Shown one piece after another: positions 1 through 64,000 of a stretch of DNA of 64,000 nt (positions are counted from its first letter, which is position 1; every line of letters begins with the position of its first letter). A model generated the notes under the pieces. The model worked only from the letters and a program-made list of their open reading frames with translations, was not told where the DNA came from and searched no databases. Source of the stretch: Thermomicrobium sp. CFH 73360 (GTDB lineage: Bacteria; Chloroflexota; Chloroflexia; Thermomicrobiales; Thermomicrobiaceae); contig NZ_JAMSLS010000001.1 in assembly GCF_023806465.1 (NCBI RefSeq), positions 496,001 to 560,000 of the forward strand, in the 5' to 3' direction. The position numbers and the translations under genes are program-made.

Positions 1-1002
1 GTGGCAACCGATCCGCAGCGGCTGGCACAACTTGGACGCGAGCGGGCTGAGCTGGAGGAGATCGTCACAGTTTATCGCCAACTGAAGGAGATCGACCGCC
101 AGCTCGCGCAGGCCGAGGAACTCCTCGAAGGAGAGGATCCAGACCTCGCCGAACTGGCTGCAGACGAGTTGGAGCGGCTCCGTGAGGAACGCGAGGCAAT
201 CTACCAGGATCTCCGTCGCCGCCTCGTTCCGAAAGACCCGAACGACGAGAAGGACGTTATCGTCGAGATTCGCGCTGGAACGGGCGGAGAGGAAGCTGCA
301 CTCTTCGCCGCCGACCTCTACCGAATGTACACCCGCTACGCTGAACGCCAGGGTTGGAAGGTTGAAGTGCTCTCCAGTAGCCCGACGGAACTTGGCGGCT
401 TCAAAGAGGTCATCTTCGAGGTACGCGGGCGGGGTGCATACAGCCACTTCAAGCACGAGAGCGGCGTTCATCGTGTCCAGCGTGTACCGGTCACTGAATC
501 ATCCGGGCGGATCCACACCTCGACCGCCACTGTTGCCGTCCTTCCCGAGGCCGACGAGGTCGAGGTACAGATCGACGAGAATGATCTCCGGATCGAAGTC
601 TTCCGCTCCAGCGGACATGGCGGGCAGAGCGTCAACACGACGGACTCGGCTGTGCGCATCACGCACCTGCCAACCGGTATTGTCGTGAGTTGTCAGGATG
701 AGCGCTCACAGCTGAAGAATCGGCTCAAGGCGATGGCAGTTCTGCGTGCCCGGCTCTACGAGCTCCAGCGTCGCAAGCAAGAAGAAGAGCGTACTGGTAT
801 TCGTCGCGCCCAGGTCGGTACGGGAGAACGCGCGGAAAAGATCCGCACCTACAACTTCCCTCAGGACCGCGTAACCGACCATCGGCTGAAGTTGACCGTG
901 AATAACCTCGCCGCTGTGCTTGACGGCGAAATCGCTGTCTTTGTCCAGGAACTCCAGGCGCTCGAAACCGCTGAACGGTTGCGTGCCGCCGGCATTAGCT
1001 GA
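1..1002 (+). CDS. prfA: Peptide chain release factor 1 (5' end outside window)
   Basis: RF1 reads UAA and UAG stop codons on the ribosome and hydrolyses peptidyl-tRNA. The codon-recognition tripeptide PVT lies at residues 163-165 of the visible part, inside [15 protein letters not shown], which marks RF1 rather than RF2. The catalytic GGQ is at 207-209 in [16 protein letters not shown]. The visible 333 residues align to the family from about residue 28 of the usual ~360. The GTG at base 1 is therefore probably an internal valine and the true start lies upstream of the window. prmC, whose product methylates the GGQ glutamine, follows after 12 bp, so the two are very likely cotranscribed. Confidence 0.95.
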
Positions 1003-1014
1003 GCGAATGGCGTC

Positions 1015-1875
1015 GTGCCAACCTATCGTGACATCATTCGCGCTGCGACCGAACGTCTCCGAGCCAGCCATTCGGACTCACCGCGTCTCGATGCGGAAGT
1101 CCTGCTTTGTCACGTCCTCGGTATCGATCGCACCGAGCTGTATCGCCGACTTCCGCTGCCCCTTGCCACCCCGCTCGATCGCTTCTGGGAACTCGTCGAA
1201 CGACGAGCACGAGGGGAACCGGTCGCCTACCTCACTGGCCATCGCGAGTTTTATGGCCTTGACTTCCTCGTCACTCCAGCGACGCTCATTCCCCGCCCCG
1301 AAACCGAATACCTGGTCACCTGGGCAGCGGAGCGCCTCCGTCTGCGTCGTGATCGGCCACGCTGCGTCGACGTGGGCACCGGTTGTGGAGCGATTGTCAT
1401 CGCGCTTGCGGTGACGCTCCGAACTGAGACCTCTGCCCACCTGGTTGGAAGTGACCGCTCGCTGGCCGCGTTGCGGGTAGCCCGCACAAATCGGGATCGG
1501 CTTGCAGCGACGGATGTGCATCTTGTCTGTGGGGATCTCCTCAGCTGGTGTCGGGGGCCGCTTGACCTCGTCGTTGCCAACCTCCCGTATCTCCGCTGGG
1601 AGCAGTGGCACCCAGGAATCGCTTTTGAGCCCCCAGAAGCCTTATTCGCGCCGGACGACGGCTTTGGCCTCTATGCGCGTCTCTTGCCACAAGCGGCAAC
1701 GCTCTTACGACCCGGAGGTGCGTGCATCGTGGAGATTGATCCAGACCAAGCCGAACGAGCGATGAAGACTGCCCGCCTTGTCTTCCCAACGGCACACATA
1801 GCCATCGAGCCGGATCTCGCCGGCCTGGCACGCTACTTGACGATCGAACTACCAGAAAAGGACCGGGCCAGCTGA
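1015..1875 (+). CDS. prmC: Release factor glutamine N5-methyltransferase PrmC
   Basis: This is a SAM-dependent methyltransferase for the glutamine of the release factor GGQ motif. The 286-residue length, the N-terminal helical domain (about 1-80) and the Rossmann domain fit PrmC. The SAM-binding glycine motif is VDVGTGCGAI, and the family motif TLIPRPETEYL precedes it. The substrate-binding NPPY tetrapeptide appears here as NLPY (VVANLPYL), a variant better known from the KsgA rRNA methyltransferase family. Gene order directly after prfA and overall similarity still favour PrmC. The start is GTG, 12 bp after the prfA stop. The gene ends just before a hairpin shared with the convergent rpmB. 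Confidence 0.92.
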   Translation: MPTYRDIIRAATERLRASHSDSPRLDAEVLLCHVLGIDRTELYRRLPLPLATPLDRFWELVERRARGEPVAYLTGHREFYGLDFLVTPATLIPRPETEYLVTWAAERLRLRRDRPRCVDVGTGCGAIVIALAVTLRTETSAHLVGSDRSLAALRVARTNRDRLAATDVHLVCGDLLSWCRGPLDLVVANLPYLRWEQWHPGIAFEPPEALFAPDDGFGLYARLLPQAATLLRPGGACIVEIDPDQAERAMKTARLVFPTAHIAIEPDLAGLARYLTIELPEKDRAS

Positions 1876-1918
1876 CAAGCCAGCCCGGTTGACTGACAGC
1901 GTTTTCTCGCTGCGTCAG
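1862..1918. terminator. Probable bidirectional terminator between prmC and rpmB
   Basis: Two hairpins sit between the convergent genes. ACCGGGC at 1862-1868 pairs with GCCCGGT at 1883-1889, overlapping the end of prmC. CTGACAGCG at 1893-1901 pairs with CGCT (1908-1911) and GTCAG (1914-1918) across a 2-base bulge, with loop TTTTCT. The second overlaps the rpmB stop codon. Neither is followed by a long T tract, so the call rests on stems and position. Confidence 0.45.
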
Positions 1919-2106
1919 CTCGTCCGCGCCTCTTTATAGAGTGTGCGGAGACAACGGGTACAGATGCGCATACGCTTCGGGACACCATTCAGGACGATTG
2001 TTACACGCTGCACGTTTGGCTTAAACTTGCGGTTGGTCTTCTTGTTTGAGTGGCTCACGTTGTGCCCGAACATCGGTTTCTTGCCACAGAGTTCGCACAT
2101 TGCCAT
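1915..2106 (-). CDS. rpmB: 50S ribosomal protein L28
   Basis: This small basic protein of the large ribosomal subunit has 63 residues. It begins MAMCELCGKKPMFGHNVSHS and ends with CTRCLRTLYKEARTS. Two CxxC pairs (CELC near the N-terminus, CTRC near the C-terminus) show the four-cysteine, zinc-binding form of L28. The ATG at 2106 was chosen over the longer open frame because family homology begins there and a GGAG lies about 9 bases upstream. It is a single gene, convergent with prmC and divergent from recG. Confidence 0.93.
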   Translation of the reverse strand: MAMCELCGKKPMFGHNVSHSNKKTNRKFKPNVQRVTIVLNGVPKRMRICTRCLRTLYKEARTS

Positions 2107-2167
2107 TGTTGTCGCTCCGTTTTCACTCGGTTTCGTCGCGCAGCAAGCCACACTCACCTGAAGGGTA

Positions 2168-2197
2168 AGCCTAGCACTGGGCACGCGTACCGCGCAA
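2168..2197 (-). promoter_or_regulatory. Candidate sigma-70-type promoter for rpmB
   Basis: On the minus strand TTGCGC (2192-2197) and TAGGCT (2168-2173) are separated by 18 bases, about 60 bases before the rpmB start. The same TTGCGC -35 occurs in the mraZ promoter of this window, which supports the reading. Confidence 0.35.
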
Positions 2198-2459
2198 CGC
2201 GTGCGGCACAGCTCTTCTCAACGAGATACGTGGGAACACGTCCGCTGAGCTCACGACCCGGTTGGCGTGGCCGGCTCGATCCTGCGGTCGGGCTTGACTC
2301 TGCCTCCTCTGGTGAGGAGATGAAGATACCCTGAAGGCACAGGACTACGACGCGAGTGAACGGGAAATTCACAGCGAAGATGGTTGGTCTTGACGCTGTT
2401 GCACCCGCTCGGTTGACTTGAGGATCGGTGATGCTTTGACGGAGGATCGGCCCGCATCC
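2198..2459. other. Noncoding region between rpmB and recG
   Basis: No convincing gene is visible. A short hairpin CTCCTC-TGGT-GAGGAG lies near 2306-2322. No clear recG promoter was found. Confidence 0.4.
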
Positions 2460-4892
2460 ATGACATCCAGCGAAGCCGGCCACCATCCCATCGCATTCTT
2501 GCGTCGCGTTTTCGATCTCGAGCGACGCAAGGGCTACCAAGACAGTGCAGCAGTTGGCGGAATCGAGCGTCTCTTTGAGCGGAATCTCGGCGTCTGGCTG
2601 ACGCAGCATCCAGAGCTCCGCTCGCACTTCCAGCAACTCGCAAAACTGGTGCGCGGCTACAGCACCAAATCCCCCATGGAGCGCGCAGAACTTCTGGCTC
2701 GAATCATGCCCCTTCTCGATGGTACGGAGCGGATCTCTGAACGGCCACACAGGGTGCGCGCATCCAAGGCTGCCGAGGAGCGTACTGCGTCTGCGAAGGC
2801 ACAGCTCGTGAAATCGGTCGATCCGGATGAATCGGTCACAGCACTTCCTGGCGTCGGCGCACAACGGGCACGGCAGTTGGAGACGCTCGGCATCTCAACT
2901 GTGCGTGACCTGCTTTATCTTGTGCCGCGCCGCTACGCCGACTATACCCAGGTTGTCCCAATTGGACGCCTCGGCCGACTCGTCCGCGTCGGCGAGGAGG
3001 TCACTTGTACGGTGATCGGTGAGGTCGCGCAGGTGGAGGTCCGTGAAACGACCAACGGACGGCGTTACGTCGCCGTCGAGCTGCGCGACGACACCGGGAA
3101 GATCCCTGTCATCTGGTTCAACCCATACGTGGCGAGGCAGCTTGCGGTGGGACAGCGGATCGCAGTGAGCGGCAAGTTGGAAGGAAGCGGTCCGTACGTT
3201 CGTTTCCGGAACCCAGAGTGGGAGCCGGCCGAAGCGGACCTTCTCAACACTGGTCGGATTGTGCCGATCTATCCGCTGACCCACGGACTGTATCAGCGTC
3301 AGCTTCGCCAACTCACACGCACGGCGCTCGAACTCGCATTGCCACGCCTGAACGATCCCCTGCCCACAGCGCTCCGCCAGCGCTACGAACTCCCCTCGCT
3401 GACCTGGGCGCTGGCTCAACTGCATTATCCGGAGTCGCTCGCTGCGGCCGAGCGGGCACGCCGGCGACTGGCATTCGACGAGTTCCTTGTCCTACAGCTT
3501 GGCCTCGTGCAGCGCCGGCTCAGCTGGCACGCGCAACCTGGCACCCCTGTTCCGATTGATCGGGAACTCCTGGAGCGCTTCCTCGCCTCCTTGCCGTTCC
3601 AGCTCACAAGCGCGCAGCGGCGAGCGTTGGAGGAGATCCTTGCCGATCTGGCTCAGCCGCACCCGATGAGCCGCCTTCTCCAGGGGGACGTTGGTTCCGG
3701 TAAGACGGTTGTCGCTGCAGCCGCAGCCTTACTCGTCCACCGCGCCGGTTTCCAATCGGCCATCCTCGCCCCAACGGAAATCCTCGCTGAACAGCACTTC
3801 CGGACACTCACACGCTTGTACAGCGGACTCAGCGGCGCCGATCGGCCACTGGTCGCGCTTCTCACCGGCAGCACGCCAGAGCGCGACCGCGGGCCGATTC
3901 TCGCCGGCCTCGCCAGCGGTGCAATTGGCATCGTGGTCGGCACACACGCCCTTTTGGAAGAACGCGTTCAATTTCACCACCTCACCTTCGCGGTGATCGA
4001 TGAACAACACCGTTTTGGTGTTCTGCAGCGTCATACGCTGCGGAGCAAGGGGAAGAACCCGCATGTCCTCGTGATGACCGCGACCCCAATCCCCCGCAGC
4101 TTGGCCCTCGTGCTCCACGGCGATCTTGACCTCTCGATCATCGACGAACTTCCACCCGGCCGCCAGCCGGTCAAAACCTATGTCGTCCCCGGACGGAAGC
4201 GTGCAGAGGCCTACAAGTTCGTCCGACGCGAGATTGAGCAGGGTCACCAGGCGTTCGTCATCTGCCCGCTTGTCGAGGAGTCAGAGACGATCGAAGCGCG
4301 CGCGGCGACGGCCGAATACGAGCGGCTCCAACGGGACGTCTTCCCTGACCTCCGCCTTGGTCTTTTGCACGGACGAATGAGTTCACGGGAGAAGGACGAA
4401 GTGATGACGCGTTTTCGCGACGGTGAGTTGGACATTCTTGTCTCCACGGCCGTCGTTGAAGTGGGAATTGACGTCCCGAATGCGACCGTCATCCTCATCG
4501 AAGGCGCGGAACGCTTTGGGCTGGCCCAACTCCACCAGTTCCGCGGTCGGGTCGGCCGGGGAACTGCTCCTTCCTACTGCCTCCTCGTGTCGGACACCGA
4601 CACTGAGGCAGCCCGGCAACGCCTCGAGGCCGTGGCAACAACGACTGACGGCTTCCGCCTCGCCGAGATCGACCTCCAACTCCGCGGGCCAGGCGAGTTC
4701 CTTGGTACCCGCCAGAGCGGCCTCCCTAACCTGCGTTTCGCCACACTTGCCGACATGCCAACACTCCAAGCCGCGCGCCGTGCGGCTGAAGAGCTCCTCC
4801 AGGATGATCCGACCCTGGCTGCCCCTGAGCATGCCGCACTCGCCGAGCTTGTGCGTGCGCGCTGGACGCGCAGCGTCGCTGACGTCAGTTAA
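2460..4892 (+). CDS. recG: ATP-dependent DNA helicase RecG
   Basis: RecG remodels stalled forks and Holliday junctions. The order is an N-terminal extension (about 1-120), a helix-hairpin element (ALPGVGAQRARQLETLG), an OB-fold wedge domain, and helicase domains. Walker A GDVGSGKT is at 409-416 and the DExH box DEQH at 514-517. Other visible motifs are MTATPIPRSL, STAVVEVGID and QFRGRVGRG. The product is 810 residues from the ATG at 2460, longer than the ~690 of E. coli RecG because of the N-terminal extension. GGAGGA lies about 13 bases upstream of this ATG; an in-frame TTG at 2418 would add 14 residues and cannot be excluded. Confidence 0.93.
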   Translation: MTSSEAGHHPIAFLRRVFDLERRKGYQDSAAVGGIERLFERNLGVWLTQHPELRSHFQQLAKLVRGYSTKSPMERAELLARIMPLLDGTERISERPHRVRASKAAEERTASAKAQLVKSVDPDESVTALPGVGAQRARQLETLGISTVRDLLYLVPRRYADYTQVVPIGRLGRLVRVGEEVTCTVIGEVAQVEVRETTNGRRYVAVELRDDTGKIPVIWFNPYVARQLAVGQRIAVSGKLEGSGPYVRFRNPEWEPAEADLLNTGRIVPIYPLTHGLYQRQLRQLTRTALELALPRLNDPLPTALRQRYELPSLTWALAQLHYPESLAAAERARRRLAFDEFLVLQLGLVQRRLSWHAQPGTPVPIDRELLERFLASLPFQLTSAQRRALEEILADLAQPHPMSRLLQGDVGSGKTVVAAAAALLVHRAGFQSAILAPTEILAEQHFRTLTRLYSGLSGADRPLVALLTGSTPERDRGPILAGLASGAIGIVVGTHALLEERVQFHHLTFAVIDEQHRFGVLQRHTLRSKGKNPHVLVMTATPIPRSLALVLHGDLDLSIIDELPPGRQPVKTYVVPGRKRAEAYKFVRREIEQGHQAFVICPLVEESETIEARAATAEYERLQRDVFPDLRLGLLHGRMSSREKDEVMTRFRDGELDILVSTAVVEVGIDVPNATVILIEGAERFGLAQLHQFRGRVGRGTAPSYCLLVSDTDTEAARQRLEAVATTTDGFRLAEIDLQLRGPGEFLGTRQSGLPNLRFATLADMPTLQAARRAAEELLQDDPTLAAPEHAALAELVRARWTRSVADVS

Positions 4893-4908
4893 TGGAGGGT
4901 TTTCGACC

Positions 4909-5697
4909 ATGAGCCGTTCCGTCTTCTGGCTCGACCAGAGCCTGATCGGCAGGGTACTCGCCGACCTTCTTGGATCGGTGATTGCTCCCACTGGTTGGGA
5001 TGTACGTCAAGCAGCTCGCCTTCGCGCCACGACCGTCCGCACCGAGCCAGGGTTCGCCTTGCTCGATACGCTTGAGGCGCTGGAACTTGTCCCAGCCTGG
5101 TCAATTGCGACGGATTTGGTCGTCGCCTCCCAATACAACAGTGCAGTGGGACTCGTTACCCCCGATCGCCCCGATCGCATCACTGATGCGATCGTCTCGC
5201 TCGATGACTGTCGCCCCGCAAGCGAAGCGCTCGCACGAGCGACAATCGAGCCGTTCTTCGGTTTGCGCGTTCGAGATTGGCGGCATGCGGAAGCGGCAAG
5301 CGCTCTTTCCGAACTCCGGGTCACGGAAGATGAGGCCGCACTTGTGCCTCTCGATGAACGGCACCACGACCTCGGTCGCATCTGGTTCATCCTGACCGGG
5401 CATGCATTCGTCAGTCACCTCCTCGTTGTCCCCTCGGAACTTCCTGCAGAGACGCGCAGCCAATTCGCTGTACTACTCCGCCGCCTCTCAGAGGAGCTTC
5501 GGACCCGGGCAGCAGAGATCGCGAGTGAACGCGCCGCCGCCCACGCGCTCGACGCTGGGCGCCTCCACGCCTACCTGAGCGAGTCGGTCGACGTGCTGAC
5601 ACCAAAACTCCAGCGGGCGATCGCGGAACTCGTGCGGCGAAGTGGGAGCGGCCTCCGGGTACCTGGACCGGAGAACTATCGCTCACTCTCTTCCTGA
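4909..5697 (+). CDS. MqnA-like periplasmic-binding-fold protein (putative)
   Basis: This is a 262-residue soluble protein without a signal peptide. The spacing of SIATDLVVASQYNSAVGLV, AIVSLDDCRPASEAL and HHDLGRIWFILTGHAFVSHL resembles the MqnA/MqnD family (chorismate dehydratase and relatives, DUF178). In that family an S-L-D-x-x-x-x-(T/A)S motif precedes a Y-D-L-G-x-x-W motif. The match is partial, so the activity is uncertain. It follows recG by 16 bp with a strong GGAGGG 9 bases before the ATG, so it is probably cotranscribed with recG. Its 3' end overlaps the convergent flavin reductase gene by 22 bp. The window also holds men genes, which makes a role in the alternative futalosine pathway less obvious. 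Confidence 0.5.
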   Translation: MSRSVFWLDQSLIGRVLADLLGSVIAPTGWDVRQAARLRATTVRTEPGFALLDTLEALELVPAWSIATDLVVASQYNSAVGLVTPDRPDRITDAIVSLDDCRPASEALARATIEPFFGLRVRDWRHAEAASALSELRVTEDEAALVPLDERHHDLGRIWFILTGHAFVSHLLVVPSELPAETRSQFAVLLRRLSEELRTRAAEIASERAAAHALDAGRLHAYLSESVDVLTPKLQRAIAELVRRSGSGLRVPGPENYRSLSS

Positions 5698-6278
5698 GCC
5701 TCTTCTTCCTCCTCGCCGGGAAGGCGAGCACGAGAAACTCGTGCCAGTGCTGCGTACCACTCGGCACCAACATGGTGTACGAGCGGCTCTTCTTCGAGCT
5801 GGAGCCACCGCTCGCCAAAAAGCTCGGTGTCCGCGGCGGCGGCGATCACCTCCCCAACGAACAGGTCATGATCGCCGAGGCTCAGTCGCGCGATGACACC
5901 GCACTCAATGTGCGCAACCGCTTCCTCAAGTACTGGCACATCAACTTCCAGCGCATCCACCGGATGGAGCTGGGCTCGCGTGAACTTATCCACGTCGCGA
6001 CCAGAAAGAGTCCCACAGAGGTGGATCGCGAGCAGATGTTCAAGGGTCAGGATATTCAGCGCGAAGTACTCGCCCTTCGACAGAAGTTCGTGCGTCAAGC
6101 GGCTCGGGTGAACGGCCAGCCCAATGCGCGTCGGCTCGAGACTGAGCGGCATAACCCAGGCAGCAGTCATGACGTTCGGGTGCGCTCGGTATTGAGTCGT
6201 CACAAGCACCACAGGACCGGGTTCGAGCAGGCGCGCTGCAAGTCGTGGTTCGCGTGGTTCCTTGCGCCCCATCGCCAC
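5676..6278 (-). CDS. Flavin reductase-like (FMN-binding split-barrel) protein
   Basis: The 200-residue protein has the flavin reductase-like domain. Its N-terminal part reads GPVVLVTTQY..HPNVMTAAWVMPLSLEP, then IGLAVHPSRLTHELL and EYFALNIL, and VDKFTRAQL follows. Members bind FMN or FAD and serve as NAD(P)H:flavin oxidoreductases or related enzymes; the partner here is unknown. The tail is unusually acidic (EEEEEAQEESER). It is the last gene of a three-gene minus-strand unit after two glycosyltransferases. The GTG at 6278 directly follows the upstream stop and has GGAGG 5 bases before it; an ATG at 6272 is an equally possible start. Confidence 0.8.
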   Translation of the reverse strand: MAMGRKEPREPRLAARLLEPGPVVLVTTQYRAHPNVMTAAWVMPLSLEPTRIGLAVHPSRLTHELLSKGEYFALNILTLEHLLAIHLCGTLSGRDVDKFTRAQLHPVDALEVDVPVLEEAVAHIECGVIARLSLGDHDLFVGEVIAAAADTELFGERWLQLEEEPLVHHVGAEWYAALARVSRARLPGEEEEEAQEESER

Positions 6279-7415
6279 TCAGCCCTCCTCGGTCACCTGC
6301 GACTCGAAGCGCCGAGCCGCCAGCATCGCTTGGTAGACCGCGTAGTACTGTTCGGCGATCCGGCGTTGGGTATAGTGCGCCAGCACCCGTCGCCGACCGG
6401 CCTCGCCCAACTGGCGTCGGCGCTCCGGATCGGCGAGCAGGTTTCTCAGCAGACGTACCAGCGCATCGACGTCGTCCTCCGGGAAAACCAGTGACGGATC
6501 GCCGATCACATGCGGGATCTCGCCCGACGACGAACCAACCACCGGCACGCCGCAACTCATCGCTTCGATAATGACGCGCCCGAACTGCTCCTTCCAGTTG
6601 CGGCGCGTCCGTGAAGGGACGACAAGGACGTCGAACCGGTTCAGCGCTTCCGGCATGAGCGCCGGTGGCACGCCACCGCGGAACAGAACGCGGTCGCGAA
6701 CCCCCAGCTCCGTGGCAAGCAACTCGAGACGTGTACGCTCGATCCCGTCTCCAACAATCTCAAGCTGAACGCGTCCAGGCAGCTGTGCCAGCGCGCGGAT
6801 GAGCAAATCCGCCCCCTTCTCTGGCACGAGCCGTCCGACGAAACCGATCGTGGGAACGGCTGCCCGTGCCACTGTCATTGGGCGGAACAGCTCCGGATCG
6901 ACCCCGAACTGTGGGATGACCGCTAACGGTCCGCGAAAGCCTTTCCGTCTTAGGACATCGGCCGCCTCGTGGTTCCCCGCAACCGCCGCAGAAGCCAGCC
7001 GATAGTTAAGCTGTTCGAACCACGAGAATGGTGGCGGATAGCGTCGGTAAAGGTTCTGCCAGGTGAAAAAGAGAATACGAGCCCGATAGCGGCGCCCGAG
7101 CAACGCAGCGTGGGCAGTCACCAGGTTATACGGCTCCTCGTCGATGTGGAGGATATCAGGTCGGAAACGTGCGATGTGCTTCCCAAGCCCCGGATAGAAG
7201 TGCACGTGGTGATGGCCGTTGAACCACATGGGCTCCACAACAAGCTGATATCCCTCCACATAGCGCCGCTCGAGTTGCAGGACACCGACACGATTCTCGT
7301 GCCAGAAGGGCGGCACCACAGCCAGGAGCTCCACGTCCGGCAAGCGCGCGAGTTCCTCGAGCTTCCGCTGGTAGACACCGTTCACGAGCGCCTTGGAGAC
7401 GATAAGGATGCGCAT
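6279..7415 (-). CDS. Family 4 glycosyltransferase
   Basis: This is a GT-B fold glycosyltransferase of 378 residues. The C-terminal donor-binding domain carries the GT4 signatures IGFVGRLVPEKGADLLIRAL and EQFGRVIIEAMSCGVPVVG, including the E-x7-E pair. The N-terminal domain starts MRILIVSKA, and a THAAL..ILFFTWQNLY segment lies in the acceptor cleft. No transmembrane segment is seen, so it probably acts at the cytoplasmic membrane face. Acceptor and sugar cannot be read from sequence. It lies 6 bp after a second glycosyltransferase gene, suggesting successive steps on the same glycan or glycolipid. Confidence 0.85.
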   Translation of the reverse strand: MRILIVSKALVNGVYQRKLEELARLPDVELLAVVPPFWHENRVGVLQLERRYVEGYQLVVEPMWFNGHHHVHFYPGLGKHIARFRPDILHIDEEPYNLVTAHAALLGRRYRARILFFTWQNLYRRYPPPFSWFEQLNYRLASAAVAGNHEAADVLRRKGFRGPLAVIPQFGVDPELFRPMTVARAAVPTIGFVGRLVPEKGADLLIRALAQLPGRVQLEIVGDGIERTRLELLATELGVRDRVLFRGGVPPALMPEALNRFDVLVVPSRTRRNWKEQFGRVIIEAMSCGVPVVGSSSGEIPHVIGDPSLVFPEDDVDALVRLLRNLLADPERRRQLGEAGRRRVLAHYTQRRIAEQYYAVYQAMLAARRFESQVTEEG

Positions 7416-7421
7416 CGGACC

Positions 7422-8600
7422 TCAACCTATCGCCGCGCTGCCGACAGCAGCGATGTTCACCGCCTCATGGTACGCCGCAACTGTTTCACGTGCTGTCCGC
7501 CGCCAGGTGAACATCCTCGCTCGTGCGAGTCCACGCGCCCACAGTTCTTCTTGGAGGGCCGAATCATTCAGCAGGCGGACGAGCGCTGCAGCAAAGGCCT
7601 CCTCGTCCAGCTCGACGAGGATCCCCGCATCCCCAACAACTTCTGGAAGGCTCGTACACCGAGCGGCAATCACCGGCGTCCCACAAGCCATCGCCTCCAG
7701 GGGTGAGAGACCAAATCCCTCATAGCGCGAAGGGTACGCGTAGACCGTCGCGAGCTGGTACCAGAGAACTTTTTCATCTTCAGTGACCGGGCCAGGCAGA
7801 AGGACGCGCTGCTGGAGACCGAGCCGACGAATGAGCGGCTCAAGCGGTGGGTACAGTCGCGGGTTCTCGCTATGTGCGCGGCCGGGAATAACGAGCATCG
7901 TTCCCCCGGGAAGCTCCGGGAGTGCCCGCGCGAAAGCGCGAACGAGCAATGGCAAGTTTTTCCGTACGTCGAAGCCCCCAAGATTCAGGACGACCGGACC
8001 GCTTATGCCCCAGCGCTGCGCCAACGCCCGCACCGCGTCCATCTCTTCCGGAGGTCGAAAGCGCGACTCGACGCCCAGTGGGATCACACGAATCTGTTCT
8101 GCCGGATACCGCAACACGCGCACGATATCATCTCGCGACCACTGTGAGTCTGTAAGGACGAGCACTGCCCGCCGCACGGTCCGTCGCACAAGCTCGGTGT
8201 ACAGTCGGAATGCAAGCGACGCACGATACTCCGGCAACACGAGCGGAATCACGTCGTGCACCGTGACGACGAATGGTGTGCTGATGCGGAGCGGCGCGGC
8301 AAAGTATGGTATGTGCACGAGTGTGGGACGGAGCTCGGCCGCCAAGCGTGGAAGCCCGACCTGTTCCCACCAGAGCTTGGCCAGCTTCCCGCGTACGAGC
8401 AAGTTGGGCTGACGCACGACGACGTGTTCTGGTGCCGCGAGAAAGACCGGCGGCGAAACAGGCATGGCCAGGTGCACCTCGCCGAATTCACCGGCGGTGA
8501 ACTCGCGCCAGAGCGCCAGGGTGTATTGCCCGCTCCCCGTGTGCGGCTGCGTCACGAATGCACCGTCCAGCAGAACCGTCAACACGCGCGCCGCCACCAT
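7422..8600 (-). CDS. Family 4 glycosyltransferase (mannosyltransferase-like)
   Basis: The 392-residue GT-B glycosyltransferase includes VVTVHDVIPLVLPEY in the N-terminal half and LTDSQWSRDDIVRVL. The donor domain has LNLGGFDVRKNLPLLVRAF and YPSRYEGFGLSPLEAMACG, the typical GT4 motif with two glutamates eight residues apart. HDVIP and S-x-W-S-R-D-D are frequent in bacterial mannosyltransferases, but the donor is not proven. A longer open frame runs to 9161, but it crosses trxA and has no homology there. The ATG at 8600 begins the beta-strand MVAARVLTVLLDG, with a G-rich Shine-Dalgarno just upstream. It is the first gene of the unit and divergent from trxA. Confidence 0.83.
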   Translation of the reverse strand: MVAARVLTVLLDGAFVTQPHTGSGQYTLALWREFTAGEFGEVHLAMPVSPPVFLAAPEHVVVRQPNLLVRGKLAKLWWEQVGLPRLAAELRPTLVHIPYFAAPLRISTPFVVTVHDVIPLVLPEYRASLAFRLYTELVRRTVRRAVLVLTDSQWSRDDIVRVLRYPAEQIRVIPLGVESRFRPPEEMDAVRALAQRWGISGPVVLNLGGFDVRKNLPLLVRAFARALPELPGGTMLVIPGRAHSENPRLYPPLEPLIRRLGLQQRVLLPGPVTEDEKVLWYQLATVYAYPSRYEGFGLSPLEAMACGTPVIAARCTSLPEVVGDAGILVELDEEAFAAALVRLLNDSALQEELWARGLARARMFTWRRTARETVAAYHEAVNIAAVGSAAIG

Positions 8601-8660
8601 CCCCCCTCGATCGGAGAGTATAACGAGGGATCCCGGCTCCACTGCGGAGCCCTTGATCAG

Positions 8661-8690
8661 TTGCCGCGCCGCTTGTCGCTCTCGTATAGT
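8661..8690 (+). promoter_or_regulatory. Promoter upstream of trxA
   Basis: TTGCCG (8661-8666) and TATAGT (8685-8690) are separated by 18 bases, placing a start site about 45 bases before the trxA ATG. Position and consensus fit a housekeeping promoter. Confidence 0.5.
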
Positions 8691-8700
8691 GGTGCGAGAG

Positions 8701-8740
8701 CCCACGTGACGTGGGGGAACGGAGCGAGAGGGAGCGAGAG
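8701..8740 (+). repeat. Palindrome and direct repeat in the trxA leader
   Basis: CCCACGT-G-ACGTGGG (8701-8715) is a perfect dyad around one central base, located at the predicted transcription start. It is followed by the 10-base repeat GGAGCGAGAG twice in a row (8721-8730 and 8731-8740), the second abutting the codon before the ATG. The repeat supplies two purine-rich Shine-Dalgarno candidates. The dyad could be an operator or a 5' hairpin. Confidence 0.5.
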
Positions 8741-8741
8741 G

Positions 8742-9065
8742 ATGGCCAAGCCTGTAACCGTGAGTGATGCGACATTCGATCGCGAAGTCGTCCAGTCGCC
8801 GGTTCCTGTCCTCGTCGACTTCTGGGCACCGTGGTGCGGCCCCTGCCGCATGATCGCCCCCATTCTCGAGGAGATTGCTGAAGAGAAGGCGGGGAAGCTC
8901 AAGGTTGCCAAGGTGAACGTCGACGAGAACATGCAGGTGGCAATGCAGCTGGGTATCAGCAGCATTCCCACGCTGATTCTCTATAAGGACGGCAAGCCGG
9001 TCGAGCGGATCATCGGCGCGATGCCCAAGCAGCGCCTGCTGCAGCAGATTGAAAAGCATCTGTGA
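8742..9065 (+). CDS. trxA: Thioredoxin
   Basis: This is a 107-residue cytoplasmic disulfide reductase with the active site WCGPC at residues 31-35 (FWAPWCGPCRMIAP). The cis-proline follows in SSIPTLILYKDGK, and the usual C-terminal helix ends IEKHL. Length and fold markers are standard for TrxA. It reduces ribonucleotide reductase, peroxiredoxins and other disulfides using thioredoxin reductase, which is not in this window. It is a stand-alone gene with its own promoter and a following hairpin terminator. Confidence 0.95.
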   Translation: MAKPVTVSDATFDREVVQSPVPVLVDFWAPWCGPCRMIAPILEEIAEEKAGKLKVAKVNVDENMQVAMQLGISSIPTLILYKDGKPVERIIGAMPKQRLLQQIEKHL

Positions 9066-9089
9066 GCAGCATGCCTTCTGCCTGAGCGC

Positions 9090-9127
9090 GAGCGGCCGGT
9101 CTCCTCCGGTCGCTCTATCGTTTTCTG
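9090..9127 (+). terminator. Rho-independent terminator of trxA
   Basis: A 10-bp stem with one G-T pair (9090-9099 with 9106-9115) closes a TCTCCT loop. It is followed a few bases later by a T-rich stretch (TTTTCTGTT from 9121). The stem reaches the stop codon of the convergent gene at 9115, so it may serve both strands. Confidence 0.65.
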
Positions 9128-10278
9128 TTCCAGTGCCGAAAAGCGAAGAGCGCAAGGCCAAATACTGAAACTACCACCACACCCAGCAGCCGTCGTGGCG
9201 CCTGGAGAAACGGGCTTGCGATACTTGCCAGGATTGCCGTTCGGCCATGCACGTACGGAGCGAGCGGAACGGCAACGATTGTTGTCCGGCGCCCATCGAC
9301 GGCCAGCGGCGGATACTCGTAGCAGTCACGAACCAAGTCGATGGTGACGACGGTCTCCGCGGCCCGATCAGGTAGGTTCGGGTCATACACCCAAACCTGC
9401 GCACGCTCAGCATCACGCTGGCAGAAGGCATAAGGAACGACGGTGTGCCCTTGACCGAGGAGTGCTTGGAGGACGTCCCGACGCCAGGGACGCGGGACAT
9501 TGAGATCAAAGCAGCGATCACTCCAACCATACGTCAGAAGGTCGCGGACAAACGCGTGGTACGCTCTCCGCGGACTCGGGAGCAAAAACCAGGGGAGTCC
9601 AGCCAAGAGAGCACGATCACTCAGTTGGCGGCCATGCAGGACAAGAACGACCTCACGCAGCGAGACCTCCCTACCGAGCCAACCCAGCGCCCGGGCGAGC
9701 GCGGTCCTGGAGAGACCGGTACAGAGTCCGCCCTGTATTCGCCCGTCCGGCAACCGTCGCAGTCCGACGACTTCCCGGTACAGTCCTCGGAAGAACCTCT
9801 GCGAGCCGAGTGCAAATCGGAAGGTCTTCCGAAAATGGACTGGGTCTGGCTCCACCTCACCGAGGTCATCGATGCGGTTTGCCCAGGGCAGGCGATCTCG
9901 ATGCGGATCAAAGCGGTTCCGGCCACAAAAGTCGACAGGAAGATCCCGAGTGAGGAGCGGGCACCTTCGATCCTGGCCTCGGGTGACAAGCTGGAGGTGA
10001 ACCGGAAATTCCGGCAGGCCAGCAGGGAACACCAACCAGGCAGTCGGTTCAGTGAGGGGTAGCACCCGCCAACCAGGCGGGAGACGAAGTTCCAGCCTGT
10101 CTTCGGCAATCACGTCTGACTGCGGACGCAGGCGGACGACGAAGCGATCCGGAATCCAGCGAAATCCGCCTCCCGCTTCGTTGGTATACCGCAGGCGAAC
10201 CAGCGGCTGATCATCCGCTGTGAAGAGCTCAATACTCAGCTCGTCTGCTCGTTGACCGTGACCGGCTGGGGACGCCAT
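9115..10278 (-). CDS. Membrane-anchored C39-like papain-fold protein
   Basis: The function of this 387-residue protein is unknown. The middle carries a candidate cysteine-protease constellation: Cys186 in GGLCTGLS, His278 in GQGHTVVPY and Asp299/Asn301 in VWVYDPN. This matches the order Cys, His, Asp/Asn of C39-like peptidases. The N-terminal ~110 residues look like a beta-rich domain. A single hydrophobic helix at about 365-381 is followed by RHWNRKR, which suggests a C-terminal tail anchor. No signal peptide is present, so the bulk may be cytoplasmic. The ATG at 10278 overlaps the 3' end of nrdR by 43 bp, implying cotranscription with the ftsZ-nrdR end of the dcw operon. Confidence 0.55.
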   Translation of the reverse strand: MASPAGHGQRADELSIELFTADDQPLVRLRYTNEAGGGFRWIPDRFVVRLRPQSDVIAEDRLELRLPPGWRVLPLTEPTAWLVFPAGLPEFPVHLQLVTRGQDRRCPLLTRDLPVDFCGRNRFDPHRDRLPWANRIDDLGEVEPDPVHFRKTFRFALGSQRFFRGLYREVVGLRRLPDGRIQGGLCTGLSRTALARALGWLGREVSLREVVLVLHGRQLSDRALLAGLPWFLLPSPRRAYHAFVRDLLTYGWSDRCFDLNVPRPWRRDVLQALLGQGHTVVPYAFCQRDAERAQVWVYDPNLPDRAAETVVTIDLVRDCYEYPPLAVDGRRTTIVAVPLAPYVHGRTAILASIASPFLQAPRRLLGVVVVSVFGLALFAFRHWNRKR

Positions 10279-10721
10279 CCAAGCGCTTCCATCTCCCGGC
10301 GAAGGTCTTCTAGATCGGCGAACCGACGGTAGACCGACGCGAAGCGGATGTATGCGACCTCGTCGAGTTGCTTGAGCTCCCGGAGCACGATCTCGCCGAT
10401 CAGGGTGCTCGGCACCTCGCTCGTGCCGAGGCTGTGCAGCTCCCGCTCAACGGTCGCCACAATACGATCGATCTCGTCCGGCGAGACCGGTCGCTTCTTC
10501 AGTGCCAGGCGCAGTCCCTCTCGGAGCTTCGCCACATCGAACGGCTCACGGCGTCCGTCCCGCTTGACCACCATCAACCAGAGCGGCTCCACGCGTTCAT
10601 ATGTCGTGAAACGTCGACCGCAAGCAACACATTCGCGACGCCGCCGAATACTCTCGCCACCATTGAGTTCACGCGAGTCGATGACTCGCGCATCGCGAGC
10701 TCCACAATACGGGCACTTCAC
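10236..10721 (-). CDS. nrdR: Transcriptional repressor NrdR
   Basis: NrdR represses ribonucleotide reductase genes by binding NrdR boxes when its ATP-cone holds dATP. The 161-residue product begins with a four-cysteine zinc ribbon: CPYC at the start, then CVACGRRFTTYER. The ATP-cone follows from about residue 48 (LMVVKRDGRREPFDVAKL). Length is typical (~150-160). GTG at 10721 was chosen because the zinc ribbon starts at residue 3; the longer open frame has no homology. It lies 19 bp after ftsZ. No nrd structural gene is in the window. Confidence 0.94.
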   Translation of the reverse strand: MKCPYCGARDARVIDSRELNGGESIRRRRECVACGRRFTTYERVEPLWLMVVKRDGRREPFDVAKLREGLRLALKKRPVSPDEIDRIVATVERELHSLGTSEVPSTLIGEIVLRELKQLDEVAYIRFASVYRRFADLEDLRREMEALGWRPQPVTVNEQTS

Positions 10722-10740
10722 GGTCGCTCGGCCTTCACCT

Positions 10741-11853
10741 TCAGCGCTCACGCAGGAAGCGGAGGATGGACGGCTCCGCCCACTCATCGTCTGGCAAGAT
10801 CGGCGTCCGCGGCGGAGCGCTCGTGCGCGTCGTCGGTTCCGGGCGGAAACGCCGTTCTGGTGCGCGCGGTCGCCGCTGGGCACCGGCACCGGTGAACCCA
10901 GCTGCGATGAGTGTGATGGTTACGTCCCGCCCCATCGCCTCGTCGGGCTCGGTTGTTCCAAAGATAATCTCGGCCTCTTCGTCGACCATCGAGCGAATGA
11001 GTTCGGCTGCCTCGTTGACCTCGGCCATCGACAGGTCAGGTCCACCAGCGATGTTGTAGAGGACGCGCGTTGCACCCTCGATACTCATTTCGAGCAAGGG
11101 ACTTTCGACAGCAGCACGGGCTGCATCGACGCAGCGATTCTCGCCGGTCCCGCGGCCGATCGCCATCAGAGCCGAGCCAGCATCCCGCAGGATCGTCTTC
11201 ACATCGGCAAAGTCCAAGTTGATCAACCCTGGCCGGGTGATTAGGTCGGAGATCCCTTGAATCCCCTGCCGCAAGACGTCGTCTGCGATCCGGAACGCCT
11301 CAGAAAACGGCGTTTTGGGATCGACCATTGCAACAAGTCGCTGGTTGGGAATCGTGATCAACGCATCGACATGCTCCTTAAGCACGGCGATTCCCTCGTC
11401 CGCGATGCGGCGCCGTTTTGCTCCCTCAAAGTCAAAAGGCCGTGTTACAACGCCAACGGTCAGGGCGCCTGCTTCGCGCGCCAAACGTGCGATCACCGGA
11501 GACGCGCCGGTCCCAGTGCCACCTCCCATCCCCGCGGCGATAAAGACCATATCCGCCCCGCGGACAAGTTCGGCGAGCATATCGGCGCTTTCTTCAGCAG
11601 CACGCTCGCCAATTTCCGGACGCCCTCCAGCGCCCAGCCCCTTGGTCAACTTGTCACCAATCCGAACCGTGACCGGAGCGAGCGACTTGAGCAACGCCTG
11701 TGCGTCAGTGTTGACCGCGATGAATTCGACTCCTTGGACACCAGCCTCGATCATCCGGTTGACCGCATTACCACCGCCGCCACCAACGCCGATCACCTTG
11801 ATGCGTGCGAAGGAGTGAATCAACTCGTCCTCATGGTTGTCGAACATTGTCAT
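10741..11853 (-). CDS. ftsZ: Cell division protein FtsZ
   Basis: FtsZ is the tubulin-like GTPase that forms the division ring. The 370-residue product has [13 protein letters not shown] near the N-terminus and the tubulin signature GGGTGTG at 110-116. The catalytic T7-loop region reads [12 protein letters not shown] variable proline/arginine-rich linker leads to a C-terminal conserved tail ([11 protein letters not shown]) that would bind membrane tethers. The ATG at 11853 has GGAGGG 8 bases upstream; the GTG at 11862 overlaps that Shine-Dalgarno and is less likely. The usual tether gene ftsA is absent between ftsQ and ftsZ; 160 bp separate the two. Confidence 0.96.
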
Positions 11854-12013
11854 CGCCCTCACCCTCCTGCAGTCCCGCGTTGCCCCTCCGTCCGGTTCGC
11901 TCTCGCAGCGTGGGTCGAATGCACCCGCCCCCCGCCCGCCGCAGCGGGCAGCAGGAGGCTCGCTCGCTGTACCCGTCGTCGAGAGTCGAGTGTAGCATAC
12001 CCACCCTTATGCT

Positions 12014-12754
12014 TCACGACCCCACCCGCCAGAGCACCGGACGATCCGGGTCTCGAAGATCAAGATGGAGCCAGGACGTTCCCTGTGCCTCCAAGGCATT
12101 GAGGACGGCAAGCTGGTCGGCCAGCCGCTCGGCATCGCCAAGAATGATTCGCTCTCCACCAGCGAAGACGAGGATGAGTCCCTCGGCCGGTCGATACTCG
12201 AGTCCCGCCAGCCGATCAGCGTACCGCTTGACCAGCTCGGGCACTGCCCGAGCCACCGTGCCCGGAACGCGCCCGCCTGGCTGCAGTGTGAGACCACCGC
12301 TCACGCGCACGTGTGGTAAATCAGTGGCCTCTCCGTTTCCGATAACCCGCCCTTCACTGTCAATCAGCCAGTTCCCTTGCTCGGTCATCCAGACGCTCGT
12401 CGGTTGCCTTTCCACTACTTCAATCACCACAGTGTCCGGGTAGATAGAGCGAACTGTGGCCGCAGCAATCGCTGGGTGCATGACCAACCGCTCCGCGACC
12501 TCCTGGGTATCGATACGAAAGACCGACTGCCCCAGGACACCGCTCTCCCGCACCACCGCGTCGGCGAAGGCGAGCCGATTTCCCTGCACGATCACGGTGC
12601 GCACGCGATACTGTTCGCCCTCGAGGAACCCAACAAGCAGCACTAAACCGCCGACCAAGAGCAGCAGTGCAAGAAGTCTCCCTGTCAGGACGCCGCCGAC
12701 GAGCGCACGCCGCACACGGCGGCGCCGCCCTGAAGCTGGAGGAGTTTTCGTCAC
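12014..12754 (-). CDS. ftsQ: Cell division protein FtsQ (POTRA domain)
   Basis: This bitopic divisome protein links early and late division proteins. After a short arginine-rich cytoplasmic tail comes a hydrophobic helix (LLALLLLVGGLVLLVGFLEG), then a POTRA domain opening YRVRTVIVQGNRLAF and a beta domain containing VVIEVVERQPTSVWM. The start is uncertain. GTG at 12754 overlaps the ddl stop as GTGA and gives 246 residues with a normal cytoplasmic tail. GTG at 12832 or ATG at 12850 would overlap ddl by 80-100 bp; the GGGAGG before them encodes conserved ddl residues. The gene sits between ddl and ftsZ, as in many dcw clusters. Confidence 0.85.
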   Translation of the reverse strand: MTKTPPASGRRRRVRRALVGGVLTGRLLALLLLVGGLVLLVGFLEGEQYRVRTVIVQGNRLAFADAVVRESGVLGQSVFRIDTQEVAERLVMHPAIAAATVRSIYPDTVVIEVVERQPTSVWMTEQGNWLIDSEGRVIGNGEATDLPHVRVSGGLTLQPGGRVPGTVARAVPELVKRYADRLAGLEYRPAEGLILVFAGGERIILGDAERLADQLAVLNALEAQGTSWLHLDLRDPDRPVLWRVGS

Positions 12755-13848
12755 CTCGATCGCCGTCGCCGTTGCTCCTGGTGGCGCTCCAGCGCGAGTT
12801 CGATCAGACGCGTGATCAGATCGCGAAAGCACAACCCAGAGGCCTCCCAAAGCTTGGGATACATCGAGATCGCGGTGAATCCGGGGATGGTGTTCACCTC
12901 GTTGACGAGGATCCGACCAGTTGACCGCTCGAGAAAGAAGTCGACCCGTGCCATACCTGCGCCGTCGATGACCCGAAACGCTTCGATCGCCATGCGGCGC
13001 ACCGTCTCGGCCTGCTCTTCGCTGATCGGTGCCGGAATTAGTAGCTGTGAGTTCGAGTCGATGTACTTCGCTTCGTAGTCGTAGAATTCCCGACTCGGCA
13101 CAATCTCTCCAACGATGGATGCAACCGGCTCGTCGTTTCCCAGAACGCTCACCTCGAGTTCTCGAGCATCGATCGCCTCCTCAACCACAATGCGTCGGTC
13201 GTACCGCGCAGCGAGTTCCACCGCCTTCACCAACTCCGCACGCCCACGCGCTTTGCTCACCCCGACGCTAGAACCAAGGTTCGCCGGCTTGACGAAGCAG
13301 GGATAGCCGAGTTCACGCTCGATCTGGCCGATCAGGTCATCTTGCCGACAGTGCCACTCGTGGTGTGTGAAAGCAAGCCAGCGCGCCTGATCGAGGCCAA
13401 CACTCGCGAACAGTCGCTTGGCGGTCGGCTTATCCATGGCGACCGCCGAGGCAAGGACACCACAACCAACGTACGGCACTCCGGCAAGCTCCAGCAACCC
13501 CTGAATCGTCCCATCTTCGCCATACGGCCCGTGCAACACGGGAAAGACCACATCGACGCTTCCCGCCAAAATCGGCTCGGGAATCAGAAGCCGCTGTGGA
13601 GCCCCCTGCTTGAGATCCGCTGCCGCTTCGGTCAGCTCTGGTTCCAGTGGGAGCCGACTCCGGGCAGCCAATTCTTTCAGTGGATCTCCACCAATGAGCC
13701 AGTGGCCGTCCCGTGTTATGCCGATCGGGATGGCAGCGAACCGCTCACGATCGATGTGCCGCAAGATTGCTTGGGCCGAACGAAGCGAGACGTCGTGCTC
13801 ACCCGATTGCCCGCCGAAGACGACTGCGACCCGGATTTTCCCCGTCAT
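12751..13848 (-). CDS. ddl: D-alanine--D-alanine ligase
   Basis: Ddl makes the D-Ala-D-Ala dipeptide that MurF adds to the UDP-MurNAc peptide. The 365-residue ATP-grasp enzyme shows VVFGGQSGEHDVSLRS at the N-terminus and HGPYGEDGTIQG. ATP-grasp motifs are FVKPANLGSSVGVSKA and the metal site NEVNTIPGFT. The YDYEAKY segment is typical of the D-Ala ligase omega loop region. The start ATG at 13848 overlaps the murB stop (ATGA); the open frame upstream of it lies inside murB and has no homology. Confidence 0.95.
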   Translation of the reverse strand: MTGKIRVAVVFGGQSGEHDVSLRSAQAILRHIDRERFAAIPIGITRDGHWLIGGDPLKELAARSRLPLEPELTEAAADLKQGAPQRLLIPEPILAGSVDVVFPVLHGPYGEDGTIQGLLELAGVPYVGCGVLASAVAMDKPTAKRLFASVGLDQARWLAFTHHEWHCRQDDLIGQIERELGYPCFVKPANLGSSVGVSKARGRAELVKAVELAARYDRRIVVEEAIDARELEVSVLGNDEPVASIVGEIVPSREFYDYEAKYIDSNSQLLIPAPISEEQAETVRRMAIEAFRVIDGAGMARVDFFLERSTGRILVNEVNTIPGFTAISMYPKLWEASGLCFRDLITRLIELALERHQEQRRRRSR

Positions 13849-14804
13849 CCTTTGGGCTCCCCGATGACTTCGATCTCCGGCTCCAGCACGATGCCAAACC
13901 GCTCCGCCACGCGCCGCCGCACCTCTTCGAGAAGCGTTAACGCCTCCTCGGCCGTTGCCCCACCAAGGTTCAGGAAGAAGTTCGCGTGCCGCTCTGAGAC
14001 ACGCATTCGCCCGACCTGGAATCCTTTCAGTCCTGCCTGCTCGATGAGATACCCGGCGAAGGTACCGGGAGGATTCTTGAAAACGGACCCAGCACACGGC
14101 CCGGTCGGTTGATGTTCCCGGCGCCAGCGGGCATTTGCCTCCGCAATAGCCCGGAGTTTGGCCGGATCGCCTGGTTGCAGGCGCAATCGGGCCTGGAGCA
14201 CGACGTACCCTCGCGGTTGCGGGAGCGCCTTGAGGCTTGTCAGCCGATACTGTGGAGCGAGCTGCTCCCGCGTCCAGCGGACAAGGGTGCGTCTGCGCAG
14301 ATCATAGAGTTCAACATCCACCAGGGCGCTCCCAACATCTCCACCGTGCGCACCGGCATTGTTCACAACGGCTCCACCGAGAACGCCTGGCAGGCCTGCT
14401 GCCCATTCCATCCCGGCAAGGCCGAGCTCGCTGGTCCGGTGCCCAATCCAGGAGAGGGGAGCCGTGGCGGGGAATGCCATGAGAATCGCTCCGTCCTCGC
14501 ACTCAAACGGCAATACATCCTGCTGCTCTCCACCCCCCGTCCGGAAGGCGACGACAAGCCCTCGGATCCCGCCGTCGCACACGAGGAGATTGCTCCCGCC
14601 ACCGATCACCGTAACCGGTAACCCTTCACGCTCCCCCCAAGCGAGCGCTAGCTCGAGCGTCTCCCGATCACTCGCTCGCACGAGGAAGTCCGCTGGACCG
14701 CCGATCCGGAACGTGGTGTATCGCCCCAGCGGCTCAGATTCGAGCACACGCAACGGTCGGCCCTCAACCGTCACCACGGTCGCCCGCTCAACGCGCGCTG
14801 GCAT
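13845..14804 (-). CDS. murB: UDP-N-acetylenolpyruvoylglucosamine reductase
   Basis: MurB is the FAD enzyme that reduces enolpyruvyl-UDP-GlcNAc to UDP-MurNAc with NADPH. The 319-residue protein has the FAD site [12 protein letters not shown], then [19 protein letters not shown]. The catalytic serine lies in [10 protein letters not shown], followed by [12 protein letters not shown] and the catalytic glutamate region [11 protein letters not shown]. The VSE(K/R)HANF form indicates a type II MurB. ATG at 14804 has GGGAGGGTGA just upstream and overlaps the murC 3' end by 17 bp. Confidence 0.95.
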
Positions 14805-16176
14805 CGCGCTCACCCTCCCGCAACGCGACCGCGGCCTTCCAAATGTCTCCCGCGCCGAGCACAAGCACGACATCGCCATCCTGCATCGCCGCACGCACCG
14901 TCGCCGCTGCAGCATCCGGATTAGGCACCGCAATTGCCGGGACACGCTGGATCCGCTGTGCCAGTGCAACCCCGTTCACACCAGGAAGTGGGAGCTCGCG
15001 CGCGGGGTAGACGTCGGTCACCACGACGATATCGGCTTGTTCGAGCGCGTGCGCGAACTGGTCAAGGAAGAGTTGTGTCCGACTATAGGTGTGCGGTTGA
15101 AAGACGACCCAGAGTCGCGCCTCAGGGTACCGTTCCCGTGCTGCGGCGATCGTTGCCGCTACCTCTCGCGGGTGATGGGCGTAATCAAGGATCACCGGTA
15201 CCCCCTCAACCACACCGCATTCCTCGAAGCGCCGGCCGACTCCGCTGAAGCAGCGAAGCGCCTGGAGCACCACCAGCACCGGCACACCAGCCGCGGCCCC
15301 TGCGGCGACGGCGGCTGCAGCATTGATCCGATTGTGCCAGCCTGGCACCGCGAGAGCGAGCGGTTGGTTGGTCCCATCCGGACTCCGCAGTGATCCGTCC
15401 GGCAGCACGCGGTACTGCGCATCAGCAGCCGTGCCAAACGTGAAAACCCGCCGGCCAGCAGCCGAGAGTTCACTGGCGAATACCCTCGTCACCGGGTCGT
15501 CTGCTGAAAGCACCGCCACCCCATCCGGACGCAGTCGCTCCAGGAAACGTCGGAAGGCACGCACAACACTACCGTGACTCGGGAAGAGATCAGGGTGGTC
15601 GTGATCGACGTTCAGCACAACAGCGATGTATGGCTCGAAGGCAAGGAAGCTGTAATCGTACTCGTCTGCTTCAACGACGAAGAACTGTCCTCGACTCGGC
15701 TGAGCACTCGTACCCCCGAGATCACGAACCGTTGCCCCGATCGCGAATCCCGGCCTGAGTCCCGCGACCTCGAGCGCGAGCGCAATCATCCCACTGGTCG
15801 TACTTTTGCCGTGCGTTCCTGCGACTGCGATCGTCAGGTAGTCAGCGGTGAGCCAACCCAGCAGCGCTGCCCGTTTGACGATCGGTCGATGCCGGATCGC
15901 GAAGGCAGTGACTTCCGGGTGAGCGACCCGGACTGCGCTCGTTACAACCAGAAGGTCCGTGTCTTCCGCGTGCTCGGGGTTATGCCCAATGGTGACCGCG
16001 ATACCGCGCTGAGCGAGGTGTTCCAAGACCGGGCTCGAAACTGCATCACATCCGGAGACACGGTAGCCTTCCGCGGCCAAGAGCTCGGCGAGTCCGCTCA
16101 TGCCGCTGCCTCCGATACCAAGAAAGTGCACCCGAGCCCCAGCGGTCAGCCAGTCGAGGTGACGCGGCCACCTCAT
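14788..16176 (-). CDS. murC: UDP-N-acetylmuramate--L-alanine ligase
   Basis: MurC adds the first stem-peptide residue to UDP-MurNAc using ATP. The 462 residues have the UDP-binding loop [17 protein letters not shown], the ATP loop [24 protein letters not shown] and the domain-3 segment [12 protein letters not shown]. Length and motifs fit MurC rather than MurD, MurE or MurF. ATG at 16176 overlaps the ftsW stop (ATGA). The murG gene, which usually lies between ftsW and murC, is absent. Confidence 0.96.
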
Positions 16177-17453
16177 CGCGTGCGTCCTCCTCGCGGAGCG
16201 GCTCGACGTCGAGCATTCCGGCCGAAGCTGCGCAGCATCGGCGCAAGTGCCAGATGCCGTGCCCGGTGTTCCGGTACCGACCTTGAGACCACTGGCTCAG
16301 CACCACGGGGCACTGTTGCCCGCGAGATACTCAGCAAGATACCCGTCGCTGCCAGCGAAGTGACTAGCGCCGATCCGCCATAACTAATGAACGGCAAGGG
16401 GATGCCAGTAAACGGAAGCGTCGAGGTAATTCCGCCGACGTTGATCAACGCTTGGCCGACGATCCAGCTGGTAATCCCGACCGCAAGGAAACCACCGAAG
16501 CGATCGGGAGCACGCCGGGCGATACTCAGTCCACGCCACGCGAAGACAAGGAAGAGGAGAAGCATCACGGCACAGCCGACAGCACCGAGCTCCTCGCCGA
16601 TGACCGCAAAAATCGCGTCATTGTGTGCGTGGGGGAGCCACTGGAACTTTTGCCGCCCTGCACCAAGGCCGACTCCGAACCATCCGCCCCCACCAAAGGC
16701 CAAGCGTGCCTGTGCGATTTGCCAGCCAAGCGTGCGCAAGAGCCCGTTCGGGTCGAAGAGTTCTTGGTCGGAGCTCAATAAGACTTGAATACGCTCGCGT
16801 CGGTACGAGGCACCAAGTGCCATGACCAGGGCAGCGGCCAATCCGCTTGCACCCAGCACGGCAAAATGCGAGAGCGCTGCGCCAGCAGTGAAGAACATCG
16901 CGAACCCGATCAGGACAAGCACCATTGATGTACCGAGATCCGGCTGGAGCATCGTAAGGCCGACGAGCGCTCCGAGCAGCACGACAAACGGCACCACACC
17001 ATGGCCAAATTGGCGAATGCGATCACCTTTCCCAGCAAGCCAGCTTGCAAGGTACAGGACAAGCGCCAACTTTGCCAGCTCCGATGGCTGGAAGGAGAGC
17101 GGGCCGAGATCGATCCACCGCTGGGCTCCCAGTCGCGTCTCACCGATCCCGGGGAGCAGAACAATTGTCAAGAGGGCAATCGTGGCCACCAGGGCTGGTA
17201 CCGCCAGACGCCGCCAGATCCGGTAGTCAAAGGCTGTGGTCACCACGGCCGCGAGCGATCCCAATCCTAACCAGACGGCGTGGCGCACCGCGTAGCTGCT
17301 GTCACTCCCGACACTGGCGCTGAACACCATGACCAACCCGAATGTATTGAGCGCAAGAATCGTAAGTAACAGTGCGAGGTCTGGTTCGTGGAGGACACGC
17401 CGCTCCCCCGGAGGAGTCAGGAGTCGAGCAAACGCACGGACCAGACGCCTCAT
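16173..17453 (-). CDS. ftsW: SEDS peptidoglycan glycosyltransferase FtsW
   Basis: FtsW is a polytopic SEDS polymerase that extends septal glycan strands from lipid II with its partner FtsI. The 426 residues carry about ten hydrophobic helices and family motifs: FQPSELAKLALVLYLASW, MLQPDLGTSMV, HNDAIFAVIGEELG and LPFISYGGSALV. The C-terminal tail is long and arginine-rich (about 50 residues, cytoplasmic). Context inside the dcw cluster favours FtsW over RodA. ATG at 17453 overlaps the murD stop. Confidence 0.93.
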   Translation of the reverse strand: MRRLVRAFARLLTPPGERRVLHEPDLALLLTILALNTFGLVMVFSASVGSDSSYAVRHAVWLGLGSLAAVVTTAFDYRIWRRLAVPALVATIALLTIVLLPGIGETRLGAQRWIDLGPLSFQPSELAKLALVLYLASWLAGKGDRIRQFGHGVVPFVVLLGALVGLTMLQPDLGTSMVLVLIGFAMFFTAGAALSHFAVLGASGLAAALVMALGASYRRERIQVLLSSDQELFDPNGLLRTLGWQIAQARLAFGGGGWFGVGLGAGRQKFQWLPHAHNDAIFAVIGEELGAVGCAVMLLLFLVFAWRGLSIARRAPDRFGGFLAVGITSWIVGQALINVGGITSTLPFTGIPLPFISYGGSALVTSLAATGILLSISRATVPRGAEPVVSRSVPEHRARHLALAPMLRSFGRNARRRAAPRGGRTR

Positions 17454-18862
17454 CGCTCCGCTCCTCGGCGGCTAGCCAAGTGCCTGACCGCAGCGCGGAA
17501 CGCCTCGCCGCGATGGAACTCGTCCCGGAAGAGCCCAAAACTTGCACAGCCAGGCGAGAGCAACACAATCCCACCTGGCTCAGCCAAACACGCCGCCTGG
17601 TGAACCGCCTCCTCCATCGACCGGTACGGGCCAAAGACACGCACGCCTACCTGCTCGAGCGCGGCGTGGTACTCGGGGGTGGCTGTCCCATCAAGGAGTA
17701 CGACCGCCCGTACGCGTCCTGCGACAGCCTGAGCGAGCTCTCTCAGGGAGACCCCCTTGGCTGCACCACCCCCAATGAGGACGATCGGCCGCCCGCGGAA
17801 CGTTTCAAGTGCAGCGAGCACCGCGACCGGTGCCGTGGCTGCAGTGTCGTTCACGAACTCGACACCATCGATATGGGCCACAAGCTCAAGCCGGTGCGGT
17901 ACTGGCTGGGCCCCCCGTAATCCCGCTCTGGCATGCTCGAGCGTTGCACCGCGGAGAAGTGCTGCGGCCATCGCGGCCAAAGCATCAGAAACGGCATGGT
18001 CACCGGCCAGGGGTATCTCCCGACGATGCAGGAGTTCCTCCTCATGGCCAGCAAACCGCCAGACCAGACGATCACCCCTTCGGAAAGCCCCCTCGCTTAC
18101 TCCATCATCCTGTCCAAAGGCGATCACGCGGCCTACGCCAGTATCCCGGCACGACCAGACCACTGGGTCGTCACGATTGACAACGAACCAGTCGCCGGGA
18201 CGCTGGTGGCGGGCAATGGCGCGCTTCGCATCCACATAGGCCTCAAATGACGGATAGCGGTCGAGATGGTCAGGCGAAATGGTCGTCAGCACTGCAATGT
18301 GCGGGCTCATTCTCTGCTCATCGAGTCCTTCCAGTTGCCAACTGGACAACTCGAGGACCACCGGCGTATCCCGGCCGATTGCTGGAAGCACTTCGAATGC
18401 CGAGCGCCCGAGATTACCGGCTAGAACGGTCTCGGGCTTCCACTGACGCAAGATCGTCGCGCAGAGTGTCGCAGTGGTCGTCTTCCCCTTGGTACCGGTC
18501 ACGCCAATGATCGGTGCAGGGCAAACGCGGAAGAAGAGGGTCATCTCCATCTCGATCCGTGCGCCAGCAGCGCGCGCGAGCGCAAGCCAGGGGGACTCTC
18601 GAGGAACAGCGGGATTTCGCACCACAATCTCGGCCTCTTCGAAGTCCTCACGACGATGCTCACCGAGGACAAAGCGCACCGGGAGATCGCGTAAAGCCTC
18701 AAGGCTGGGTTGGAGCTCTTCGGCAGAGCGCAGGTCTGTCACTGTCACCTGCGCGCCCTGCTCGACGAGCCAGCGTGTGACGCCCAGACCGCCAGAACGC
18801 GTCCCAAGTCCCATCACCAGGACGCGCTTGCCACGGAGATCGAGCCGCTGCTCACCGGTCAT
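17450..18862 (-). CDS. murD: UDP-N-acetylmuramoylalanine--D-glutamate ligase
   Basis: MurD adds D-glutamate to UDP-MurNAc-L-Ala. The 470-residue protein has the N-terminal UDP-binding Rossmann segment VLVMGLGTRSGGLGV, the ATP loop GVTGTKGKTTTATL and the HLDRY..F..YVDAKRAI segment with the lysine expected to be carbamylated. The C-terminal motif appears as FVNDTAATAP, where many MurD proteins read NDSKATN. The protein is otherwise intact. It lies between mraY (22 bp) and ftsW (4-bp overlap). Confidence 0.95.
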   Translation of the reverse strand: MTGEQRLDLRGKRVLVMGLGTRSGGLGVTRWLVEQGAQVTVTDLRSAEELQPSLEALRDLPVRFVLGEHRREDFEEAEIVVRNPAVPRESPWLALARAAGARIEMEMTLFFRVCPAPIIGVTGTKGKTTTATLCATILRQWKPETVLAGNLGRSAFEVLPAIGRDTPVVLELSSWQLEGLDEQRMSPHIAVLTTISPDHLDRYPSFEAYVDAKRAIARHQRPGDWFVVNRDDPVVWSCRDTGVGRVIAFGQDDGVSEGAFRRGDRLVWRFAGHEEELLHRREIPLAGDHAVSDALAAMAAALLRGATLEHARAGLRGAQPVPHRLELVAHIDGVEFVNDTAATAPVAVLAALETFRGRPIVLIGGGAAKGVSLRELAQAVAGRVRAVVLLDGTATPEYHAALEQVGVRVFGPYRSMEEAVHQAACLAEPGGIVLLSPGCASFGLFRDEFHRGEAFRAAVRHLASRRGAER

Positions 18863-18884
18863 GCCTGTGCTCCCGACCCCAAGC

Positions 18885-19904
18885 CTAGACGAGTGCCAGG
18901 GCGATTCCCAGCAAGCCTGCCATCATACTCACCAGCCAAAAGCGCATCGTGATTTGCGTCTCCGACCAGCCAAGGAGTTCGAAGTGGTGGTGTAACGGAG
19001 CCATCCGGAAGAGACGCTTGCCACCGGTCAGCTTGAAGTAGGCAACCTGCAGCATGACCGATACCGCTTCGGCCACGAAGACGATTCCAATCAGTGGCAA
19101 GAGCAACCATTGCCCAGTCATGAAGGCAGCCGTGGCCAGCGCCGCACCGAGCGCGAGTGACCCGGTGTCTCCCATAAAGACCTGCGCCGGATGGGCGTTG
19201 TACCAGAGAAACCCAAGAATCGCTCCGACCATCGTAAAGCAGAAGGTCACCACCTGAATCTGACCCTGGAGGAACGCGATGATCCCGTAGGCCGTGAACG
19301 CCACTGCGGCCGTCCCACCCGCAAGGGTATCCAGCCCATCCGTCAAGTTCACGGCATTGGCCGTTCCAGCGATCGCAAGGACGGCGATGGGGATGTACCA
19401 CAGTCCGATATCGAACTTGCCGAAAAACGGCACGTAGATGCTGCGCAAACCGAGTGGGAAGTGGAGGACGAGCGCAGCGAGCAGTGAGAACAGCAGGAGC
19501 CACGCCATCTTAAAGCGCGCCGTCACTCCACCCCGTTGCGTCGTCACCAGACTCAACCGGTCGTCAATCGCACCGAGGATCGCCGTCCCAATCAGTACCC
19601 CCAGGGGCAAGAGCATGGAGAGTCGCCCAGCGAGGTTGAAGATTACCGTCAGAACGACGACTGGGACGGTGACCAGGAAGCCACCCATTGTTGGCGTCCC
19701 GAGTTTTGTCCGGTGCCCCTCCGGTCCCTCCATGCGGATCTGCTTGCCGATGTTGTGTCGTCGCAACCACGCAATATACGGTTTCCCGACAACGACCGTC
19801 ACGGCGAAGGCGACACCAGAGAGTGCGAGCGAGAGCGCAAGGTTTTCCCCCGGATCTCGCGGCAACACACTCCGCGAACGCATCAGCTCGAGGAGCTCCG
19901 TCAC
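18885..19904 (-). CDS. mraY: Phospho-N-acetylmuramoyl-pentapeptide transferase
   Basis: MraY transfers phospho-MurNAc-pentapeptide to undecaprenyl phosphate, making lipid I. The 339-residue, roughly ten-helix membrane protein has GTPTMGGFLVTVP, the DD motif in GAIDDRLSL, NAVNLTDGLDTLAGG and the signature MAPLHHHFELLGW with the HHH triad. The start is GTG at 19904, overlapping the murF stop as GTGA. Length is slightly shorter than the usual 350-360 but all catalytic motifs are present. Confidence 0.96.
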   Translation of the reverse strand: MTELLELMRSRSVLPRDPGENLALSLALSGVAFAVTVVVGKPYIAWLRRHNIGKQIRMEGPEGHRTKLGTPTMGGFLVTVPVVVLTVIFNLAGRLSMLLPLGVLIGTAILGAIDDRLSLVTTQRGGVTARFKMAWLLLFSLLAALVLHFPLGLRSIYVPFFGKFDIGLWYIPIAVLAIAGTANAVNLTDGLDTLAGGTAAVAFTAYGIIAFLQGQIQVVTFCFTMVGAILGFLWYNAHPAQVFMGDTGSLALGAALATAAFMTGQWLLLPLIGIVFVAEAVSVMLQVAYFKLTGGKRLFRMAPLHHHFELLGWSETQITMRFWLVSMMAGLLGIALALV

Positions 19905-21298
19905 CGTTCACGCTCCTCGCTTGGTACTCGCAGTGCCTCGACAATGTCTTCCATTCGCATCCCACGTGCTCCTTTGACCAGCACAAAATCCCCCGGCCGT
20001 AACGTCTCACGCAACACCGCGACAAGCTCCCGACGATCCTCCGTTGCGTAGACCCGTTCTGGTGCAAGCCCTGAGGCAATCGCTTCCTCAGCGATCCAGC
20101 GCGCGCGTGGTCCCAGCGTGTAGAGACGATCGACAACCGCGGCCGCCCGCCGCCCGACCATCCGATGCCCTTCTTCCTCGTACCAACCAAGCTCATACAT
20201 GTCCCCAAAGACTGCGATGCGGCGCTGGGCCGGAATTTCCTGCAACAGCGAGAGCGCCGCCATGCAGGACGCTGGACTCGCGTTGTAGGTGTCATCCAGC
20301 AACGTCGCGCCGTTGACACCCGGCACGGTTAGAAGCCGTACCTGCACTCGTGGCTCACGGAAACCGGAGAGCATCTCGTCGAGCGTCAAGCCAAACTCGT
20401 AGCCGACGGCGATGGCAGCCAGGGCGTGATGCACGCTATGTTGCCCGAGCAGCGGCAAGCGCACCCGGTTCCGTTCTCCGTAGGCGACGAGATCGAACAA
20501 GATTCCCTCGAGCCCACGGCTTTCAATATCCTCCGCCCGCACATGGCAATCTGGGGAGAGCCCGTACCAGAGGACCCGCGCTCGCGTCCGCTCAGCCATC
20601 AGCCGGACGCGGAAATCGTCCCCATTGAGGAAAGCAACACCATCCTCCGGCAATGATTCCGGGAGTTCGGCGATACTTTGCGCGATGCGCTCCAGCGTTC
20701 CCATGCGTGCCAAATGTGCGTGCGATACATTGGTCACGACACCGATCCGCGGCTCTGCCAGGGCACACAGTTCGCGCACTTCGCCCAACCGATACGCTTC
20801 GCCAAACTCGAGCACGACGACATCGGTATCGGGATTCATGTCCAGAAGATCGAGGGCCACCCCCACATCGGTGTTAAAACTCCCTCGGCTGCGTACTACT
20901 TGAAAACGCTGGGCGAGGACTGAGGCGATGGCTTCTTTCGTACTCGTCTTACCGACGCTCCCCGTGACCGCGACCACTGGGACAGCAAAGAGTCGACGCC
21001 AGTAGCTCGCTAGCCGGAGCAATGCAGCCAAGGAATCGTCCACGACGATCAGCGGCACACCGAGACTTGCAAACTCATTCGCCCGCCGCGCCTCGACAAG
21101 CACAGCGGCGGCACCCCGCCGCACGGCATCGGGGATGAAATCGTGACCATCATGCCGCTCGCCCCGCAGCGCGACAAAGAGGTCGCCTGGCTCGACCGAG
21201 CGCGAGTCGTGCCAGACACGCCGGAAGAGCAAGTCGGGTGCGGCCGAACCTCGCAAGACGCCTTTTGTCCCCTCGAGCACGTCCCGCAGGCCGATCAT
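19901..21298 (-). CDS. murF: UDP-MurNAc-tripeptide D-alanyl-D-alanine ligase
   Basis: MurF attaches D-Ala-D-Ala to complete the cytoplasmic precursor. In the 465 residues are DSRSVEPGDLFVALRGERHDGHDF at the N-terminus (the MurF/MurE N-domain motif), the ATP loop VTGSVGKTSTKE and DDTYNASPASCMAAL. GDMYELG follows, the MurF hallmark near the C-terminal domain. It lies directly after ftsI; the murE gene expected between ftsI and murF is missing. ATG at 21298 overlaps the ftsI stop. Confidence 0.95.
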   Translation of the reverse strand: MIGLRDVLEGTKGVLRGSAAPDLLFRRVWHDSRSVEPGDLFVALRGERHDGHDFIPDAVRRGAAAVLVEARRANEFASLGVPLIVVDDSLAALLRLASYWRRLFAVPVVAVTGSVGKTSTKEAIASVLAQRFQVVRSRGSFNTDVGVALDLLDMNPDTDVVVLEFGEAYRLGEVRELCALAEPRIGVVTNVSHAHLARMGTLERIAQSIAELPESLPEDGVAFLNGDDFRVRLMAERTRARVLWYGLSPDCHVRAEDIESRGLEGILFDLVAYGERNRVRLPLLGQHSVHHALAAIAVGYEFGLTLDEMLSGFREPRVQVRLLTVPGVNGATLLDDTYNASPASCMAALSLLQEIPAQRRIAVFGDMYELGWYEEEGHRMVGRRAAAVVDRLYTLGPRARWIAEEAIASGLAPERVYATEDRRELVAVLRETLRPGDFVLVKGARGMRMEDIVEALRVPSEERER

Positions 21299-23022
21299 GG
21301 CCGTCCCCCTTCTCCCGCCACGCTGTCAACTGGCTGGGACGGTGGAATCCCATACAGCAAGAGCAGCTGCCGAAAAACTTCGGCGAACGCTGGGCCGGCG
21401 GCCCGCTCACCCCAAGGCGATCCCTTGGGTCGATCGATCTTGACCAACACACAAAACCGCGGGTTCTCGACTGGTCCATACCCGATCACCGAGGCGATGG
21501 TTGCCCCCTCACCGCGCTCATAACCATGTGGCCCTGGAATTTCCGCCGTGCCCGTCTTCGCAGCGATCCGGTACCCCGGGATACGAAAGCGTGTCGAGTA
21601 GCTGTCCATCACCTCCGCGAGCATCTCACTGAGCGTCCGTGCTGTCTCCTCACGGATAACTCGTCGTACCGTGGTCGGCTCAGTCACTTGGATTCGCTGC
21701 CCATCCCGGATCTCCTGCACAATGTAGGGCCGCATCAACACGCCACCGTTCGCGATTGCCGAAACAGCAACCACCAGCTGCAATGGCGTCACCGCAATCC
21801 CCTGCCCAAACGCGTTTGTATAGAAGGTTGTCAACGACCAGCCCGCTGTCCCCGGTCGGTTGACAATCCCCTCCACCTCACCCGGCAAATCGACTCCGGA
21901 CGGTTGCCCGAAGCCAAACCGCTCGACTCCGTCATAGAATCTCTCAGGCCCAAGCCGGTCAACGACCTCCATGGCGCCGACATTGCTCGAGTGAATCAAG
22001 ACCTCTGTCATCGTTTCCAGACCAAACTCCTGGAGCAAAGCATTGTAGATACGTGTCCCGTCAGGGAGTTCCCGGTAGGTACCTCCATCGACGACGGTCT
22101 GCGGGGTCACAACGCCAGCGTCGAGCCCGAGCGCCATGGTGATCACCTTGAAAGTTGAACCCGGTTCGTAGGTCGCGCTGACCGAGCGATTGACAAACAG
22201 GGCCGGATCACTAACGGCCGTGAACCGGTTTGGGTCAAATGAGGGGCGATTAGCCATCGCCAAGATCGCCCCAGTCCGAACATCCATGACGATAATGGTT
22301 CCTCCAGCAGCCCGCTGCTCCTGGATCGTGCGCTCGAGCACCGATTCAGCAAGATATTGCACCGCACTATCGATCGTCAGGACGAGCGTTGCGCCGTCTT
22401 TCGGTGGGCTCCAGGAGCTTTGCCCCAACGCGATGACATTCCCAGCAAGATCGCGCTCCCCAACGAGCTGGCCTGGAATGCCCCCAACGACACTGTCATA
22501 TGCCGCCTCTAGCCCGTAGGCTCCGCGATATTCCCAGTTGACGAAGCCAAGCACCTGCGAGGCGAAATCACCCATCGGGTAGGCTCGCTTCGGTTCTGGA
22601 TCCAACACGATACCTGGGAGTTCCAAAGCACGAATTTGCGCCGAGACCTCCGGATCGAGCTGACGTTGAAGCACGACCCACTCCCGGCCGGGTTGTGTCA
22701 GCGCCGCTTCAATGTCCTCGGCCGAACGGCCAATCAACGGTGCAAGGAGTTGCGCCGTCCGATGTGGATCCTCCACCTGACGGACGATTGCCGAGACACG
22801 ATCAGCCGGTATATCGGTTGCCAGCACACGTCCCCTGGCATCGAGAATATCCCCGCGGTGCGCTGGGACGATATCCTCCCGATAACGGAACGCTTCGGCA
22901 CGCTGGGCGAGTACCGGCCCTTGGAGCACAGCAAACGACACCACCCGGTAGCCGACCGCGCCGCTGAACAGCACAAAGGCAGCCAAGAGCACACGGAGAC
23001 GACGCGCCGAGAGCCCGTTCAT
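21295..23022 (-). CDS. ftsI: Peptidoglycan transpeptidase FtsI (class B PBP)
   Basis: FtsI is the septal D,D-transpeptidase acting with FtsW. The 575 residues hold one N-terminal membrane helix (about 8-30), a dimerisation/pedestal domain beginning RGDILDARGRVLATDI, and the penicillin-binding domain. Active-site motifs are STFK (EPGSTFKVITM), SSN (IHSSNVGAMEV) and KTGT (AAKTGTAEIPG). No PASTA repeats follow. ATG at 23022 overlaps the stop of the upstream ftsL-like gene. Confidence 0.95.
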   Translation of the reverse strand: MNGLSARRLRVLLAAFVLFSGAVGYRVVSFAVLQGPVLAQRAEAFRYREDIVPAHRGDILDARGRVLATDIPADRVSAIVRQVEDPHRTAQLLAPLIGRSAEDIEAALTQPGREWVVLQRQLDPEVSAQIRALELPGIVLDPEPKRAYPMGDFASQVLGFVNWEYRGAYGLEAAYDSVVGGIPGQLVGERDLAGNVIALGQSSWSPPKDGATLVLTIDSAVQYLAESVLERTIQEQRAAGGTIIVMDVRTGAILAMANRPSFDPNRFTAVSDPALFVNRSVSATYEPGSTFKVITMALGLDAGVVTPQTVVDGGTYRELPDGTRIYNALLQEFGLETMTEVLIHSSNVGAMEVVDRLGPERFYDGVERFGFGQPSGVDLPGEVEGIVNRPGTAGWSLTTFYTNAFGQGIAVTPLQLVVAVSAIANGGVLMRPYIVQEIRDGQRIQVTEPTTVRRVIREETARTLSEMLAEVMDSYSTRFRIPGYRIAAKTGTAEIPGPHGYERGEGATIASVIGYGPVENPRFCVLVKIDRPKGSPWGERAAGPAFAEVFRQLLLLYGIPPSQPVDSVAGEGGRP

Positions 23023-23474
23023 GGCTCATCCTCCGCTTGTGCGCGTCCGATACCAAGGAGTGCGTCGTTCGTGCGTTCCCACCACGAAGCACGTGGTGGT
23101 TGCGTCGGGATCGGGGTCGGTAGTGCTGGCGAGCGCTCAACCTGGAGCGGCTCGACTCGCCGTAGTGGCACCATGCCATACTCGCGCGTGGCAAGCTCGT
23201 AAATCCGGGCGAGTGACTGGCGTCGGGCCAATTCATAACGCAGGGCTGCCGCCTCAAGCGCGACGGAATCACGCTGGTGTTGGAGCGCGGTGAGTTCGTA
23301 CCCGAGTTCGACCACGCGACTCGTCTGCTCAAGGTACAGCAGGCTGACGCCGGCCAGGGCTCCTACCAAGACCAGCGTCAACGCAAGCCAAGCCCGACCG
23401 CGCCGTCGCGCCAATGGACGGCCAACCGGTTGCGGACGAGGGCCCGTGACCGACCGTACACCTTCCGCCACCAT
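23019..23474 (-). CDS. ftsL: FtsL-like cell division protein
   Basis: This is a 151-residue bitopic protein: a basic N-terminal tail, one membrane helix (about 29-48, WLALTLVLVGALAGVSLLYL), then a coiled-coil region with ELGYELTALQHQRDSVALEA. A proline-rich tail rich in PTPIPTQPP follows. The topology, size and place between rsmH and ftsI are those of FtsL; sequence conservation in this family is low. ATG at 23474 begins 4 bp after the rsmH stop, with GAGGTG immediately before it; the longer open frame overlaps rsmH. Confidence 0.8.
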   Translation of the reverse strand: MVAEGVRSVTGPRPQPVGRPLARRRGRAWLALTLVLVGALAGVSLLYLEQTSRVVELGYELTALQHQRDSVALEAAALRYELARRQSLARIYELATREYGMVPLRRVEPLQVERSPALPTPIPTQPPRASWWERTNDALLGIGRAQAEDEP

Positions 23475-23478
23475 CACC

Positions 23479-24471
23479 TCACACCCGCTCCGCAGCACGC
23501 AGTCGGGCACTCCGGCTGCGCGGATTTCGTACGACTTCCTCCGCTGACGGGCGTACTGCCCGCGGCGTCAGGATGCGCAAGCGCGGCACATGCCCACAGA
23601 CACAGATCGGGGTTCCCGGCGGGCAGAGACAAGCCGCCGCCTCCCGCCGCATGAACTGTTTGACGATTCGGTCTTCTAAGGAGTGGAAGGCGATCACAAC
23701 CAGCCGCCCACTCGGCCGGAGTAACGCGACCGCCTGTTCGAGACCGGCGACAAGGGCCTCCAGTTCCTCGTTGACCACGATCCGCAGTGCCTGAAAGACC
23801 CGTGTGGCTGGATGAATGCGCTCGCGCCGCGCACCCACGACCCGCACAACGAGTTCAGCCAGCTGCGTCGTCGTCTCAATCGGTCGGCGCGCCCGCTCCG
23901 CGACGATTGCACGCGCGATGGCTCGCGCCCGCGGCTCCTCACCGTAACGCCAGAAAAGGTCAGCGAGTTCCTCAACCGACCAGGTATTGACGATCACCGC
24001 CGCCGGAGTTCCCTGTGTCGGATCGAACCGCATATCGAGGGGGCCAGGGAGTTGGAACGAAAACCCGCGCCGCGGGTCGGCAAGCTGGTCGGAAGACAGG
24101 CCAAGGTCGAAGAGTATCCCGTCGACTGCATCGAACCCGTATTGACGGGCCAATCGCGCCAGTTCACGGAAATTTCCGTGACAAGGAATGAGCCGACCAG
24201 AGTATCGCGCGGCAAGGGCTTGAGCACGCTCGACGGCCGCTGGATCAGCGTCCAGGGCAAGCAGACGACCATCCGGCGCACTCGCTTCGAGGATGGCACG
24301 AGCGTGGCCGCCGCCTCCGAACGTGCCATCGATATAGCGTCCGCCGGGGCGCGGTGCCAAGTAGGTCAACACCTCGTGCAAGAGTACCGGCTCATGGATC
24401 GTCGTCGACGCCGACTTGTCTGCGAGGGGAAGAGCGTTTTCGGGCATGGCTTGCCCGGCTCCGTTCGGCAT
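23479..24471 (-). CDS. rsmH: 16S rRNA (cytosine(1402)-N(4))-methyltransferase
   Basis: RsmH (MraW) methylates N4 of C1402 in the 16S rRNA decoding centre. The 330 residues include [13 protein letters not shown], the SAM loop [26 protein letters not shown] and the late motifs [14 protein letters not shown] and [14 protein letters not shown]. The catalytic domain and the inserted helical domain are complete. ATG at 24471 shares one base with the mraZ stop (TGATG). A second in-frame ATG eight codons later is possible. Confidence 0.95.
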
Positions 24472-24899
24472 CAGATCAGGCTCGCCAGGCGCTGAGCGAT
24501 CGATGGGCCCTCAGCTGCCAGAAGTTCGGCCTGCGTAGCCCATCCCTCCGGGCTCCAGATTTCGATATAGGAGTGCACTCCCACGACGATGGCTTCACGG
24601 TCGAGCCCGGCGTACTCCCGGAGTTCGGGTGGGATGAGAATGCGCCCCTGACGGTCGAACTCGACGATTGTCGCCTCAGCAAAGACCATACGACGAAATG
24701 CGCGCGCGTCCGGGTCGCTGATGGAGAGTGAGGACACTTTCTCGGCTAGCGGCTGCCAGGAGGCCATTGGGTAGAGCGTAAGACAGCGATCGATCCCGCG
24801 CGTGAGTACCCCTTGACCACGAAACGCCTCGCGGAAGCGAGCCGGAATGGCCAGCCGCCCTTTCTCATCGATCGCATGGGTGTATCGCCCGAGAAACAC
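24471..24899 (-). CDS. mraZ: Transcriptional regulator MraZ
   Basis: MraZ is the AbrB-like DNA-binding protein that controls the dcw operon by binding direct repeats upstream of itself. The 142 residues contain two SpoVT/AbrB-type repeats: [14 protein letters not shown] near the N-terminus and [18 protein letters not shown] in the second half, each with the family's D-x-x-G-R pattern. The start is GTG at 24899 ([11 protein letters not shown]), with GAGGG 9 bases upstream. The predicted operator repeats lie just upstream (24963-24998), indicating autoregulation. Confidence 0.95.
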
Positions 24900-24962
24900 G
24901 ACTGCTGCCCTCGTCGCTCAGACCTGCGGGGGAACAATCGCTGGGTACTTTTCCACACGAGC

Positions 24963-24998
24963 CCCCACTTATCCCCACCTTCCCCCACAGTTGTCCAC
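24963..24998 (-). promoter_or_regulatory. MraZ-binding boxes (four 10-bp-spaced repeats)
   Basis: On the minus strand GTGGGG occurs at 24963-24968, 24973-24978 and 24983-24988, and the degenerate GTGGAC at 24993-24998. The period is exactly 10 bases, one helical turn. This matches the known MraZ target, direct TGGGN repeats with 5-base spacers. The boxes lie just downstream of the predicted -10, a repressing position. Confidence 0.8.
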
Positions 24999-24999
24999 A

Positions 25000-25028
25000 A
25001 GCATATGCACGGACACCCCACCGCGCAA
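25000..25028 (-). promoter_or_regulatory. Promoter of the mraZ-led dcw operon
   Basis: On the minus strand TTGCGC (25023-25028) and TATGCT (25000-25005) are separated by exactly 17 bases. The predicted start site near 24993 falls at the first MraZ box. About 95 bases of leader precede the mraZ GTG. Confidence 0.6.
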
Positions 25029-25604
25029 GCACCTTCTGTCTACTATCGCCGATGTTCGTACAGACTGTCCGGACACATCTGCAGTGCGATGCGCCACCAC
25101 ACGTTCCCGTGTCGGCCGCCACCGACATCCATCGAATCCCGCGAGCTTTCGTCGCGCCGCAGAGAGCAGGCTCCACCGCAGCCATCCAGATGTCTTTGCT
25201 AACCGATAATCACCGGTGTGACAGACCCTCTCCCGAAGCAAGTCTCGCTGATCCTGGGCGATCTGTTTCGGCATCAATCCACCAAAGTGACCGACGCCAG
25301 CAGCTCAGACACTACCTGCACGTCGCAAAAGGAACGATGCGCCCCACGACCACCTCATTCGGCGCAACTCCCTGACTCCTCCGCATCTCACCTCACGTGG
25401 AGGTGCCGGATGCTCCGGAATGGACATCAGCAGGACGTCCAAGAGGACGAGAGCACGGCGCAATTGTTGGGCGCTGGGCGAGATCATTCCAGAACACAGT
25501 GTGCTCTCCTTACAAGCAGCGGTCATGCCATCGGGGCGGGAGTCCCTGTCAGGCACCCCGCTCCATTCCGCCGAGATTGACTTTCTCGACTCACGGCAGG
25601 TGAC
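25029..25604. other. Noncoding divergent region upstream of mraZ
   Basis: About 580 bases show no convincing gene in any frame. Visible elements are a 10-base palindrome TGTCCGGACA at 25066-25075, flanked by CAGA and TCTG, and a hairpin CACCTC-ACGTG-GAGGTG at 25389-25405. Base composition is similar to the flanks. Open frames here lack Shine-Dalgarno signals and recognisable sequence. Confidence 0.45.
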
Positions 25605-25632
25605 TTGATTTTGGCGTTTTTCTTGCTACATT
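25605..25632 (+). promoter_or_regulatory. Candidate promoter of the five-gene exported island
   Basis: TTGATT (25605-25610) and TACATT (25627-25632) are 16 bases apart within an AT-rich patch that contrasts with its surroundings. It lies 40 bases before a strong AAGGAGGT Shine-Dalgarno and the ATG at 25672. Confidence 0.45.
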
Positions 25633-25671
25633 GGCGATAGCAGCAGCCACTGGCAAGGAAGGAGGTCGCCC

Positions 25672-26541
25672 ATGCAGCAGCGATTGCGACGATGGATGAT
25701 CCCCATTCTTGTCGCGGTGCTGCTCGCCAGTGCCTTTCTGTCCGGGGTATGGGCCGGACTCAGGCAGCACCGTGTGCTCGCCAATATTCCCATCCAGGCA
25801 GTACCAGAGATCCCAGGCACTGTTCAGCAGAAAGCGATTGAGACCGCTCGTTTTCACCCGCGTATCGCTGCAGCGTTGAGACAGATCCCTGAGGAACACA
25901 TTCGCGGTATTGTTGTCGGCGTTGCCAATGAATCTGGCACACTGCCAACCCAGCTGGATGGCGTCTACATCCAGTTCGACTTTACGACTCCGCAACGGAT
26001 CCGTGCGGAGTGGCTCGACCGATCAGGACGAAGCTATACCGCAACGTTTCGTCACGTCGGGGGTATTTGGGCGGCCTTTCGCCTGCCGGAGTACGAGCTC
26101 CGCTGGTTCGAGCCGACGCCATTCCCGGCCTATGAGCCCGAAGATCCGGCGGAACTTCCTGATTATGTCCACGAGCCGGAACGCTCACGAATCATGACAA
26201 TTGTCCAGCAAACCACGTGGCTGGAGCAACTGCTTGCCGGCCAGGAGTTTCGCGTGACCGGTATTTGGTGGCAGCTCACGGGCAAGGCTGCCCTGGTCGA
26301 CCTCACACTGTCACGTCCTGTCACGGTTCCGCTTGAGACACCTCTGCTCGAGCCTTGGGGAGCCGGTACAGCACCGTGGCCACCAACTGTCACCACCTTC
26401 CGCGAGTGGCTTAAAGCCACAGATCCAAATGAGCTTGCCCGAATCGAAGCGGAGGGAGGCATTACGTTCGAAAGTGGACTCACCCTGATAGTGGACCTGG
26501 AACGGGGGGAAGCATACCTTTTCATCGGCTCTGGGCGGTGA
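25672..26541 (+). CDS. Exported or membrane-anchored protein of unknown function
   Basis: No family recognised for this 289-residue protein. An N-terminal basic stretch and hydrophobic helix (about 9-29, MIPILVAVLLASAFLSGVWA) indicate a signal anchor or signal peptide without a clear cleavage or lipobox. The rest is soluble, rich in aromatic and proline residues, with a low-complexity patch FEPTPFPAYEPEDPAELPDY around residues 144-164. One cysteine-free extracytoplasmic domain is likely. ATG at 25672 is preceded by a near-perfect AAGGAGGT. It is the first gene of a run of five closely spaced plus-strand genes. Confidence 0.7.
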   Translation: MQQRLRRWMIPILVAVLLASAFLSGVWAGLRQHRVLANIPIQAVPEIPGTVQQKAIETARFHPRIAAALRQIPEEHIRGIVVGVANESGTLPTQLDGVYIQFDFTTPQRIRAEWLDRSGRSYTATFRHVGGIWAAFRLPEYELRWFEPTPFPAYEPEDPAELPDYVHEPERSRIMTIVQQTTWLEQLLAGQEFRVTGIWWQLTGKAALVDLTLSRPVTVPLETPLLEPWGAGTAPWPPTVTTFREWLKATDPNELARIEAEGGITFESGLTLIVDLERGEAYLFIGSGR

Positions 26542-26551
26542 GCAGGGTCGA

Positions 26552-27208
26552 ATGATGCTCCTTCGGCTAGCGATCCTTGGTTGGACAATGGCTCTCTTCT
26601 TCACGCTCGGCTTGGCGACTGGGCAAGCAGGTTCCACGAGCACTTTTACGACGATCAGTGTCGGAGGCGACCAGTTCTACAACTGGGATAACCTCTCGAC
26701 CTCCTGCGCCTGCTCCAACAACGTAGACTGGCCGGTGACTGTCATCTTTCGGCAAAACGCCTCAGTCAACAGTGCGAAAAGCGCCGTCGGGCTCAGCCTG
26801 GTCGGATCATCGATGTACCATCGGGGCAACGACGGTGCTGGCTGGTTCTGGGATAGCGACAGCGGCTTGAAAGCCCAGTTTGATGGAGCAAGTCAACCTG
26901 AGCGCTGGGACTACCACCATATGCGTTTCTACGCTCCTCCAGCAACTGATTACTCCTACAACACGAGTTGGGGGCGATATGTCCTTGCCACGGCCCACAT
27001 CGACGTCGACGAAGGCTGGCCATCCGCTCAATTCGGTTGGAGCGAAACAGCTGAAGAGTGGTTCGCCGCGCGTCTGCGAAATCGAGGCTATTCGGTGAGT
27101 GAAGACGCGTATTGGATCGCCAATAATGACAGCTGGCCTTCTGGGCGATGGGCATCTAACCACTATTACCTAAACAACGGTTATGCAACGTTTGTTAGCA
27201 TTCCATGA
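26552..27208 (+). CDS. Secreted protein of unknown function
   Basis: This 218-residue protein has a typical signal peptide: MMLLRLAILGWTMALFFTLG with AxA-type cleavage near ATGQAG. The mature part is unusually rich in Trp, Tyr, Ser and Asn and has one clustered pair of cysteines (STSCACSNN) near its start. Repeated W-x-x and Y-x-N patterns (SYNTSWGRY, SNHYYLNNGY) suggest a compact beta-rich secreted domain. No family was recognised. It starts 10 bp after the previous gene, with a second in-frame ATG immediately after the first. Its 3' end overlaps the next gene by 26 bp. Confidence 0.7.
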   Translation: MMLLRLAILGWTMALFFTLGLATGQAGSTSTFTTISVGGDQFYNWDNLSTSCACSNNVDWPVTVIFRQNASVNSAKSAVGLSLVGSSMYHRGNDGAGWFWDSDSGLKAQFDGASQPERWDYHHMRFYAPPATDYSYNTSWGRYVLATAHIDVDEGWPSAQFGWSETAEEWFAARLRNRGYSVSEDAYWIANNDSWPSGRWASNHYYLNNGYATFVSIP

Positions 27209-28097
27209 GATTCTCGGCTCCCTGAAGAAATCGCTGTTTCATGGTGGAGGAGGGCGAGAAACGACCTCCCTCCTGCTCATCTTGGCCTTCCTGTCTTCAC
27301 AGGCAGCATTTTCCCACGCTGAGTCAGCGTCGAGCGACCTCATCTGGTCGCTCGGCGCTCCTCTCCACATCGATGCTCCAGCAACCGGTCGGTATGTTCT
27401 GGGAACCGTCAGCCGAAGACCGCCGTTCGAGGCTTCCTCGATGCACCTGTTCTGGCTCGAGTACGAGCTAGAGCTGAGCATCACGGGCCCTGTTGGCGAA
27501 CTCCGACTCTGGGACGATTGTGAAGGCTGGAGCGCCACTCATCTCCGCCTGCGACTGCTCCGGGATCGAGCAGGACAACCAGTCATCACTTGGGATACGC
27601 TTGACTTGTTTTCTGGTATTCGTGTCGGCTACGTCATGGAAAAGCATCTGCGGATCACTGTTCGCAACATCACACCAGATCTTTGGGGACATAAGCCATG
27701 TACCCTCACCCTGGTTTATGCACGTGAGGGCTTCTTGTCCCTGCGCTCGCTCCACGTGCTACGAGGAGGATTCGCCGCTCTGCCCACCTCATCTCCCACA
27801 TATCGCGTTAGCGTCAGCCTTCCCCAAGGACCACTCACAGAGGGCAAACCTTTTCGTCTCTCAGTCCTTGCCTGGAATCGCTCCTCGATCTCTCCGCCGC
27901 TGGTGAGAGTGAGTCTTGTGCTTGAAGACCGCCACCTGGAGCCACTCGGACCAACGGTGTTCGTACAACAGGGCAAACTCGTCCGCCATTCCTTTTGGAT
28001 TCTCCCGCGAGCACCCGGAACCTACCGAGTTGGCGTTCAAGCGGTTGGCCCTGGCGGCGGTGAAACCTTCTGGTTTGGGATCCAGATTATCTCTTAG
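27183..28097 (+). CDS. Exported protein with probable C-terminal Ig-like domain
   Basis: No family recognised for this 304-residue protein. After about 27 residues comes a hydrophobic segment (TSLLLILAFLSSQAAFSHAE) resembling a signal peptide with AxA cleavage. The C-terminal ~100 residues (from YRVSVSLPQGPLTEGKPF to GTYRVGVQAVGPGGGETFWF) have the alternating beta pattern of an immunoglobulin-like or filamin-like sandwich. The ATG at 27183 lies inside the preceding gene and has a weak ribosome site, so the true start may be a later codon nearer the hydrophobic segment. Confidence 0.6.
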   Translation: MQRLLAFHEILGSLKKSLFHGGGGRETTSLLLILAFLSSQAAFSHAESASSDLIWSLGAPLHIDAPATGRYVLGTVSRRPPFEASSMHLFWLEYELELSITGPVGELRLWDDCEGWSATHLRLRLLRDRAGQPVITWDTLDLFSGIRVGYVMEKHLRITVRNITPDLWGHKPCTLTLVYAREGFLSLRSLHVLRGGFAALPTSSPTYRVSVSLPQGPLTEGKPFRLSVLAWNRSSISPPLVRVSLVLEDRHLEPLGPTVFVQQGKLVRHSFWILPRAPGTYRVGVQAVGPGGGETFWFGIQIIS

Positions 28098-28121
28098 AGC
28101 AGGTAGGAAGGAGGGAGAGCC

Positions 28122-28643
28122 ATGCAGTTCGTCTCAAGGAGTTCTCACTTTCTCACGCTCCTCATTGGAGCATGGGCCGCATGGCTGTGGGGTTGGGCCG
28201 TTGGCCTCCTGTTCACCTGGCTCCGCGGACCCCGTGGCGATACTGACCTTCGACTCATCGCCCTCTGGTTTGCTGTACTCGGGGTCGCGCCGTTCCTGAC
28301 CGCAGTCGCACGATGGCGAAGTGTCCGGTCGCGCGGTTTCTGGGTCGGTCTTGGCGTGCTTAGCCTGCTCGTCTTCGCGAGTCCTGCGCTGAGCTGGTTG
28401 GCCGTCACGCTCGTGAGCAGTTTCCGCACCGGCAGCTGGGACGGCGTCTTTGCACCACTCCTCACCTGGGACTGGGTCCGTAACTTCCTCATTCGGCCGC
28501 TCAGTTGGCGTGACTGGCTTGGCTGGCTGGCTTGGGGCCTGTGGAGCCAGCTCGTGCTTGCGCTCCACGCATTCCTCTCTGCAGCTTGGGGCGTAGGCAA
28601 GAAGACACCCCCCGGCACGCCCGTATCCGTGCGTGACCGGTGA
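28122..28643 (+). CDS. Polytopic membrane protein of unknown function
   Basis: The 173 residues contain about four hydrophobic helices (roughly 10-33, 45-62, 72-98 and 130-155). They are exceptionally rich in tryptophan, for example IGAWAAWLWGWAVGLLFTWL and WRDWLGWLAWGLWSQ. The C-terminus KKTPPGTPVSVRDR is probably cytoplasmic. No family was recognised. The Shine-Dalgarno GGAAGGAGGGAG precedes the ATG, and the gene starts 24 bp after its upstream neighbour, supporting translation as part of the same operon. Confidence 0.65.
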   Translation: MQFVSRSSHFLTLLIGAWAAWLWGWAVGLLFTWLRGPRGDTDLRLIALWFAVLGVAPFLTAVARWRSVRSRGFWVGLGVLSLLVFASPALSWLAVTLVSSFRTGSWDGVFAPLLTWDWVRNFLIRPLSWRDWLGWLAWGLWSQLVLALHAFLSAAWGVGKKTPPGTPVSVRDR

Positions 28644-28652
28644 GCGAGACAC

Positions 28653-29084
28653 ATGGGAATGGCTCTCAGGGTGGCACAGCGTCTCACCGCCCTCATCACT
28701 CTTGGCTGGGCCTGCTGGCTTGCAGCGTGGTGCGGCTGGCTCCTTACGGCACCGTCCTGGATTCGTCCAGCTGCTGCATGGCCCGAGTGGCTTGTTGCCC
28801 TCGTCTCCGGGCTCCTCGCCCTCCTGGCCGCAACGAACGCCTTTCTCCTCTGGCAGGGGACATCGTTGTCCGTGCTCTCCTTGTTGGCCGTAGGACTCGC
28901 TGCCCTGGGCATGAGCGGTCCCATCTCTCTCTGGCTTTGGCGCTTTGCCTGGAGTGGTCGCCTCCTCTGGCTCGGTCCGCTGCCTCCTGTGGGCCTCCCG
29001 CCAGGAACGACAGAACTGGCCCTTCTCTTTGGCACGCTGGCGCTCCTCTTTGCACGCCGCATGCCAACGGAGCGCACCGAATAA
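28653..29084 (+). CDS. Small polytopic membrane protein of unknown function
   Basis: The 143-residue protein has four predicted membrane helices (about 12-33, 45-68, 73-97 and 118-136). Its composition, rich in Trp and Leu, is similar to the preceding gene, and the two could be distant paralogues or subunits of one membrane complex. No family was recognised. It starts 9 bp after the preceding stop and is the last gene of the five-gene unit; a hairpin lies about 200 bases downstream. Confidence 0.62.
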   Translation: MGMALRVAQRLTALITLGWACWLAAWCGWLLTAPSWIRPAAAWPEWLVALVSGLLALLAATNAFLLWQGTSLSVLSLLAVGLAALGMSGPISLWLWRFAWSGRLLWLGPLPPVGLPPGTTELALLFGTLALLFARRMPTERTE

Positions 29085-29443
29085 CGAGATAACGAGCAGC
29101 CACTGCACCAAGCCCAGTCGAATCGCCTCTCAAGAAGTCCGCCCTGGGAAGTACTGCCCGTGCACTGTCAAGAAGTTCGCGAGACGAGCTGCCTACCTGA
29201 TCTTGCTGCAGCGGCCCAGCACCGTTCCAAGAGCAAAGCTACAACGAGCGGCTGTTCTCCCCAGCCTGCACTGGTTCCGCTCCTGACCAGCATTGTCAGG
29301 AGTAGGGGCACCGTGAACCCATCAGACTGCACGACGCAACAGGCGTTCACCGACGCTGCAACGGACCGTCACTCCGGCCTCGGACAATGATGGATCCGAC
29401 ACGCGCAGGCTCCTATTCGTACCGCACGCGGGCCGTGCCACGC
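29085..29443. other. Noncoding convergent region with a hairpin
   Basis: No gene is seen between the membrane protein gene and the mutase gene. A perfect 8-bp stem CTCCTGAC/GTCAGGAG with a 7-base loop lies at 29280-29302. It lacks a T tract on either strand, so it is only a possible terminator. Confidence 0.4.
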
Positions 29444-31018
29444 CTAGAATCGCGGCCGGTACTCCCCCCATACCTGCCGCAGCCGCCCACAAATCTGCCC
29501 CAGCGTCGCTCCCGCCAACAGCGCTTCCCGCAGCACCGGCAGCAGGTTCTCTCTCCCCCGCGCCGCCTCCTCCACCCAGGCAAGCGCTCGGGCCACATGC
29601 TCCGCATCTTGCCGCGCTCGATACTCCTGCACCCGCCGAATCTGGCGCTCCACCGCCGCCTCATCCAGCCGATGCACCGGCACCTGCACCGGTGTCGTGT
29701 CCTGGTAGCGGTTCACCCCAACCACGATCCGCTCACCACGCGCCACCGCTTGCTCCCACGCATAGGCGCTCTCCGCAATCTGCGCCTGAATCCAGCCCCG
29801 CTCAATCGCCGTCACCGCACCACCAAGCGCCTCAATCGCCTCAATGAGCTCCCAGGCCCGCCGCTCCACCTCGTCCGTCAGCGCCTCAACGAAGAAGGAG
29901 CCACCCAGCGGATCGGCGGTGTCCGCCACCCCCGTCTCCTCTGCCAGGATCTGCTGTGTCCGCAGTGCGATCGTCGCCGACTCTTCAGTCGGCAAGCCGA
30001 GCGCTTCGTCGTACGCATTCGTGTGCAGGCTCTGTGTCCCGCCTAGGACGGCGGCCAGCGCCTGGTAGGCAACACGGACGATGTTGTTCAGCGGCTGCTG
30101 GGCTGTGAGCGTGCAGCCGCAGGTCTGCGTGTGGAAGCGCAGCATCCAGGAGCGTGGGTTCTTGGCGCCGAACCACTCCCGCATGATCTTGGCCCACATC
30201 CGCCGGGCCGCCCGAAACTTGGCAATCTCCTCAAAAAAGTTGTTGTGGGCACCGAAGAAGAAGCTGAGCCGCGGTGCAAACTCGTCGACTGCGAGCCCTG
30301 CCTCGATCGCCGCCCGGACGTAAGCGATCGCATTGGCAAGGGTGAAGGCCACTTCCTGGACGGCAGTCGCTCCAGCTTCACGAATGTGGTAACCACTGAT
30401 GGAGATCGTATTCCAGTTCGGGAGGTGCTCCTTACAATAGGCGAATGTATCGACCACGAGTCGCATGGACGGACGCGGTGGGAAAATATAGGTGCCGCGT
30501 GCTGCATATTCCTTCAAAATGTCATTCTGGATAGTTCCCCGCAGCTCTTTGGGATCGACCCCCTGCTCCTCAGCGACGATCTGATACATGAGCAAAAGGA
30601 TGGCCGCTGGGGCATTGATGGTCATGGACGTGGTCACAGCCCCCAGGTCGATCCCCTCAAAGAGTCGGCGCATGTCATCGAGCGTCGAGATCGCCACACC
30701 CACGCGGCCGACCTCCGGCCGCGCCTGCGGGTGGTCAGAGTCGTAGCCCAGCTGCGTTGGCAGGTCGAAGGCAACGCTGAGGCCCGTCTGACCGCGCTCC
30801 AAGAGGAGGCGGAAGCGACGGTTCGTCTCCTCGGCTGACCCGTAGCCGGCATACTGACGAATCGTCCACTTCTTCCCACGGTACATCGTCGGGTGGATGC
30901 CCCGCGTGTAGGGATACTCTCCGGGATCTGGCTCAGGAGGCCGTCCAGTCCCGCGATAGACCGGAGCGATCTCAATTCCTGAGTCGGTCACCACGCGGCG
31001 GACATCTGCGGTCGTCAT
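29444..31018 (-). CDS. Methylmalonyl-CoA mutase large subunit, catalytic domain only
   Basis: This TIM-barrel subunit of a B12-dependent mutase interconverts succinyl-CoA and methylmalonyl-CoA. The 524 residues contain [30 protein letters not shown], the [11 protein letters not shown] motif (T162, Q164), [10 protein letters not shown] (His211) and [15 protein letters not shown]. Tyr56 in RQYAG corresponds to Tyr89 of the Propionibacterium enzyme, which is isoleucine in 2-hydroxyisobutyryl-CoA mutase; this favours methylmalonyl-CoA. The C-terminal cobalamin-binding domain is absent, so a separate small subunit is needed; none is adjacent. ATG at 31018 was chosen because homology begins near it and GAGGGG precedes it. 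Confidence 0.88.
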
Positions 31019-31511
31019 CCCCGGCCCCCTCAATGGAACCCAATGCGAGCTCGTCTCGTGTTTTTCTCCTGGCGCTCCTCGGCGCATCCCCGCCGGACGC
31101 AGGCGCAACGACCCCATTACTCTACACGATCACCGTCTCGTGCTACGCGGTCACGGACGAAGAGGCAGGAACGACGGTCCTTTTCTGCGCCAAGAGGAAA
31201 CTTCGGAAGCCGTCATGCTTTGTGCTCCTCAAGACACAGTACATCCTCGCAAGGCAGCCTTCGTGTCGATAGATCATTCCTCACTCTGGGACAGCGACAG
31301 GTCTTTGACAGCACAGCGGTTGAAGCAGAAGCGGTGTCGCCCGCACTCTTGCCCCCGGCCAGCAACTCCTCTTTGGCTGCTCCTCACGGCACACGGCAAA
31401 CGAGGCAGGAGGCGCAGCCGTACGCGCGCCAGCGGACGAGCTCGCCGCGGCATGTTAGGCTTGAGCAAGATGAAGTCGGTGCGGCGGTAAGACTGGGGAG
31501 GGAGGGACTGC
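31019..31511. other. Divergent intergenic region, no gene recognised
   Basis: About 490 bases separate the mutase gene and the USP-CBS gene. Open frames of up to 214 codons exist on the plus strand, but they are low-complexity arginine/serine translations that overlap the next gene. No cobalamin riboswitch features or convincing promoter pair were found. Confidence 0.4.
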
Positions 31512-32924
31512 ATGGCCGGGCCGGTCGTCGTTCCAGTATTGCCCACGTATCTCGACCCCGAACGAGTGACGCATTGTGCCATTCCCTATGGCCGGGCGAT
31601 TGCTCAGCGCCTGGGGAGCGAGCTCGTCCTCCTCTCGGTCGTCGAGATCACCGAGTCACTTCGCTCGTACTTGGAAGCGGAGGGTGAGCAGGTCGAGCGA
31701 CTCATTCGGCGCTGGCTGGAGCAGCGCCGGGAAGCGATCGACCGTCTCGCTGCAGTTGTGGACGGTGTACGGACGCGTGTCGAGGTTGTCCTTGGGGAAC
31801 CCGCGCAAGAGATTGTCGCCTTTGCCAACCAGCATCAGGCTGCCGTCATCGTCATGAGCAGCCACGGCCGGCTCGGTGTCGCCCGACTGCTGGTTGGGAG
31901 TGTGACATTCAGCGTGATGCAGCGTGCACAGCAACCAGCACTTGTCGTTCGTGCCCGGGTTCCCGTACCGGCCCCCAATGCACCGGTGAGCTTTTCACCG
32001 GTCCTGGTCCCACTTGACGGCTCATCGCTCGCCGAAGAGGCGATCGACACCGCTCTGGCAGTCCTGGGTCAAGGCCATGAACCGTTGGAGCTCCATCTCT
32101 TCCACGTCTTGACCAATGACGAGGAGCCAGTTCGTTGGGAGGACTACCTTCAGAGCATCGCACAGCGTCTTCAGGACCGTGGTTATTCCGCTACCTGGAG
32201 CCTAGGACACGGGCCAGTGGCCGAGACGATCGCGCAAGAAGCCGTCGAACGACGCGCTGGTCTCATCGCGATGGGCACGCACGGTCTGAGTGGCGTCCGG
32301 CGCGTCCTCCTTGGGTCGACAGCCGAGCACGTGCTCCACGCGACGACCGTTCCGCTGCTCCTGCATCGTCCGCGCGCTGTCCGCCGGGCACTGGAAGAAC
32401 AGCACGCTGCTGCCGGACCGCTCCGCGCACGCGACATCATGACCCCGAACCCGATCACTGTCGGGGCTGACGCAACGCTCGAGCAGGTCGCAAAGCTCAT
32501 GCTGGACCATCAGATCGGCGCTGTTCCGGTCGTTGACTCAGAGGGGCGTCTCCTCGGGTTGATTCGCGAAGAGGACTTCCTGGCACGGGAGCGCCCGATC
32601 CCCTTCTCGGCATTCCGGGCACCGCAACTCTTCGGACGGTGGGTAACTCCGGAGCGGCTCGAGGAGATCTATGCGGAGGCACGCTCGTTGCAGGCTGGTG
32701 AGGTCGCCCACCCGCCAGAGGTGACCGTTACCGAGGAGACGCCTCTCAGCGAGCTCGCTGAACACATGGTCGCGGCCAATGTCCGCCACGTGCCAGTGCT
32801 CCGCGATGGGAAGCTCGTCGGTATCGTGACGCGGCACGATGTCCTCAAAGCGGTCGCCCACGGCAGTACACCTCGCGGCGGTGCTGGAGCACCGAGCGAC
32901 CAACATCTTCCTGCGACGGACTGA
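31512..32924 (+). CDS. Universal stress protein with two USP and two CBS domains
   Basis: The 470-residue soluble protein has four modules. The first USP domain (about 5-148) ends VMSSHGRLGVARLLVGSV, and the second (about 160-290) carries AMGTHGLSGVRRVLLGST. Both have the G-x(2)-G-x(9)-G(S/T) nucleotide-binding pattern. A CBS pair follows (about 305-365, DIMTPNPITVGADATLEQ, and 400-455, PPEVTVTEETPLSEL). USP and CBS domains bind adenine nucleotides, so an energy- or stress-sensing role is plausible. It is 79 bp upstream of two tandem P-type ATPases and is probably cotranscribed with them. Shine-Dalgarno GGAGGGAGGGA precedes ATG 31512. Confidence 0.88.
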   Translation: MAGPVVVPVLPTYLDPERVTHCAIPYGRAIAQRLGSELVLLSVVEITESLRSYLEAEGEQVERLIRRWLEQRREAIDRLAAVVDGVRTRVEVVLGEPAQEIVAFANQHQAAVIVMSSHGRLGVARLLVGSVTFSVMQRAQQPALVVRARVPVPAPNAPVSFSPVLVPLDGSSLAEEAIDTALAVLGQGHEPLELHLFHVLTNDEEPVRWEDYLQSIAQRLQDRGYSATWSLGHGPVAETIAQEAVERRAGLIAMGTHGLSGVRRVLLGSTAEHVLHATTVPLLLHRPRAVRRALEEQHAAAGPLRARDIMTPNPITVGADATLEQVAKLMLDHQIGAVPVVDSEGRLLGLIREEDFLARERPIPFSAFRAPQLFGRWVTPERLEEIYAEARSLQAGEVAHPPEVTVTEETPLSELAEHMVAANVRHVPVLRDGKLVGIVTRHDVLKAVAHGSTPRGGAGAPSDQHLPATD

Positions 32925-33003
32925 CCGGTCTGAGCGCGAATTTGTGTCATCGCTGCAGAGAGGCTCGACTGAGGACAAAGGCTCGAGGAAGAGGAGAGCC
33001 TCG

Positions 33004-35823
33004 ATGACGCATCCGCTGCATGGCAGTACGCCTCCGGTGGGTACAGAGACCCAAGCATGGCATGCCTTGCCAGCGGAGCGAGTCCTTGAGCTTCTCGGCA
33101 GCACGGAGGACGGACTCTCAGCGGCTGAGGCGAAGCACCGGCTGAGTACGTACGGCCCGAACCAGCTTGAAACCGCTCCGCCACCAAATCCGCTCCTGAT
33201 TTTCCTCCGTGAGTTCCGGAGTCCCTTGATCTATGTGCTCCTGATCGCCGCACTGGTCATCGCGGCGCTCCGAGAGTGGGTCGATACCGCCGCAATCATG
33301 GCAGTCCTGCTCATCAACGCAGCCATTGGAACCTTTCACGAACTCCGCGCTGAGCGCGCTATCCGTTCGCTCATGCAATTCCTCAGTCCACGAGCGCGGG
33401 TGATCCGCGACGGTGAGGAGCAGCATATCCCAGCGCGTGAGCTCGTCCCCGGCGACATCGTGCTCCTCGAGTCCGGGATTCGCGTTCCGGCCGACTTACG
33501 GTTGCTCGCGACGACGGCATTGATGGTTGACGAGTCGGTCTTTACTGGGGAATCCATCCCCGTTGTCAAGCAGATCGAGCCGGTGCCGCCCGACACACCA
33601 CTCGCCGATCGCCGTTCCATGGCCTACCTCGGCACGATCATCACCAGTGGTCGGGGAATCGGTGTCGTTGTCGCCACCGGTCCTGGGACCGAACTCGGCA
33701 AGATTGCCCAGTTAGCGCGGGGTGAGGCGCAGCCGGAGACACCGTTGCAACGTCAAATGGCGCGCTTTGCTCGTCTCGTTGCCCTTTTCGTCGTCATCGG
33801 GGTCGGAGTGATCAGTGCTTTCGGACTGCTGCGCGGCGATCCCTTGGTTCTCCTCTTCAAATTCGCGGTCGGCGCAGCTGTCGCAATCGTCCCCGAAGGG
33901 CTCCCGATCGTCCTGACACTGGTCTTCGCTGTGAGTGCCCAACGCATGGCTCGACGCCGTGCCATCGTCCGCCAGCTCGCCGCCGTCGAGACACTCGGAA
34001 GTACCACAGTCATTGGGTCAGATAAGACGGGGACCCTCACCGAGAACCGGATGACCGCTCACTCCGTCTGGGCGGCCGGAGAGCTTCTCAGCCTGACCTC
34101 GCCACACGATGGAAGTAAGCACGCCCAGACACTCCACGTGCCAGTTCACGACCTCCACAGGTACTCGTTCTGGCATCTCCCTCCAGCAGCCCGCGTCCTG
34201 CTCACTGGCGTGCTGGCCAATGAGGCGACACTCGTGCCGAGGGAAGAAACCGAACAGGAACTGGAGGGAATCGGCGATCCGACCGATATCGCCCTCTTGG
34301 TCGCGGGTGCTCATGCTGGCCTCGTTCGTGAAGAAGTCGAGCAGGTGTACCCCATCGTCGCGGTCGTCCCCTTCGAACCGGAACGGCGCTTCGCTGCTGT
34401 GGTCTCGCGGGTCGGGGACAACCTGTACCTGTTCGCCAAAGGCGCACCGGAACGCATCATGGAGATGTGCTCGAGTTGGTCCACTCCCACGGGGACGGCG
34501 CCGCTGGATGCAGATCAGATTCTTGCTGCAGCCCAAGATCTTGCCGCTCAGGGGCTCCGCGTCCTCGGTTTCGCCGCTGGTCCGATTGCACCGGAGACTG
34601 CTGAACGGCTCGAGGAACTGCTGCAGCCGCATGACCTCACCTTCCTCGGGCTCGTCGGCCTGTGGGATCCGCCCCGTCCGGGCGTGCGGGAAGCGATCGC
34701 ACAGTGTAACGAGGCGGGCATTCGCGTCGTGATGATTACCGGCGACCATGCGGCGACTGCTGCGGCGATTGCCGAGCATCTTGGGATTGCTGCACGCCAG
34801 AGTGGGGTTCTAACTGGTCGCGAACTCCAACGATTGTCGGACGAGGAACTCCGTGAAGCAGTCCGACGCGTCTCGGTCTTTGCCCGAGTCGAACCGGAGC
34901 AGAAACTGCGCATCGTGCGAGCCCTGCAGGCGAACGGCGAGACGGTCGCGGTTACCGGCGACGGGGTCAACGATGCACCAGCACTCCGCGCCGCCGAAAT
35001 CGGTGTCGCGATGGGGAAGAGCGGAACGGACGTCGCACGGGAAGCCGCCGATATCGTCCTGACCGACGACAACTTCGTGACGATTGTCGCGGCTGTCGAA
35101 GAGGGGCGAGGGGCCTTCGACAACCTTCGCAAAGCCACGTTCTTCCTTATCTCCACCGGCGCCGCGATGATCTTTATCCTACCCTTCGCGATCCTAGCCA
35201 ACTGGCCTCTCCCTTTCTATCCTGCACAATTGCTCTGGCTCAACTTGGTCACCAACGGCCTTCAAGACGTTGCCATGGCATTCGAACCCAAAGAGCCCGG
35301 CCTCATGCGCCGCCGGCCCCGGCCGCGCCGGGAGGGAATCCTTTCCCCGCTGCTGTGGGAACGCACTCTGCCGAGCGGGCTCGTGATGGCAGCTGGAACC
35401 CTTTACCTCTTCGACTGGACACTCCGGGCTACCGGTTCACTCGATCTCGCACGGACAGTGGCACTCACGACGATGGTCATCTTCCAGAACTTCCAGGTGG
35501 GGAACGCACGGTCCAGCACCCGTTCCCTCTTCCGGATGAGTCCGATCTCGAACCGCGTGCTCTTTGTTGCTGTCCTCGCAGCATTCGGCATCCACGTGGC
35601 TGCACTCTATCTCCCAATTACCCAGTTCGTGCTCCGCGTTGAGCCGATCCCACTCGAGATCTGGCCGCGCATCATTGCCATCGCTGCGACGATCCTCGTG
35701 ACGGTGGAGCTGCACAAGCTAATCCGTCGTCGCTGGCCGCGTCGAGACTCCTGGGAGGCAAGTCACACCCAGACGCCCGAGACTCCAGTGCAACCAGCGG
35801 CGACTGCACGCGCTCTCAACTGA
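33004..35823 (+). CDS. P-type cation-transporting ATPase (first of tandem pair)
   Basis: This is a 939-residue P2-type pump with an N-terminal cation ATPase domain, actuator motif (DESVFTGESIPV), phosphorylation site DKTGTLT (Asp340), KGAPER in the nucleotide domain and TGDGVNDAPALR. It has about ten membrane helices. In TM4 the PEGLP motif is intact (Glu298). Relative to the SERCA Ca2+ sites, TM5 Glu771 is replaced by Met (LISTGAAM) and TM6 Asp800 by Asn (NLVTNGLQD). The transported ion is therefore not predictable; Ca2+, Mn2+ or a monovalent ion are all open. ATG 33004 has a GAGGAAGAGGAG site upstream; homology does not extend before it. Confidence 0.88.
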   Translation: MTHPLHGSTPPVGTETQAWHALPAERVLELLGSTEDGLSAAEAKHRLSTYGPNQLETAPPPNPLLIFLREFRSPLIYVLLIAALVIAALREWVDTAAIMAVLLINAAIGTFHELRAERAIRSLMQFLSPRARVIRDGEEQHIPARELVPGDIVLLESGIRVPADLRLLATTALMVDESVFTGESIPVVKQIEPVPPDTPLADRRSMAYLGTIITSGRGIGVVVATGPGTELGKIAQLARGEAQPETPLQRQMARFARLVALFVVIGVGVISAFGLLRGDPLVLLFKFAVGAAVAIVPEGLPIVLTLVFAVSAQRMARRRAIVRQLAAVETLGSTTVIGSDKTGTLTENRMTAHSVWAAGELLSLTSPHDGSKHAQTLHVPVHDLHRYSFWHLPPAARVLLTGVLANEATLVPREETEQELEGIGDPTDIALLVAGAHAGLVREEVEQVYPIVAVVPFEPERRFAAVVSRVGDNLYLFAKGAPERIMEMCSSWSTPTGTAPLDADQILAAAQDLAAQGLRVLGFAAGPIAPETAERLEELLQPHDLTFLGLVGLWDPPRPGVREAIAQCNEAGIRVVMITGDHAATAAAIAEHLGIAARQSGVLTGRELQRLSDEELREAVRRVSVFARVEPEQKLRIVRALQANGETVAVTGDGVNDAPALRAAEIGVAMGKSGTDVAREAADIVLTDDNFVTIVAAVEEGRGAFDNLRKATFFLISTGAAMIFILPFAILANWPLPFYPAQLLWLNLVTNGLQDVAMAFEPKEPGLMRRRPRPRREGILSPLLWERTLPSGLVMAAGTLYLFDWTLRATGSLDLARTVALTTMVIFQNFQVGNARSSTRSLFRMSPISNRVLFVAVLAAFGIHVAALYLPITQFVLRVEPIPLEIWPRIIAIAATILVTVELHKLIRRRWPRRDSWEASHTQTPETPVQPAATARALN

Positions 35824-35876
35824 CCTCGTTTGGCACCAATGATGTGTGGGAAGACACACACCCAGCGGAGCGTCTC

Positions 35877-38675
35877 GTGCGGAGTATAGAAGCGGTGCAA
35901 GGGCCCGACAGCTCGGCGAGTCATGAACCTGCCTGGCACGCGCAAACGGCAGCCGACGTTATTGGCGCTCTCAAGAGCTCACCAAACGGGCTCTCCATCG
36001 CCGAGGTGCGGAAACGTCTTCACCAGTATGGCCCGAACCAGATCGCCGAAGTATCACCGTCTAACCCGCTGGCCATCGTTGCCCACCAATTCGCCAGTCC
36101 CCTGATTGTCACATTGGCGCTGGCTGCGCTCGTCGCCGGCCTTCTCGGCGAATGGATCGATGCAGCAGTGATCGTCGCCGCTCTCGTGATCAATGCCTTG
36201 TTCGGGTTCCTCCAGGAATGGCGCGCCGAATCTGCCATCCGTTCACTCCTGCGCTATCTTGCGCCTAAGGCCCGCGTTCTCCGTGACGGCCTCGAACAGA
36301 TCGTCGATAGCAGGGAACTTGTACCCGGGGACATCGTGTTGCTCGAGTCGGGCGTTCGCGTACCGGCCGATCTTCGACTCCTTGCCACCACCGCTCTGCT
36401 GATCGACGAATCGGTGCTCACCGGCGAATCAGCCCCGGTCGCAAAGCGGCCCGATCCGGTCGCCGCTGACACGCCGGTCGCCGATCATACCTGCATGGCA
36501 TACCTCGGGACCGTGGTAACGAGTGGTCGAGGGCGAGGCATCGTCGTCGCCACGGGAAGCCGCACCGAGGTGGGTCGCGTCGCTGCCATCGCCCAACAGG
36601 AAATCGCACCCCCTACCCCCCTGCAGCAGCACCTCGCGCGCTTTGCGCGGACGGTGGCTGTGCTCGTGCTGCTGGGGATCTTCAGCATTGGAGCCTTCGG
36701 CCTTCTCCGTGGTGACGAGCTCGGAACAATTCTCGTCTTCGCCGTTGGCGCGGCTGTGGCGATCGTCCCCGAAGATCTTCCGGTTATTCTCACGATCGTT
36801 TTCGCCGTCAGCGTCCAGCACATGGCACGCCGGAACGCGATCGTCCGGCATCTCCCGGCCGTTGAGACACTTGGGAGTACGACTGCGATCGGCTCCGATA
36901 AGACGGGCACGCTCACAGAAAACCGCATGACCGTCCGGTTCCTCTGGGCTGCAGGCCAGCGGAGGGAAATCGGGTCGGGTTCTCTGAAACACCTGACCGA
37001 GTCACCAGCTGTTCATCTCTCAGCTCAGGCATCCGGTTTCGAAGCGCTTTGGAAAACGCTTGAACCTCATACACTCGTGCTCCTTGCTGGCGTCCTGGCC
37101 AACGAAGCCCAACTCACTCCAGCCCCAGAGCTCGATCGCGAAGGGGTCGGCGATCCGATCGACATTGCTCTACTTGTCGCGGCACGGCAGGAACTGGCTG
37201 ACCCGAACAGGCTTCGTGAGCAGTTCCCCTTGCTGGCGATGCTCCCGTTTGAACCAGAACGGCGGTTCGCCGCCGCGCTCTGCACCGTTGGAGAGCAACC
37301 GACGGTCTTCGTGAAGGGAGCTCCGGAGCGCGTCGTCGAGATGTGCACATGCTGGCTCAGCAGCACCGGCCCTGCTCCACTCGCCCCACAAGAGATCGCG
37401 GACGCGGCTGCCGAGCTCGCGCAAGCCGGTTTTCGCGTCCTCGGGTTTGCCGCAGGGGCTGTGGAGGGAAGCGACGAATCGGTCTTCGCGCAGCTCAGCG
37501 AGCTCGTCTTTCTCGGGCTGGTTGCCTTCTGGGATCCACCACGCCCAGGCGTGAAGGAGTCGATCGCCCAGTGTCATGCAGCCGGTATCCGTGTGCTGAT
37601 GATTACCGGTGATCACGCCGGAACCGCCGCGGCGCTCGCAGCCGAACTCGGTATTGCCCCGCCCGGAAGCCCTGTCCTCACCGGACGGGAGCTTGCCGAG
37701 CTCGACGAGGCACAACTCCGCGAACGGGTTCGCACTGTCAACGTGTACGCCCGCATCGAGCCGGAGCAGAAATTGCGCATTGTGAGGGCACTGCAAGCTC
37801 TCGGCGAAACCATTGCGGTCACGGGTGACGGCGTGAACGACGCCCCTGCTTTACGGGCAGCTGATATCGGCGTCGCAATGGGTAAAAGTGGAACCGATGT
37901 TGCGCGTGAAGCCGCCGACATCGTGCTTGCTGACGACAACTTCGTCACGATCGTGGCGGCGGTTGAGGAAGGTCGTGCTGCGGCAGACAACCTGCGTAAA
38001 GCGACCTTCTTCCTGCTCTCCACTGGCGCGGCGACCGCGTTCCTTTTGCCCTTGGCTCTCTTCCTTGGGTGGCCGCTCCCTCTTTATCCGGCACAGCTTC
38101 TCTGGCTCAACCTGGTCACCAACGGCGTACAGGATATCGCGCTCGCCGTCGAACCGAAGGAGCCAGATCTTTTGAGACGTCGCCCGCGTCCGCGCCGGGA
38201 GGGGGTCCTTTCGATGCTCCTCTGGGAGCGCATCGCCTTGAGCGGTCTCGTCATGGCGCTCGGCACACTTTGGATCTTCCAGTGGACGCTGGAGCGTTTT
38301 GGCTCACTCGACCTCGCCCGGACGGTTGCACTTACAACAATGGTCCTCTACCAGACATTCCAAGTCGGCAATGCGCGCTCCAGCGGGCGTTCAGTCTTCC
38401 AGCTTCATCCCTTGTCCAACCGCTTCCTCTTCCTCGCCGCAGCTGCAGCATTGCTGCTCCACATCCTGGCCCTTCACACACCACTTCTGCAGTTCGTGCT
38501 CCGGGTTCAGCCAATCCCATTGGAACTCTGGCCACGCATGGTCGTGCCGGCAGCGAGCATCGTCGTCGCTGTGGAACTGCACAAGATGATCCGCCGGCGC
38601 TGGCCATACCCTTCCTGGGAGCTGAGCAGTACTCTGGCCTCCTCCACGACGGCAACTCCATCATCCGATAGCTGA
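35877..38675 (+). CDS. P-type cation-transporting ATPase (second of tandem pair)
   Basis: This is a close paralogue of the preceding gene, alignable along its whole length. It has DESVLTGESAPV, DKTGTLT (Asp341), KGAPER, TGDGVNDAPALR and the same C-terminal helices. The TM4 motif is PEDLP instead of PEGLP, placing a second acid beside Glu299. The TM5 position equivalent to SERCA Glu771 is Thr (LLSTGAAT), and TM6 reads NLVTNGVQD. The differences suggest the two pumps carry different ions or have different affinity. GTG 35877 is preferred because GGAG lies 6 bases before it; GTG 35844 would add 11 residues without a ribosome site. Confidence 0.86.
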   Translation: MRSIEAVQGPDSSASHEPAWHAQTAADVIGALKSSPNGLSIAEVRKRLHQYGPNQIAEVSPSNPLAIVAHQFASPLIVTLALAALVAGLLGEWIDAAVIVAALVINALFGFLQEWRAESAIRSLLRYLAPKARVLRDGLEQIVDSRELVPGDIVLLESGVRVPADLRLLATTALLIDESVLTGESAPVAKRPDPVAADTPVADHTCMAYLGTVVTSGRGRGIVVATGSRTEVGRVAAIAQQEIAPPTPLQQHLARFARTVAVLVLLGIFSIGAFGLLRGDELGTILVFAVGAAVAIVPEDLPVILTIVFAVSVQHMARRNAIVRHLPAVETLGSTTAIGSDKTGTLTENRMTVRFLWAAGQRREIGSGSLKHLTESPAVHLSAQASGFEALWKTLEPHTLVLLAGVLANEAQLTPAPELDREGVGDPIDIALLVAARQELADPNRLREQFPLLAMLPFEPERRFAAALCTVGEQPTVFVKGAPERVVEMCTCWLSSTGPAPLAPQEIADAAAELAQAGFRVLGFAAGAVEGSDESVFAQLSELVFLGLVAFWDPPRPGVKESIAQCHAAGIRVLMITGDHAGTAAALAAELGIAPPGSPVLTGRELAELDEAQLRERVRTVNVYARIEPEQKLRIVRALQALGETIAVTGDGVNDAPALRAADIGVAMGKSGTDVAREAADIVLADDNFVTIVAAVEEGRAAADNLRKATFFLLSTGAATAFLLPLALFLGWPLPLYPAQLLWLNLVTNGVQDIALAVEPKEPDLLRRRPRPRREGVLSMLLWERIALSGLVMALGTLWIFQWTLERFGSLDLARTVALTTMVLYQTFQVGNARSSGRSVFQLHPLSNRFLFLAAAAALLLHILALHTPLLQFVLRVQPIPLELWPRMVVPAASIVVAVELHKMIRRRWPYPSWELSSTLASSTTATPSSDS

Positions 38676-38735
38676 TCGCCAGTCCGAGGCTTGATGCCAA
38701 CACGACCAGTAACGCACCAGGTCGAGCAGGCGATG

Positions 38736-39640
38736 TCATGACTCTGCGTGGCTGAGCGTGCCGCGAACCACCAGGGCGGTCAGCACCACGGCGAAGAGGT
38801 TCCCGACGAGGACCGACGACTCCGCGTGCGCGAGCAAGGACCCACTGCCCTTCACCACGTCCAGAATGAAGAGGATCACCATGGTAAAGGCATGACTGCC
38901 AAGGAGGTTTCCCACCACCGGGTCATAGGATCCAGCGCGCATCCCAGCTATCGAGACGACAATTTCGGGCAACGAGGTGACTACTGCCAGGACGCTGAGT
39001 CCGAAAAACCCAGTCGTCACCCCGGTCTGCTCGACAAGCTCCGTCGCCGCCCCGATGAGCAAACGCGCCGCGAGGACCACGACGAGCGTCGCTGCAGCAA
39101 AGCAGGCGGCATCTTGCGAGAGCCTGAAACGCATCTGGCTGGATGTCGCTCCGACCGGTACTGGTAGTACCACGCGCGGCGCGTCACGTGCAGCAACCAC
39201 GCTCCCCACAGGGAGGCAAGGCCAATCAGGACAGTGGCCCATCCGACGCCGAAAGGGGCAAGCTGCGACGGAGTAACGATCCCAAGCGCAGCACGGGCGA
39301 GGACAATGACCGCCAGGACTCCGGCCATCGCCGGATCGATGATGACCCGGGTGGGGATCCGTACCTGGAGAGTCAGAAGGTCAGCGACCGCCAGCACCAG
39401 CATGTTGCACAGACACAAGCCGAAAAGATCACCGATCGCGAAATTCGCAGCGCCACTCCGCACTGCGATCAGATTCCGGCAGTGAGGTTGCACCAGCGAG
39501 GAGGATGGCACCGATCAACGCGTGCCCGGGCACAGTGTGCTCGGCCAGTTTCTCAACCCGCCACATCGATTCCCAGCCAGCACGATAAAAGCCACGCTGG
39601 GACTGAACACGACAAGCGTTCCCCGCACGCTGACCGTCTC
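38736..39640 (-). pseudogene. Frameshifted Na+/Ca2+ exchanger (CaxA/YrbG family)
   Basis: Pieces of one cation/Ca2+ antiporter are found in order but in different frames. TM1 (LVVFSPSVAFIVLAGNRCGG, about 39575-39625) is followed after a shift by the alpha-1 repeat VEKLAEH..ALIGAILLAGATSLPE. After a second shift near 39475 comes LIAVRSGAANFAIGDLFG. After a third shift near 39125-39175 comes the second half with SVLAVVTSLPEIVVSIAGM and DPVVGNLLGSHAF, the alpha-2 repeat. At least three frame changes mean no intact protein can be made. It lies tail-to-tail with the two P-type ATPases. Confidence 0.8.
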
Positions 39641-39675
39641 CCCATCGCCTTGTTAGAAGCGATGTCAGAGTGTCC

Positions 39676-42189
39676 TCAACGGCGCACACCCTCGTAGAGG
39701 AGCTCCCGTGTGCGCGCTGCCACCTCGTCCGGGTCGACCTGGACACGCGCCACGCCGGTTTCTATCGCCGCGCGAGCGACTGCCGCCGCTACCGCGGGTG
39801 GGACGTTCAGATCCAGGCTATCGGGGATGACAAACTGTGGGGAAAGCTGGCGCGGTGTCACCAACTCAGCGATCGCCCGCGCTGCAGCCAGCTTCATGGC
39901 ATCGTTAATGTCCCGAGCACGCACATCGAGGGCTCCACGGAAGACACCAGGGAAAGCGAGCGAGTTATTCACCTGGTTCGGGAAATCAGAGCGGCCAGTC
40001 GCCACGACGAGCGCACCGGCCTCGTAGGCAAGGTCTGGGTGAATTTCTGGATCAGGATTCGCCAAGGCGAAGATAATGGGGCGGGAGGCCATCGTCCGGA
40101 TCATTTCCGGCGTGAGGATATTCGGACTAGACAGGCCAATGAAGGCATCCGCTCCAACGAGCGCATCCGCCAGACTCCCTCGCACCCCCACCTTATTCGT
40201 GAGCCGAGCAATCTCCATCTTGTAGCGATTCATCCCTACTTCGCGGTCGCGGTAGATGGCACCGTGGCGGTCGCAGAGCACGATGTCACCGACACCATAG
40301 ACGAGGAGCAACTTCGCCGTGGCGATCCCAGCCGCGCCGGCGCCGTTGATCACGATCTTCGCCTCACCGAGCGGCGTCCCGCGCAGCTTGAAGGCGTTGA
40401 GGAGACCCGCCAAGACTACGATGGCGGTCCCATGCTGGTCATCGTGGAAAACCGGCATATCGAGGCGCTCCTTGAGTGCCGCCTCGATTTCGAAGCACCG
40501 TGGGGCCGAGATGTCTTCCAGGTTGATACCACCGAAGGAGGGCGCAATCGCCGCCACGATGTCGACAATCCGCTCCGGGTCACGCTCGGCGATACAGATC
40601 GGGAAAGCCTCAACACCACCCAGCGACTGGAACAGGACGGCCTTCCCCTCCATTACCGGCAGCGCCGCCTGTGGCCCGATGTCCCCAAGGCCAAGCACTG
40701 CACTGCCGTCGGTCACAATCGCCACCAGATTTCCCTTGACGGTGAGATCATAGACTGCCTCACGGTGCTGGCGAACTTCTTCGACCGGGGCGAGTGCAGC
40801 TGGCGGCAAGTAGAGCAGGTTCAGGATGTGATGGTCACGAACGGGCAACTTGCTGCGGATCTCGAGCACACCGCGGTAGCGCCGGCGAAGGTCAAGTGCC
40901 TGCTCGTTTAACGAGCGCGGCCGCCGGGAGCTCACCCGTGGGGGCTCAAAAGCCCCCTCGTAGATGTACCGCCGCGTATTCTCGGCGACCTGCTGCGGAT
41001 CGACTTGGCGCGTCGCCTCACCGGTCTCGAGCGCCGCCTGAACCACCGCAGCAGCGATTGCTGGCGCAACGCGGAAGTCGAAGATCTGCGGCACGATGTG
41101 CTCCGGCCCACGTTGCTCCGGCGGCACCAGGCTGGCGAGTGCCTCAGCAGCGTAGATGAGCGTCCGCAAGCGGATGTTGCGAGCCCCCGAATCGAGCAGC
41201 CCTCGGAAGACGCCGGGGAAGACGAGCGAGACATCCATCATGTTTGGGTAGTCTGAGCGGCCAGTCGCCACAACCGCCGCACCGGCTTGGCGCGCCAGAG
41301 TCGGATCGATCTCCGGCGTCGGCAACGCGAGGGCAAAGACAATTGGATCAGCGGCCATCGACGCCACCATCTCCGGCGTCAAGATGTTTCCTCGCGCCAG
41401 CCCAATGAAGACGTCCGCACCCTTCAGCACATCGGCGAGTGAGCCACGTCGCCGTTCTGGGTTCGTTTCCTTGGCCAGATACGCTTTGGCCCAGTTCATC
41501 CGGTAGGGACGTCCGAGGTAGATCGCGCCCGCACGGTCGCACACGATGAGGTCCTTCACCCCGACGCGCGTCAGCAGCCGGGCGACCCCGATACCGGCCA
41601 AGCCTGCGCCCGCGATCACCACCCGCACCTGGTCCAGTCGCTTGCCGACGACTTCGAGCGCATTTTTCAGCGCTCCCAGGACCAGGATCGCTGTCCCGTG
41701 ATGCTGATTCGAAAAGACTGGGATCGGTGCGGCCTTTTCCAAGTGGTCCTGAATCGTGAAGCTGTGTGGTGCGCGAATATGGTCGAGACAGATCGCCCCA
41801 AAGGTTGGGATCAACGAGCGAGCAACTTCGACGATCTCCAAAGGATCAGTCAAGTCGACGCCGATCGGGACGGCGTCCACACCGGCGAACGTCTTGAAGA
41901 GCACGGCCTTGGCCTCGAGCAGTGGTAAAGCCGCCTCAACCGGGGCCCGAGTTGGTCCGAAGAGGTCCGAGGCATCGGTCAGAATCGCCACCGTGTTGCC
42001 GCGTCCAGTGAGATCAAAAGACGCAACCTCATCCTGGCTAATGACTCGGCAGGCTTCGGCGACTCCCGGTGTGTAGACGAGGCTGAGCATCGCCCGGTCA
42101 CGCAACGGCACTTTGCTCGCGATGCCGATCAGCCCGCGATATTGCCGCCGGTATGCTAATGCTGCATCTGGCTGATCGAGCAGATACAT
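39676..42189 (-). CDS. Tandem-fused malic enzyme with degenerate N-terminal module
   Basis: One 837-residue chain holds two full malic enzyme modules (about 1-415 and 425-837). Module 2 keeps the catalytic features: Tyr460, Lys516 in MEGKAVLF, metal ligands in NLED (556-559) and HDDQHGTA (582-589), NAD loop NGAGAAGIA, and ALANPDPEI. It should decarboxylate malate to pyruvate. Module 1 keeps Tyr39, Lys94 and GAGLAGIG, but NLED is CLDH (134-137), HDDQHGTA is SNQHHGTA (160-167), ALANP is ALALP and the GLGDIGP loop is lost. Metal-dependent catalysis there is unlikely. It is not a MaeB-type fusion, since no phosphotransacetylase domain is present. ATG 42189 follows a G-rich site. Confidence 0.88.
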   Translation of the reverse strand: MYLLDQPDAALAYRRQYRGLIGIASKVPLRDRAMLSLVYTPGVAEACRVISQDEVASFDLTGRGNTVAILTDASDLFGPTRAPVEAALPLLEAKAVLFKTFAGVDAVPIGVDLTDPLEIVEVARSLIPTFGAICLDHIRAPHSFTIQDHLEKAAPIPVFSNQHHGTAILVLGALKNALEVVGKRLDQVRVVIAGAGLAGIGVARLLTRVGVKDLIVCDRAGAIYLGRPYRMNWAKAYLAKETNPERRRGSLADVLKGADVFIGLARGNILTPEMVASMAADPIVFALALPTPEIDPTLARQAGAAVVATGRSDYPNMMDVSLVFPGVFRGLLDSGARNIRLRTLIYAAEALASLVPPEQRGPEHIVPQIFDFRVAPAIAAAVVQAALETGEATRQVDPQQVAENTRRYIYEGAFEPPRVSSRRPRSLNEQALDLRRRYRGVLEIRSKLPVRDHHILNLLYLPPAALAPVEEVRQHREAVYDLTVKGNLVAIVTDGSAVLGLGDIGPQAALPVMEGKAVLFQSLGGVEAFPICIAERDPERIVDIVAAIAPSFGGINLEDISAPRCFEIEAALKERLDMPVFHDDQHGTAIVVLAGLLNAFKLRGTPLGEAKIVINGAGAAGIATAKLLLVYGVGDIVLCDRHGAIYRDREVGMNRYKMEIARLTNKVGVRGSLADALVGADAFIGLSSPNILTPEMIRTMASRPIIFALANPDPEIHPDLAYEAGALVVATGRSDFPNQVNNSLAFPGVFRGALDVRARDINDAMKLAAARAIAELVTPRQLSPQFVIPDSLDLNVPPAVAAAVARAAIETGVARVQVDPDEVAARTRELLYEGVRR

Positions 42190-42468
42190 GCCCCACCCCG
42201 TTCAGCATGCTCGGACGCTGCGCCCATCGTCGCGGATTGTACGGTGTGCACCACCCTCAGGGCAATCATGCTGTGCAGCGGGCCGTTCGCCGGATGCGTT
42301 CGGCTGCCGGATGGTGAACCCCGCTCGCTTCCTTCCTGCCAAGACACCAGCACGGTAACTCCACCTGGCATCCCTGCCACGGCACGTCGCCGATGACCCA
42401 GAGCGATCGTCCGCCGCATGAAGACGCCGCACCGAATGACCTGACCAAGCGTGGTTCCGTTGGCCGAT

Positions 42469-43980
42469 TTATGCCGTCTCATCCCGGGTCCCGTAGTCAC
42501 TCGTGCCGCCGTTCGCTGCGCGGTCCCACTCCTGCCGGACGAGCCAACGCTGCAGTTTACCGCTCGCCGTGCGCGGGAGCTCCTCGACGAACCGAATCGC
42601 CCGCGGCACCTTGTACCCTGCCAGACGTGTCCGGCACCAGGCGACGAGTTCCTGCTCCGTCACCTCCATTCCCCGGCGGAGTACAACCGCAGCGACGACG
42701 CGCTGCCCCCATTCGACGTCTGGTATCCCCACGACAACCGCCTCAGCGACGGCCGGATGAGCAAGCAGCACCGCCTCGACCTCTCCCGGAAAGACATTCT
42801 CACCACCGGTGACAATCAGATCGTCACGCCGGTCGAGGACGTACAAGTACCCCTCTTCATCGAGATAGCCGATATCGCCAGTGCGGAGCCAGCCATCGCA
42901 GAAGGCACGGGCAGTCAGGTCGGGCCGGCGCCAATAGCCTGGCGTGACGACTGGCCCCCGCACTTCGATCTCCCCTGGCTCGCCCGGCTCAGCCAAGCTG
43001 CCATCCGGTCGGACGATGCGGAGCACGTTTGGATACAGCGGTTTTCCGGCCGAGCCTAACTTACGCAGTGCATCCTCAGGGGCAAGGGTCGCCAGCTGTG
43101 ATGCAGTTTCCGTCAATCCATACGTCTGCAGCACCGGCAGGCCAACGGCAGCACAGCGCTCGAGCAGTGGGCGTGGTGCTGGTCCTCCGCCAAGCAGGAC
43201 AGCCCGGAGATGCGCCGGAGAACGCCGCTCGCCGCGCTCTTCGAGCATTCGCCAGAGCATCGTCCCTACGAACGACGCGAGCGTCACCCCACGCTCGATC
43301 GCCTCATTGGCCATCACTGCGTCGAACCGCTCGTGCAGTTCAACCGCGAATCCGCCGAGAACGCTGCGAAAGAGAATCGAGAGCCCACCGACGTGAAAGA
43401 GGGGCAAGCAAAGCAGCCAGCGATCGTCTGGCAACACCCCGAGGTTCAGCTGGGAACCAACCGCACTCCACCAGTGATTGCCGTAGGTCAGCAAGACACC
43501 CTTCGGGCGGTCGGTCGTCCCAGACGTATAGATGAGCGTGTGGACCGCATCGACCTCAACGTCTCGTCGGAGTTCCACCGCTGCCTCCGGCAACCCCGCA
43601 AGGTCACTCTCGACATCAACGAGCGTCCCTGTCCAGGACGCGACTGCCGCACGCGTCGCCGGCTCGACCAGCACCACATGCGGATCAGCATCAGCCAGCA
43701 CAGTCAGGAGTTCCTGTGGGGTATGACGCACGTTGAGCGGCACCAGCACCGCACCAAGTCGGCTCACCGCATGGACGAGCACTACGAGCTCCGGCCGATT
43801 CGAGAGACACGACGCGACACGGTCGCCAGCCCGAACACCAAGTCCAGCGAGCTGACGTGCCAAGCGGTCCGCCTCCAGCGCAAGTTCCGCAAACGTCCAC
43901 GTCCGCTCGCGCCAGATCAGCGCCGCCCGCTCCGGTGTCACGGCCGCGCGCCACGCCAGCCATTCTGGAAGTCGCTTCAT
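42469..43980 (-). CDS. menE: o-Succinylbenzoate--CoA ligase
   Basis: MenE activates o-succinylbenzoate for ring closure by MenB. The 503-residue ANL-superfamily enzyme has the AMP-binding P-loop TLIYTSGTTDRPKGVLLTYG, QTYGLTETASQLATL (A5) and GWLRTGDIGYLDEEGYLYV (A7). The C-terminal domain carries ELPRTASGKLQRW with the catalytic lysine. The sequence alone would allow another acyl-CoA ligase, but its place as the last gene after menB, menA and menC supports MenE. ATG 43980 starts the conserved MKRLPEWLAWRA; the longer frame overlaps the small membrane protein gene. Confidence 0.85.
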   Translation of the reverse strand: MKRLPEWLAWRAAVTPERAALIWRERTWTFAELALEADRLARQLAGLGVRAGDRVASCLSNRPELVVLVHAVSRLGAVLVPLNVRHTPQELLTVLADADPHVVLVEPATRAAVASWTGTLVDVESDLAGLPEAAVELRRDVEVDAVHTLIYTSGTTDRPKGVLLTYGNHWWSAVGSQLNLGVLPDDRWLLCLPLFHVGGLSILFRSVLGGFAVELHERFDAVMANEAIERGVTLASFVGTMLWRMLEERGERRSPAHLRAVLLGGGPAPRPLLERCAAVGLPVLQTYGLTETASQLATLAPEDALRKLGSAGKPLYPNVLRIVRPDGSLAEPGEPGEIEVRGPVVTPGYWRRPDLTARAFCDGWLRTGDIGYLDEEGYLYVLDRRDDLIVTGGENVFPGEVEAVLLAHPAVAEAVVVGIPDVEWGQRVVAAVVLRRGMEVTEQELVAWCRTRLAGYKVPRAIRFVEELPRTASGKLQRWLVRQEWDRAANGGTSDYGTRDETA

Positions 43981-43987
43981 CGTTCTC

Positions 43988-44395
43988 TCAGATCCCTCCG
44001 AGCCCCAGCCAATCGAACGTGTAGACGAGCGCGTACGGCCACAAGAGCACCGAGTACACGATAAACCGCACAAGATCCACCTGCCGGAAGTCCACCTGCC
44101 ACGGATCGATCAGCACGAAGCCTGCTGTCCAGAGGACGCCTGCCAGCAGATAGGCCAAGAAACCGAAGACCGCTCCTCCTATGCGGCCACCGAAACGGCG
44201 CGTGCCCGCACCCACGAGCATCCACCCACCGGCGATGAGGAGCGCTGCCAGCACAACCAAGGCATTGGCAAGTCCCCGTGACGTGGCCAAAATCCGTGGC
44301 ACAACGACCGCGCACAGCGCAAAACCGAGCACGGTCACCAGGCCGCCCGTTGTCACCGCCGCAATCCGCCAGCGGGTAACGTGCTCTTCCTTCAT
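43988..44395 (-). CDS. Small membrane protein within the men operon
   Basis: This 135-residue protein has four predicted membrane helices (about 10-33, 43-63, 72-93 and 108-128). The N-terminus MKEEHVTRWR is short and probably cytoplasmic. No family was recognised. ATG 44395 overlaps the menC stop (ATGA), and menE begins 7 bp after the end, so it is translated as part of the menaquinone operon. A role near MenA at the membrane is conceivable but unproven. Confidence 0.65.
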   Translation of the reverse strand: MKEEHVTRWRIAAVTTGGLVTVLGFALCAVVVPRILATSRGLANALVVLAALLIAGGWMLVGAGTRRFGGRIGGAVFGFLAYLLAGVLWTAGFVLIDPWQVDFRQVDLVRFIVYSVLLWPYALVYTFDWLGLGGI

Positions 44396-45471
44396 CTGTC
44401 TGCTTGCCCTTCGCCCCACCGTACACCAAGCCCACTCCCGGGCGGTAGCCGGAGTCGCCCTCCCACCGGTTCGAATCGTTCCACTGTTCCCAGCGAGCGA
44501 AGCAGCACCGCGGTCGCTAATCCATGCGCTCGCTCGGTACCCGGCAGAGCTGCCGCGGTGTGCAGTGCCGCTGCGAGCCCGATTCCCGACTCGAAAACGC
44601 TGGTGACAACCGCCTCGATCCCACACCGAGCTGCCTGCTCCACTGCGGCCAGCAAGCGGCGTGGTCCACCGAGTAGCGGCAACTTCAACACGTGGACATC
44701 CGCCGCCGCCAGCGCAAGCGCTCGCTCGACCGTCTCCAGTCCAAGAAGCACCTCATCAGCGGCGACGGGCACCGGCGAACGCCGCCGGAACTCCGCAAGT
44801 TCCTCAAGCGTCCCCACCGGCTGTTCCAAGTACTCAACGTCAAGCGGTGCGACCGCTCGCGCGAAGGCAAGCGCTTGCTCGACCGTTGCAGCACCATTCG
44901 CGTCCAGTCGCAACCGTACCGTCGATCCAACCGCCGCACGCACCGCAGCGACCCGCTCCGCTTCGCTCGGCTCGAGACGCACCTTCAGCTTCAGCGTGCT
45001 GTATCCAGCCGCCACGGCCTGGCAAGCGGCTGTCACGGTTGTCTCCACATCGAGAAGCCCGATGAGCGCGTTCACCGCCACCGTCAGCCGGGCGGTCGGA
45101 TGCAGCCAGCGCGCTAGCATTACACCCTCTCGCTGTGCTTTCAGATCGAGGAGTGCGGTCTCAACTGCTGCACGCGCCGCCCGCGCCCCATCCGCCAGCG
45201 TCGGCACACGGTCGAGTGCCTGACAGAGTGACTGCTCGCCGGAGAACGCGTCCGCCTGACGAAGGCTGGTCAACCAGACTTCCGCCTCACGAAGCGCCCG
45301 GACTTCGCTCCCCGGCCACGGTGCGACGTCACCAAGCCCGATGAGGCCATCCGGCGTACGGAGCTCGACGATCAGGCCGCTTCGTTCACAGAGCTCGCCG
45401 CGCGCCGTCGCGAACGGTACTCGGAACTCTAGTCGGTAGGGCCACCAGCAGCACTGCAGCGATCTCACCAC
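44392..45471 (-). CDS. menC: o-Succinylbenzoate synthase
   Basis: MenC dehydrates SHCHC to o-succinylbenzoate in menaquinone synthesis. The 359-residue enolase-superfamily protein has the KxK motif (STLKLKVRL), metal ligands in RLDANGA, EYLEQP and VAADEVLLG, and the second catalytic lysine in HVLKLPLLGG. These match MenC; dipeptide epimerases share the fold, but men neighbours decide the call. The start is one of two consecutive GTG codons (45471 or 45468) overlapping the menA stop. Confidence 0.87.
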   Translation of the reverse strand: MVRSLQCCWWPYRLEFRVPFATARGELCERSGLIVELRTPDGLIGLGDVAPWPGSEVRALREAEVWLTSLRQADAFSGEQSLCQALDRVPTLADGARAARAAVETALLDLKAQREGVMLARWLHPTARLTVAVNALIGLLDVETTVTAACQAVAAGYSTLKLKVRLEPSEAERVAAVRAAVGSTVRLRLDANGAATVEQALAFARAVAPLDVEYLEQPVGTLEELAEFRRRSPVPVAADEVLLGLETVERALALAAADVHVLKLPLLGGPRRLLAAVEQAARCGIEAVVTSVFESGIGLAAALHTAAALPGTERAHGLATAVLLRSLGTVERFEPVGGRLRLPPGSGLGVRWGEGQADR

Positions 45472-46388
45472 AGCAGCCCTATCGCGAAGAGCACAGCAAA
45501 GATGAGCTGGAGCTGCCCCGTACGTCGCAACACTCTGTTCAGCGCTGGCCCTGAGGTTCCACCAAGCACGAGACGCACGAGCTTGACAGCCAAGGGCAGC
45601 GTCAGCAGCGGGAGTAGGAGCGCCAGTCCCCCTTGTCCTTGCAGCACAAGGAGAATGGGGACAAAGTAGGCCGCACCGACGAGGAGCGCGTACTGCCAGC
45701 GAGTTGCTCGCTCGCCAATGCGCACCGCAAGCGTCTGTTTCCCAGCAGCTCGGTCGGTCTCGATGTCACGCAAGTTGTTGACGACAAGGATCGCGGTGAT
45801 CAACGCCCCAACCGGCACCGCGGCGATCAACGCAAACCCGGAGAAACTGTCACTTTGCAGATAGGCACTGCCACCGACCGCGATGAGCCCAAAAAAGATG
45901 AAGACGAAAAGGTCACCCAGTCCGATGTATCCCAGCGGCCAAGGGCCAGCCGTATAGAGGATTCCCGCTGCGATGGAGGCAAGACCGATCAGCAGGATCG
46001 GCCAACCACCGACCCACACCAGGTAGAGGCCAAGCAGCGCTGCTGCACTGAACGTCAAGGCGACCGCCCGCTGCATTTCACCAACCGTTACGAGCCCTCG
46101 CGCGGTGATCCGCGTCGGTCCCACCCGCTCTGGCCGGTCAGCTCCCTTCAGGTAATCAAAGAGATCATTTGCGTAGTTCGTCCCGATCTGGATCAAGACG
46201 GCTGCTGCCAGCGCTGCAAGGAACGGGAACCAGCGTACTGTGCCCGTCTCGCGCACCCCAACGGCCGTACCGACCAGAACAGGGCCCACGGCAGCCACCA
46301 ACGTCGCCGGACGAGCTCCGAGCCACCACACTCGCCAGCCCAGTCGGTTGGTCTCTCGCCTGGCCGAATCGCTCGCCGGCATCGCCAT
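45465..46388 (-). CDS. menA: 1,4-Dihydroxy-2-naphthoate polyprenyltransferase
   Basis: MenA prenylates and decarboxylates DHNA to demethylmenaquinone in the membrane. The 307-residue UbiA-family protein has about nine helices and both aspartate-rich motifs: [14 protein letters not shown] (first) and [22 protein letters not shown] (second). The N-terminal [20 protein letters not shown] is typical of MenA. ATG 46388 and 46382 are both possible; GAGGTG precedes them. It sits 17 bp after menB. Confidence 0.92.
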
Positions 46389-46405
46389 TCTGGCACCTCA
46401 CTGCA

Positions 46406-47233
46406 TCAGGGGAAACGCGGGAACTTCGAGAAATCAGGCTTGCGCTTCTCCAGGAAGGCACGGTGCCCTTCTTTGGCCTCGTCAGTCAAGTAGTAGAGCA
46501 GGGTCGCATCGCCCGCGAGTTGCTGCAGTCCGGCGAGCCCGTCGGTGTCCGCGTTGAAAGCCGCCTTCAGGAAGCGGATCGCCATCGGGCTCTTCTCTAA
46601 GATCTCACGCGCCCACTGCACGGCCGTTTCCTCAAGCTTCTCGTAGGGCACGACCGCGTTCACCAGCCCCATTTCCAGTGCCTCTTGCGCGGTGTACTGA
46701 CGACAAAGAAACCAAATCTCCTTCGCCTTCTTATGCCCAACGATCCGACCGAGCAGGGTTGCTCCATACCCAGCGTCGAAGCTCCCCACTCGCGGGCCGA
46801 CTTGCCCGAACTTGGCGTGCTCGGCCGCAATCGTGAGGTCACACACCACGTGCAACACGTGTCCACCGCCGATTGCATACCCGTTGACGACCGCAATGAC
46901 TGGCTTCGGGAGATAGCGGATCTGCTTCTGCAGGTCAAGCACGTTGAGGCGAGGGATACCTTGATCGTCAACATAGCCACCCTCGCCACGCACCCGTTGA
47001 TCACCTCCCGAACAGAAAGCTTTGTCACCCGCACCAGTCAACAACACCACGCCGATTGACGCGTCGTCCCGCGCATGCGCGAACGCATCCATCATCTCCA
47101 TGACCGTCAGCGGCCGAAACGCATTGCGCACTTCAGGACGGTTAATGGTGATTTTCGCAATCCCTTCTCCCTCCAACCGCTCGTAGAGGATGTCCGTATA
47201 CTGCTTGATTGGTATCCACGTGAACTGGCTCAT
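46406..47233 (-). CDS. menB: 1,4-Dihydroxy-2-naphthoyl-CoA synthase
   Basis: MenB closes the second naphthoquinone ring from o-succinylbenzoyl-CoA. The crotonase-fold protein of 275 residues has [17 protein letters not shown], the oxyanion region [31 protein letters not shown] and [12 protein letters not shown], all MenB signatures. The C-terminal [21 protein letters not shown] is also diagnostic. AGGAGG lies 5 bases before ATG 47233. It is the first gene of the operon; menD, menF and menH are not in the window. Confidence 0.95.
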
Positions 47234-47839
47234 GCGACCTCCTGTTGCCTACGTATGATCACTCGCGACGCGCCACGGGCGCTCCCGTCAATCTTAGCGA
47301 GCCTGCTGGGCGAAGAGGGTCCCAACCTGGATGTGGTATGCCGCCGAGGAGTACGCAATCTGATCCATTAGAACACAGCCTGCCTCACAGGATTGACCAT
47401 CGAAAATCCGCTACCGGAACACTGCCGAGTTCAGTGCAAGTGCCGAATCAGACTGTACCGCACAGCCAGTGAGGTGCGGATGCCCCTGGTACAGCTTCTC
47501 TGCTCGGGTGCTGCCTTACCGATGTCCGCTGCACACCAACTCAGCACGGCCGAGCCCGTCTCACTTGTCCATCGCGGTGTGACAAGTCACGCCGACGCCT
47601 CATCGTTGGTACTGCGGACGAAGGGCAATCGGAGGGAGCACGGACACGCACCACACTGCCTGCCACCGAAGCGAGCCACTGCCCATCGCTCTTCGGTCGC
47701 ACCTCAGCCGACGTGGGAGCAAGATAGCGCGTGAAGGTGGCCGCAACGCAAGAAATGCTGTCCAATCCGGTGACGGGAACGAGGCCTAAGCGAATTTGCT
47801 CCTCCCCATCGAAGCTCGTCGGTCACAGATTCCCAACGC
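47234..47839. other. Noncoding region upstream of menB
   Basis: About 600 bases hold no convincing gene. Several open frames of 60-135 codons exist on both strands, but none has a Shine-Dalgarno with plausible protein composition. The menB promoter must lie here; a TTGACG occurs near 47290 on the minus strand without a well-spaced -10. Confidence 0.4.
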
Positions 47840-49255
47840 TCACGGCGGACCGGGTTCCTCTCCGCCTGTGCTTACCTGGCGGACCAATTCGAGGAGCTCT
47901 TGCTCGCTCCAGGCATCACGGTTACCGGCAAGGACCACGAGTTGGTAGCGACGCAGACCGTCGTCCCACACCGCGGTTTGTGGCCAGCCCCATACTGGAT
48001 GCGGCACCCAACAGAGCTGGACCCGCTCCGACACCTGGTCACAGTGTGCCTCCGGTCCAGCAGTGGGCCCACCAGGTCCGGCGACCGAAATACTCAGCCG
48101 TGCCACAAGCGTCGGGCCGACCAGCCCGATCCTAACCGTCTCCGAACTTTCACGCAGAGCTGAAACGACACGGAGTTCCGCCGGAAACGTGACGGCGGCT
48201 ACGTTGGGAGCCAGTGCCGCCAGGGCATCCGGGACGGCTTCGAAGACCAGCTGCGTTTGCCATGTCACACCATCAGCCTGGAGAACATAACACCCTGGCT
48301 GTTCCACCTGGAGCTCCACCGACCGTGACCGCTCGCGCATGCGATTGGGCTCGATAAACAGCGCGGGCTGTCCGTCCACCGCAAGTGGGACGACCTCCGG
48401 TAGATGGAACAGACGGACAAGGATCGGGCCTCGCTCACTTGCCACGACCTGGAGTTCGGTGTGGATGGTTTGGCCGGATGTTGCATTGCGATCACCCAGA
48501 TTCACCACCGCATCCGGGCCCAGCCCGAGGTAGATCGGCCCCTCACCAACCATACTTCCGTACGCCCAAGAACTCCTTGGACAAGGCTGTTCAACCGCCG
48601 GCGGTCGGAGCGGACGCTGCTGCAGTGCTGCGACCAGGAGTTCCTGTGGGCTCGCGGGAAGCGATTCGGCACCAACCGCCCCTGCGACCACAGCAATCAC
48701 GACATGCTCAGTACAGTCGAACTCGATCATCCCGAGCATCGGCTTGGCCATGAGGTCGTCTGCCTCGCGGAGCAGCGCCGCCGCCACGAGAACGCGCCGC
48801 GCGTCAAGAGGCAGGAAACGCACGAATTCGAGCACGCTCCAGCGTTCGCGCTGTACCGCCCGCCGCTCCACCCAATCGAGAAACGCCTCAGGCCACTCGG
48901 TGTACAGACCTGTTTCGAGCGCCTCCGGCTCACGTGGCACAACAGCGAACGTGCGTGACTCCACAGCCAGTGACGTTGGTGACGCGAGGAAACCTCTCAA
49001 ACGCCCGACATCGCCACGACTCAGAGCAGAGAGGAACGAGGCCAAGCTGTCGAGCGTCCCATCCAGCGTGCAGGACATCGGCAAGTCGACGGGAACGGAA
49101 GGAGTCGGTAGCGGTGGAAGAGTGGCCGCTTCCGTGAGTCGAACCGTCGGGACAACTGTCGCCGGTACTGTCCCAGCAGTCGGCGTGGACGGTAACCCAC
49201 GACAGGCTGCGGTGAGCAGAAGGACTGGTACGAGGGCCCGGAGCAATCGAGACAC
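47840..49255 (-). CDS. Lipoprotein of unknown function
   Basis: The 471 residues begin with a lipoprotein signal peptide; cysteine 18 lies in LLLTAACRGLP, a good lipobox. A Thr/Pro-rich linker (PSTPTAGTVPATVVPTVR) follows. Then come a mostly helical region (about 60-190) and a beta-rich C-terminal half containing VQLCWVPHPVWGW. No family was recognised. GTG 49255 was chosen because GAGGAG lies 9 bases upstream and the signal peptide starts there; the longer open frame to 49378 overlaps the neighbouring gene. Its position next to an L,D-transpeptidase suggests envelope localisation. Confidence 0.7.
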   Translation of the reverse strand: MSRLLRALVPVLLLTAACRGLPSTPTAGTVPATVVPTVRLTEAATLPPLPTPSVPVDLPMSCTLDGTLDSLASFLSALSRGDVGRLRGFLASPTSLAVESRTFAVVPREPEALETGLYTEWPEAFLDWVERRAVQRERWSVLEFVRFLPLDARRVLVAAALLREADDLMAKPMLGMIEFDCTEHVVIAVVAGAVGAESLPASPQELLVAALQQRPLRPPAVEQPCPRSSWAYGSMVGEGPIYLGLGPDAVVNLGDRNATSGQTIHTELQVVASERGPILVRLFHLPEVVPLAVDGQPALFIEPNRMRERSRSVELQVEQPGCYVLQADGVTWQTQLVFEAVPDALAALAPNVAAVTFPAELRVVSALRESSETVRIGLVGPTLVARLSISVAGPGGPTAGPEAHCDQVSERVQLCWVPHPVWGWPQTAVWDDGLRRYQLVVLAGNRDAWSEQELLELVRQVSTGGEEPGPP

Positions 49256-49316
49256 GGGCACACACTCCTCGTGGCTCACTGCACCCCGAGCCCGGTATAC
49301 CACGACGATAGGACCA

Positions 49317-50435
49317 TCAGGGATGAATCCAAACCGCCGTCCCGACAGGAGTCCAGTCGTAGAGCCAGGCGGCAGCATCTAAGGGAAGATTCACGCAGCC
49401 ATGACTCATTGGATGACCAAAGTTGTTGTGCCAGTAGGCACCGTGCAGCGCATAGCCGAGATAGAAATACATCGTGTGTGGGACATTTGGAAGATCATAA
49501 TAGTCAATACCTGGCGTTCCACCTCGCATCCGCTCGTAGCGGAGCTTCACGTACACACGGAAGGTTCCGGTCGGGGTTGGATACTGCGGGAGTCCGGTCG
49601 AAACGAGCGTCCAGAAGACAAGACGATCGTGTTCCCAGGCCCGGAGCGCTTGATCGCTGAGATCGACCTCGATCCACTTCGCTTCGCCAACAGGTGCTCC
49701 TGCAGGCGGAGTACGAACAAGACCAGGTGCGCGGGGAAACAACGCTGGTGTGAAGACCGGGACATCGGGTGGCTGGGCAAGCGGTGCGCGCTCCGCTGCG
49801 ATCCGCCGGGCAGCCCACTCGCCAAGGCGCGTCACCTGGATTTCCCCAGCCGTCCCCCGCTGTGCCGGATGCCACTCCAGTCGGGCACGTTCGAAATATT
49901 GGACAGTGAGCCCATCCTCAGTCAGTTCCTCGCTGATGGGATACCCGAAGATCCGCACCCCTCCGAAGCGTTCCCAGAACCAACGGAAGCCATGGCAGAG
50001 GTTGTGCTGCGTTTCGACGAAGTACCGACAGGCCGTGTTGTCCGCTGGTTCAGTGGGAAGGAATGCCCGATCAAAACGGCCCCTCGTTGCCTCGGCACCA
50101 AGCCGTCGCAGCTGGACTCGCCACTCGGGGGATACTTCCGGATGCCACTCAAAAACGGCACGCTCAAAATACTGGACGGTCGTTCCTTGTTCGCTGAGTT
50201 CCTCACTGAGCGGATACCCGAAAATGGGAACATCGCCGTTCCGCAACCAGAATTCGAGGAAACCATAGGCGAGTGTGTGACCGGTCTCTGGGAAGTAGAC
50301 ACGCTCTGGCCCACCCAGCACTGCCCCGACCGGTGACGGTAGGACAATCACAAAGAGCAGTGCAAGGGCAAGGCCACCGCACATGGCGCGGGCGAGAGGG
50401 TTGCCAGCACTGGCGCGGGGCACGAACAGAACCAT
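49317..50435 (-). CDS. Secreted L,D-transpeptidase (YkuD) with repeat domain
   Basis: This enzyme family cross-links peptidoglycan or anchors proteins through a cysteine thioester. The 372 residues have a signal peptide (about 14-38). Two tandem repeats follow at about 48-100 and 138-190, each with IFGYP(L/I)SEEL and VQYFERA..EWHP. The YkuD domain (about 252-372) has His331 ([10 protein letters not shown]) and the catalytic SHGCVNLP with Cys347. The repeats probably bind the wall. ATG 50435 has GGAG 8 bases upstream; a promoter lies at 50476-50505. With an ornithine or other stem peptide the acceptor is uncertain. Confidence 0.87.
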
Positions 50436-50475
50436 GCTGTGCACTCCAGCCGTTTGGGAACGAGTGACCTTCTTC

Positions 50476-50524
50476 AGAATACCCGTAGGAGGAGGCACGG
50501 GGCAAGCCAAAGCGAACGTTCGCT
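50476..50524 (-). promoter_or_regulatory. Promoter and palindromic operator candidate before the L,D-transpeptidase
   Basis: On the minus strand TTGCCC (50500-50505) and TATTCT (50476-50481) are 18 bases apart, about 40 bases before the start codon. A perfect 14-base palindrome AGCGAACGTTCGCT (50511-50524) lies immediately upstream of the -35, the usual place of an activator site. The remaining bases to 50879 show nothing recognisable. Confidence 0.45.
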
Positions 50525-50879
50525 CTTTTCCGTTCCACCTTGGATCAGCTCGGCCCGGTGACCTTTTTGTTCTCACTGGTGCTTGTGTCCTCATTCGAGA
50601 GACTTGGGAAAATTCCAGAGTAAGCGGCTCGGCGCGAGACTGCACTCAACTGAGGCGCACGGCGGCACCAGGTTGGATGAAGTGCGCTCGGCAGCGTTTG
50701 CTCGCTGGCACCCATGTCTCCCGAGCCGGTGGTCACGCCAAAGGCGAAAGCCCCGTCCAGCCTTACCACCTTCGGCGGAACTCGCTCTCAATACGGAAGG
50801 CCTCCTTGGCAGCAGACCCCACGTGCTTCGCCGGGCTCGGCACGGAGGCACGAAGAGAGCCGCTGGAGCCAACCGCGAC

Positions 50880-51242
50880 TTATGGACTGCGGGGAATCAC
50901 GAGCACCTGTCCAGCCTGTAGCTGGTTAGGATCTTCAATGCCATTCGCTTCGATCAACGCCTGAAGGGAGACGCCGAAGCGAACCGCGATGCTATAGAGG
51001 GTGTCGCCTGGTTGGACGACATACGTGGTACCGCTGCCAGGCGTCACCGGCGCTGCGGGGACAACCGTTGGCGTTGGTACACGAAGGGACGGTGGTGGCG
51101 GCGTCGGGGTGACGATCGGCAGTGCTGGCAACGGTGTCGCGGTCGGAACAGCCGTCGGTGTAACGGTCGGCATCGCTCGGTTGAATGGCAGGCAGGCAGC
51201 CGCAAAAAGCATGCTCGTCACGATGAGCCAGCGGATCTTCAT
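50880..51242 (-). CDS. LysM-domain lipoprotein
   Basis: The 120-residue exported protein has a short signal peptide ending in the lipobox-like FAAACLP. A Thr/Pro-rich spacer (about 25-70) follows, then one C-terminal LysM domain: YVVQPGDTLYSIAVRFGVS with LQAGQVLVIP at the end. LysM binds GlcNAc-containing glycan, so the protein probably tethers to peptidoglycan. ATG 51242 shares a base with the stop of the DUF3006 gene (TGATG); a GTG one codon earlier is possible. Confidence 0.82.
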   Translation of the reverse strand: MKIRWLIVTSMLFAAACLPFNRAMPTVTPTAVPTATPLPALPIVTPTPPPPSLRVPTPTVVPAAPVTPGSGTTYVVQPGDTLYSIAVRFGVSLQALIEANGIEDPNQLQAGQVLVIPRSP

Positions 51243-51481
51243 CACGCCCCTTCTCTCCCAAAGAGCTCTTGCTGCCGCTGCGCGATTTCAGCCCGACGCG
51301 CGCGCTCAACGGCCTCATCCCGCTCGAACGTGACGCGTAACACCATACCGCGCCGCAGCCAGGGGAGCAGTGACCGCGGCACAACCAATTCCGGCCCTTC
51401 ATCAAAGACGAGTACCGCGAACTCCTGCCCATTCTCCCCGCTTTCAATCCGGTCGACGGTCGCCCAGAGCCAGGTTTGCAT
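51242..51481 (-). CDS. DUF3006 family protein
   Basis: The 79-residue protein has the DUF3006 pattern: ATVDRIESG at the N-terminus, AVLVFDEG, then VPRSLLPWLRRGMVLRVTF and a charged helical tail with QRQQELFGREGA. DUF3006 proteins are small beta-barrel-like proteins often encoded beside ComEC-like metallo-beta-lactamases, exactly as here. Function is unknown. ATG 51481 shares one base with the stop of that upstream gene (TAATG). Confidence 0.78.
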   Translation of the reverse strand: MQTWLWATVDRIESGENGQEFAVLVFDEGPELVVPRSLLPWLRRGMVLRVTFERDEAVERARRAEIAQRQQELFGREGA

Positions 51482-52374
51482 TAGGAGCGCTCCCTCTGTG
51501 TTTTCACGGTGTACCGCTCGCCATCCGTTGTCACGACGACCGTTCCGTCGACATCTGTCCGGTAGATGCGAGCGCCAGCAGCACGCAAACGCTGCAGCAC
51601 CGCCGCATGCGGATGCCCGTAGGCGTTGTCTCTCCCCACGGAAATGATAGCCACTTCTGGCTGAACCACAGCGAGAAAGAGCTCGCTTGAGGAGGTACGA
51701 CTACCGTGATGACCGGCGACGAGGATTGCCGCGCGCAGTGCTTCACGGTCGCGCTCGACGAGTGCCGCCTCACCACGGGCCTCGAGATCACCCGGCAGGA
51801 GTATTCGAACGGCTCCATGTTCTACCATCAAGACAACACAGTTGTCGTTGTCCGAGATCTCGCCGTCCGCATCGACAATCAACGGGCTCTCTGGCCAGAG
51901 GATCCGCACCCGCACCTGTGCACCGAGCTCCAACACTTGTCCTCGTTCGGCTCGGAGTGGCTGGATACCGAGGTCACGCACCAAACGGAGCGTCTCCGCA
52001 TACGTACGATTTGTCGAAGGCAAGACTGGATCGACGTACGTGTTCACTGCAATTCCCTCCAGCACCGCCGGCATGCCCCCCACGTGGTCTTGATCGGGAT
52101 GGCTCAAGACGAGATAGTCCAGCCGATCGACTCCATGCGACCGAAGGAACGGCAGGATGACCTGTTCGGCGTCTTCCCGGCTATTCCCGGCATCATACAA
52201 GAGCGCATGCCCATCCGCCGTGACTGCTGTCACCGCGAGCGCCTGCCCGACGTCGAGCACCGCAACGGTCAGCGTTGCCCCTGCCGATCCCGCTCCTCGC
52301 CCGGGCAGCGCACAGCCAATGACGAAGAGTGCCAGGGCCTGCAGAATGAAGAGGCGAAGGATCCCTCGTGCCAC
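51481..52374 (-). CDS. ComEC-like metallo-beta-lactamase fold lipoprotein
   Basis: The 297 residues correspond to the C-terminal hydrolase domain of ComEC/Rec2 without its membrane channel. The metal motif is SHPDQDHVGG, with NNDNCVVLMVEHG-like DNDNCV, LLPGDLEARGE and AGHHGSRTSSSE, plus VDGTVVVTTDG at the end. GTG 52374 gives a lipoprotein signal with the cysteine in FVIGCALPG, so the enzyme is probably an outer-face, membrane-tethered nuclease or phosphodiesterase. The earlier ATG at 52410 lies inside the preceding gene. Stand-alone forms of this family occur outside competence, so DNA uptake is not implied. Confidence 0.8.
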   Translation of the reverse strand: MARGILRLFILQALALFVIGCALPGRGAGSAGATLTVAVLDVGQALAVTAVTADGHALLYDAGNSREDAEQVILPFLRSHGVDRLDYLVLSHPDQDHVGGMPAVLEGIAVNTYVDPVLPSTNRTYAETLRLVRDLGIQPLRAERGQVLELGAQVRVRILWPESPLIVDADGEISDNDNCVVLMVEHGAVRILLPGDLEARGEAALVERDREALRAAILVAGHHGSRTSSSELFLAVVQPEVAIISVGRDNAYGHPHAAVLQRLRAAGARIYRTDVDGTVVVTTDGERYTVKTQRERS

Positions 52375-52379
52375 CTCGG

Positions 52380-52961
52380 TCAGTCCCTGGCTGCACGACG
52401 GACAAGCCACAGCCGCTGCAGGACAGTGAGGTTGGTCGCCACGGCCAAAAGCCAGAGCACCCAGATGGGGCGGTCAAGCAAAAGCCCCAGTGCAAGCACC
52501 ACGATGCGCTCGGGTCGCGCGAAGAACCCCTGCGTCAGCGCGATACCGGCACCTTCCGCCCGCGCTCGCACGTAGCTCACCAAGATCGACCCCACAATGG
52601 TGGCATAGCAGAGGAGGACGGGGACGGCACCGAGCTCCGTCCGCACGATCCAGATGAGGAGTCCTCCGAGCACGAAGGCCTCCGCGTACCGGTCGAGGAC
52701 AGAATCGAGCACACCACCAAACCGCGTTACGCGTCCTGTCGCCCGTGCCACCGCACCATCGAGCATATCGAAGGCTCCGGCAACGATGAGGAGGACACCG
52801 GCAAGCTGCAGTCGTCCTTCGGCAGCAACCCAACCCACCACTCCATTGAGGACGAGCCCCATCACCGTCAACTGGTTCGGCGTGAGGCCGGTCCGTGCCA
52901 GGAGGGCACCGAGACGCAGGACGCGCTCGCGCACACGATCCGCAACGAGTGAACTAAGCAC
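52380..52961 (-). CDS. CDP-alcohol phosphatidyltransferase, PI-phosphate synthase-like
   Basis: This 193-residue membrane enzyme has six helices. Its full CDP-alcohol motif is DMLDGAVARATGRVTRFGG followed by DSVLDR, that is D-x2-DG-x2-AR-x8-G-x3-D-x3-D. It transfers a phosphatidyl group from CDP-diacylglycerol to an alcohol. Pairing with the PimA-like gene 6 bp upstream in the operon, and the N-terminal TPNQLTVMG, favour inositol phosphate as acceptor, but glycerol phosphate cannot be excluded. The start is GTG 52961 with GGGGAGG 9 bases before it. Confidence 0.75.
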   Translation of the reverse strand: MLSSLVADRVRERVLRLGALLARTGLTPNQLTVMGLVLNGVVGWVAAEGRLQLAGVLLIVAGAFDMLDGAVARATGRVTRFGGVLDSVLDRYAEAFVLGGLLIWIVRTELGAVPVLLCYATIVGSILVSYVRARAEGAGIALTQGFFARPERIVVLALGLLLDRPIWVLWLLAVATNLTVLQRLWLVRRAARD

Positions 52962-52967
52962 GCGTTC

Positions 52968-54155
52968 CTACCTCCCCGACCACGCTCGGAGCGCGACCCG
53001 GAGCGAGTCCCACCAGTCCATCGGCGGTTCTGCCGCTCGTTCGCGCACTCCCCGCAGGAGCCGCTCGTAATAGGCCAGTGTACGCTGTGCGATGACGGGC
53101 CATGAGAACTGCTCGGCACGCTGTCGGCCCGCCTTGCCCAGTCGTTCACGGAGGTGAGGATCAGCGAGGAGATGCACCAACGCCACTGCCAAAGCCTCGG
53201 CATTCTTCCGCTCGACCAGCAATCCCTCGACGCCGTGACGGAGCACGAACCGAAATCCCCGGATGTCGCTCGCAACGACCGGCCGCCCGCTGGCCATCGC
53301 TTCGAGCAACACAATACCGAAGCTCTCTCCACCTGTTGCCGGGGCACAGAACACGTCACAGGCGGTGTAGTAGGACGGCAACAACTCGTCAGGGACGGGA
53401 CCCACAAAGCGAACGTTTTCGCCAAGTTCTGCCCGCTCGATCTGCCGCTCGTAGCGCTGGGGATCTCCCGGTCCGACGACCAGGAGTAAGACGTCTGGAA
53501 ACTCGCGTCGCACGAGTGCAAGCGCTTCCAGCAAATACCGGAGTCCCTTGCGCGACTCGTTGAACCGGCCGACAAAAAGGACTGTTGGACGCTCGAAACG
53601 CGCGATCGGCGGAACATCCGGGCGGAACCGCTCAATATCGATACCGTTCGGGATAAGTTCGTAATACCCAGGAAAGTAGCGAGCAATCGACTCCAGCGCA
53701 GCCGGCGAGACGGCAATCCGCCCATGAAGCTTCGCGAAGAGCAAGCTCAGCACGGGTTTGGCCGAAAGATACCCCCAGTTGTGCGCTCGCGCCGCATGGA
53801 ACGTCCCGACGTTCACCGACCGGGAATGTAACAGGGCGAGTTGGGGCAACATTGGTGCAAGCGGCTCATGCAAGTGGACAATATCGAAACGTTCACGACG
53901 AAGGAGCTCCTTCACCTTCCCGGATACGAATGGCGAGAGTGTGATCCGCGCTGTTGAGCCGTTTGCCGGGACAGGAACTGCGACCCCCAGCTTGATCAGA
54001 TGCCCATCGTCGCTCTCCGACTCACCGGGCGAACGCGGAGCCAGAATACGCGTGTGGTGACCAAGCTTGCAGTATTCCGCGTCAAGATGAAGAATGTGCT
54101 CGTTGACGCCGCCGGGATAGCTGAAGTCAAACGGGGATACGAAGAGAATCCGCAT
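52968..54155 (-). CDS. Family 4 glycosyltransferase, PimA-like
   Basis: The 395-residue GT-B enzyme has an N-terminal FSYPGGVNEHILHLDAEYCKLGHH, the PimA-type acceptor loop, then FDIVHLHEPLAPMLP. The donor domain has LFVGRFNESRKGLRYLLEAL and APATGGESFGIVLLEAMASG. These resemble phosphatidylinositol mannosyltransferase PimA of actinobacteria. Together with the next gene it could make phosphatidylinositol mannosides. Thermomicrobia are reported to contain diol-based phosphoinositides, which fits, but acceptor identity is inference. ATG 54155 has GGAG 6 bases upstream. Confidence 0.78.
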   Translation of the reverse strand: MRILFVSPFDFSYPGGVNEHILHLDAEYCKLGHHTRILAPRSPGESESDDGHLIKLGVAVPVPANGSTARITLSPFVSGKVKELLRRERFDIVHLHEPLAPMLPQLALLHSRSVNVGTFHAARAHNWGYLSAKPVLSLLFAKLHGRIAVSPAALESIARYFPGYYELIPNGIDIERFRPDVPPIARFERPTVLFVGRFNESRKGLRYLLEALALVRREFPDVLLLVVGPGDPQRYERQIERAELGENVRFVGPVPDELLPSYYTACDVFCAPATGGESFGIVLLEAMASGRPVVASDIRGFRFVLRHGVEGLLVERKNAEALAVALVHLLADPHLRERLGKAGRQRAEQFSWPVIAQRTLAYYERLLRGVRERAAEPPMDWWDSLRVALRAWSGR

Positions 54156-54192
54156 CGTCCACTCCGTTTGTCACGCTGCTCCGAGGAGACTG

Positions 54193-54366
54193 ATGACGAC
54201 TTGGGCACTCATCGCCTTCATCTGTGGACTGTGGTGGACGCTCGCCACGCTCTGGCGTCTGACGCGACCGATGTTGCGGCCACCACTCTGGCTCGCGCTT
54301 CTGCGTGACGTCGTTCCAGCACCATTGCTGGGGCTGCTCCTTGTGCGTCTAGTCGGCATCAGCTGA
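54193..54366 (+). CDS. 57-residue hydrophobic protein (small ORF)
   Basis: A short ORF starts at ATG 54193 with GAGGAG 4 bases upstream and encodes 57 residues in two hydrophobic stretches (ALIAFICGLWWTLATLW and a C-terminal PAPLLGLLLVRLVGIS). It is divergent from the PimA-like gene (37 bp between start codons) and overlaps the 3' end of the PRC-barrel gene by 18 bp. Composition and ribosome site suggest a real small membrane protein; no family was recognised. Confidence 0.45.
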   Translation: MTTWALIAFICGLWWTLATLWRLTRPMLRPPLWLALLRDVVPAPLLGLLLVRLVGIS

Positions 54367-54888
54367 GACGCTCGGATGCTCCGTTCCGGGTTGCCTTTCA
54401 TCTTCCCGCTCGCCAGAGCCAATTTCGTGAAGGACAACCGCGTCACGTCCTATCGTCCGGACCTGTGCGATCGGCACCGTCCGTCGCCGACCGAGTAACC
54501 CGCCGATACCAGGCGGAGCAATCACCACTGTCGTGAGTGCGCCACTCACCGGGTCGAACTCCGCGTCGTCAACTGTTCCCTGCGCTTCACCTCGTTCCGT
54601 CACCACCCGGAGCCCAACAAACTCGTCGATTCGAAGCGTGGTCCTCTCGCCGTCACTGGCCGGCCGGAGCACCTCGCGCTGCGGAAGCATCACTGCATCG
54701 GGTCCAATGCTCTGGAGCTCGGAAAAGGAGACATCGCTCAAGTTCCCGCGGAACCGTCCACCACGCCGTACGCGAAGAGCCGCGACCCGTCGCTCTTGTG
54801 GATCAATCAATGCGTCTGAGACCTCGCCGAGCCGCTCGCCACTTTCGACGACAATAACTGCTAGGCCACGCAGCGCCCGGAGTTCCAC
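54349..54888 (-). CDS. PRC-barrel domain protein
   Basis: The 179-residue protein has two PRC-barrel-like repeats. The first (about 1-75) has GLAVIVVESGERLGEVSDALID; the second (about 85-158) has GLRVVTERGEAQGTVDDAEFD. A charged tail follows. PRC barrels occur in photosynthetic reaction centre subunit H and in RimM, where they mediate protein contacts; the partner here is unknown. GTG 54888 has AAAGGAG upstream. The two repeats probably arose by duplication. Confidence 0.78.
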   Translation of the reverse strand: MELRALRGLAVIVVESGERLGEVSDALIDPQERRVAALRVRRGGRFRGNLSDVSFSELQSIGPDAVMLPQREVLRPASDGERTTLRIDEFVGLRVVTERGEAQGTVDDAEFDPVSGALTTVVIAPPGIGGLLGRRRTVPIAQVRTIGRDAVVLHEIGSGEREDERQPGTEHPSVSADAD

Positions 54889-55109
54889 GGGAGCGCTCCT
54901 TTCATCCCTTCGGCACCATCATACCCTGCGCATTGATCAGTTTCTCATCGCCTTCCCTTGGCGTCCAGAGCAATGTGGTATTGCCTCGTCCTTCGGTCTG
55001 AGCACGTCAGCGGCCCCGTCTGCCAGGACCAACAGCGGCAGACAAACTCGGCATCCGTCTGTTGTGTATCCTCTCCGATGAGTAACCGCTTGGTCGAGGC
55101 TTCAGGACG

Positions 55110-57635
55110 ATGGCGCGACACAGGCACAAGAAGCGAACGCCGGGAAGGGGCGGCCGAACCAATGGGAACGGACGTCGTCCGGCAAACGGGACGGCGGTGA
55201 TCCTCGCGCGCCGACGGCGAGCCCGGCAGCGCCATCCTGTGGTCAATACACTCCTCCGTATCGCTGCGGTACTCGGGATGACGCTCGCCTTATTGGCATT
55301 TGTCGGTGCTGGGGTCGCCGCGGCAGCTGGTTATCTTGGTTGGTCTGCTTTGACCGCAGATCTTCCCTCCCCCGACCGCTTTGAGGCACTGGAGTTCCAG
55401 ACCACGAAGATCTACGATCGCAACTGGGTACTCCTCAGCGAGGTGACCGACCCCGCGACTGGTTGGCGGACCGCCATTAGCTATGAGGAACTGATGGATC
55501 ACATCCGCCAACAGCGGAACGATCCGAACAAACCACATCGTGCTTGGATTGTCGATGCGACTATTGCCGCGGAAGACCAGACGTTCTGGACGAACCCAGG
55601 AGTGGAGCCCCGCGCGATCCTGCGCAGTCTTATCTTCAACCTCAGCGGCGAGAGCACCAGCGGCGCGTCGACGATCACCCAGCAGCTTGTGCGCATGCTG
55701 TATCCCGAGACAATCGGCACTGAGCGCACGTATCGCCGCAAGATCCGTGAGGCGATTATGGCCATCCGCTTCACGCAGCGCTACTCAAAGCAAGAGATCC
55801 TCATGATGTACCTCAATAACGTTTATTATGGGAACCGTGCATATGGGATCGACGCGGCGGCACAAGCCTACTTCAATAAGTTTGCCTGGGAACTCTCGCT
55901 CGCCGAGGCCTCGATGCTGGCTGGTCTCCCCCAGGCCCCGAGTGTCTATGACCCCACGAAGAATTTCGAGCTCGCCAAGGCACGCCAGCGCTATGTCTTG
56001 GACCGTATGGTTGAGCTCGGCATGATCACGCGCGCCGAAGCGGATCAAGCCTTTGCGGAGCCGCTCTACCCACAAAGCCGCGAGGGGCGTTACAACAAGG
56101 CCCCCCACTTTGTCAACTTCGTCCTGGACTATTTGGAGACGAAATACGGGCCCGCGGCAGTCTATCGCGGCGGCCTCATGGTACGTACAACCCTTGATCT
56201 GTCCGCTCAGCAGGCGGCCGAAGAGATTGTCAAGCGTCGCGTCCAGCAGCTCGCTCCCTACCGTGTGGATAATGGCGCTCTTGTGGCGATGCTTCCCTGG
56301 AGCGGTGAGATTATCGCTATGGTTGGCAGCGCCGACTTCTATGACGACACGATCGATGGCCAATTCAACGTGACCACGGCTGAGCGTCAACCAGGATCTG
56401 CAATCAAGCCGATCACCTACCTTGCGGCCTTCGAGAAGGCTGGCTGGTATCCAGGAACCGTCGTCTTCGACTACGCCAAGGTTTGGAACATCCCTGGTTT
56501 CGGCAGATACGAACCGAAGAATGCCACTGGTCAACATTTCGGCGCGATCACCGTGCGGGAGGCACTTGCCAACTCGCTGAATATTCCCGCCTTGCAGGCA
56601 ATTGAGGTTGTCGGTGTCCCAGCCATGATTGACATGGCACACCGGCTGGGTATCAAGACCGGGTTCTGGCGCGACCCGAGCTACTATGGCCTCTCAATTA
56701 CGCTCGGTGGCGGTGAAGTTTCACTCCTCGAACTGACGAACGCCTATGCAACGATCGCGAATAACGGGAAATACGTGCCCTACAATCCCATCCTGGAAAT
56801 CATTGCACCAGGCAATAACCGCATCTACCAGCTTGACCGTGCAAGAACGCTCGAGCAAGCTCCCCAGGTGGTTCGTCCGGAGTACGCCTATCTCATCACG
56901 GACATTCTCTCCGATAATAAAGCGCGCGCCATAATCTTCGGCCTCAATAACCCGCTCGTCCTCCCCGAACTCGACAATCGACCCGTCGCGGCCAAGACGG
57001 GTACGAGCGAGGACGCACGGGACCTCTGGACGGTCGGCTACACGACTGACATCGTCGTCGGCGTGTGGGTGGGGAGAACCGATAACCAGCCAACCCGAGG
57101 ACTCGACGGAATTTCCAGCGCGGCGTTGATCTGGCACGACTTCATGGTGAAAATTCATCAACACCCGCAACTTGCGAAAACCCTCCTCGGTCCGGATGGA
57201 CAACCGATTCCGGTCGAGTTTCAACGTCCGCCGGGCATCGTGGAGGTTCAGGTTTGCGCAGCAACCGGTAAACGCCCGATTCGTGGAGCGAGGACTGTCA
57301 CAGAGCTGAGTGTGCGAGATGGGCCGCCACGACTCCGCTGCAATCAGGCCTCCGAGTATGAGCTGCGCGAGCTCCGCGCAGCCCTCGCGACCCCGAAGGG
57401 CATGACAGGACGCGGCTTAAGTTCGCTTCAGGCTTATGCAGCGATGGTGGGGGTGGGGCCACGCATCGAGATTCTGCAGCCGACCCCAACCCCAGTAACG
57501 GGTGAGTCGAACAGTCCAGCAGAAGGGACCGGAACCCCAAGCTTCTATCCGACATCACCTGGTCCGGGTTCGTCTCCCCCTGCTCCAGCCCCTCCAACGC
57601 TCCCAGGAAAGCCTCCCAGTTCAGCGAACCCGTAA
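55110..57635 (+). CDS. Class A penicillin-binding protein (PBP1A-like)
   Basis: This bifunctional peptidoglycan glycosyltransferase/transpeptidase has 841 residues: a very basic cytoplasmic N-terminus, one membrane helix (about 48-76), a GT51 domain with AAEDQTFWTNPG, SGASTITQQLVRML and YLNNVYYGN, then the transpeptidase. Active-site motifs are SAIK in QRQPGSAIKPITY-like QPGSAIKP, SLN (ANSLNIPALQ) and KTGTSEDAR. The C-terminal tail is low-complexity and Pro/Thr/Ser-rich. It acts on the outer membrane face in wall elongation. It is a single gene; no strong promoter pair was seen in the 220 bases before it. Confidence 0.94.
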   Translation: MARHRHKKRTPGRGGRTNGNGRRPANGTAVILARRRRARQRHPVVNTLLRIAAVLGMTLALLAFVGAGVAAAAGYLGWSALTADLPSPDRFEALEFQTTKIYDRNWVLLSEVTDPATGWRTAISYEELMDHIRQQRNDPNKPHRAWIVDATIAAEDQTFWTNPGVEPRAILRSLIFNLSGESTSGASTITQQLVRMLYPETIGTERTYRRKIREAIMAIRFTQRYSKQEILMMYLNNVYYGNRAYGIDAAAQAYFNKFAWELSLAEASMLAGLPQAPSVYDPTKNFELAKARQRYVLDRMVELGMITRAEADQAFAEPLYPQSREGRYNKAPHFVNFVLDYLETKYGPAAVYRGGLMVRTTLDLSAQQAAEEIVKRRVQQLAPYRVDNGALVAMLPWSGEIIAMVGSADFYDDTIDGQFNVTTAERQPGSAIKPITYLAAFEKAGWYPGTVVFDYAKVWNIPGFGRYEPKNATGQHFGAITVREALANSLNIPALQAIEVVGVPAMIDMAHRLGIKTGFWRDPSYYGLSITLGGGEVSLLELTNAYATIANNGKYVPYNPILEIIAPGNNRIYQLDRARTLEQAPQVVRPEYAYLITDILSDNKARAIIFGLNNPLVLPELDNRPVAAKTGTSEDARDLWTVGYTTDIVVGVWVGRTDNQPTRGLDGISSAALIWHDFMVKIHQHPQLAKTLLGPDGQPIPVEFQRPPGIVEVQVCAATGKRPIRGARTVTELSVRDGPPRLRCNQASEYELRELRAALATPKGMTGRGLSSLQAYAAMVGVGPRIEILQPTPTPVTGESNSPAEGTGTPSFYPTSPGPGSSPPAPAPPTLPGKPPSSANP

Positions 57636-57696
57636 CGCGCATGCGTTCACCCGCGACTTTCACCGACAGCAATTGCGCTCACCCTGCACGCTCTCC

Positions 57697-57736
57697 GGCC
57701 GTTTTGTACACGGCCAGGGCGCGATCGTGGGATCGC
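57697..57736 (+). terminator. Tandem hairpins after the PBP gene
   Basis: GGCCGT (57697-57702) pairs with ACGGCC (57710-57715) around TTTGTAC. GCGATC (57721-57726) pairs with GATCGC (57731-57736) around GTGG. Both lie between the PBP stop and the nuo promoter. There is no T tract, so the termination role is tentative. Confidence 0.4.
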
Positions 57737-57805
57737 TTCAAGAACTGGGAAGAGCAACCGTGCGCGCTGACCACCGCTAGGAATGCTGCGCAACCTCCCT
57801 GGTCG

Positions 57806-57814
57806 TGCTATCCT
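57806..57814 (+). promoter_or_regulatory. Extended -10 element before nuoA
   Basis: TGCTATCCT has the TGn extension followed by TATCCT, 43 bases before the nuoA GTG. No good -35 accompanies it, as is usual for extended -10 promoters. Confidence 0.35.
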
Positions 57815-57857
57815 TCACAAACGGACGGGGAGGGGTAGACGAGAGCGAGGTGCATCG

Positions 57858-58217
57858 GTGTCGCTCGTCGATTACGCAGTCATCGGGTTGCTCGTTCTCA
57901 CTAGTACAGTGATGGGGACGGTCCTTATCCTCGTTGGTCACTTTGTTCGGCCGCGCAAGCCGACGCCAGCCAAGCTCCAACCGTATGAATCGGGAGTCCC
58001 GGATGTAAACCCACCCCGCGGCCGCATCACGCCACGCTTCTATCTTGTGGCCCTCCTCTTTGTGGTCTTTGACGTCGAAGCGATCTTCATTTATCCCTGG
58101 GCGGTCGCCTTCGACGCATTGGCGCTTTATGGCTTTCTCCAAGCCGCGCTGTTCGTTGGGATCCTGCTCATTGGGCTCCTCTACGAATGGCGGAAAGGAG
58201 CCCTGGAATGGGTATGA
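57858..58217 (+). CDS. nuoA: NADH-quinone oxidoreductase subunit A
   Basis: This small membrane subunit at the base of Complex I has 119 residues and three helices. The conserved loop is [18 protein letters not shown], then [24 protein letters not shown], the subunit A signature. GTG 57858 was chosen over the longer frame because length then matches the family (~120) and GAGG lies 7 bases before it. It overlaps nuoB by 10 bp. Confidence 0.93.
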
Positions 58218-58777
58218 GCACGGTACAGAGTCACCCCAACATCATCACCACCACGGCAGACTGGGTCTTCAGCTGGGCTCGGCGCTCTAGCCTCTGGTGG
58301 CTTCAGTTTGGACTTGCTTGCTGTGCCATTGAGATGATCAGCTCGGCCATGCCACGCTTCGACCTCGCCGAGCGCTTTGGCATGCTCTACCGTGCCTCTC
58401 CGCGCCAAGCTGACCTCATGATTGTGGCCGGCACGGTGACGAAGAAGATGGCACCGGTCGTGCGCCAGCTCTATGACCAGATGGCCGATCCGAAGTGGGT
58501 GATCAGTATGGGGAGCTGCGCCAACGTCGGTGGGCCATTCGATACCTACGCGGTTGTGCAAGGTGTGGACCAGGTCATCCCGGTCGATATCTATGTTCCC
58601 GGTTGTCCACCCGTCCCGGAAGCACTCTACTATGGCGTTCTGGAGCTACAGAACCGCATTATCCGCTATGAGCGGCTGAAGCAGCGGTACGGGCTCGAAG
58701 CTGCAGAGGCGGACCGCCAAGAGCAGCGTGAGGCTGCCCGCGCTGCACTCGGCCCACGCTCGTCGGGAGCGCGATGA
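58208..58777 (+). CDS. nuoB: NADH-quinone oxidoreductase subunit B
   Basis: NuoB binds the terminal N2 [4Fe-4S] cluster that passes electrons to quinone. In the 189 residues the four ligands are visible: the CC pair in [20 protein letters not shown], and [12 protein letters not shown]. The C-terminal tail is rich in Glu, Arg and Ala and likely disordered. ATG 58208 has GGAG 7 bases upstream; ATG 58214 is an alternative overlapping the nuoA stop. Confidence 0.95.
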
Positions 58778-59391
58778 TGAGCGAGCCGCGACCGGTCCCA
58801 GCGCCGACGGCGACAAGTCCGTGGGACACGACCGGATACTGGGGGCCAACCGACCCTGAGCAGCACCCCGCGGTCCGTCTGATTCGCGAGCGCTTTCCGG
58901 ACGCCCTCCGCGAGGCGACCGTCTTCCGTGACGAGATGACGATCCGCGTCGATCGACGCGCTTTGCGTGACGTTGTCGAGTTCCTTCGGACACATCCGGA
59001 GCTCCGCTACAACCACCTGACCGACATCACCGCGGTTGATATGCTCTACCTGCGTGAGCGACCACGCTTCGATGTCGTCGTCCAGCTCTACTCGATTCCA
59101 CGTCGTCAGCGACTGCGGGTGAAATGCGGCGTCGACGACGGAGAGACAGTTCCCTCCCTCGTGCCAATCTTTGCTGGAGCCAATTGGCTCGAGCGCGAGT
59201 GTTACGACATGTTCGGCATCATCTTCGAAGGACATCCGGATCTTCGCCGTATCCTCCTGCCCGAGGATTGGGATGAGGGCCATCCCTTACGCAAGGACTA
59301 TCCGTTGCGCGGGTACCGCGACTATGTTCAGCCCGGCTTTGAATCGCCCGCACCGCGGATCCGCGGCACGCTGCGGAGGCCAGGGCCATGA
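58774..59391 (+). CDS. nuoC: NADH-quinone oxidoreductase subunit C
   Basis: NuoC is the 30-kDa peripheral-arm subunit packing against NuoD. The 205 residues end in the diagnostic segment [20 protein letters not shown] and [19 protein letters not shown]. The first ~30 residues are a Pro/Thr-rich extension. NuoC and NuoD are separate genes here. ATG 58774 overlaps the nuoB stop. Confidence 0.94.
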
Positions 59392-60617
59392 TCGACTTTT
59401 CACAGTCCACGCCGGTTATCCTGAGCGAAGTCCGGCAGCTCACTCCGACACGACGTGAGCTTGTTCTCAACATGGGGCCACAACATCCGAGTACGCACGG
59501 GGTGCTGCGCATCCGCCTCACTCTCGAGGGTGAGACGGTGATCGCCTGCGACCCCGTCATTGGCTACCTGCACCGTGGAGTCGAGAAGCTCGGCGAGTCA
59601 CACCGCTACGCCCAGTTTGTGCCATGGACAGACCGAACGGATTACGTCGCTGCGCCCTCAAACAACCTCGGATACGTGCTCGCCGTCGAGAAGCTCTGTG
59701 GTATCCAAGCTCCGGAGCGTGCGCAATACTGGCGGATGATCATGGCCGAGCTCACACGCTTAGCCTCGCACCTCGTCTGGCTCGGCACGCATGCGCTCGA
59801 TATCGGCGCTCTTTCCGTTTCCCTGTACACGTTCCGTGACCGTGAACTGATCCTCGACATCTTCGAGAAGTTCTGTGGTGCGCGACTGACAACCAATATG
59901 ATGGAGATTGGCGGGTTCTCGCGGGAGATCCCGCCGGAGCTCCCCGAGATGGTGCGGGAGTTCTGTCGTTACTTTCCCAAGGCGATTCAGCAGTACGAGG
60001 ATCTATTAACGGAGAATCCGATCTGGCTCGCCCGCACCAAGGGGGTCGGGATCATCGAGCCAGACGTTGCCATCAACTATGGCCTGACCGGTGCCTGCCT
60101 TCGCGGCTCTGGCGTCAACTATGACGTCCGCAAGGCGATGCCGTATCTCCTTTACGACCGCGTCGAGTTCGATGTTCCCCTGGGCACACACGGTGACGTC
60201 TATGACAGGTACCTCGTACGCATCGAGGAGATGCGCCAGTCGATTCGCATTATTGAGCAGTGCCTCGAGCAGGTACCGACCGATGGACCGCTCATGGCCT
60301 ACGAGTCGCAGTACGTCATCCCACCGCACAAGAACGTGATGACGACGGCCGAGGACATGCAGCGGCATTTTATCTGGGTGATTAAGGGATTTAGCCCCCC
60401 GAAGGGCGAGGTCTATCACGCGGTTGAGCACTCGAAGGGGGAGCTCGGCTATTACATCGTCAGCGATGGGAGCCCGATCCCCTATCGTCTGCGTATTCGG
60501 AGCCCGGATTTCGTCAATCTCCAGTCGCTCCCGTATATGGCGCAGGGCGCGATGCTTGCCGACATTGTCGCTCTCATCGGAACGATTGACATCGTGCTCG
60601 GATCGGTCGACCGCTGA
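59388..60617 (+). CDS. nuoD: NADH-quinone oxidoreductase subunit D
   Basis: NuoD is the 49-kDa subunit forming the quinone pocket with NuoB. The 409 residues show [36 protein letters not shown] and the end motif [12 protein letters not shown]. The histidine of the HPSTHG loop and the Tyr in the TDRTDYV region, which contact quinone, are present. ATG 59388 overlaps the nuoC stop. nuoE, nuoF and nuoG do not follow; nuoH is next, 30 bp downstream. Confidence 0.96.
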
Positions 60618-60647
60618 CGGTGGGAGACGGGTGAGGCGACGGAAGCG

Positions 60648-61673
60648 ATGGACTGGCAGCGACTGCTGGTGAGCTATTTTGTGGGCTTTGTACTGCTGAA
60701 CGTGCTGCTCGGCCTTATGGCTTACATGACGTGGTTTGAGCGGCGCGTCCTGGCACGGATGCAACATCGGGTCGGGCCGAACCGCACTGGCCCGTTCGGC
60801 CTCTTGCAACCGATTGCCGACGGGATCAAGCTTCTCGCCAAAGAGGATATCGTCCCGGCCAACGCCGATCGGCTGGTCTTCCTGGTGGCACCGCTTCTCT
60901 CGTTCGCACTTGCACCTCTTGGTGCTGCGGTCATTCCCTTCGGCGAGAGCCTGCACTTGTTCGGCCTTGAGATTCCTCTGCTCGTGGCGGACATCAATGT
61001 TGCAGTGCTCTACGTGCTCGCGCTCGGCTCGATCGGCGTCTACGGCATCATTCTTGGCGGCTATGCGTCTGGCAACCGCTACTCTCTGCTTGGGGCTCTG
61101 CGCTCAACGGCGCAGGTTATTAGCTATGAGCTTGTCCTCGGGCTCTCACTGGTCGGCGTCTTCATCCTCGCCGGATCGTTCAGCCTCCAGGACATCCTGC
61201 GCGAACAGCAGCGGGTACTCGTGATCGGCCCGCTCACCTTGCCAAATTGGTATATCCTCTCCCAGCCGCTCGCCTTCGCGTTATTCCTCATCGCAGCAGT
61301 GGCCGAGACGAATCGCGCACCTTTCGACCTCCCGGAAGCTGAGACTGAGCTTGTGGCTGGATACTTCACCGAATACTCTGGCTTCCGCTTTTCTTTCTAC
61401 TTTTTGGCCGAATACATTAACATGATCGTTGTCTCGCTCCTGGCAGGAACGCTGTTCGTGGGCGGCATTGACGGGCCATTCGCTGACGGTGTCTGGTGGC
61501 TTGCACTCAAAGCGCTGTTTTTCCTGTTCTTCTATGTCTGGCTTCGGGCAACCCTACCGCGATTCCGGTATGACCAACTGATGGGGCTCGCCTGGAAGGT
61601 GTTGTTGCCTCTCGCACTCCTCAACATCGGGCTGACTGGACTCGTGCGCCTCTGGGGAATTGGGGCACTGTGA
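60648..61673 (+). CDS. nuoH: NADH-quinone oxidoreductase subunit H
   Basis: NuoH is the ND1 subunit linking the quinone site with the proton channels. The 341-residue protein has about eight helices and includes [57 protein letters not shown] (the conserved glutamate-rich loop) and [16 protein letters not shown] 60648 starts 30 bp after nuoD. The usual nuoI gene does not follow; nuoJ does. Confidence 0.95.
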
Positions 61674-61698
61674 CGCAAGGGGAGAGGAAGAATCGGGC

Positions 61699-62424
61699 AT
61701 GTCGCTGCAAGTGCTGATCTTCTCCCTACTCGCCTGCGTGAGCATTCTTGGTGCCCTTGGTGTGGTGATCGCGCGCAATCCGGTACACAGCGCCATCGGG
61801 CTCGTACTGTCGTTTCTGAACGTCGCCGCGATCTATCTCATCGCGCGGGCTGAGTTCTTAGCCGTGGTGCAGGTGATCGTCTATGCCGGCGCAGTGATCG
61901 TTCTCGTCGTCTTCGTGACGATGCTCGTTCATCCTGATGACCTCCCAGAGTTCCATGGGCGTCGCCCGCTCCGCATCGTGACCGGCCTTGTCCTCGGAGT
62001 GGCCTTGCTGCTCGAAGTGGCCGCGGCCGTCCTCACACGCAGCCTCTCCGGCGCTCCCGGCCCCTGGACCGACGAGGCAGTGGCAGCAGTTGGGGGAAAC
62101 ACTCAGGCGTTAGGGCAGACGCTCTACTCGGACTATATGCTGGCGATTCAGCTCACCGCGCTGCTGCTCCTCGCGGCAACCATCGGCGCGATCGTTCTGG
62201 CACGACCAGAGGCGGTCAGCGAGCGCGTCGCAGCAGCACGACGGACGCTGACGATCTCGCTCGCTCACCCGCGCGGCCTCGACCAGCCGGAGCGCCCGCC
62301 TGCATTGCCGCGACCTTCTGACGGACAGGTCAAGCCGGCAGGCAGTGGCCGGCCAATTGTCTTGGCACGTTCGGCCAATGAGTTCACCGAGCAACCTGCC
62401 TGGGGAGAGTGGAGGACGCCATGA
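61699..62424 (+). CDS. nuoJ: NADH-quinone oxidoreductase subunit J
   Basis: NuoJ is the ND6 membrane subunit. The 241 residues include the motif ARNPVHSAIGLVLSFLNVAAIYL and FLAVVQVIVYAGAVIVLVVFVTML, then two more helices. The C-terminal ~70 residues are a soluble Pro/Arg-rich tail longer than usual. ATG 61699 was chosen because GGAGAGGAAG precedes it and homology begins there. The 3' end overlaps nuoK by 4 bp. Confidence 0.93.
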   Translation: MSLQVLIFSLLACVSILGALGVVIARNPVHSAIGLVLSFLNVAAIYLIARAEFLAVVQVIVYAGAVIVLVVFVTMLVHPDDLPEFHGRRPLRIVTGLVLGVALLLEVAAAVLTRSLSGAPGPWTDEAVAAVGGNTQALGQTLYSDYMLAIQLTALLLLAATIGAIVLARPEAVSERVAAARRTLTISLAHPRGLDQPERPPALPRPSDGQVKPAGSGRPIVLARSANEFTEQPAWGEWRTP

Positions 62425-62729
62425 CTGAACTTTCGGCGACGCACTTTCTCCTCTTGAGTGCGGCGCTCTTCATCATCGGCATGGTCGGTGTCCTGACCCG
62501 GCGCAACATCTTGGTCATTTTCATGTGCATTGAGCTCATGTTGAATGCGGTTAACGTGAGCTTGATCGGCTTTGCGTGGGAACTTCATCAACTGACCGGC
62601 CAGGTTTTTGCGCTCTTCGTCATCGCCATCGCGGCGGCTGAAGCAGTCGTCGGGCTTGGGATCGTGATGGCACTCACCCGCCGAGCCGATACGGTCGACA
62701 TCGACGAACTCCGCCAGCTCCGCGAATGA
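62421..62729 (+). CDS. nuoK: NADH-quinone oxidoreductase subunit K
   Basis: This is the 102-residue ND4L subunit with three helices. The two buried glutamates for proton transfer are in MCIELMLNAVNVSLI and AAAEAVVGLGIVMAL. ATG 62421 has GGAGG 5 bases upstream and overlaps the nuoJ stop. Confidence 0.95.
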   Translation: MTELSATHFLLLSAALFIIGMVGVLTRRNILVIFMCIELMLNAVNVSLIGFAWELHQLTGQVFALFVIAIAAAEAVVGLGIVMALTRRADTVDIDELRQLRE

Positions 62730-62742
62730 ACGGGGAGAAGCG

Positions 62743-64000
62743 ATGGAACGGACAGTCGACTGGCTTGTCGTGATTCCGCTCGCACCACTGCTGGCGGCGG
62801 TAATCAACTTCTTGTTCGGGAAATGGTGGATCCGCCATCGCGCGCATTGGATTGCAGTGCCAGCGGTCGGAGTCTCGTTCCTGACCAGCATCGTTGCGGC
62901 GTGGACAGTGCTCAGCCGCCATGAACGCCTGCATCAGCCGTTGTACACCTGGATCAGAGCGGGTGAATTTCACGTGCCGGTGGAGTTGGTCGCCGACCAA
63001 CTGACGGTGGTGATGCTTCTCGTTGTCACTGGCGTGAGCTTCCTTGTTCACGTCTACTCAATCGGCTACATGCACCATGACCCCGGCTACTATCGCTTCT
63101 TTGCCTGGCTGCCGCTCTTCGTCTTCTCGATGGTGATGCTCGTCCTGGCAAATAACTTTCTCGTGCTCTTCGTCTTCTGGGAGGCGGTTGGGCTGTGCTC
63201 GTATCTCCTCATCGGGTTCTGGTTCCGTCGCCGCTCGGCAGCGGAAGCAGCAAAGAAGGCGTTCGTCGTCAACCGTATCGGTGACTTTGGTTTTGCACTC
63301 GGTATCATGTTGCTCTTCACTAGTCTCCGCACGCTTGATTACCACGCGGTCTTTGAGGCCATACCACAGCTCAGCTCCGGCACCGTGACGGCGATCGCTC
63401 TTCTCCTCTTCACCGGTGCGATCGGCAAGTCCGCGCAACTGCCGCTCTTTGTATGGCTTCCAGACGCTATGGAGGGACCGACCCCGGTTTCGGCCCTGAT
63501 CCACGCAGCAACGATGGTGACCGCCGGCATCTTCATGGTTGCCCGAGCGCATCCGATCTTCCTTGCCTCACCGATCGCTCTGTGGGTTGTCGCAGTGATC
63601 GGCGCACTCACCGCCTTTGTGGCCGCAACAATTGCGACGACGCAGTTCGACATAAAACGCGTGGTGGCCTACTCCACTGTGAGTCAGCTTGGGTATATGG
63701 CACTCGCACTCGGAGTTGGGGCGTGGATCCCCGCCATGTTTCACCTTCTCACGCATGCCTTCTTCAAGGCCCTCCTCTTCCTCGGTTCGGGCGCGGTGAT
63801 GCACGCCATGCACGACGAGCTTGATATGCGCCGCATGGGCGGGCTCAAGCGCTGGATGCCACTCACGTACTGGACGTTTGTGATCGGCGCTGCCGCTAAC
63901 GCCGGCATTGTGCCACTTGCTGGTTTTTGGAGCAAAGACGAAATCCTCGTCGGCGCATGGGTCGGGGGTGCACCGCTGCTCGCACTCGTCGGACTGGTAG
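62743..64000 (+). CDS. nuoL: NADH-quinone oxidoreductase subunit L (3' end outside window)
   Basis: NuoL is the distal antiporter-like proton-pumping subunit. About 419 residues of the usual ~620-650 are visible. They include FWEAVGLCSYLLIGFW, KKAFVVNRIGDFGFALG, GKSAQLPLFVWLPDAMEGPTP-type KSAQLPLFVWLPDAM, PVSALIHAATMVTAGI, STVSQLGYMAL and HAFFKALLFLGSG. The pumping lysines in KSAQLPL and HAFFKAL are present. ATG 62743 lies 13 bp after nuoK with GGGGAGAAG before it. The frame stays open to the window end. Confidence 0.93.
   Translation, partial: MERTVDWLVVIPLAPLLAAVINFLFGKWWIRHRAHWIAVPAVGVSFLTSIVAAWTVLSRHERLHQPLYTWIRAGEFHVPVELVADQLTVVMLLVVTGVSFLVHVYSIGYMHHDPGYYRFFAWLPLFVFSMVMLVLANNFLVLFVFWEAVGLCSYLLIGFWFRRRSAAEAAKKAFVVNRIGDFGFALGIMLLFTSLRTLDYHAVFEAIPQLSSGTVTAIALLLFTGAIGKSAQLPLFVWLPDAMEGPTPVSALIHAATMVTAGIFMVARAHPIFLASPIALWVVAVIGALTAFVAATIATTQFDIKRVVAYSTVSQLGYMALALGVGAWIPAMFHLLTHAFFKALLFLGSGAVMHAMHDELDMRRMGGLKRWMPLTYWTFVIGAAANAGIVPLAGFWSKDEILVGAWVGGAPLLALVGLV

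What the first reader, a model, noticed from the sequence alone, without database searches (positions are those of the whole stretch)
25672..29084. Five-gene island of unrecognised exported and Trp-rich membrane proteins
Five consecutive plus-strand genes with gaps of 10, -26, 24 and 9 bases follow one AT-rich promoter. The first is a signal-anchored protein and the second a secreted protein rich in Trp, Tyr and Asn. The third is exported with a likely Ig-like domain. The last two are four-helix proteins with exceptional Trp content. None matches a family I know. The pattern of secreted proteins plus two small polytopic membrane proteins fits a dedicated secretion, surface-layer or antagonism system.
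Basis: partly seen in the sequence, partly recalled or inferred. Interest (0 to 1): 0.6.

Follow-up and report, generated by a model that had tools for sequence, protein, structure and literature searches.

The report
Secreted protein with PepSY-like membrane partner
The five genes contain a real, previously unnamed gene pair, shared by heat-loving bacteria and archaea, that makes a secreted protein of unknown fold and a membrane-tethered partner resembling known protease inhibitors; what it does is not yet known.

Summary
In detail: five plus-strand ORFs at 25672-29084 with gaps of 10, -26, 24 and 9 bases and no Pfam, NCBIfam, PADLOC or PHROG family. The single-system idea is partly right. 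The conserved core is genes 1 and 2 (P1-P2). P2 (secreted, ~200 aa, 12 residues invariant among 13 divergent copies) has P1 directly upstream in 22 of 27 inspected loci, in Chloroflexota, Catenulispora, Thermoproteota and a Hydrothermarchaeota MAG. In 349 Thermoproteota genomes all six with a strong P1 match also carry P2 (p = 3e-12). P1 is a membrane-anchored tandem duplication; its confident model (pLDDT 83) lies closest to PepSY folds. P3 joins in four lineages; P5 has a probable T. roseum counterpart; P4 belongs to a family also found elsewhere. P2 is broken in several relatives whose P1 or P3 stays intact. Most likely P2 is a secreted effector or enzyme whose folding or activity is controlled by tethered P1; antagonism is one possible use. 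Function is inferred, not shown. A dedicated secretion machine is unlikely and a surface-layer role unsupported. A suspected relation of P2 to LssY_C failed the profile test.

The parts
25600..25660 (+). AT-rich upstream region, plausible promoter
   Evidence: 40% GC at 25600-25639; TTGAyTTTGG and a T-run shared with HR28; no sigma-70 consensus hit
25672..26541 (+). P1, 289 aa: N-terminal membrane anchor plus two tandem PepSY-like domains, predicted outside the cell
   Evidence: halves homologous, hhalign 97.8%, E 4e-12; AF2 pLDDT 82.7; nearest solved folds mostly PepSY proteins
26552..27208 (+). P2, 218 aa secreted protein of a new family; 12 invariant residues in 13 copies
   Evidence: no library family
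27183..28097 (+). P3, 304 aa exported protein, N-terminal beta-rich domain and possible Ig-like domain; distant relatives end in a membrane anchor
   Evidence: hhalign 91-99% to Hydrothermarchaeota, Dehalococcoidia and Catenulispora relatives; anchors
28122..28643 (+). P4, 173 aa Trp-rich membrane protein; family also found away from the cluster
28653..29084 (+). P5, 143 aa Trp-rich membrane protein, probable counterpart of the last gene of the T. roseum cluster
   Evidence: hhalign 94% once the T. longus relative is added to the P5 profile

Best explanation
The island is a lineage-specific extension of a two-gene module, P1-P2. P2 is exported and works outside the cell; its invariant polar residues (D59, H123, R125, H149, D151, N191) look like a catalytic or metal site, so it is most likely a secreted enzyme-like effector. 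P1 is tethered to the membrane facing outward, and its two PepSY-like domains act as P2's cognate partner, helping it fold or holding it inactive until release, as PepSY propeptides of extracellular peptidases do in cis. P3 would be an anchored or secreted surface adaptor; P4 and P5 accessory membrane proteins, possibly protecting the producer. Shown: gene pairing, conservation, P1 duplication and its model. Inferred: P1-P2 binding, any activity of P2, and the roles of P3-P5.
For: P1 directly upstream of P2 in 22 of 27 inspected loci in bacteria and archaea, usually within about 20 bases or overlapping; T. longus carries P1-P2 twice in tandem. All six Thermoproteota genomes with a strong P1 match carry P2, p 2.9e-12. 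In Thermoproteota the pair stands alone. P1 is a tandem duplication whose model is closest to PepSY proteins, a hypothesis noted before those searches. Archaeal double-PepSY proteins were linked to the same PDB entry 3NQZ and proposed as protease inhibitors (PMC6393860). P2 has 12 invariant residues in 13 divergent copies.
Against: PepSY resemblance is by modest structural scores (Foldseek E 0.011; Z 5.3-5.8, an amine oxidase domain ties); Pfam PepSY is not hit. P2 has no fold, family or activity assigned. P2 lacks a detected P1 in L067 and L080, and G903 has a P1 match without P2. No binding evidence. The co-occurrence test ignores relatedness among genomes.
Confidence: 0.4

Rival explanations
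1. It is a bacteriocin-like antagonism cassette: P2 is a toxin that acts on neighbouring cells, and the producer is protected by small membrane proteins (P4, P5) and/or by P1.
For: P2 is interrupted in HR28, G008, G016, G001, L055, L057 and G612, and in most of these P1 or P3 stays open. In L080 a full P2 is followed by a membrane protein, an orphan P2 C-terminal piece and two more membrane proteins, the three being paralogous. Membrane genes vary by lineage. Precedent: SSV9 B310, a secreted toxin followed by a 3-helix membrane gene, with mutated alleles in relatives (PMC8628083).
Against: P1-P2 occurs without membrane genes in Thermoproteota. HR28 keeps P4 and P5 without P2. Some breaks may be assembly errors. 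PADLOC has no match. No toxicity data. P2 core is conserved rather than polymorphic.
Confidence: 0.3
2. It is a cell-surface or envelope module: P2 and P3 are structural or glycan-binding surface proteins, P1 an assembly factor, P4 and P5 anchors.
For: Secreted aromatic-rich proteins; P3 relatives end in a membrane anchor; in the window the cluster lies next to mraZ-rsmH-ftsL-ftsI; YpmB, a PepSY relative, is modelled with MreC.
Against: Rare and patchy (7 of 400 phylum genomes); other copies have other neighbours; small single-domain P2 without repeats; found in archaea, which lack MreC-type wall synthesis.
Confidence: 0.2
3. P2 is a divergent secreted LssY_C-type domain (PF14067).
For: Similar motif order (D-x-P, H-x-R-aromatic, later D, E before a helix, terminal DG/NG), partly in register in the profile alignment.
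Against: hhalign probability 1.7-2.0%, score 21 against 17 for the reversed control. PF14067 finds nothing in the window's genome or 60 relatives. No solved LssY_C structure by sequence.
Confidence: 0.1
4. Unrelated genes that happen to be adjacent.
For: P4 has relatives outside the cluster; membrane genes differ by lineage.
Against: Synteny of P1-P2-P3 across distant lineages and strict P1-P2 co-occurrence.
Confidence: 0.03

Closest known systems
PepSY-domain proteins (vibriolysin MCP-02 propeptide, YpeB, YpmB) and the archaeal double-PepSY cluster cls.004634
   Same: Predicted fold of the P1 repeats, double domain, extracytoplasmic membrane-anchored arrangement
   Different: No Pfam PepSY match; paired in trans with P2, which is not a known peptidase
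Thermomicrobium roseum megaplasmid cluster TRD_RS14895 to TRD_RS10485
   Same: P1, P2 (63% identity), P3 and a P5 counterpart in one cluster
   Different: A different membrane protein lies between P2 and P3; annotated only as hypothetical proteins
SSV9 B310/C108 toxin pair and sulfolobicin of Sulfolobales
   Same: Secreted protein followed by a small membrane-protein gene in thermophilic archaea (PMC8628083)
   Different: No PepSY-like partner reported there; no P2 match in viral or phage collections; toxicity of P2 untested
LssY_C (PF14067)
   Same: Order of a few conserved residues by eye
   Different: Not supported by profile comparison

Membership tests
PepSY domain proteins (for P1) | Significant match to the Pfam PepSY profile | tested here: not met
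   no PepSY hit for 11 P1 members or 8 archaeal-weighted members
PepSY domain proteins (for P1) | PepSY/cystatin-like helix plus beta-sheet fold | tested here: inconclusive
   confident model; YpeB, vibriolysin propeptide and YpmB among the top five at Z 5.3-5.8, below the level that excludes a common arrangement
PepSY domain proteins (for P1) | Inhibits or chaperones an extracellular enzyme | not testable with these tools
   needs binding or activity assays
LssY_C (for P2) | Profile similarity to PF14067 | tested here: not met
   hhalign 1.7-2.0%; no PF14067 match in the genome
Toxin-immunity cassette | Secreted toxin with activity against target cells | not testable with these tools
   no activity data
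Toxin-immunity cassette | Obligatory adjacent immunity gene | tested here: inconclusive
   variable membrane genes in many loci, none in Thermoproteota, where only P1 could serve
Known anti-phage defence systems | Match to a PADLOC-DB model | tested here: not met
   0 families for all five
Dedicated secretion system | ATPase, channel or pilus component in the cluster | tested here: not met
   none among the five genes or in the archaeal pairs
Ig-like domain proteins (for P3) | Significant match to an Ig-like profile | tested here: inconclusive
   only weak hits in one member each: I42 E 0.0074, Big_8 E 0.16; structure of P3 not predicted

The most novel reading that the evidence does not exclude
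P1-P2 is a new cross-domain module in which a secreted enzyme or toxin of a new family is controlled in trans by a membrane-tethered double-PepSY-like protein, used by thermophilic bacteria and archaea against neighbours or competitors.
Probability: 0.2. Interest if true: 0.8.

Novelty: new variant of a known kind. Interest (0 to 1): 0.5.

Why it matters
P1, P2 and P3 are recurring families without an entry in Pfam or NCBIfam, shared by Chloroflexota, an actinobacterium and archaea, many of them thermophiles. The tight P1-P2 pair turns anonymous hypothetical genes into one testable prediction: a secreted protein and its cognate membrane-tethered PepSY-like partner. If P2 proves toxic, it would add to the very few secreted toxins known from thermophilic archaea and link them to bacteria.

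Tried and rejected
1) LssY_C membership of P2, suggested by motif order: failed profile comparison and the reversed control. 2) Fold of P2: weak AF2 model (pLDDT 60, pTM 0.63), best Foldseek E 2.3, best Z 3.4; a missing match does not show a new fold. 3) A P3-P1 fusion in HR29 (L056 8618-10117): hhalign 0.4% and 3.0%, HMM E 0.014 and 0.009, suggestive only. 4) A distant P2 paralogue in G016 (L018 9199-9765): not recovered by the P2 HMM, dropped. 5) One shared family for all membrane genes: not supported except P5. 6) P2 in viral contigs or phages: none. 8) Chance adjacency: rejected by synteny and co-occurrence.

Full report
Observation. The five ORFs, their strand and their gaps are as described. 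P1 has one N-terminal anchor helix; P2 has a signal-like N-terminus and 6.0% Trp; P4 and P5 have 10.4% and 8.4% Trp and three clear hydrophobic segments each. An AT-rich stretch precedes P1 and shares TTGAyTTTGG with Bacterium HR28, although no sigma-70 consensus was found. None of the five matches Pfam, NCBIfam, PADLOC or PHROGs above cut-off.

Relatives in the family. In Thermomicrobiaceae the cluster recurs in different settings: the T. roseum megaplasmid (P1-P2-4TM-P3-4TM, all 'hypothetical'), Thermalbibacter longus (P1-P2 twice in tandem, then P3, a frameshifted membrane gene and a P5-like gene, plus a second P2-P3 copy on a short contig with part of P1), G008, G016 and HR28. HR28 shares the genes downstream; it keeps P1, P4 and P5 but has a stop in P2 and a deletion that removes the rest of P2 and all of P3.

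Distant relatives. A pattern scan of 84,980 species genomes and profile searches found P2 in Dehalococcoidia, Catenulispora rubra, a Hydrothermarchaeota MAG, Desulfurococcaceae/Acidilobaceae and other Thermoproteota. P1 lies directly upstream in 22 of 27 inspected loci: window; T. roseum; T. longus three; G008; G016; HR28; G134; G540-C59; L057; HR29; L052; L054; L055; Catenulispora; six Thermoproteota. The exceptions are L067, L080, L036 and the remnants L015 and L070; a copy at a contig edge (G1003) and three weak hits were not counted. P1 was recovered in loci not used to build its HMM: Catenulispora 1.6e-9, HR29 2.6e-8, G848 2e-40, second G806 copy 2e-5. Spacing is -8 to 21 bases in the loci tabulated, except T. 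roseum (115) and Catenulispora (47). In the same 349 Thermoproteota genomes, six have a strong P1 match and all six are among the seven with a strong P2 match (hypergeometric p 2.9e-12). One further genome has a weaker P1 match without P2. The test ignores relatedness among the genomes.

P3 and the membrane genes. P3 relatives in Hydrothermarchaeota, Dehalococcoidia and Catenulispora are supported at 98.8, 97.5 and 91.5% probability. P2 and P3 overlap in the window (26 bases), Catenulispora (25) and Hydrothermarchaeota (4). The membrane genes differ by lineage and mostly show no detectable relation; P5 and its T. roseum counterpart reach 94% once the T. longus relative is added. P4 relatives lie elsewhere in the genus, in two cases just downstream of a Sir2-like gene.

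P1. Its two halves are a tandem duplication (97.8%, E 4e-12). The model is confident (pLDDT 82.7). Its nearest solved folds include vibriolysin propeptide (best Foldseek E, 0.011), YpeB (Z 5.8) and YpmB (Z 5.3), all PepSY proteins; an amine oxidase domain ties. PepSY had been proposed from sequence before these searches. The scores are modest and Pfam PepSY is not hit, so P1 is PepSY-like, not a proven member. Archaeal double-PepSY proteins have been linked to the same PDB entry and proposed as protease inhibitors (PMC6393860).

P2. Twelve residues are invariant in 13 divergent copies, including D59, H123, R125, H149, D151 and N191. This suits an active or metal site, but no fold or family could be assigned. 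LssY_C was tested and not supported.

Loss and arrays. P2 is interrupted in HR28, G008, G016, G001, L055, L057 and G612. P1 stays open in HR28, G008, G016, L055 and L057, and P3 in G008, G016 and G001. Assembly error may explain some cases. In L080 a full P2 is followed by a membrane protein, an orphan P2 C-terminal piece and two more membrane proteins; the three membrane proteins are paralogous. P1, P4 and P5 differ from HR28 with dN/dS 0.17-0.25, above the neighbouring mutase (0.04) but constrained.

Mechanism. The best-supported reading is a secreted effector or enzyme (P2) with a cognate tethered PepSY-like partner (P1), to which lineages add a surface adaptor (P3) and membrane accessories (P4, P5). 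Antagonism is the leading specific use, from the loss pattern, the array and the Sulfolobus precedent (PMC8628083), but P1-P2 standing alone in Thermoproteota argues against the membrane proteins as obligatory immunity. Binding, activity and biological role are all untested.

Noticed in passing
window 32839-35823 and 35844-38675 (+): Two adjacent cation-transporting P-type ATPase genes; the HR28 region fetched has a single copy, 90% identical to the second and 64% to the first.
   Followed up: no
window 21295-24899 (-): mraZ, rsmH, ftsL-like and ftsI-like division genes lie divergently just upstream of the cluster.
   Followed up: no
L037 8447-8893, L038 5504-5944: P4-family membrane genes directly downstream of a Sir2-like gene in two other genomes of the genus, away from the cluster.
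   Followed up: partly
L033 11910-18624: Downstream of the T. roseum cluster lie genes annotated as anti-phage (phospholipase D-like, DUF1156, DUF3780, DUF499).
   Followed up: no
L080 3476-7633 (-): Archaeal array: P2, membrane protein, orphan P2 C-terminal fragment, two paralogous membrane proteins.
   Followed up: partly
L036 4912-7996: Beside the P2-like gene of G090: a protein with a borderline I36 inhibitor/crystallin match (E 3e-4) and another with a weak PepSY match (E 0.019).
   Followed up: no
L056 8618-10117: 500-aa HR29 protein directly after P2 with marginal similarity to both P3 and P1, possibly a fusion.
   Followed up: partly

Follow-up and report, generated by a model that had tools for sequence, protein, structure and literature searches.

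A gene on the reverse strand of Thermomicrobium sp. CFH 73360 encodes a tandem malic enzyme of 837 amino acids, which very probably forms a covalent, asymmetric malic-enzyme pseudo-dimer with one composite active site. The gene occupies positions 39676..42189 (−; ATG and stop codon included) of the 64,000-nucleotide stretch analysed here, termed the window, as an intact open reading frame with GGGGTGGGG directly before its ATG. The frame had previously been described as two malic-enzyme modules in one chain, and this is borne out by Pfam: the malic (PF00390) and Malic_M (PF03949) domains are each matched twice, at 112.7 and 152.9 bits, respectively, against cut-offs of 23.1 and 23.5. Across the 3.06-Mb genome two Malic_M matches were detected, both in this frame, and the protein is the sole malic enzyme found in its own genome. 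Judged by its residues, it presumably catalyses the malic-enzyme reaction, in which malate would be converted to pyruvate, CO2 and reduced nicotinamide cofactor; malic enzyme is a link between the citric acid cycle and pyruvate.

In the proposed scheme, an ancestral single chain would have duplicated and fused, and its two sites would then have degenerated in opposite ways. Module 2 would have retained the lysine, the metal ligands and the cofactor site while its own tyrosine loop decayed; module 1 would have lost its metal and catalytic site while donating its tyrosine loop to module 2. Each chain would thereby carry one composite active site and one silent pseudo-site, the two modules pairing within the chain. 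On this view module 1 is not simply a dead half: it would donate the tyrosine and might in addition bind a nucleotide as a regulator.

Architecture of the two modules

Module 1 (residues 1–415; 40945..42189, −) has a malic-enzyme fold in which the metal and catalytic site is lost, and is the putative donor of the tyrosine segment, as assigned from Pfam and residue counts. A linker of about residues 416–424 (40918..40944, −), marked by a drop in predicted confidence to a pLDDT of 75 in block 411–420 from 94 in the preceding block, leads to module 2 (residues 425–837; 39679..40917, −). Module 2 is the catalytic core by Pfam and column counts, with the full metal and catalytic set; its closest sequence matches in the PDB are 5cee, 2a9f, 2hae and 1vl6.

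The features below all lie on the reverse strand. Module 2 contains the general-base lysine K516 (40642..40644), the metal ligands E558 and D559 (40513..40518), the HDDQHG motif at residues 582–587 (40429..40446) and the pair N741–N742 (39964..39969). In module 1 the NLED motif has degenerated to CLDH (residues 134–137; 41779..41790) and HDDQHG to SNQHHG (residues 160–165; 41695..41712), and the metal ligands and aspartates, the ALANP asparagine, the NN pair and the GLGDIGP loop are missing. The motifs quoted in the preliminary description are correct for both modules, with one amendment: the lysine is kept in module 1 (LEAKAVLF, K94). The tyrosine segment shows the opposite pattern, with YTPGVAE at residues 39–45 of module 1 (YTPGV, residues 39–43, 42061..42075) and the degenerate YLPPAAL at residues 460–466 of module 2 (40792..40812), which has an aligned one-residue insertion at 462. 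A further segment of module 1, KTFAGVD (K99–D105; 41875..41895), has Q521 and E527 in the same columns of module 2.

Reciprocal loss of active-site residues

Residues were compared across 43 conventional enzymes (40 from genomes of the window’s phylum and three from Desulfosporosinus), 95 module-1 rows and 86 module-2 rows. Counted without an alignment, Y[TS]PGV is present in 43/43 conventional enzymes, in 95/95 module-1 rows and in 0/86 module-2 rows, whereas HDDQ is present in 43/43, 0/95 and 86/86, respectively. The asparagine of NLED follows the second pattern (42/43, 0/95 and 86/86), as does the second asparagine of NN (43/43, 1/95 and 86/86). The lysine, glutamate, aspartate, both HDDQ aspartates and four asparagines are kept in all 86 module-2 rows; among the 95 module-1 rows the first HDDQ aspartate is kept in none and the catalytic lysine in 75. 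The GxDA aspartate is present in 42/43 conventional enzymes and 95/95 module-1 rows and is replaced by glutamate in 86/86 module-2 rows. This gives a strict Asp/Glu split between the modules, at D105 (41875–41877, −; 95/95) and E527 (40609–40611, −; 86/86). The K99 column, which is lysine in 95/95 module-1 and 22/86 module-2 rows, does not split cleanly.

The tyrosine itself is less sharply divided than the motif around it. It occupies its column in 43/43 conventional enzymes, 95/95 module-1 rows and 81/86 module-2 rows, the remaining five having H, C or F, and its survival in most second modules counts against the simplest form of the model. The tyrosine-loop insertion column is filled in 86/86 module-2 rows, 0/95 module-1 rows and 0/43 conventional enzymes. 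As serine follows the tyrosine in 12 of the 86 module-2 rows, the whole motif was used for scoring.

The sampling carries a bias towards the polarity found, because 75 of the 95 module-1 rows, the window’s own included, came from a scan with module-1 patterns. KTFAG[IV]DA was itself such a pattern, so that these 75 rows contain it by construction; the 20 module-1 rows found without the scan agree at K99 and D105 (20/20), and YTPGV was absent from the scan patterns. The split is unchanged in representatives at 90% identity (77 module-1 and 72 module-2 rows) and is repeated in 20 of 20 tandem genes from a whole-protein search, the source of the 20 rows just named, one of which (L184) repeats L112. 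Seven module rows shorter than 330 residues were left out (the second modules of L066, L083, L085, L125, L127 and L129, and one fragment of L117), and the rest of the L117 fragment frame, the fragments or broken frames of L123, L131 and L138 and the second frame of L085 were not counted.

The complete catalytic set, comprising the tyrosine loop, the lysine, the Glu/Asp/Asp ligands and the asparagines, is thus found in the two modules jointly and in neither alone. Module 1 has lost essential catalytic residues, as would be expected of a pseudoenzyme, although some lineages retain in it the Glu/Asp pair and one aspartate (LED with HNDQHG), so that partial metal binding is possible there. According to Harding et al. 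2021 (PMC7902834), small prokaryotic malic enzymes are tight dimers with sites built from both protomers; in MaeB, Y52, the counterpart of the YTPGV tyrosine, enters the site of the other monomer, unlike in eukaryotic enzymes, which carry the tyrosine in the same chain. Module 1 keeps and module 2 loses this partner-type segment, so the losses in the two modules complement each other within a single shared site. Because the segment is invariant in module 1 and gone from module 2, module 1 is most readily understood as forming part of the active site of module 2. The preliminary description had proposed that a covalent dimer with one pseudoenzyme half may serve allosteric control. The data support such a dimer, one of whose sites is catalytically dead, but a pseudoenzyme for control is an incomplete account of a module in which Y[TS]PGV never varies.

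Predicted structure of the tandem chain

An AlphaFold2 model of the tandem chain, built from 61 tandem sequences, has a pLDDT of 94.4 and a pTM of 0.93. When structurally characterised malic enzymes were aligned to this model, the large ones spanned both modules: all 31 of the large entries listed align from model residue 23–27 through 832–837, over 333–391 residues at an rmsd of 2.3–3.4, several entries being the same protein. A large single chain thus runs from the N-terminal segment of module 1 to the C terminus of module 2. By contrast, all 17 of the small or hybrid entries listed start at model residue 424–430, that is, at module 2. The human ME2 alignment starts at its residue 96–97, which places Y39 near residue 111–112; the catalytic tyrosine of human ME2 is Tyr112. 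On the basis of the first and last aligned residues, the tyrosine of module 1 is therefore predicted to lie in the site of module 2.

Module 2 predicted alone (52 sequences) has block pLDDT values of 40–71 over its first 70 residues, compared with 84–96 in the tandem model, as expected of a segment that depends on a partner. The isolated module is a weak control, since it aligns with the 31 large entries at similar Z scores (28–39); 20 of these alignments start at residue 1, 18 of them with an rmsd above 4, and the other 11 start at residues 10–63.

Two further comparisons bear on the same segment. The best stretch of the Pfam malic profile is 10–118 in module 1 and 57–181 in module 2, compared with 2–182 or 3–182 in four single enzymes. 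In BLAST searches of sister orders, conventional enzymes from at least 32 genomes align in two parts, the N-terminal piece to module 1 (about 10–18 to 52–72) and the rest to module 2 (about 476–820). This split is not general: other conventional enzymes align entirely to module 2, starting at about 387–446, and the strict E-value limits of the searches of the window’s phylum and of the L108 phylum would hide short pieces.

Module 1 could instead be purely structural, module 2 pairing with module 2 of another chain and using its own tyrosine, as its retention in 81 of 86 second modules would allow. That arrangement appears unlikely: the motif around the tyrosine is gone in all 86, five of which have lost the tyrosine as well, YTPGV is invariant in module 1 despite the dead site of that module, and the large-enzyme alignments connect the N-terminal segment of module 1 with the C terminus of module 2.

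Selection on module 1

Both modules are under purifying constraint in nine close pairs, with dN/dS between 0.014 and 0.076, dS being high in several of them. Within module 1, YTPGV and the Rossmann positions are nearly invariant, and conservation in the former catalytic pocket does not significantly exceed that of the average column (P = 0.08 in 35 Thermomicrobiales representatives and P = 0.33 in 42 others). Of the positions grouped with the tyrosine segment in this comparison, K99 and D105 were picked from the same data and the YTPGV part alone is independent; in the Rossmann set, K235 falls in a scan pattern. A pocket at average conservation beside a near-invariant YTPGV and Rossmann fold favours a role for module 1 in donating the crossover segment, its nucleotide fold being retained. 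The data do not support a conserved malate-like ligand in its pseudo-site, a candidate considered here, as the pocket is not significantly above average.

The conserved nucleotide-binding positions suggest that module 1 may have an added regulatory role. Module 1 might serve mainly as a sensor of a ligand such as NAD(P)(H), acetyl-CoA or an organic acid, with the tyrosine segment conserved only for holding the modules together; known bacterial malic enzymes do bear added PTA or ACT domains, the PTA domain being treated as an acetyl-CoA sensor in PMC7902834, and the Rossmann positions hardly vary. The unremarkable conservation of the former catalytic pocket argues against a conserved malate-like ligand there, and we judge a sensor role of this kind improbable. 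A combined role, in which module 1 supplies the tyrosine and also senses a nucleotide, a ligand in its Rossmann site shifting the crossover segment into or out of the site of module 2, is conceivable, if doubtful; the swapped helix of MaeB is said in PMC7902834 to take part in regulation. Were the combined role correct, the enzyme’s own duplicated copy would provide a third means of regulating bacterial malic enzymes, alongside PTA and ACT domains.

The replacements SNQHHG and NNHGLG recur within clades, as they might if module 1 had acquired a different catalytic activity. They differ among clades, however, and the pocket varies at about the average rate outside Thermomicrobiales, which makes a new activity very improbable.

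Distribution and origin

The double-module architecture is found in the window’s order and in several other phyla, as named by the titles of the genomes, mostly MAGs: Thermomicrobiales, other Chloroflexota, Desulfobacterota-type genomes, Methylomirabilota, Nitrospirota and others. Of the 61 genomes searched in the order (the window’s own included), 43 carry full-length or nearly full-length single-frame copies, nine have partial or broken copies and nine have no match. These homologues exclude a fusion caused by a lost stop codon, which the preliminary description had raised as a possible refutation. An assembly or sequencing artefact, to which the broken gene adjacent to this one in the same assembly might point, is likewise rejected as extremely improbable, since the identical single frame recurs across the order and, in a different phylum, in 30 of 247 genomes.

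In the window’s phylum, 19 of 399 genomes have a single-frame full-length copy, all in the window’s order, and one further copy is broken; five other tandem loci come from Chloroflexi- or Anaerolineae-titled MAGs (L110, L115, L117, L121 and L135). The phylum with 30 full-length copies in 247 genomes, and two partial ones, is that of a Desulfonema-titled MAG (L108); 20 of these 30 genes were read. The phylum of a Methylomirabilota-titled genome (L105) has four full-length copies in 95 genomes and two partial ones, and those of a Cyanobacteria-titled (L122) and a Nitrospirae-titled genome (L118) have 1/194 and 1/198, each match being the centre genome itself. Among the best 80 of 242 relatives, from which the pattern-scan loci were taken, 65 carry the two modules in a single frame, although L074 and L076, which run into a contig end, miss the last stretch; a further 12 are cut or broken and three are conventional single enzymes. 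The tandem gene holds the sole Malic_M matches in 16 of 20 other tandem-bearing genomes checked, some of which may be incomplete.

In a tree of 127 rows, 13 Thermomicrobiales loci among them, module 1, module 2 and the conventional enzymes each fall on one side of a branch, with SH-aLRT values of 99, 97 and 91 from a quick search run without bootstrap. The same three groups appear in a tree of 129 rows from which 118 motif-flanking columns had been removed (SH-aLRT 100, 91 and 95); both trees are unrooted, with nearly all of the conventional set from one phylum. Distances among first modules correlate with those among second modules (0.857 over 41 taxa; 0 of 2,000 permutations as high). Two module clades with correlated distances fit a single old duplication and fusion after which the modules were inherited together.

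A split two-gene ancestor was not seen among the loci read; the adjacent pair at L153 (G356) encodes two complete enzymes. On a Chloroflexi MAG contig (L117:2–4260), a second, partial tandem malic enzyme lies directly upstream of a complete one, which suggests a further duplication.

Comparison with known malic enzymes

The small NAD-dependent malic enzymes (5cee, 1vl6 and 2a9f) share the fold and have 44–50% identity to module 2 in structural alignments, but form two sites from two identical chains, whereas one site is predicted for the tandem chain. MaeB, in which malic enzyme is joined to phosphotransacetylase, is similar in length and likewise combines a malic-enzyme module with a second, degenerate enzyme-derived module, its tyrosine being given in trans (PMC7902834). 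In the tandem protein, the second component is a degenerate malic enzyme rather than PTA, is N-terminal and would itself supply an active-site segment; the PTA domain (PF01515) had no Pfam match in the 837 residues and was found in a control (L157). The large eukaryotic type, such as human ME2, resembles the tandem chain in that a single polypeptide carries both the tyrosine and the metal site (PMC7902834), and the tandem model superposes with it over both modules; the large enzymes, however, consist of one module with extra domains and assemble from identical chains, whereas in the tandem protein the cis arrangement would stem from fusion.

The ACT-domain malic enzymes of other Chloroflexota (about 480 residues) have the same core and come from the same phylum. 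Unlike the tandem protein, they have an N-terminal ACT domain (two proteins scanned) and a single complete module; Pfam found an ACT domain in L147 and L150 and no match to it in the 837 residues. Mammalian adenylyl cyclase, with its C1 and C2 domains, is also a covalent pseudo-dimer in which one site is live and the other has degenerated, although its fold and reaction are unrelated to those of malic enzyme. Searches of a library of open-access papers found no description of a tandem malic enzyme.

The protein appears to illustrate clearly, in nature, how duplicated copies can lose reciprocal functions: a symmetric two-site dimer would have become a one-site asymmetric machine, which several phyla have kept. 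The case opens to experiment the questions of why a symmetric enzyme can give up one half and what the spare half then does. For annotation it is a warning, in that a malic-enzyme score is obtained for the first half although it lacks the site, and the second half alone would be predicted not to work.

Gene neighbourhood

The tandem gene adjoins a same-strand cluster of four menaquinone-type genes (42469–47233, −) encoding an AMP-binding ligase, an MR_MLE enolase-like protein, a UbiA prenyltransferase and an enoyl-CoA hydratase (ECH). Directly downstream, a sodium/calcium exchanger gene (38721–39652, −) is interrupted by stop codons and a disturbed reading frame and is either a real pseudogene or an assembly error; a close relative has the intact gene (L063:8538–9551). 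Two adjacent cation-transporting P-type ATPase genes follow in tandem on the opposite strand (32839–38675, +). A scan of 20 flanking proteins, ten from the window or two near relatives and ten from seven other loci, led to a conserved operon context being rejected, as the flanks differ (menaquinone-type genes, a TPR protein, lactate racemase, glutamate dehydrogenase and others). Two neighbours recur: an M24 peptidase gene lies upstream in L109 and L116, and P-type ATPase genes are found near the tandem gene in both the window and L070.
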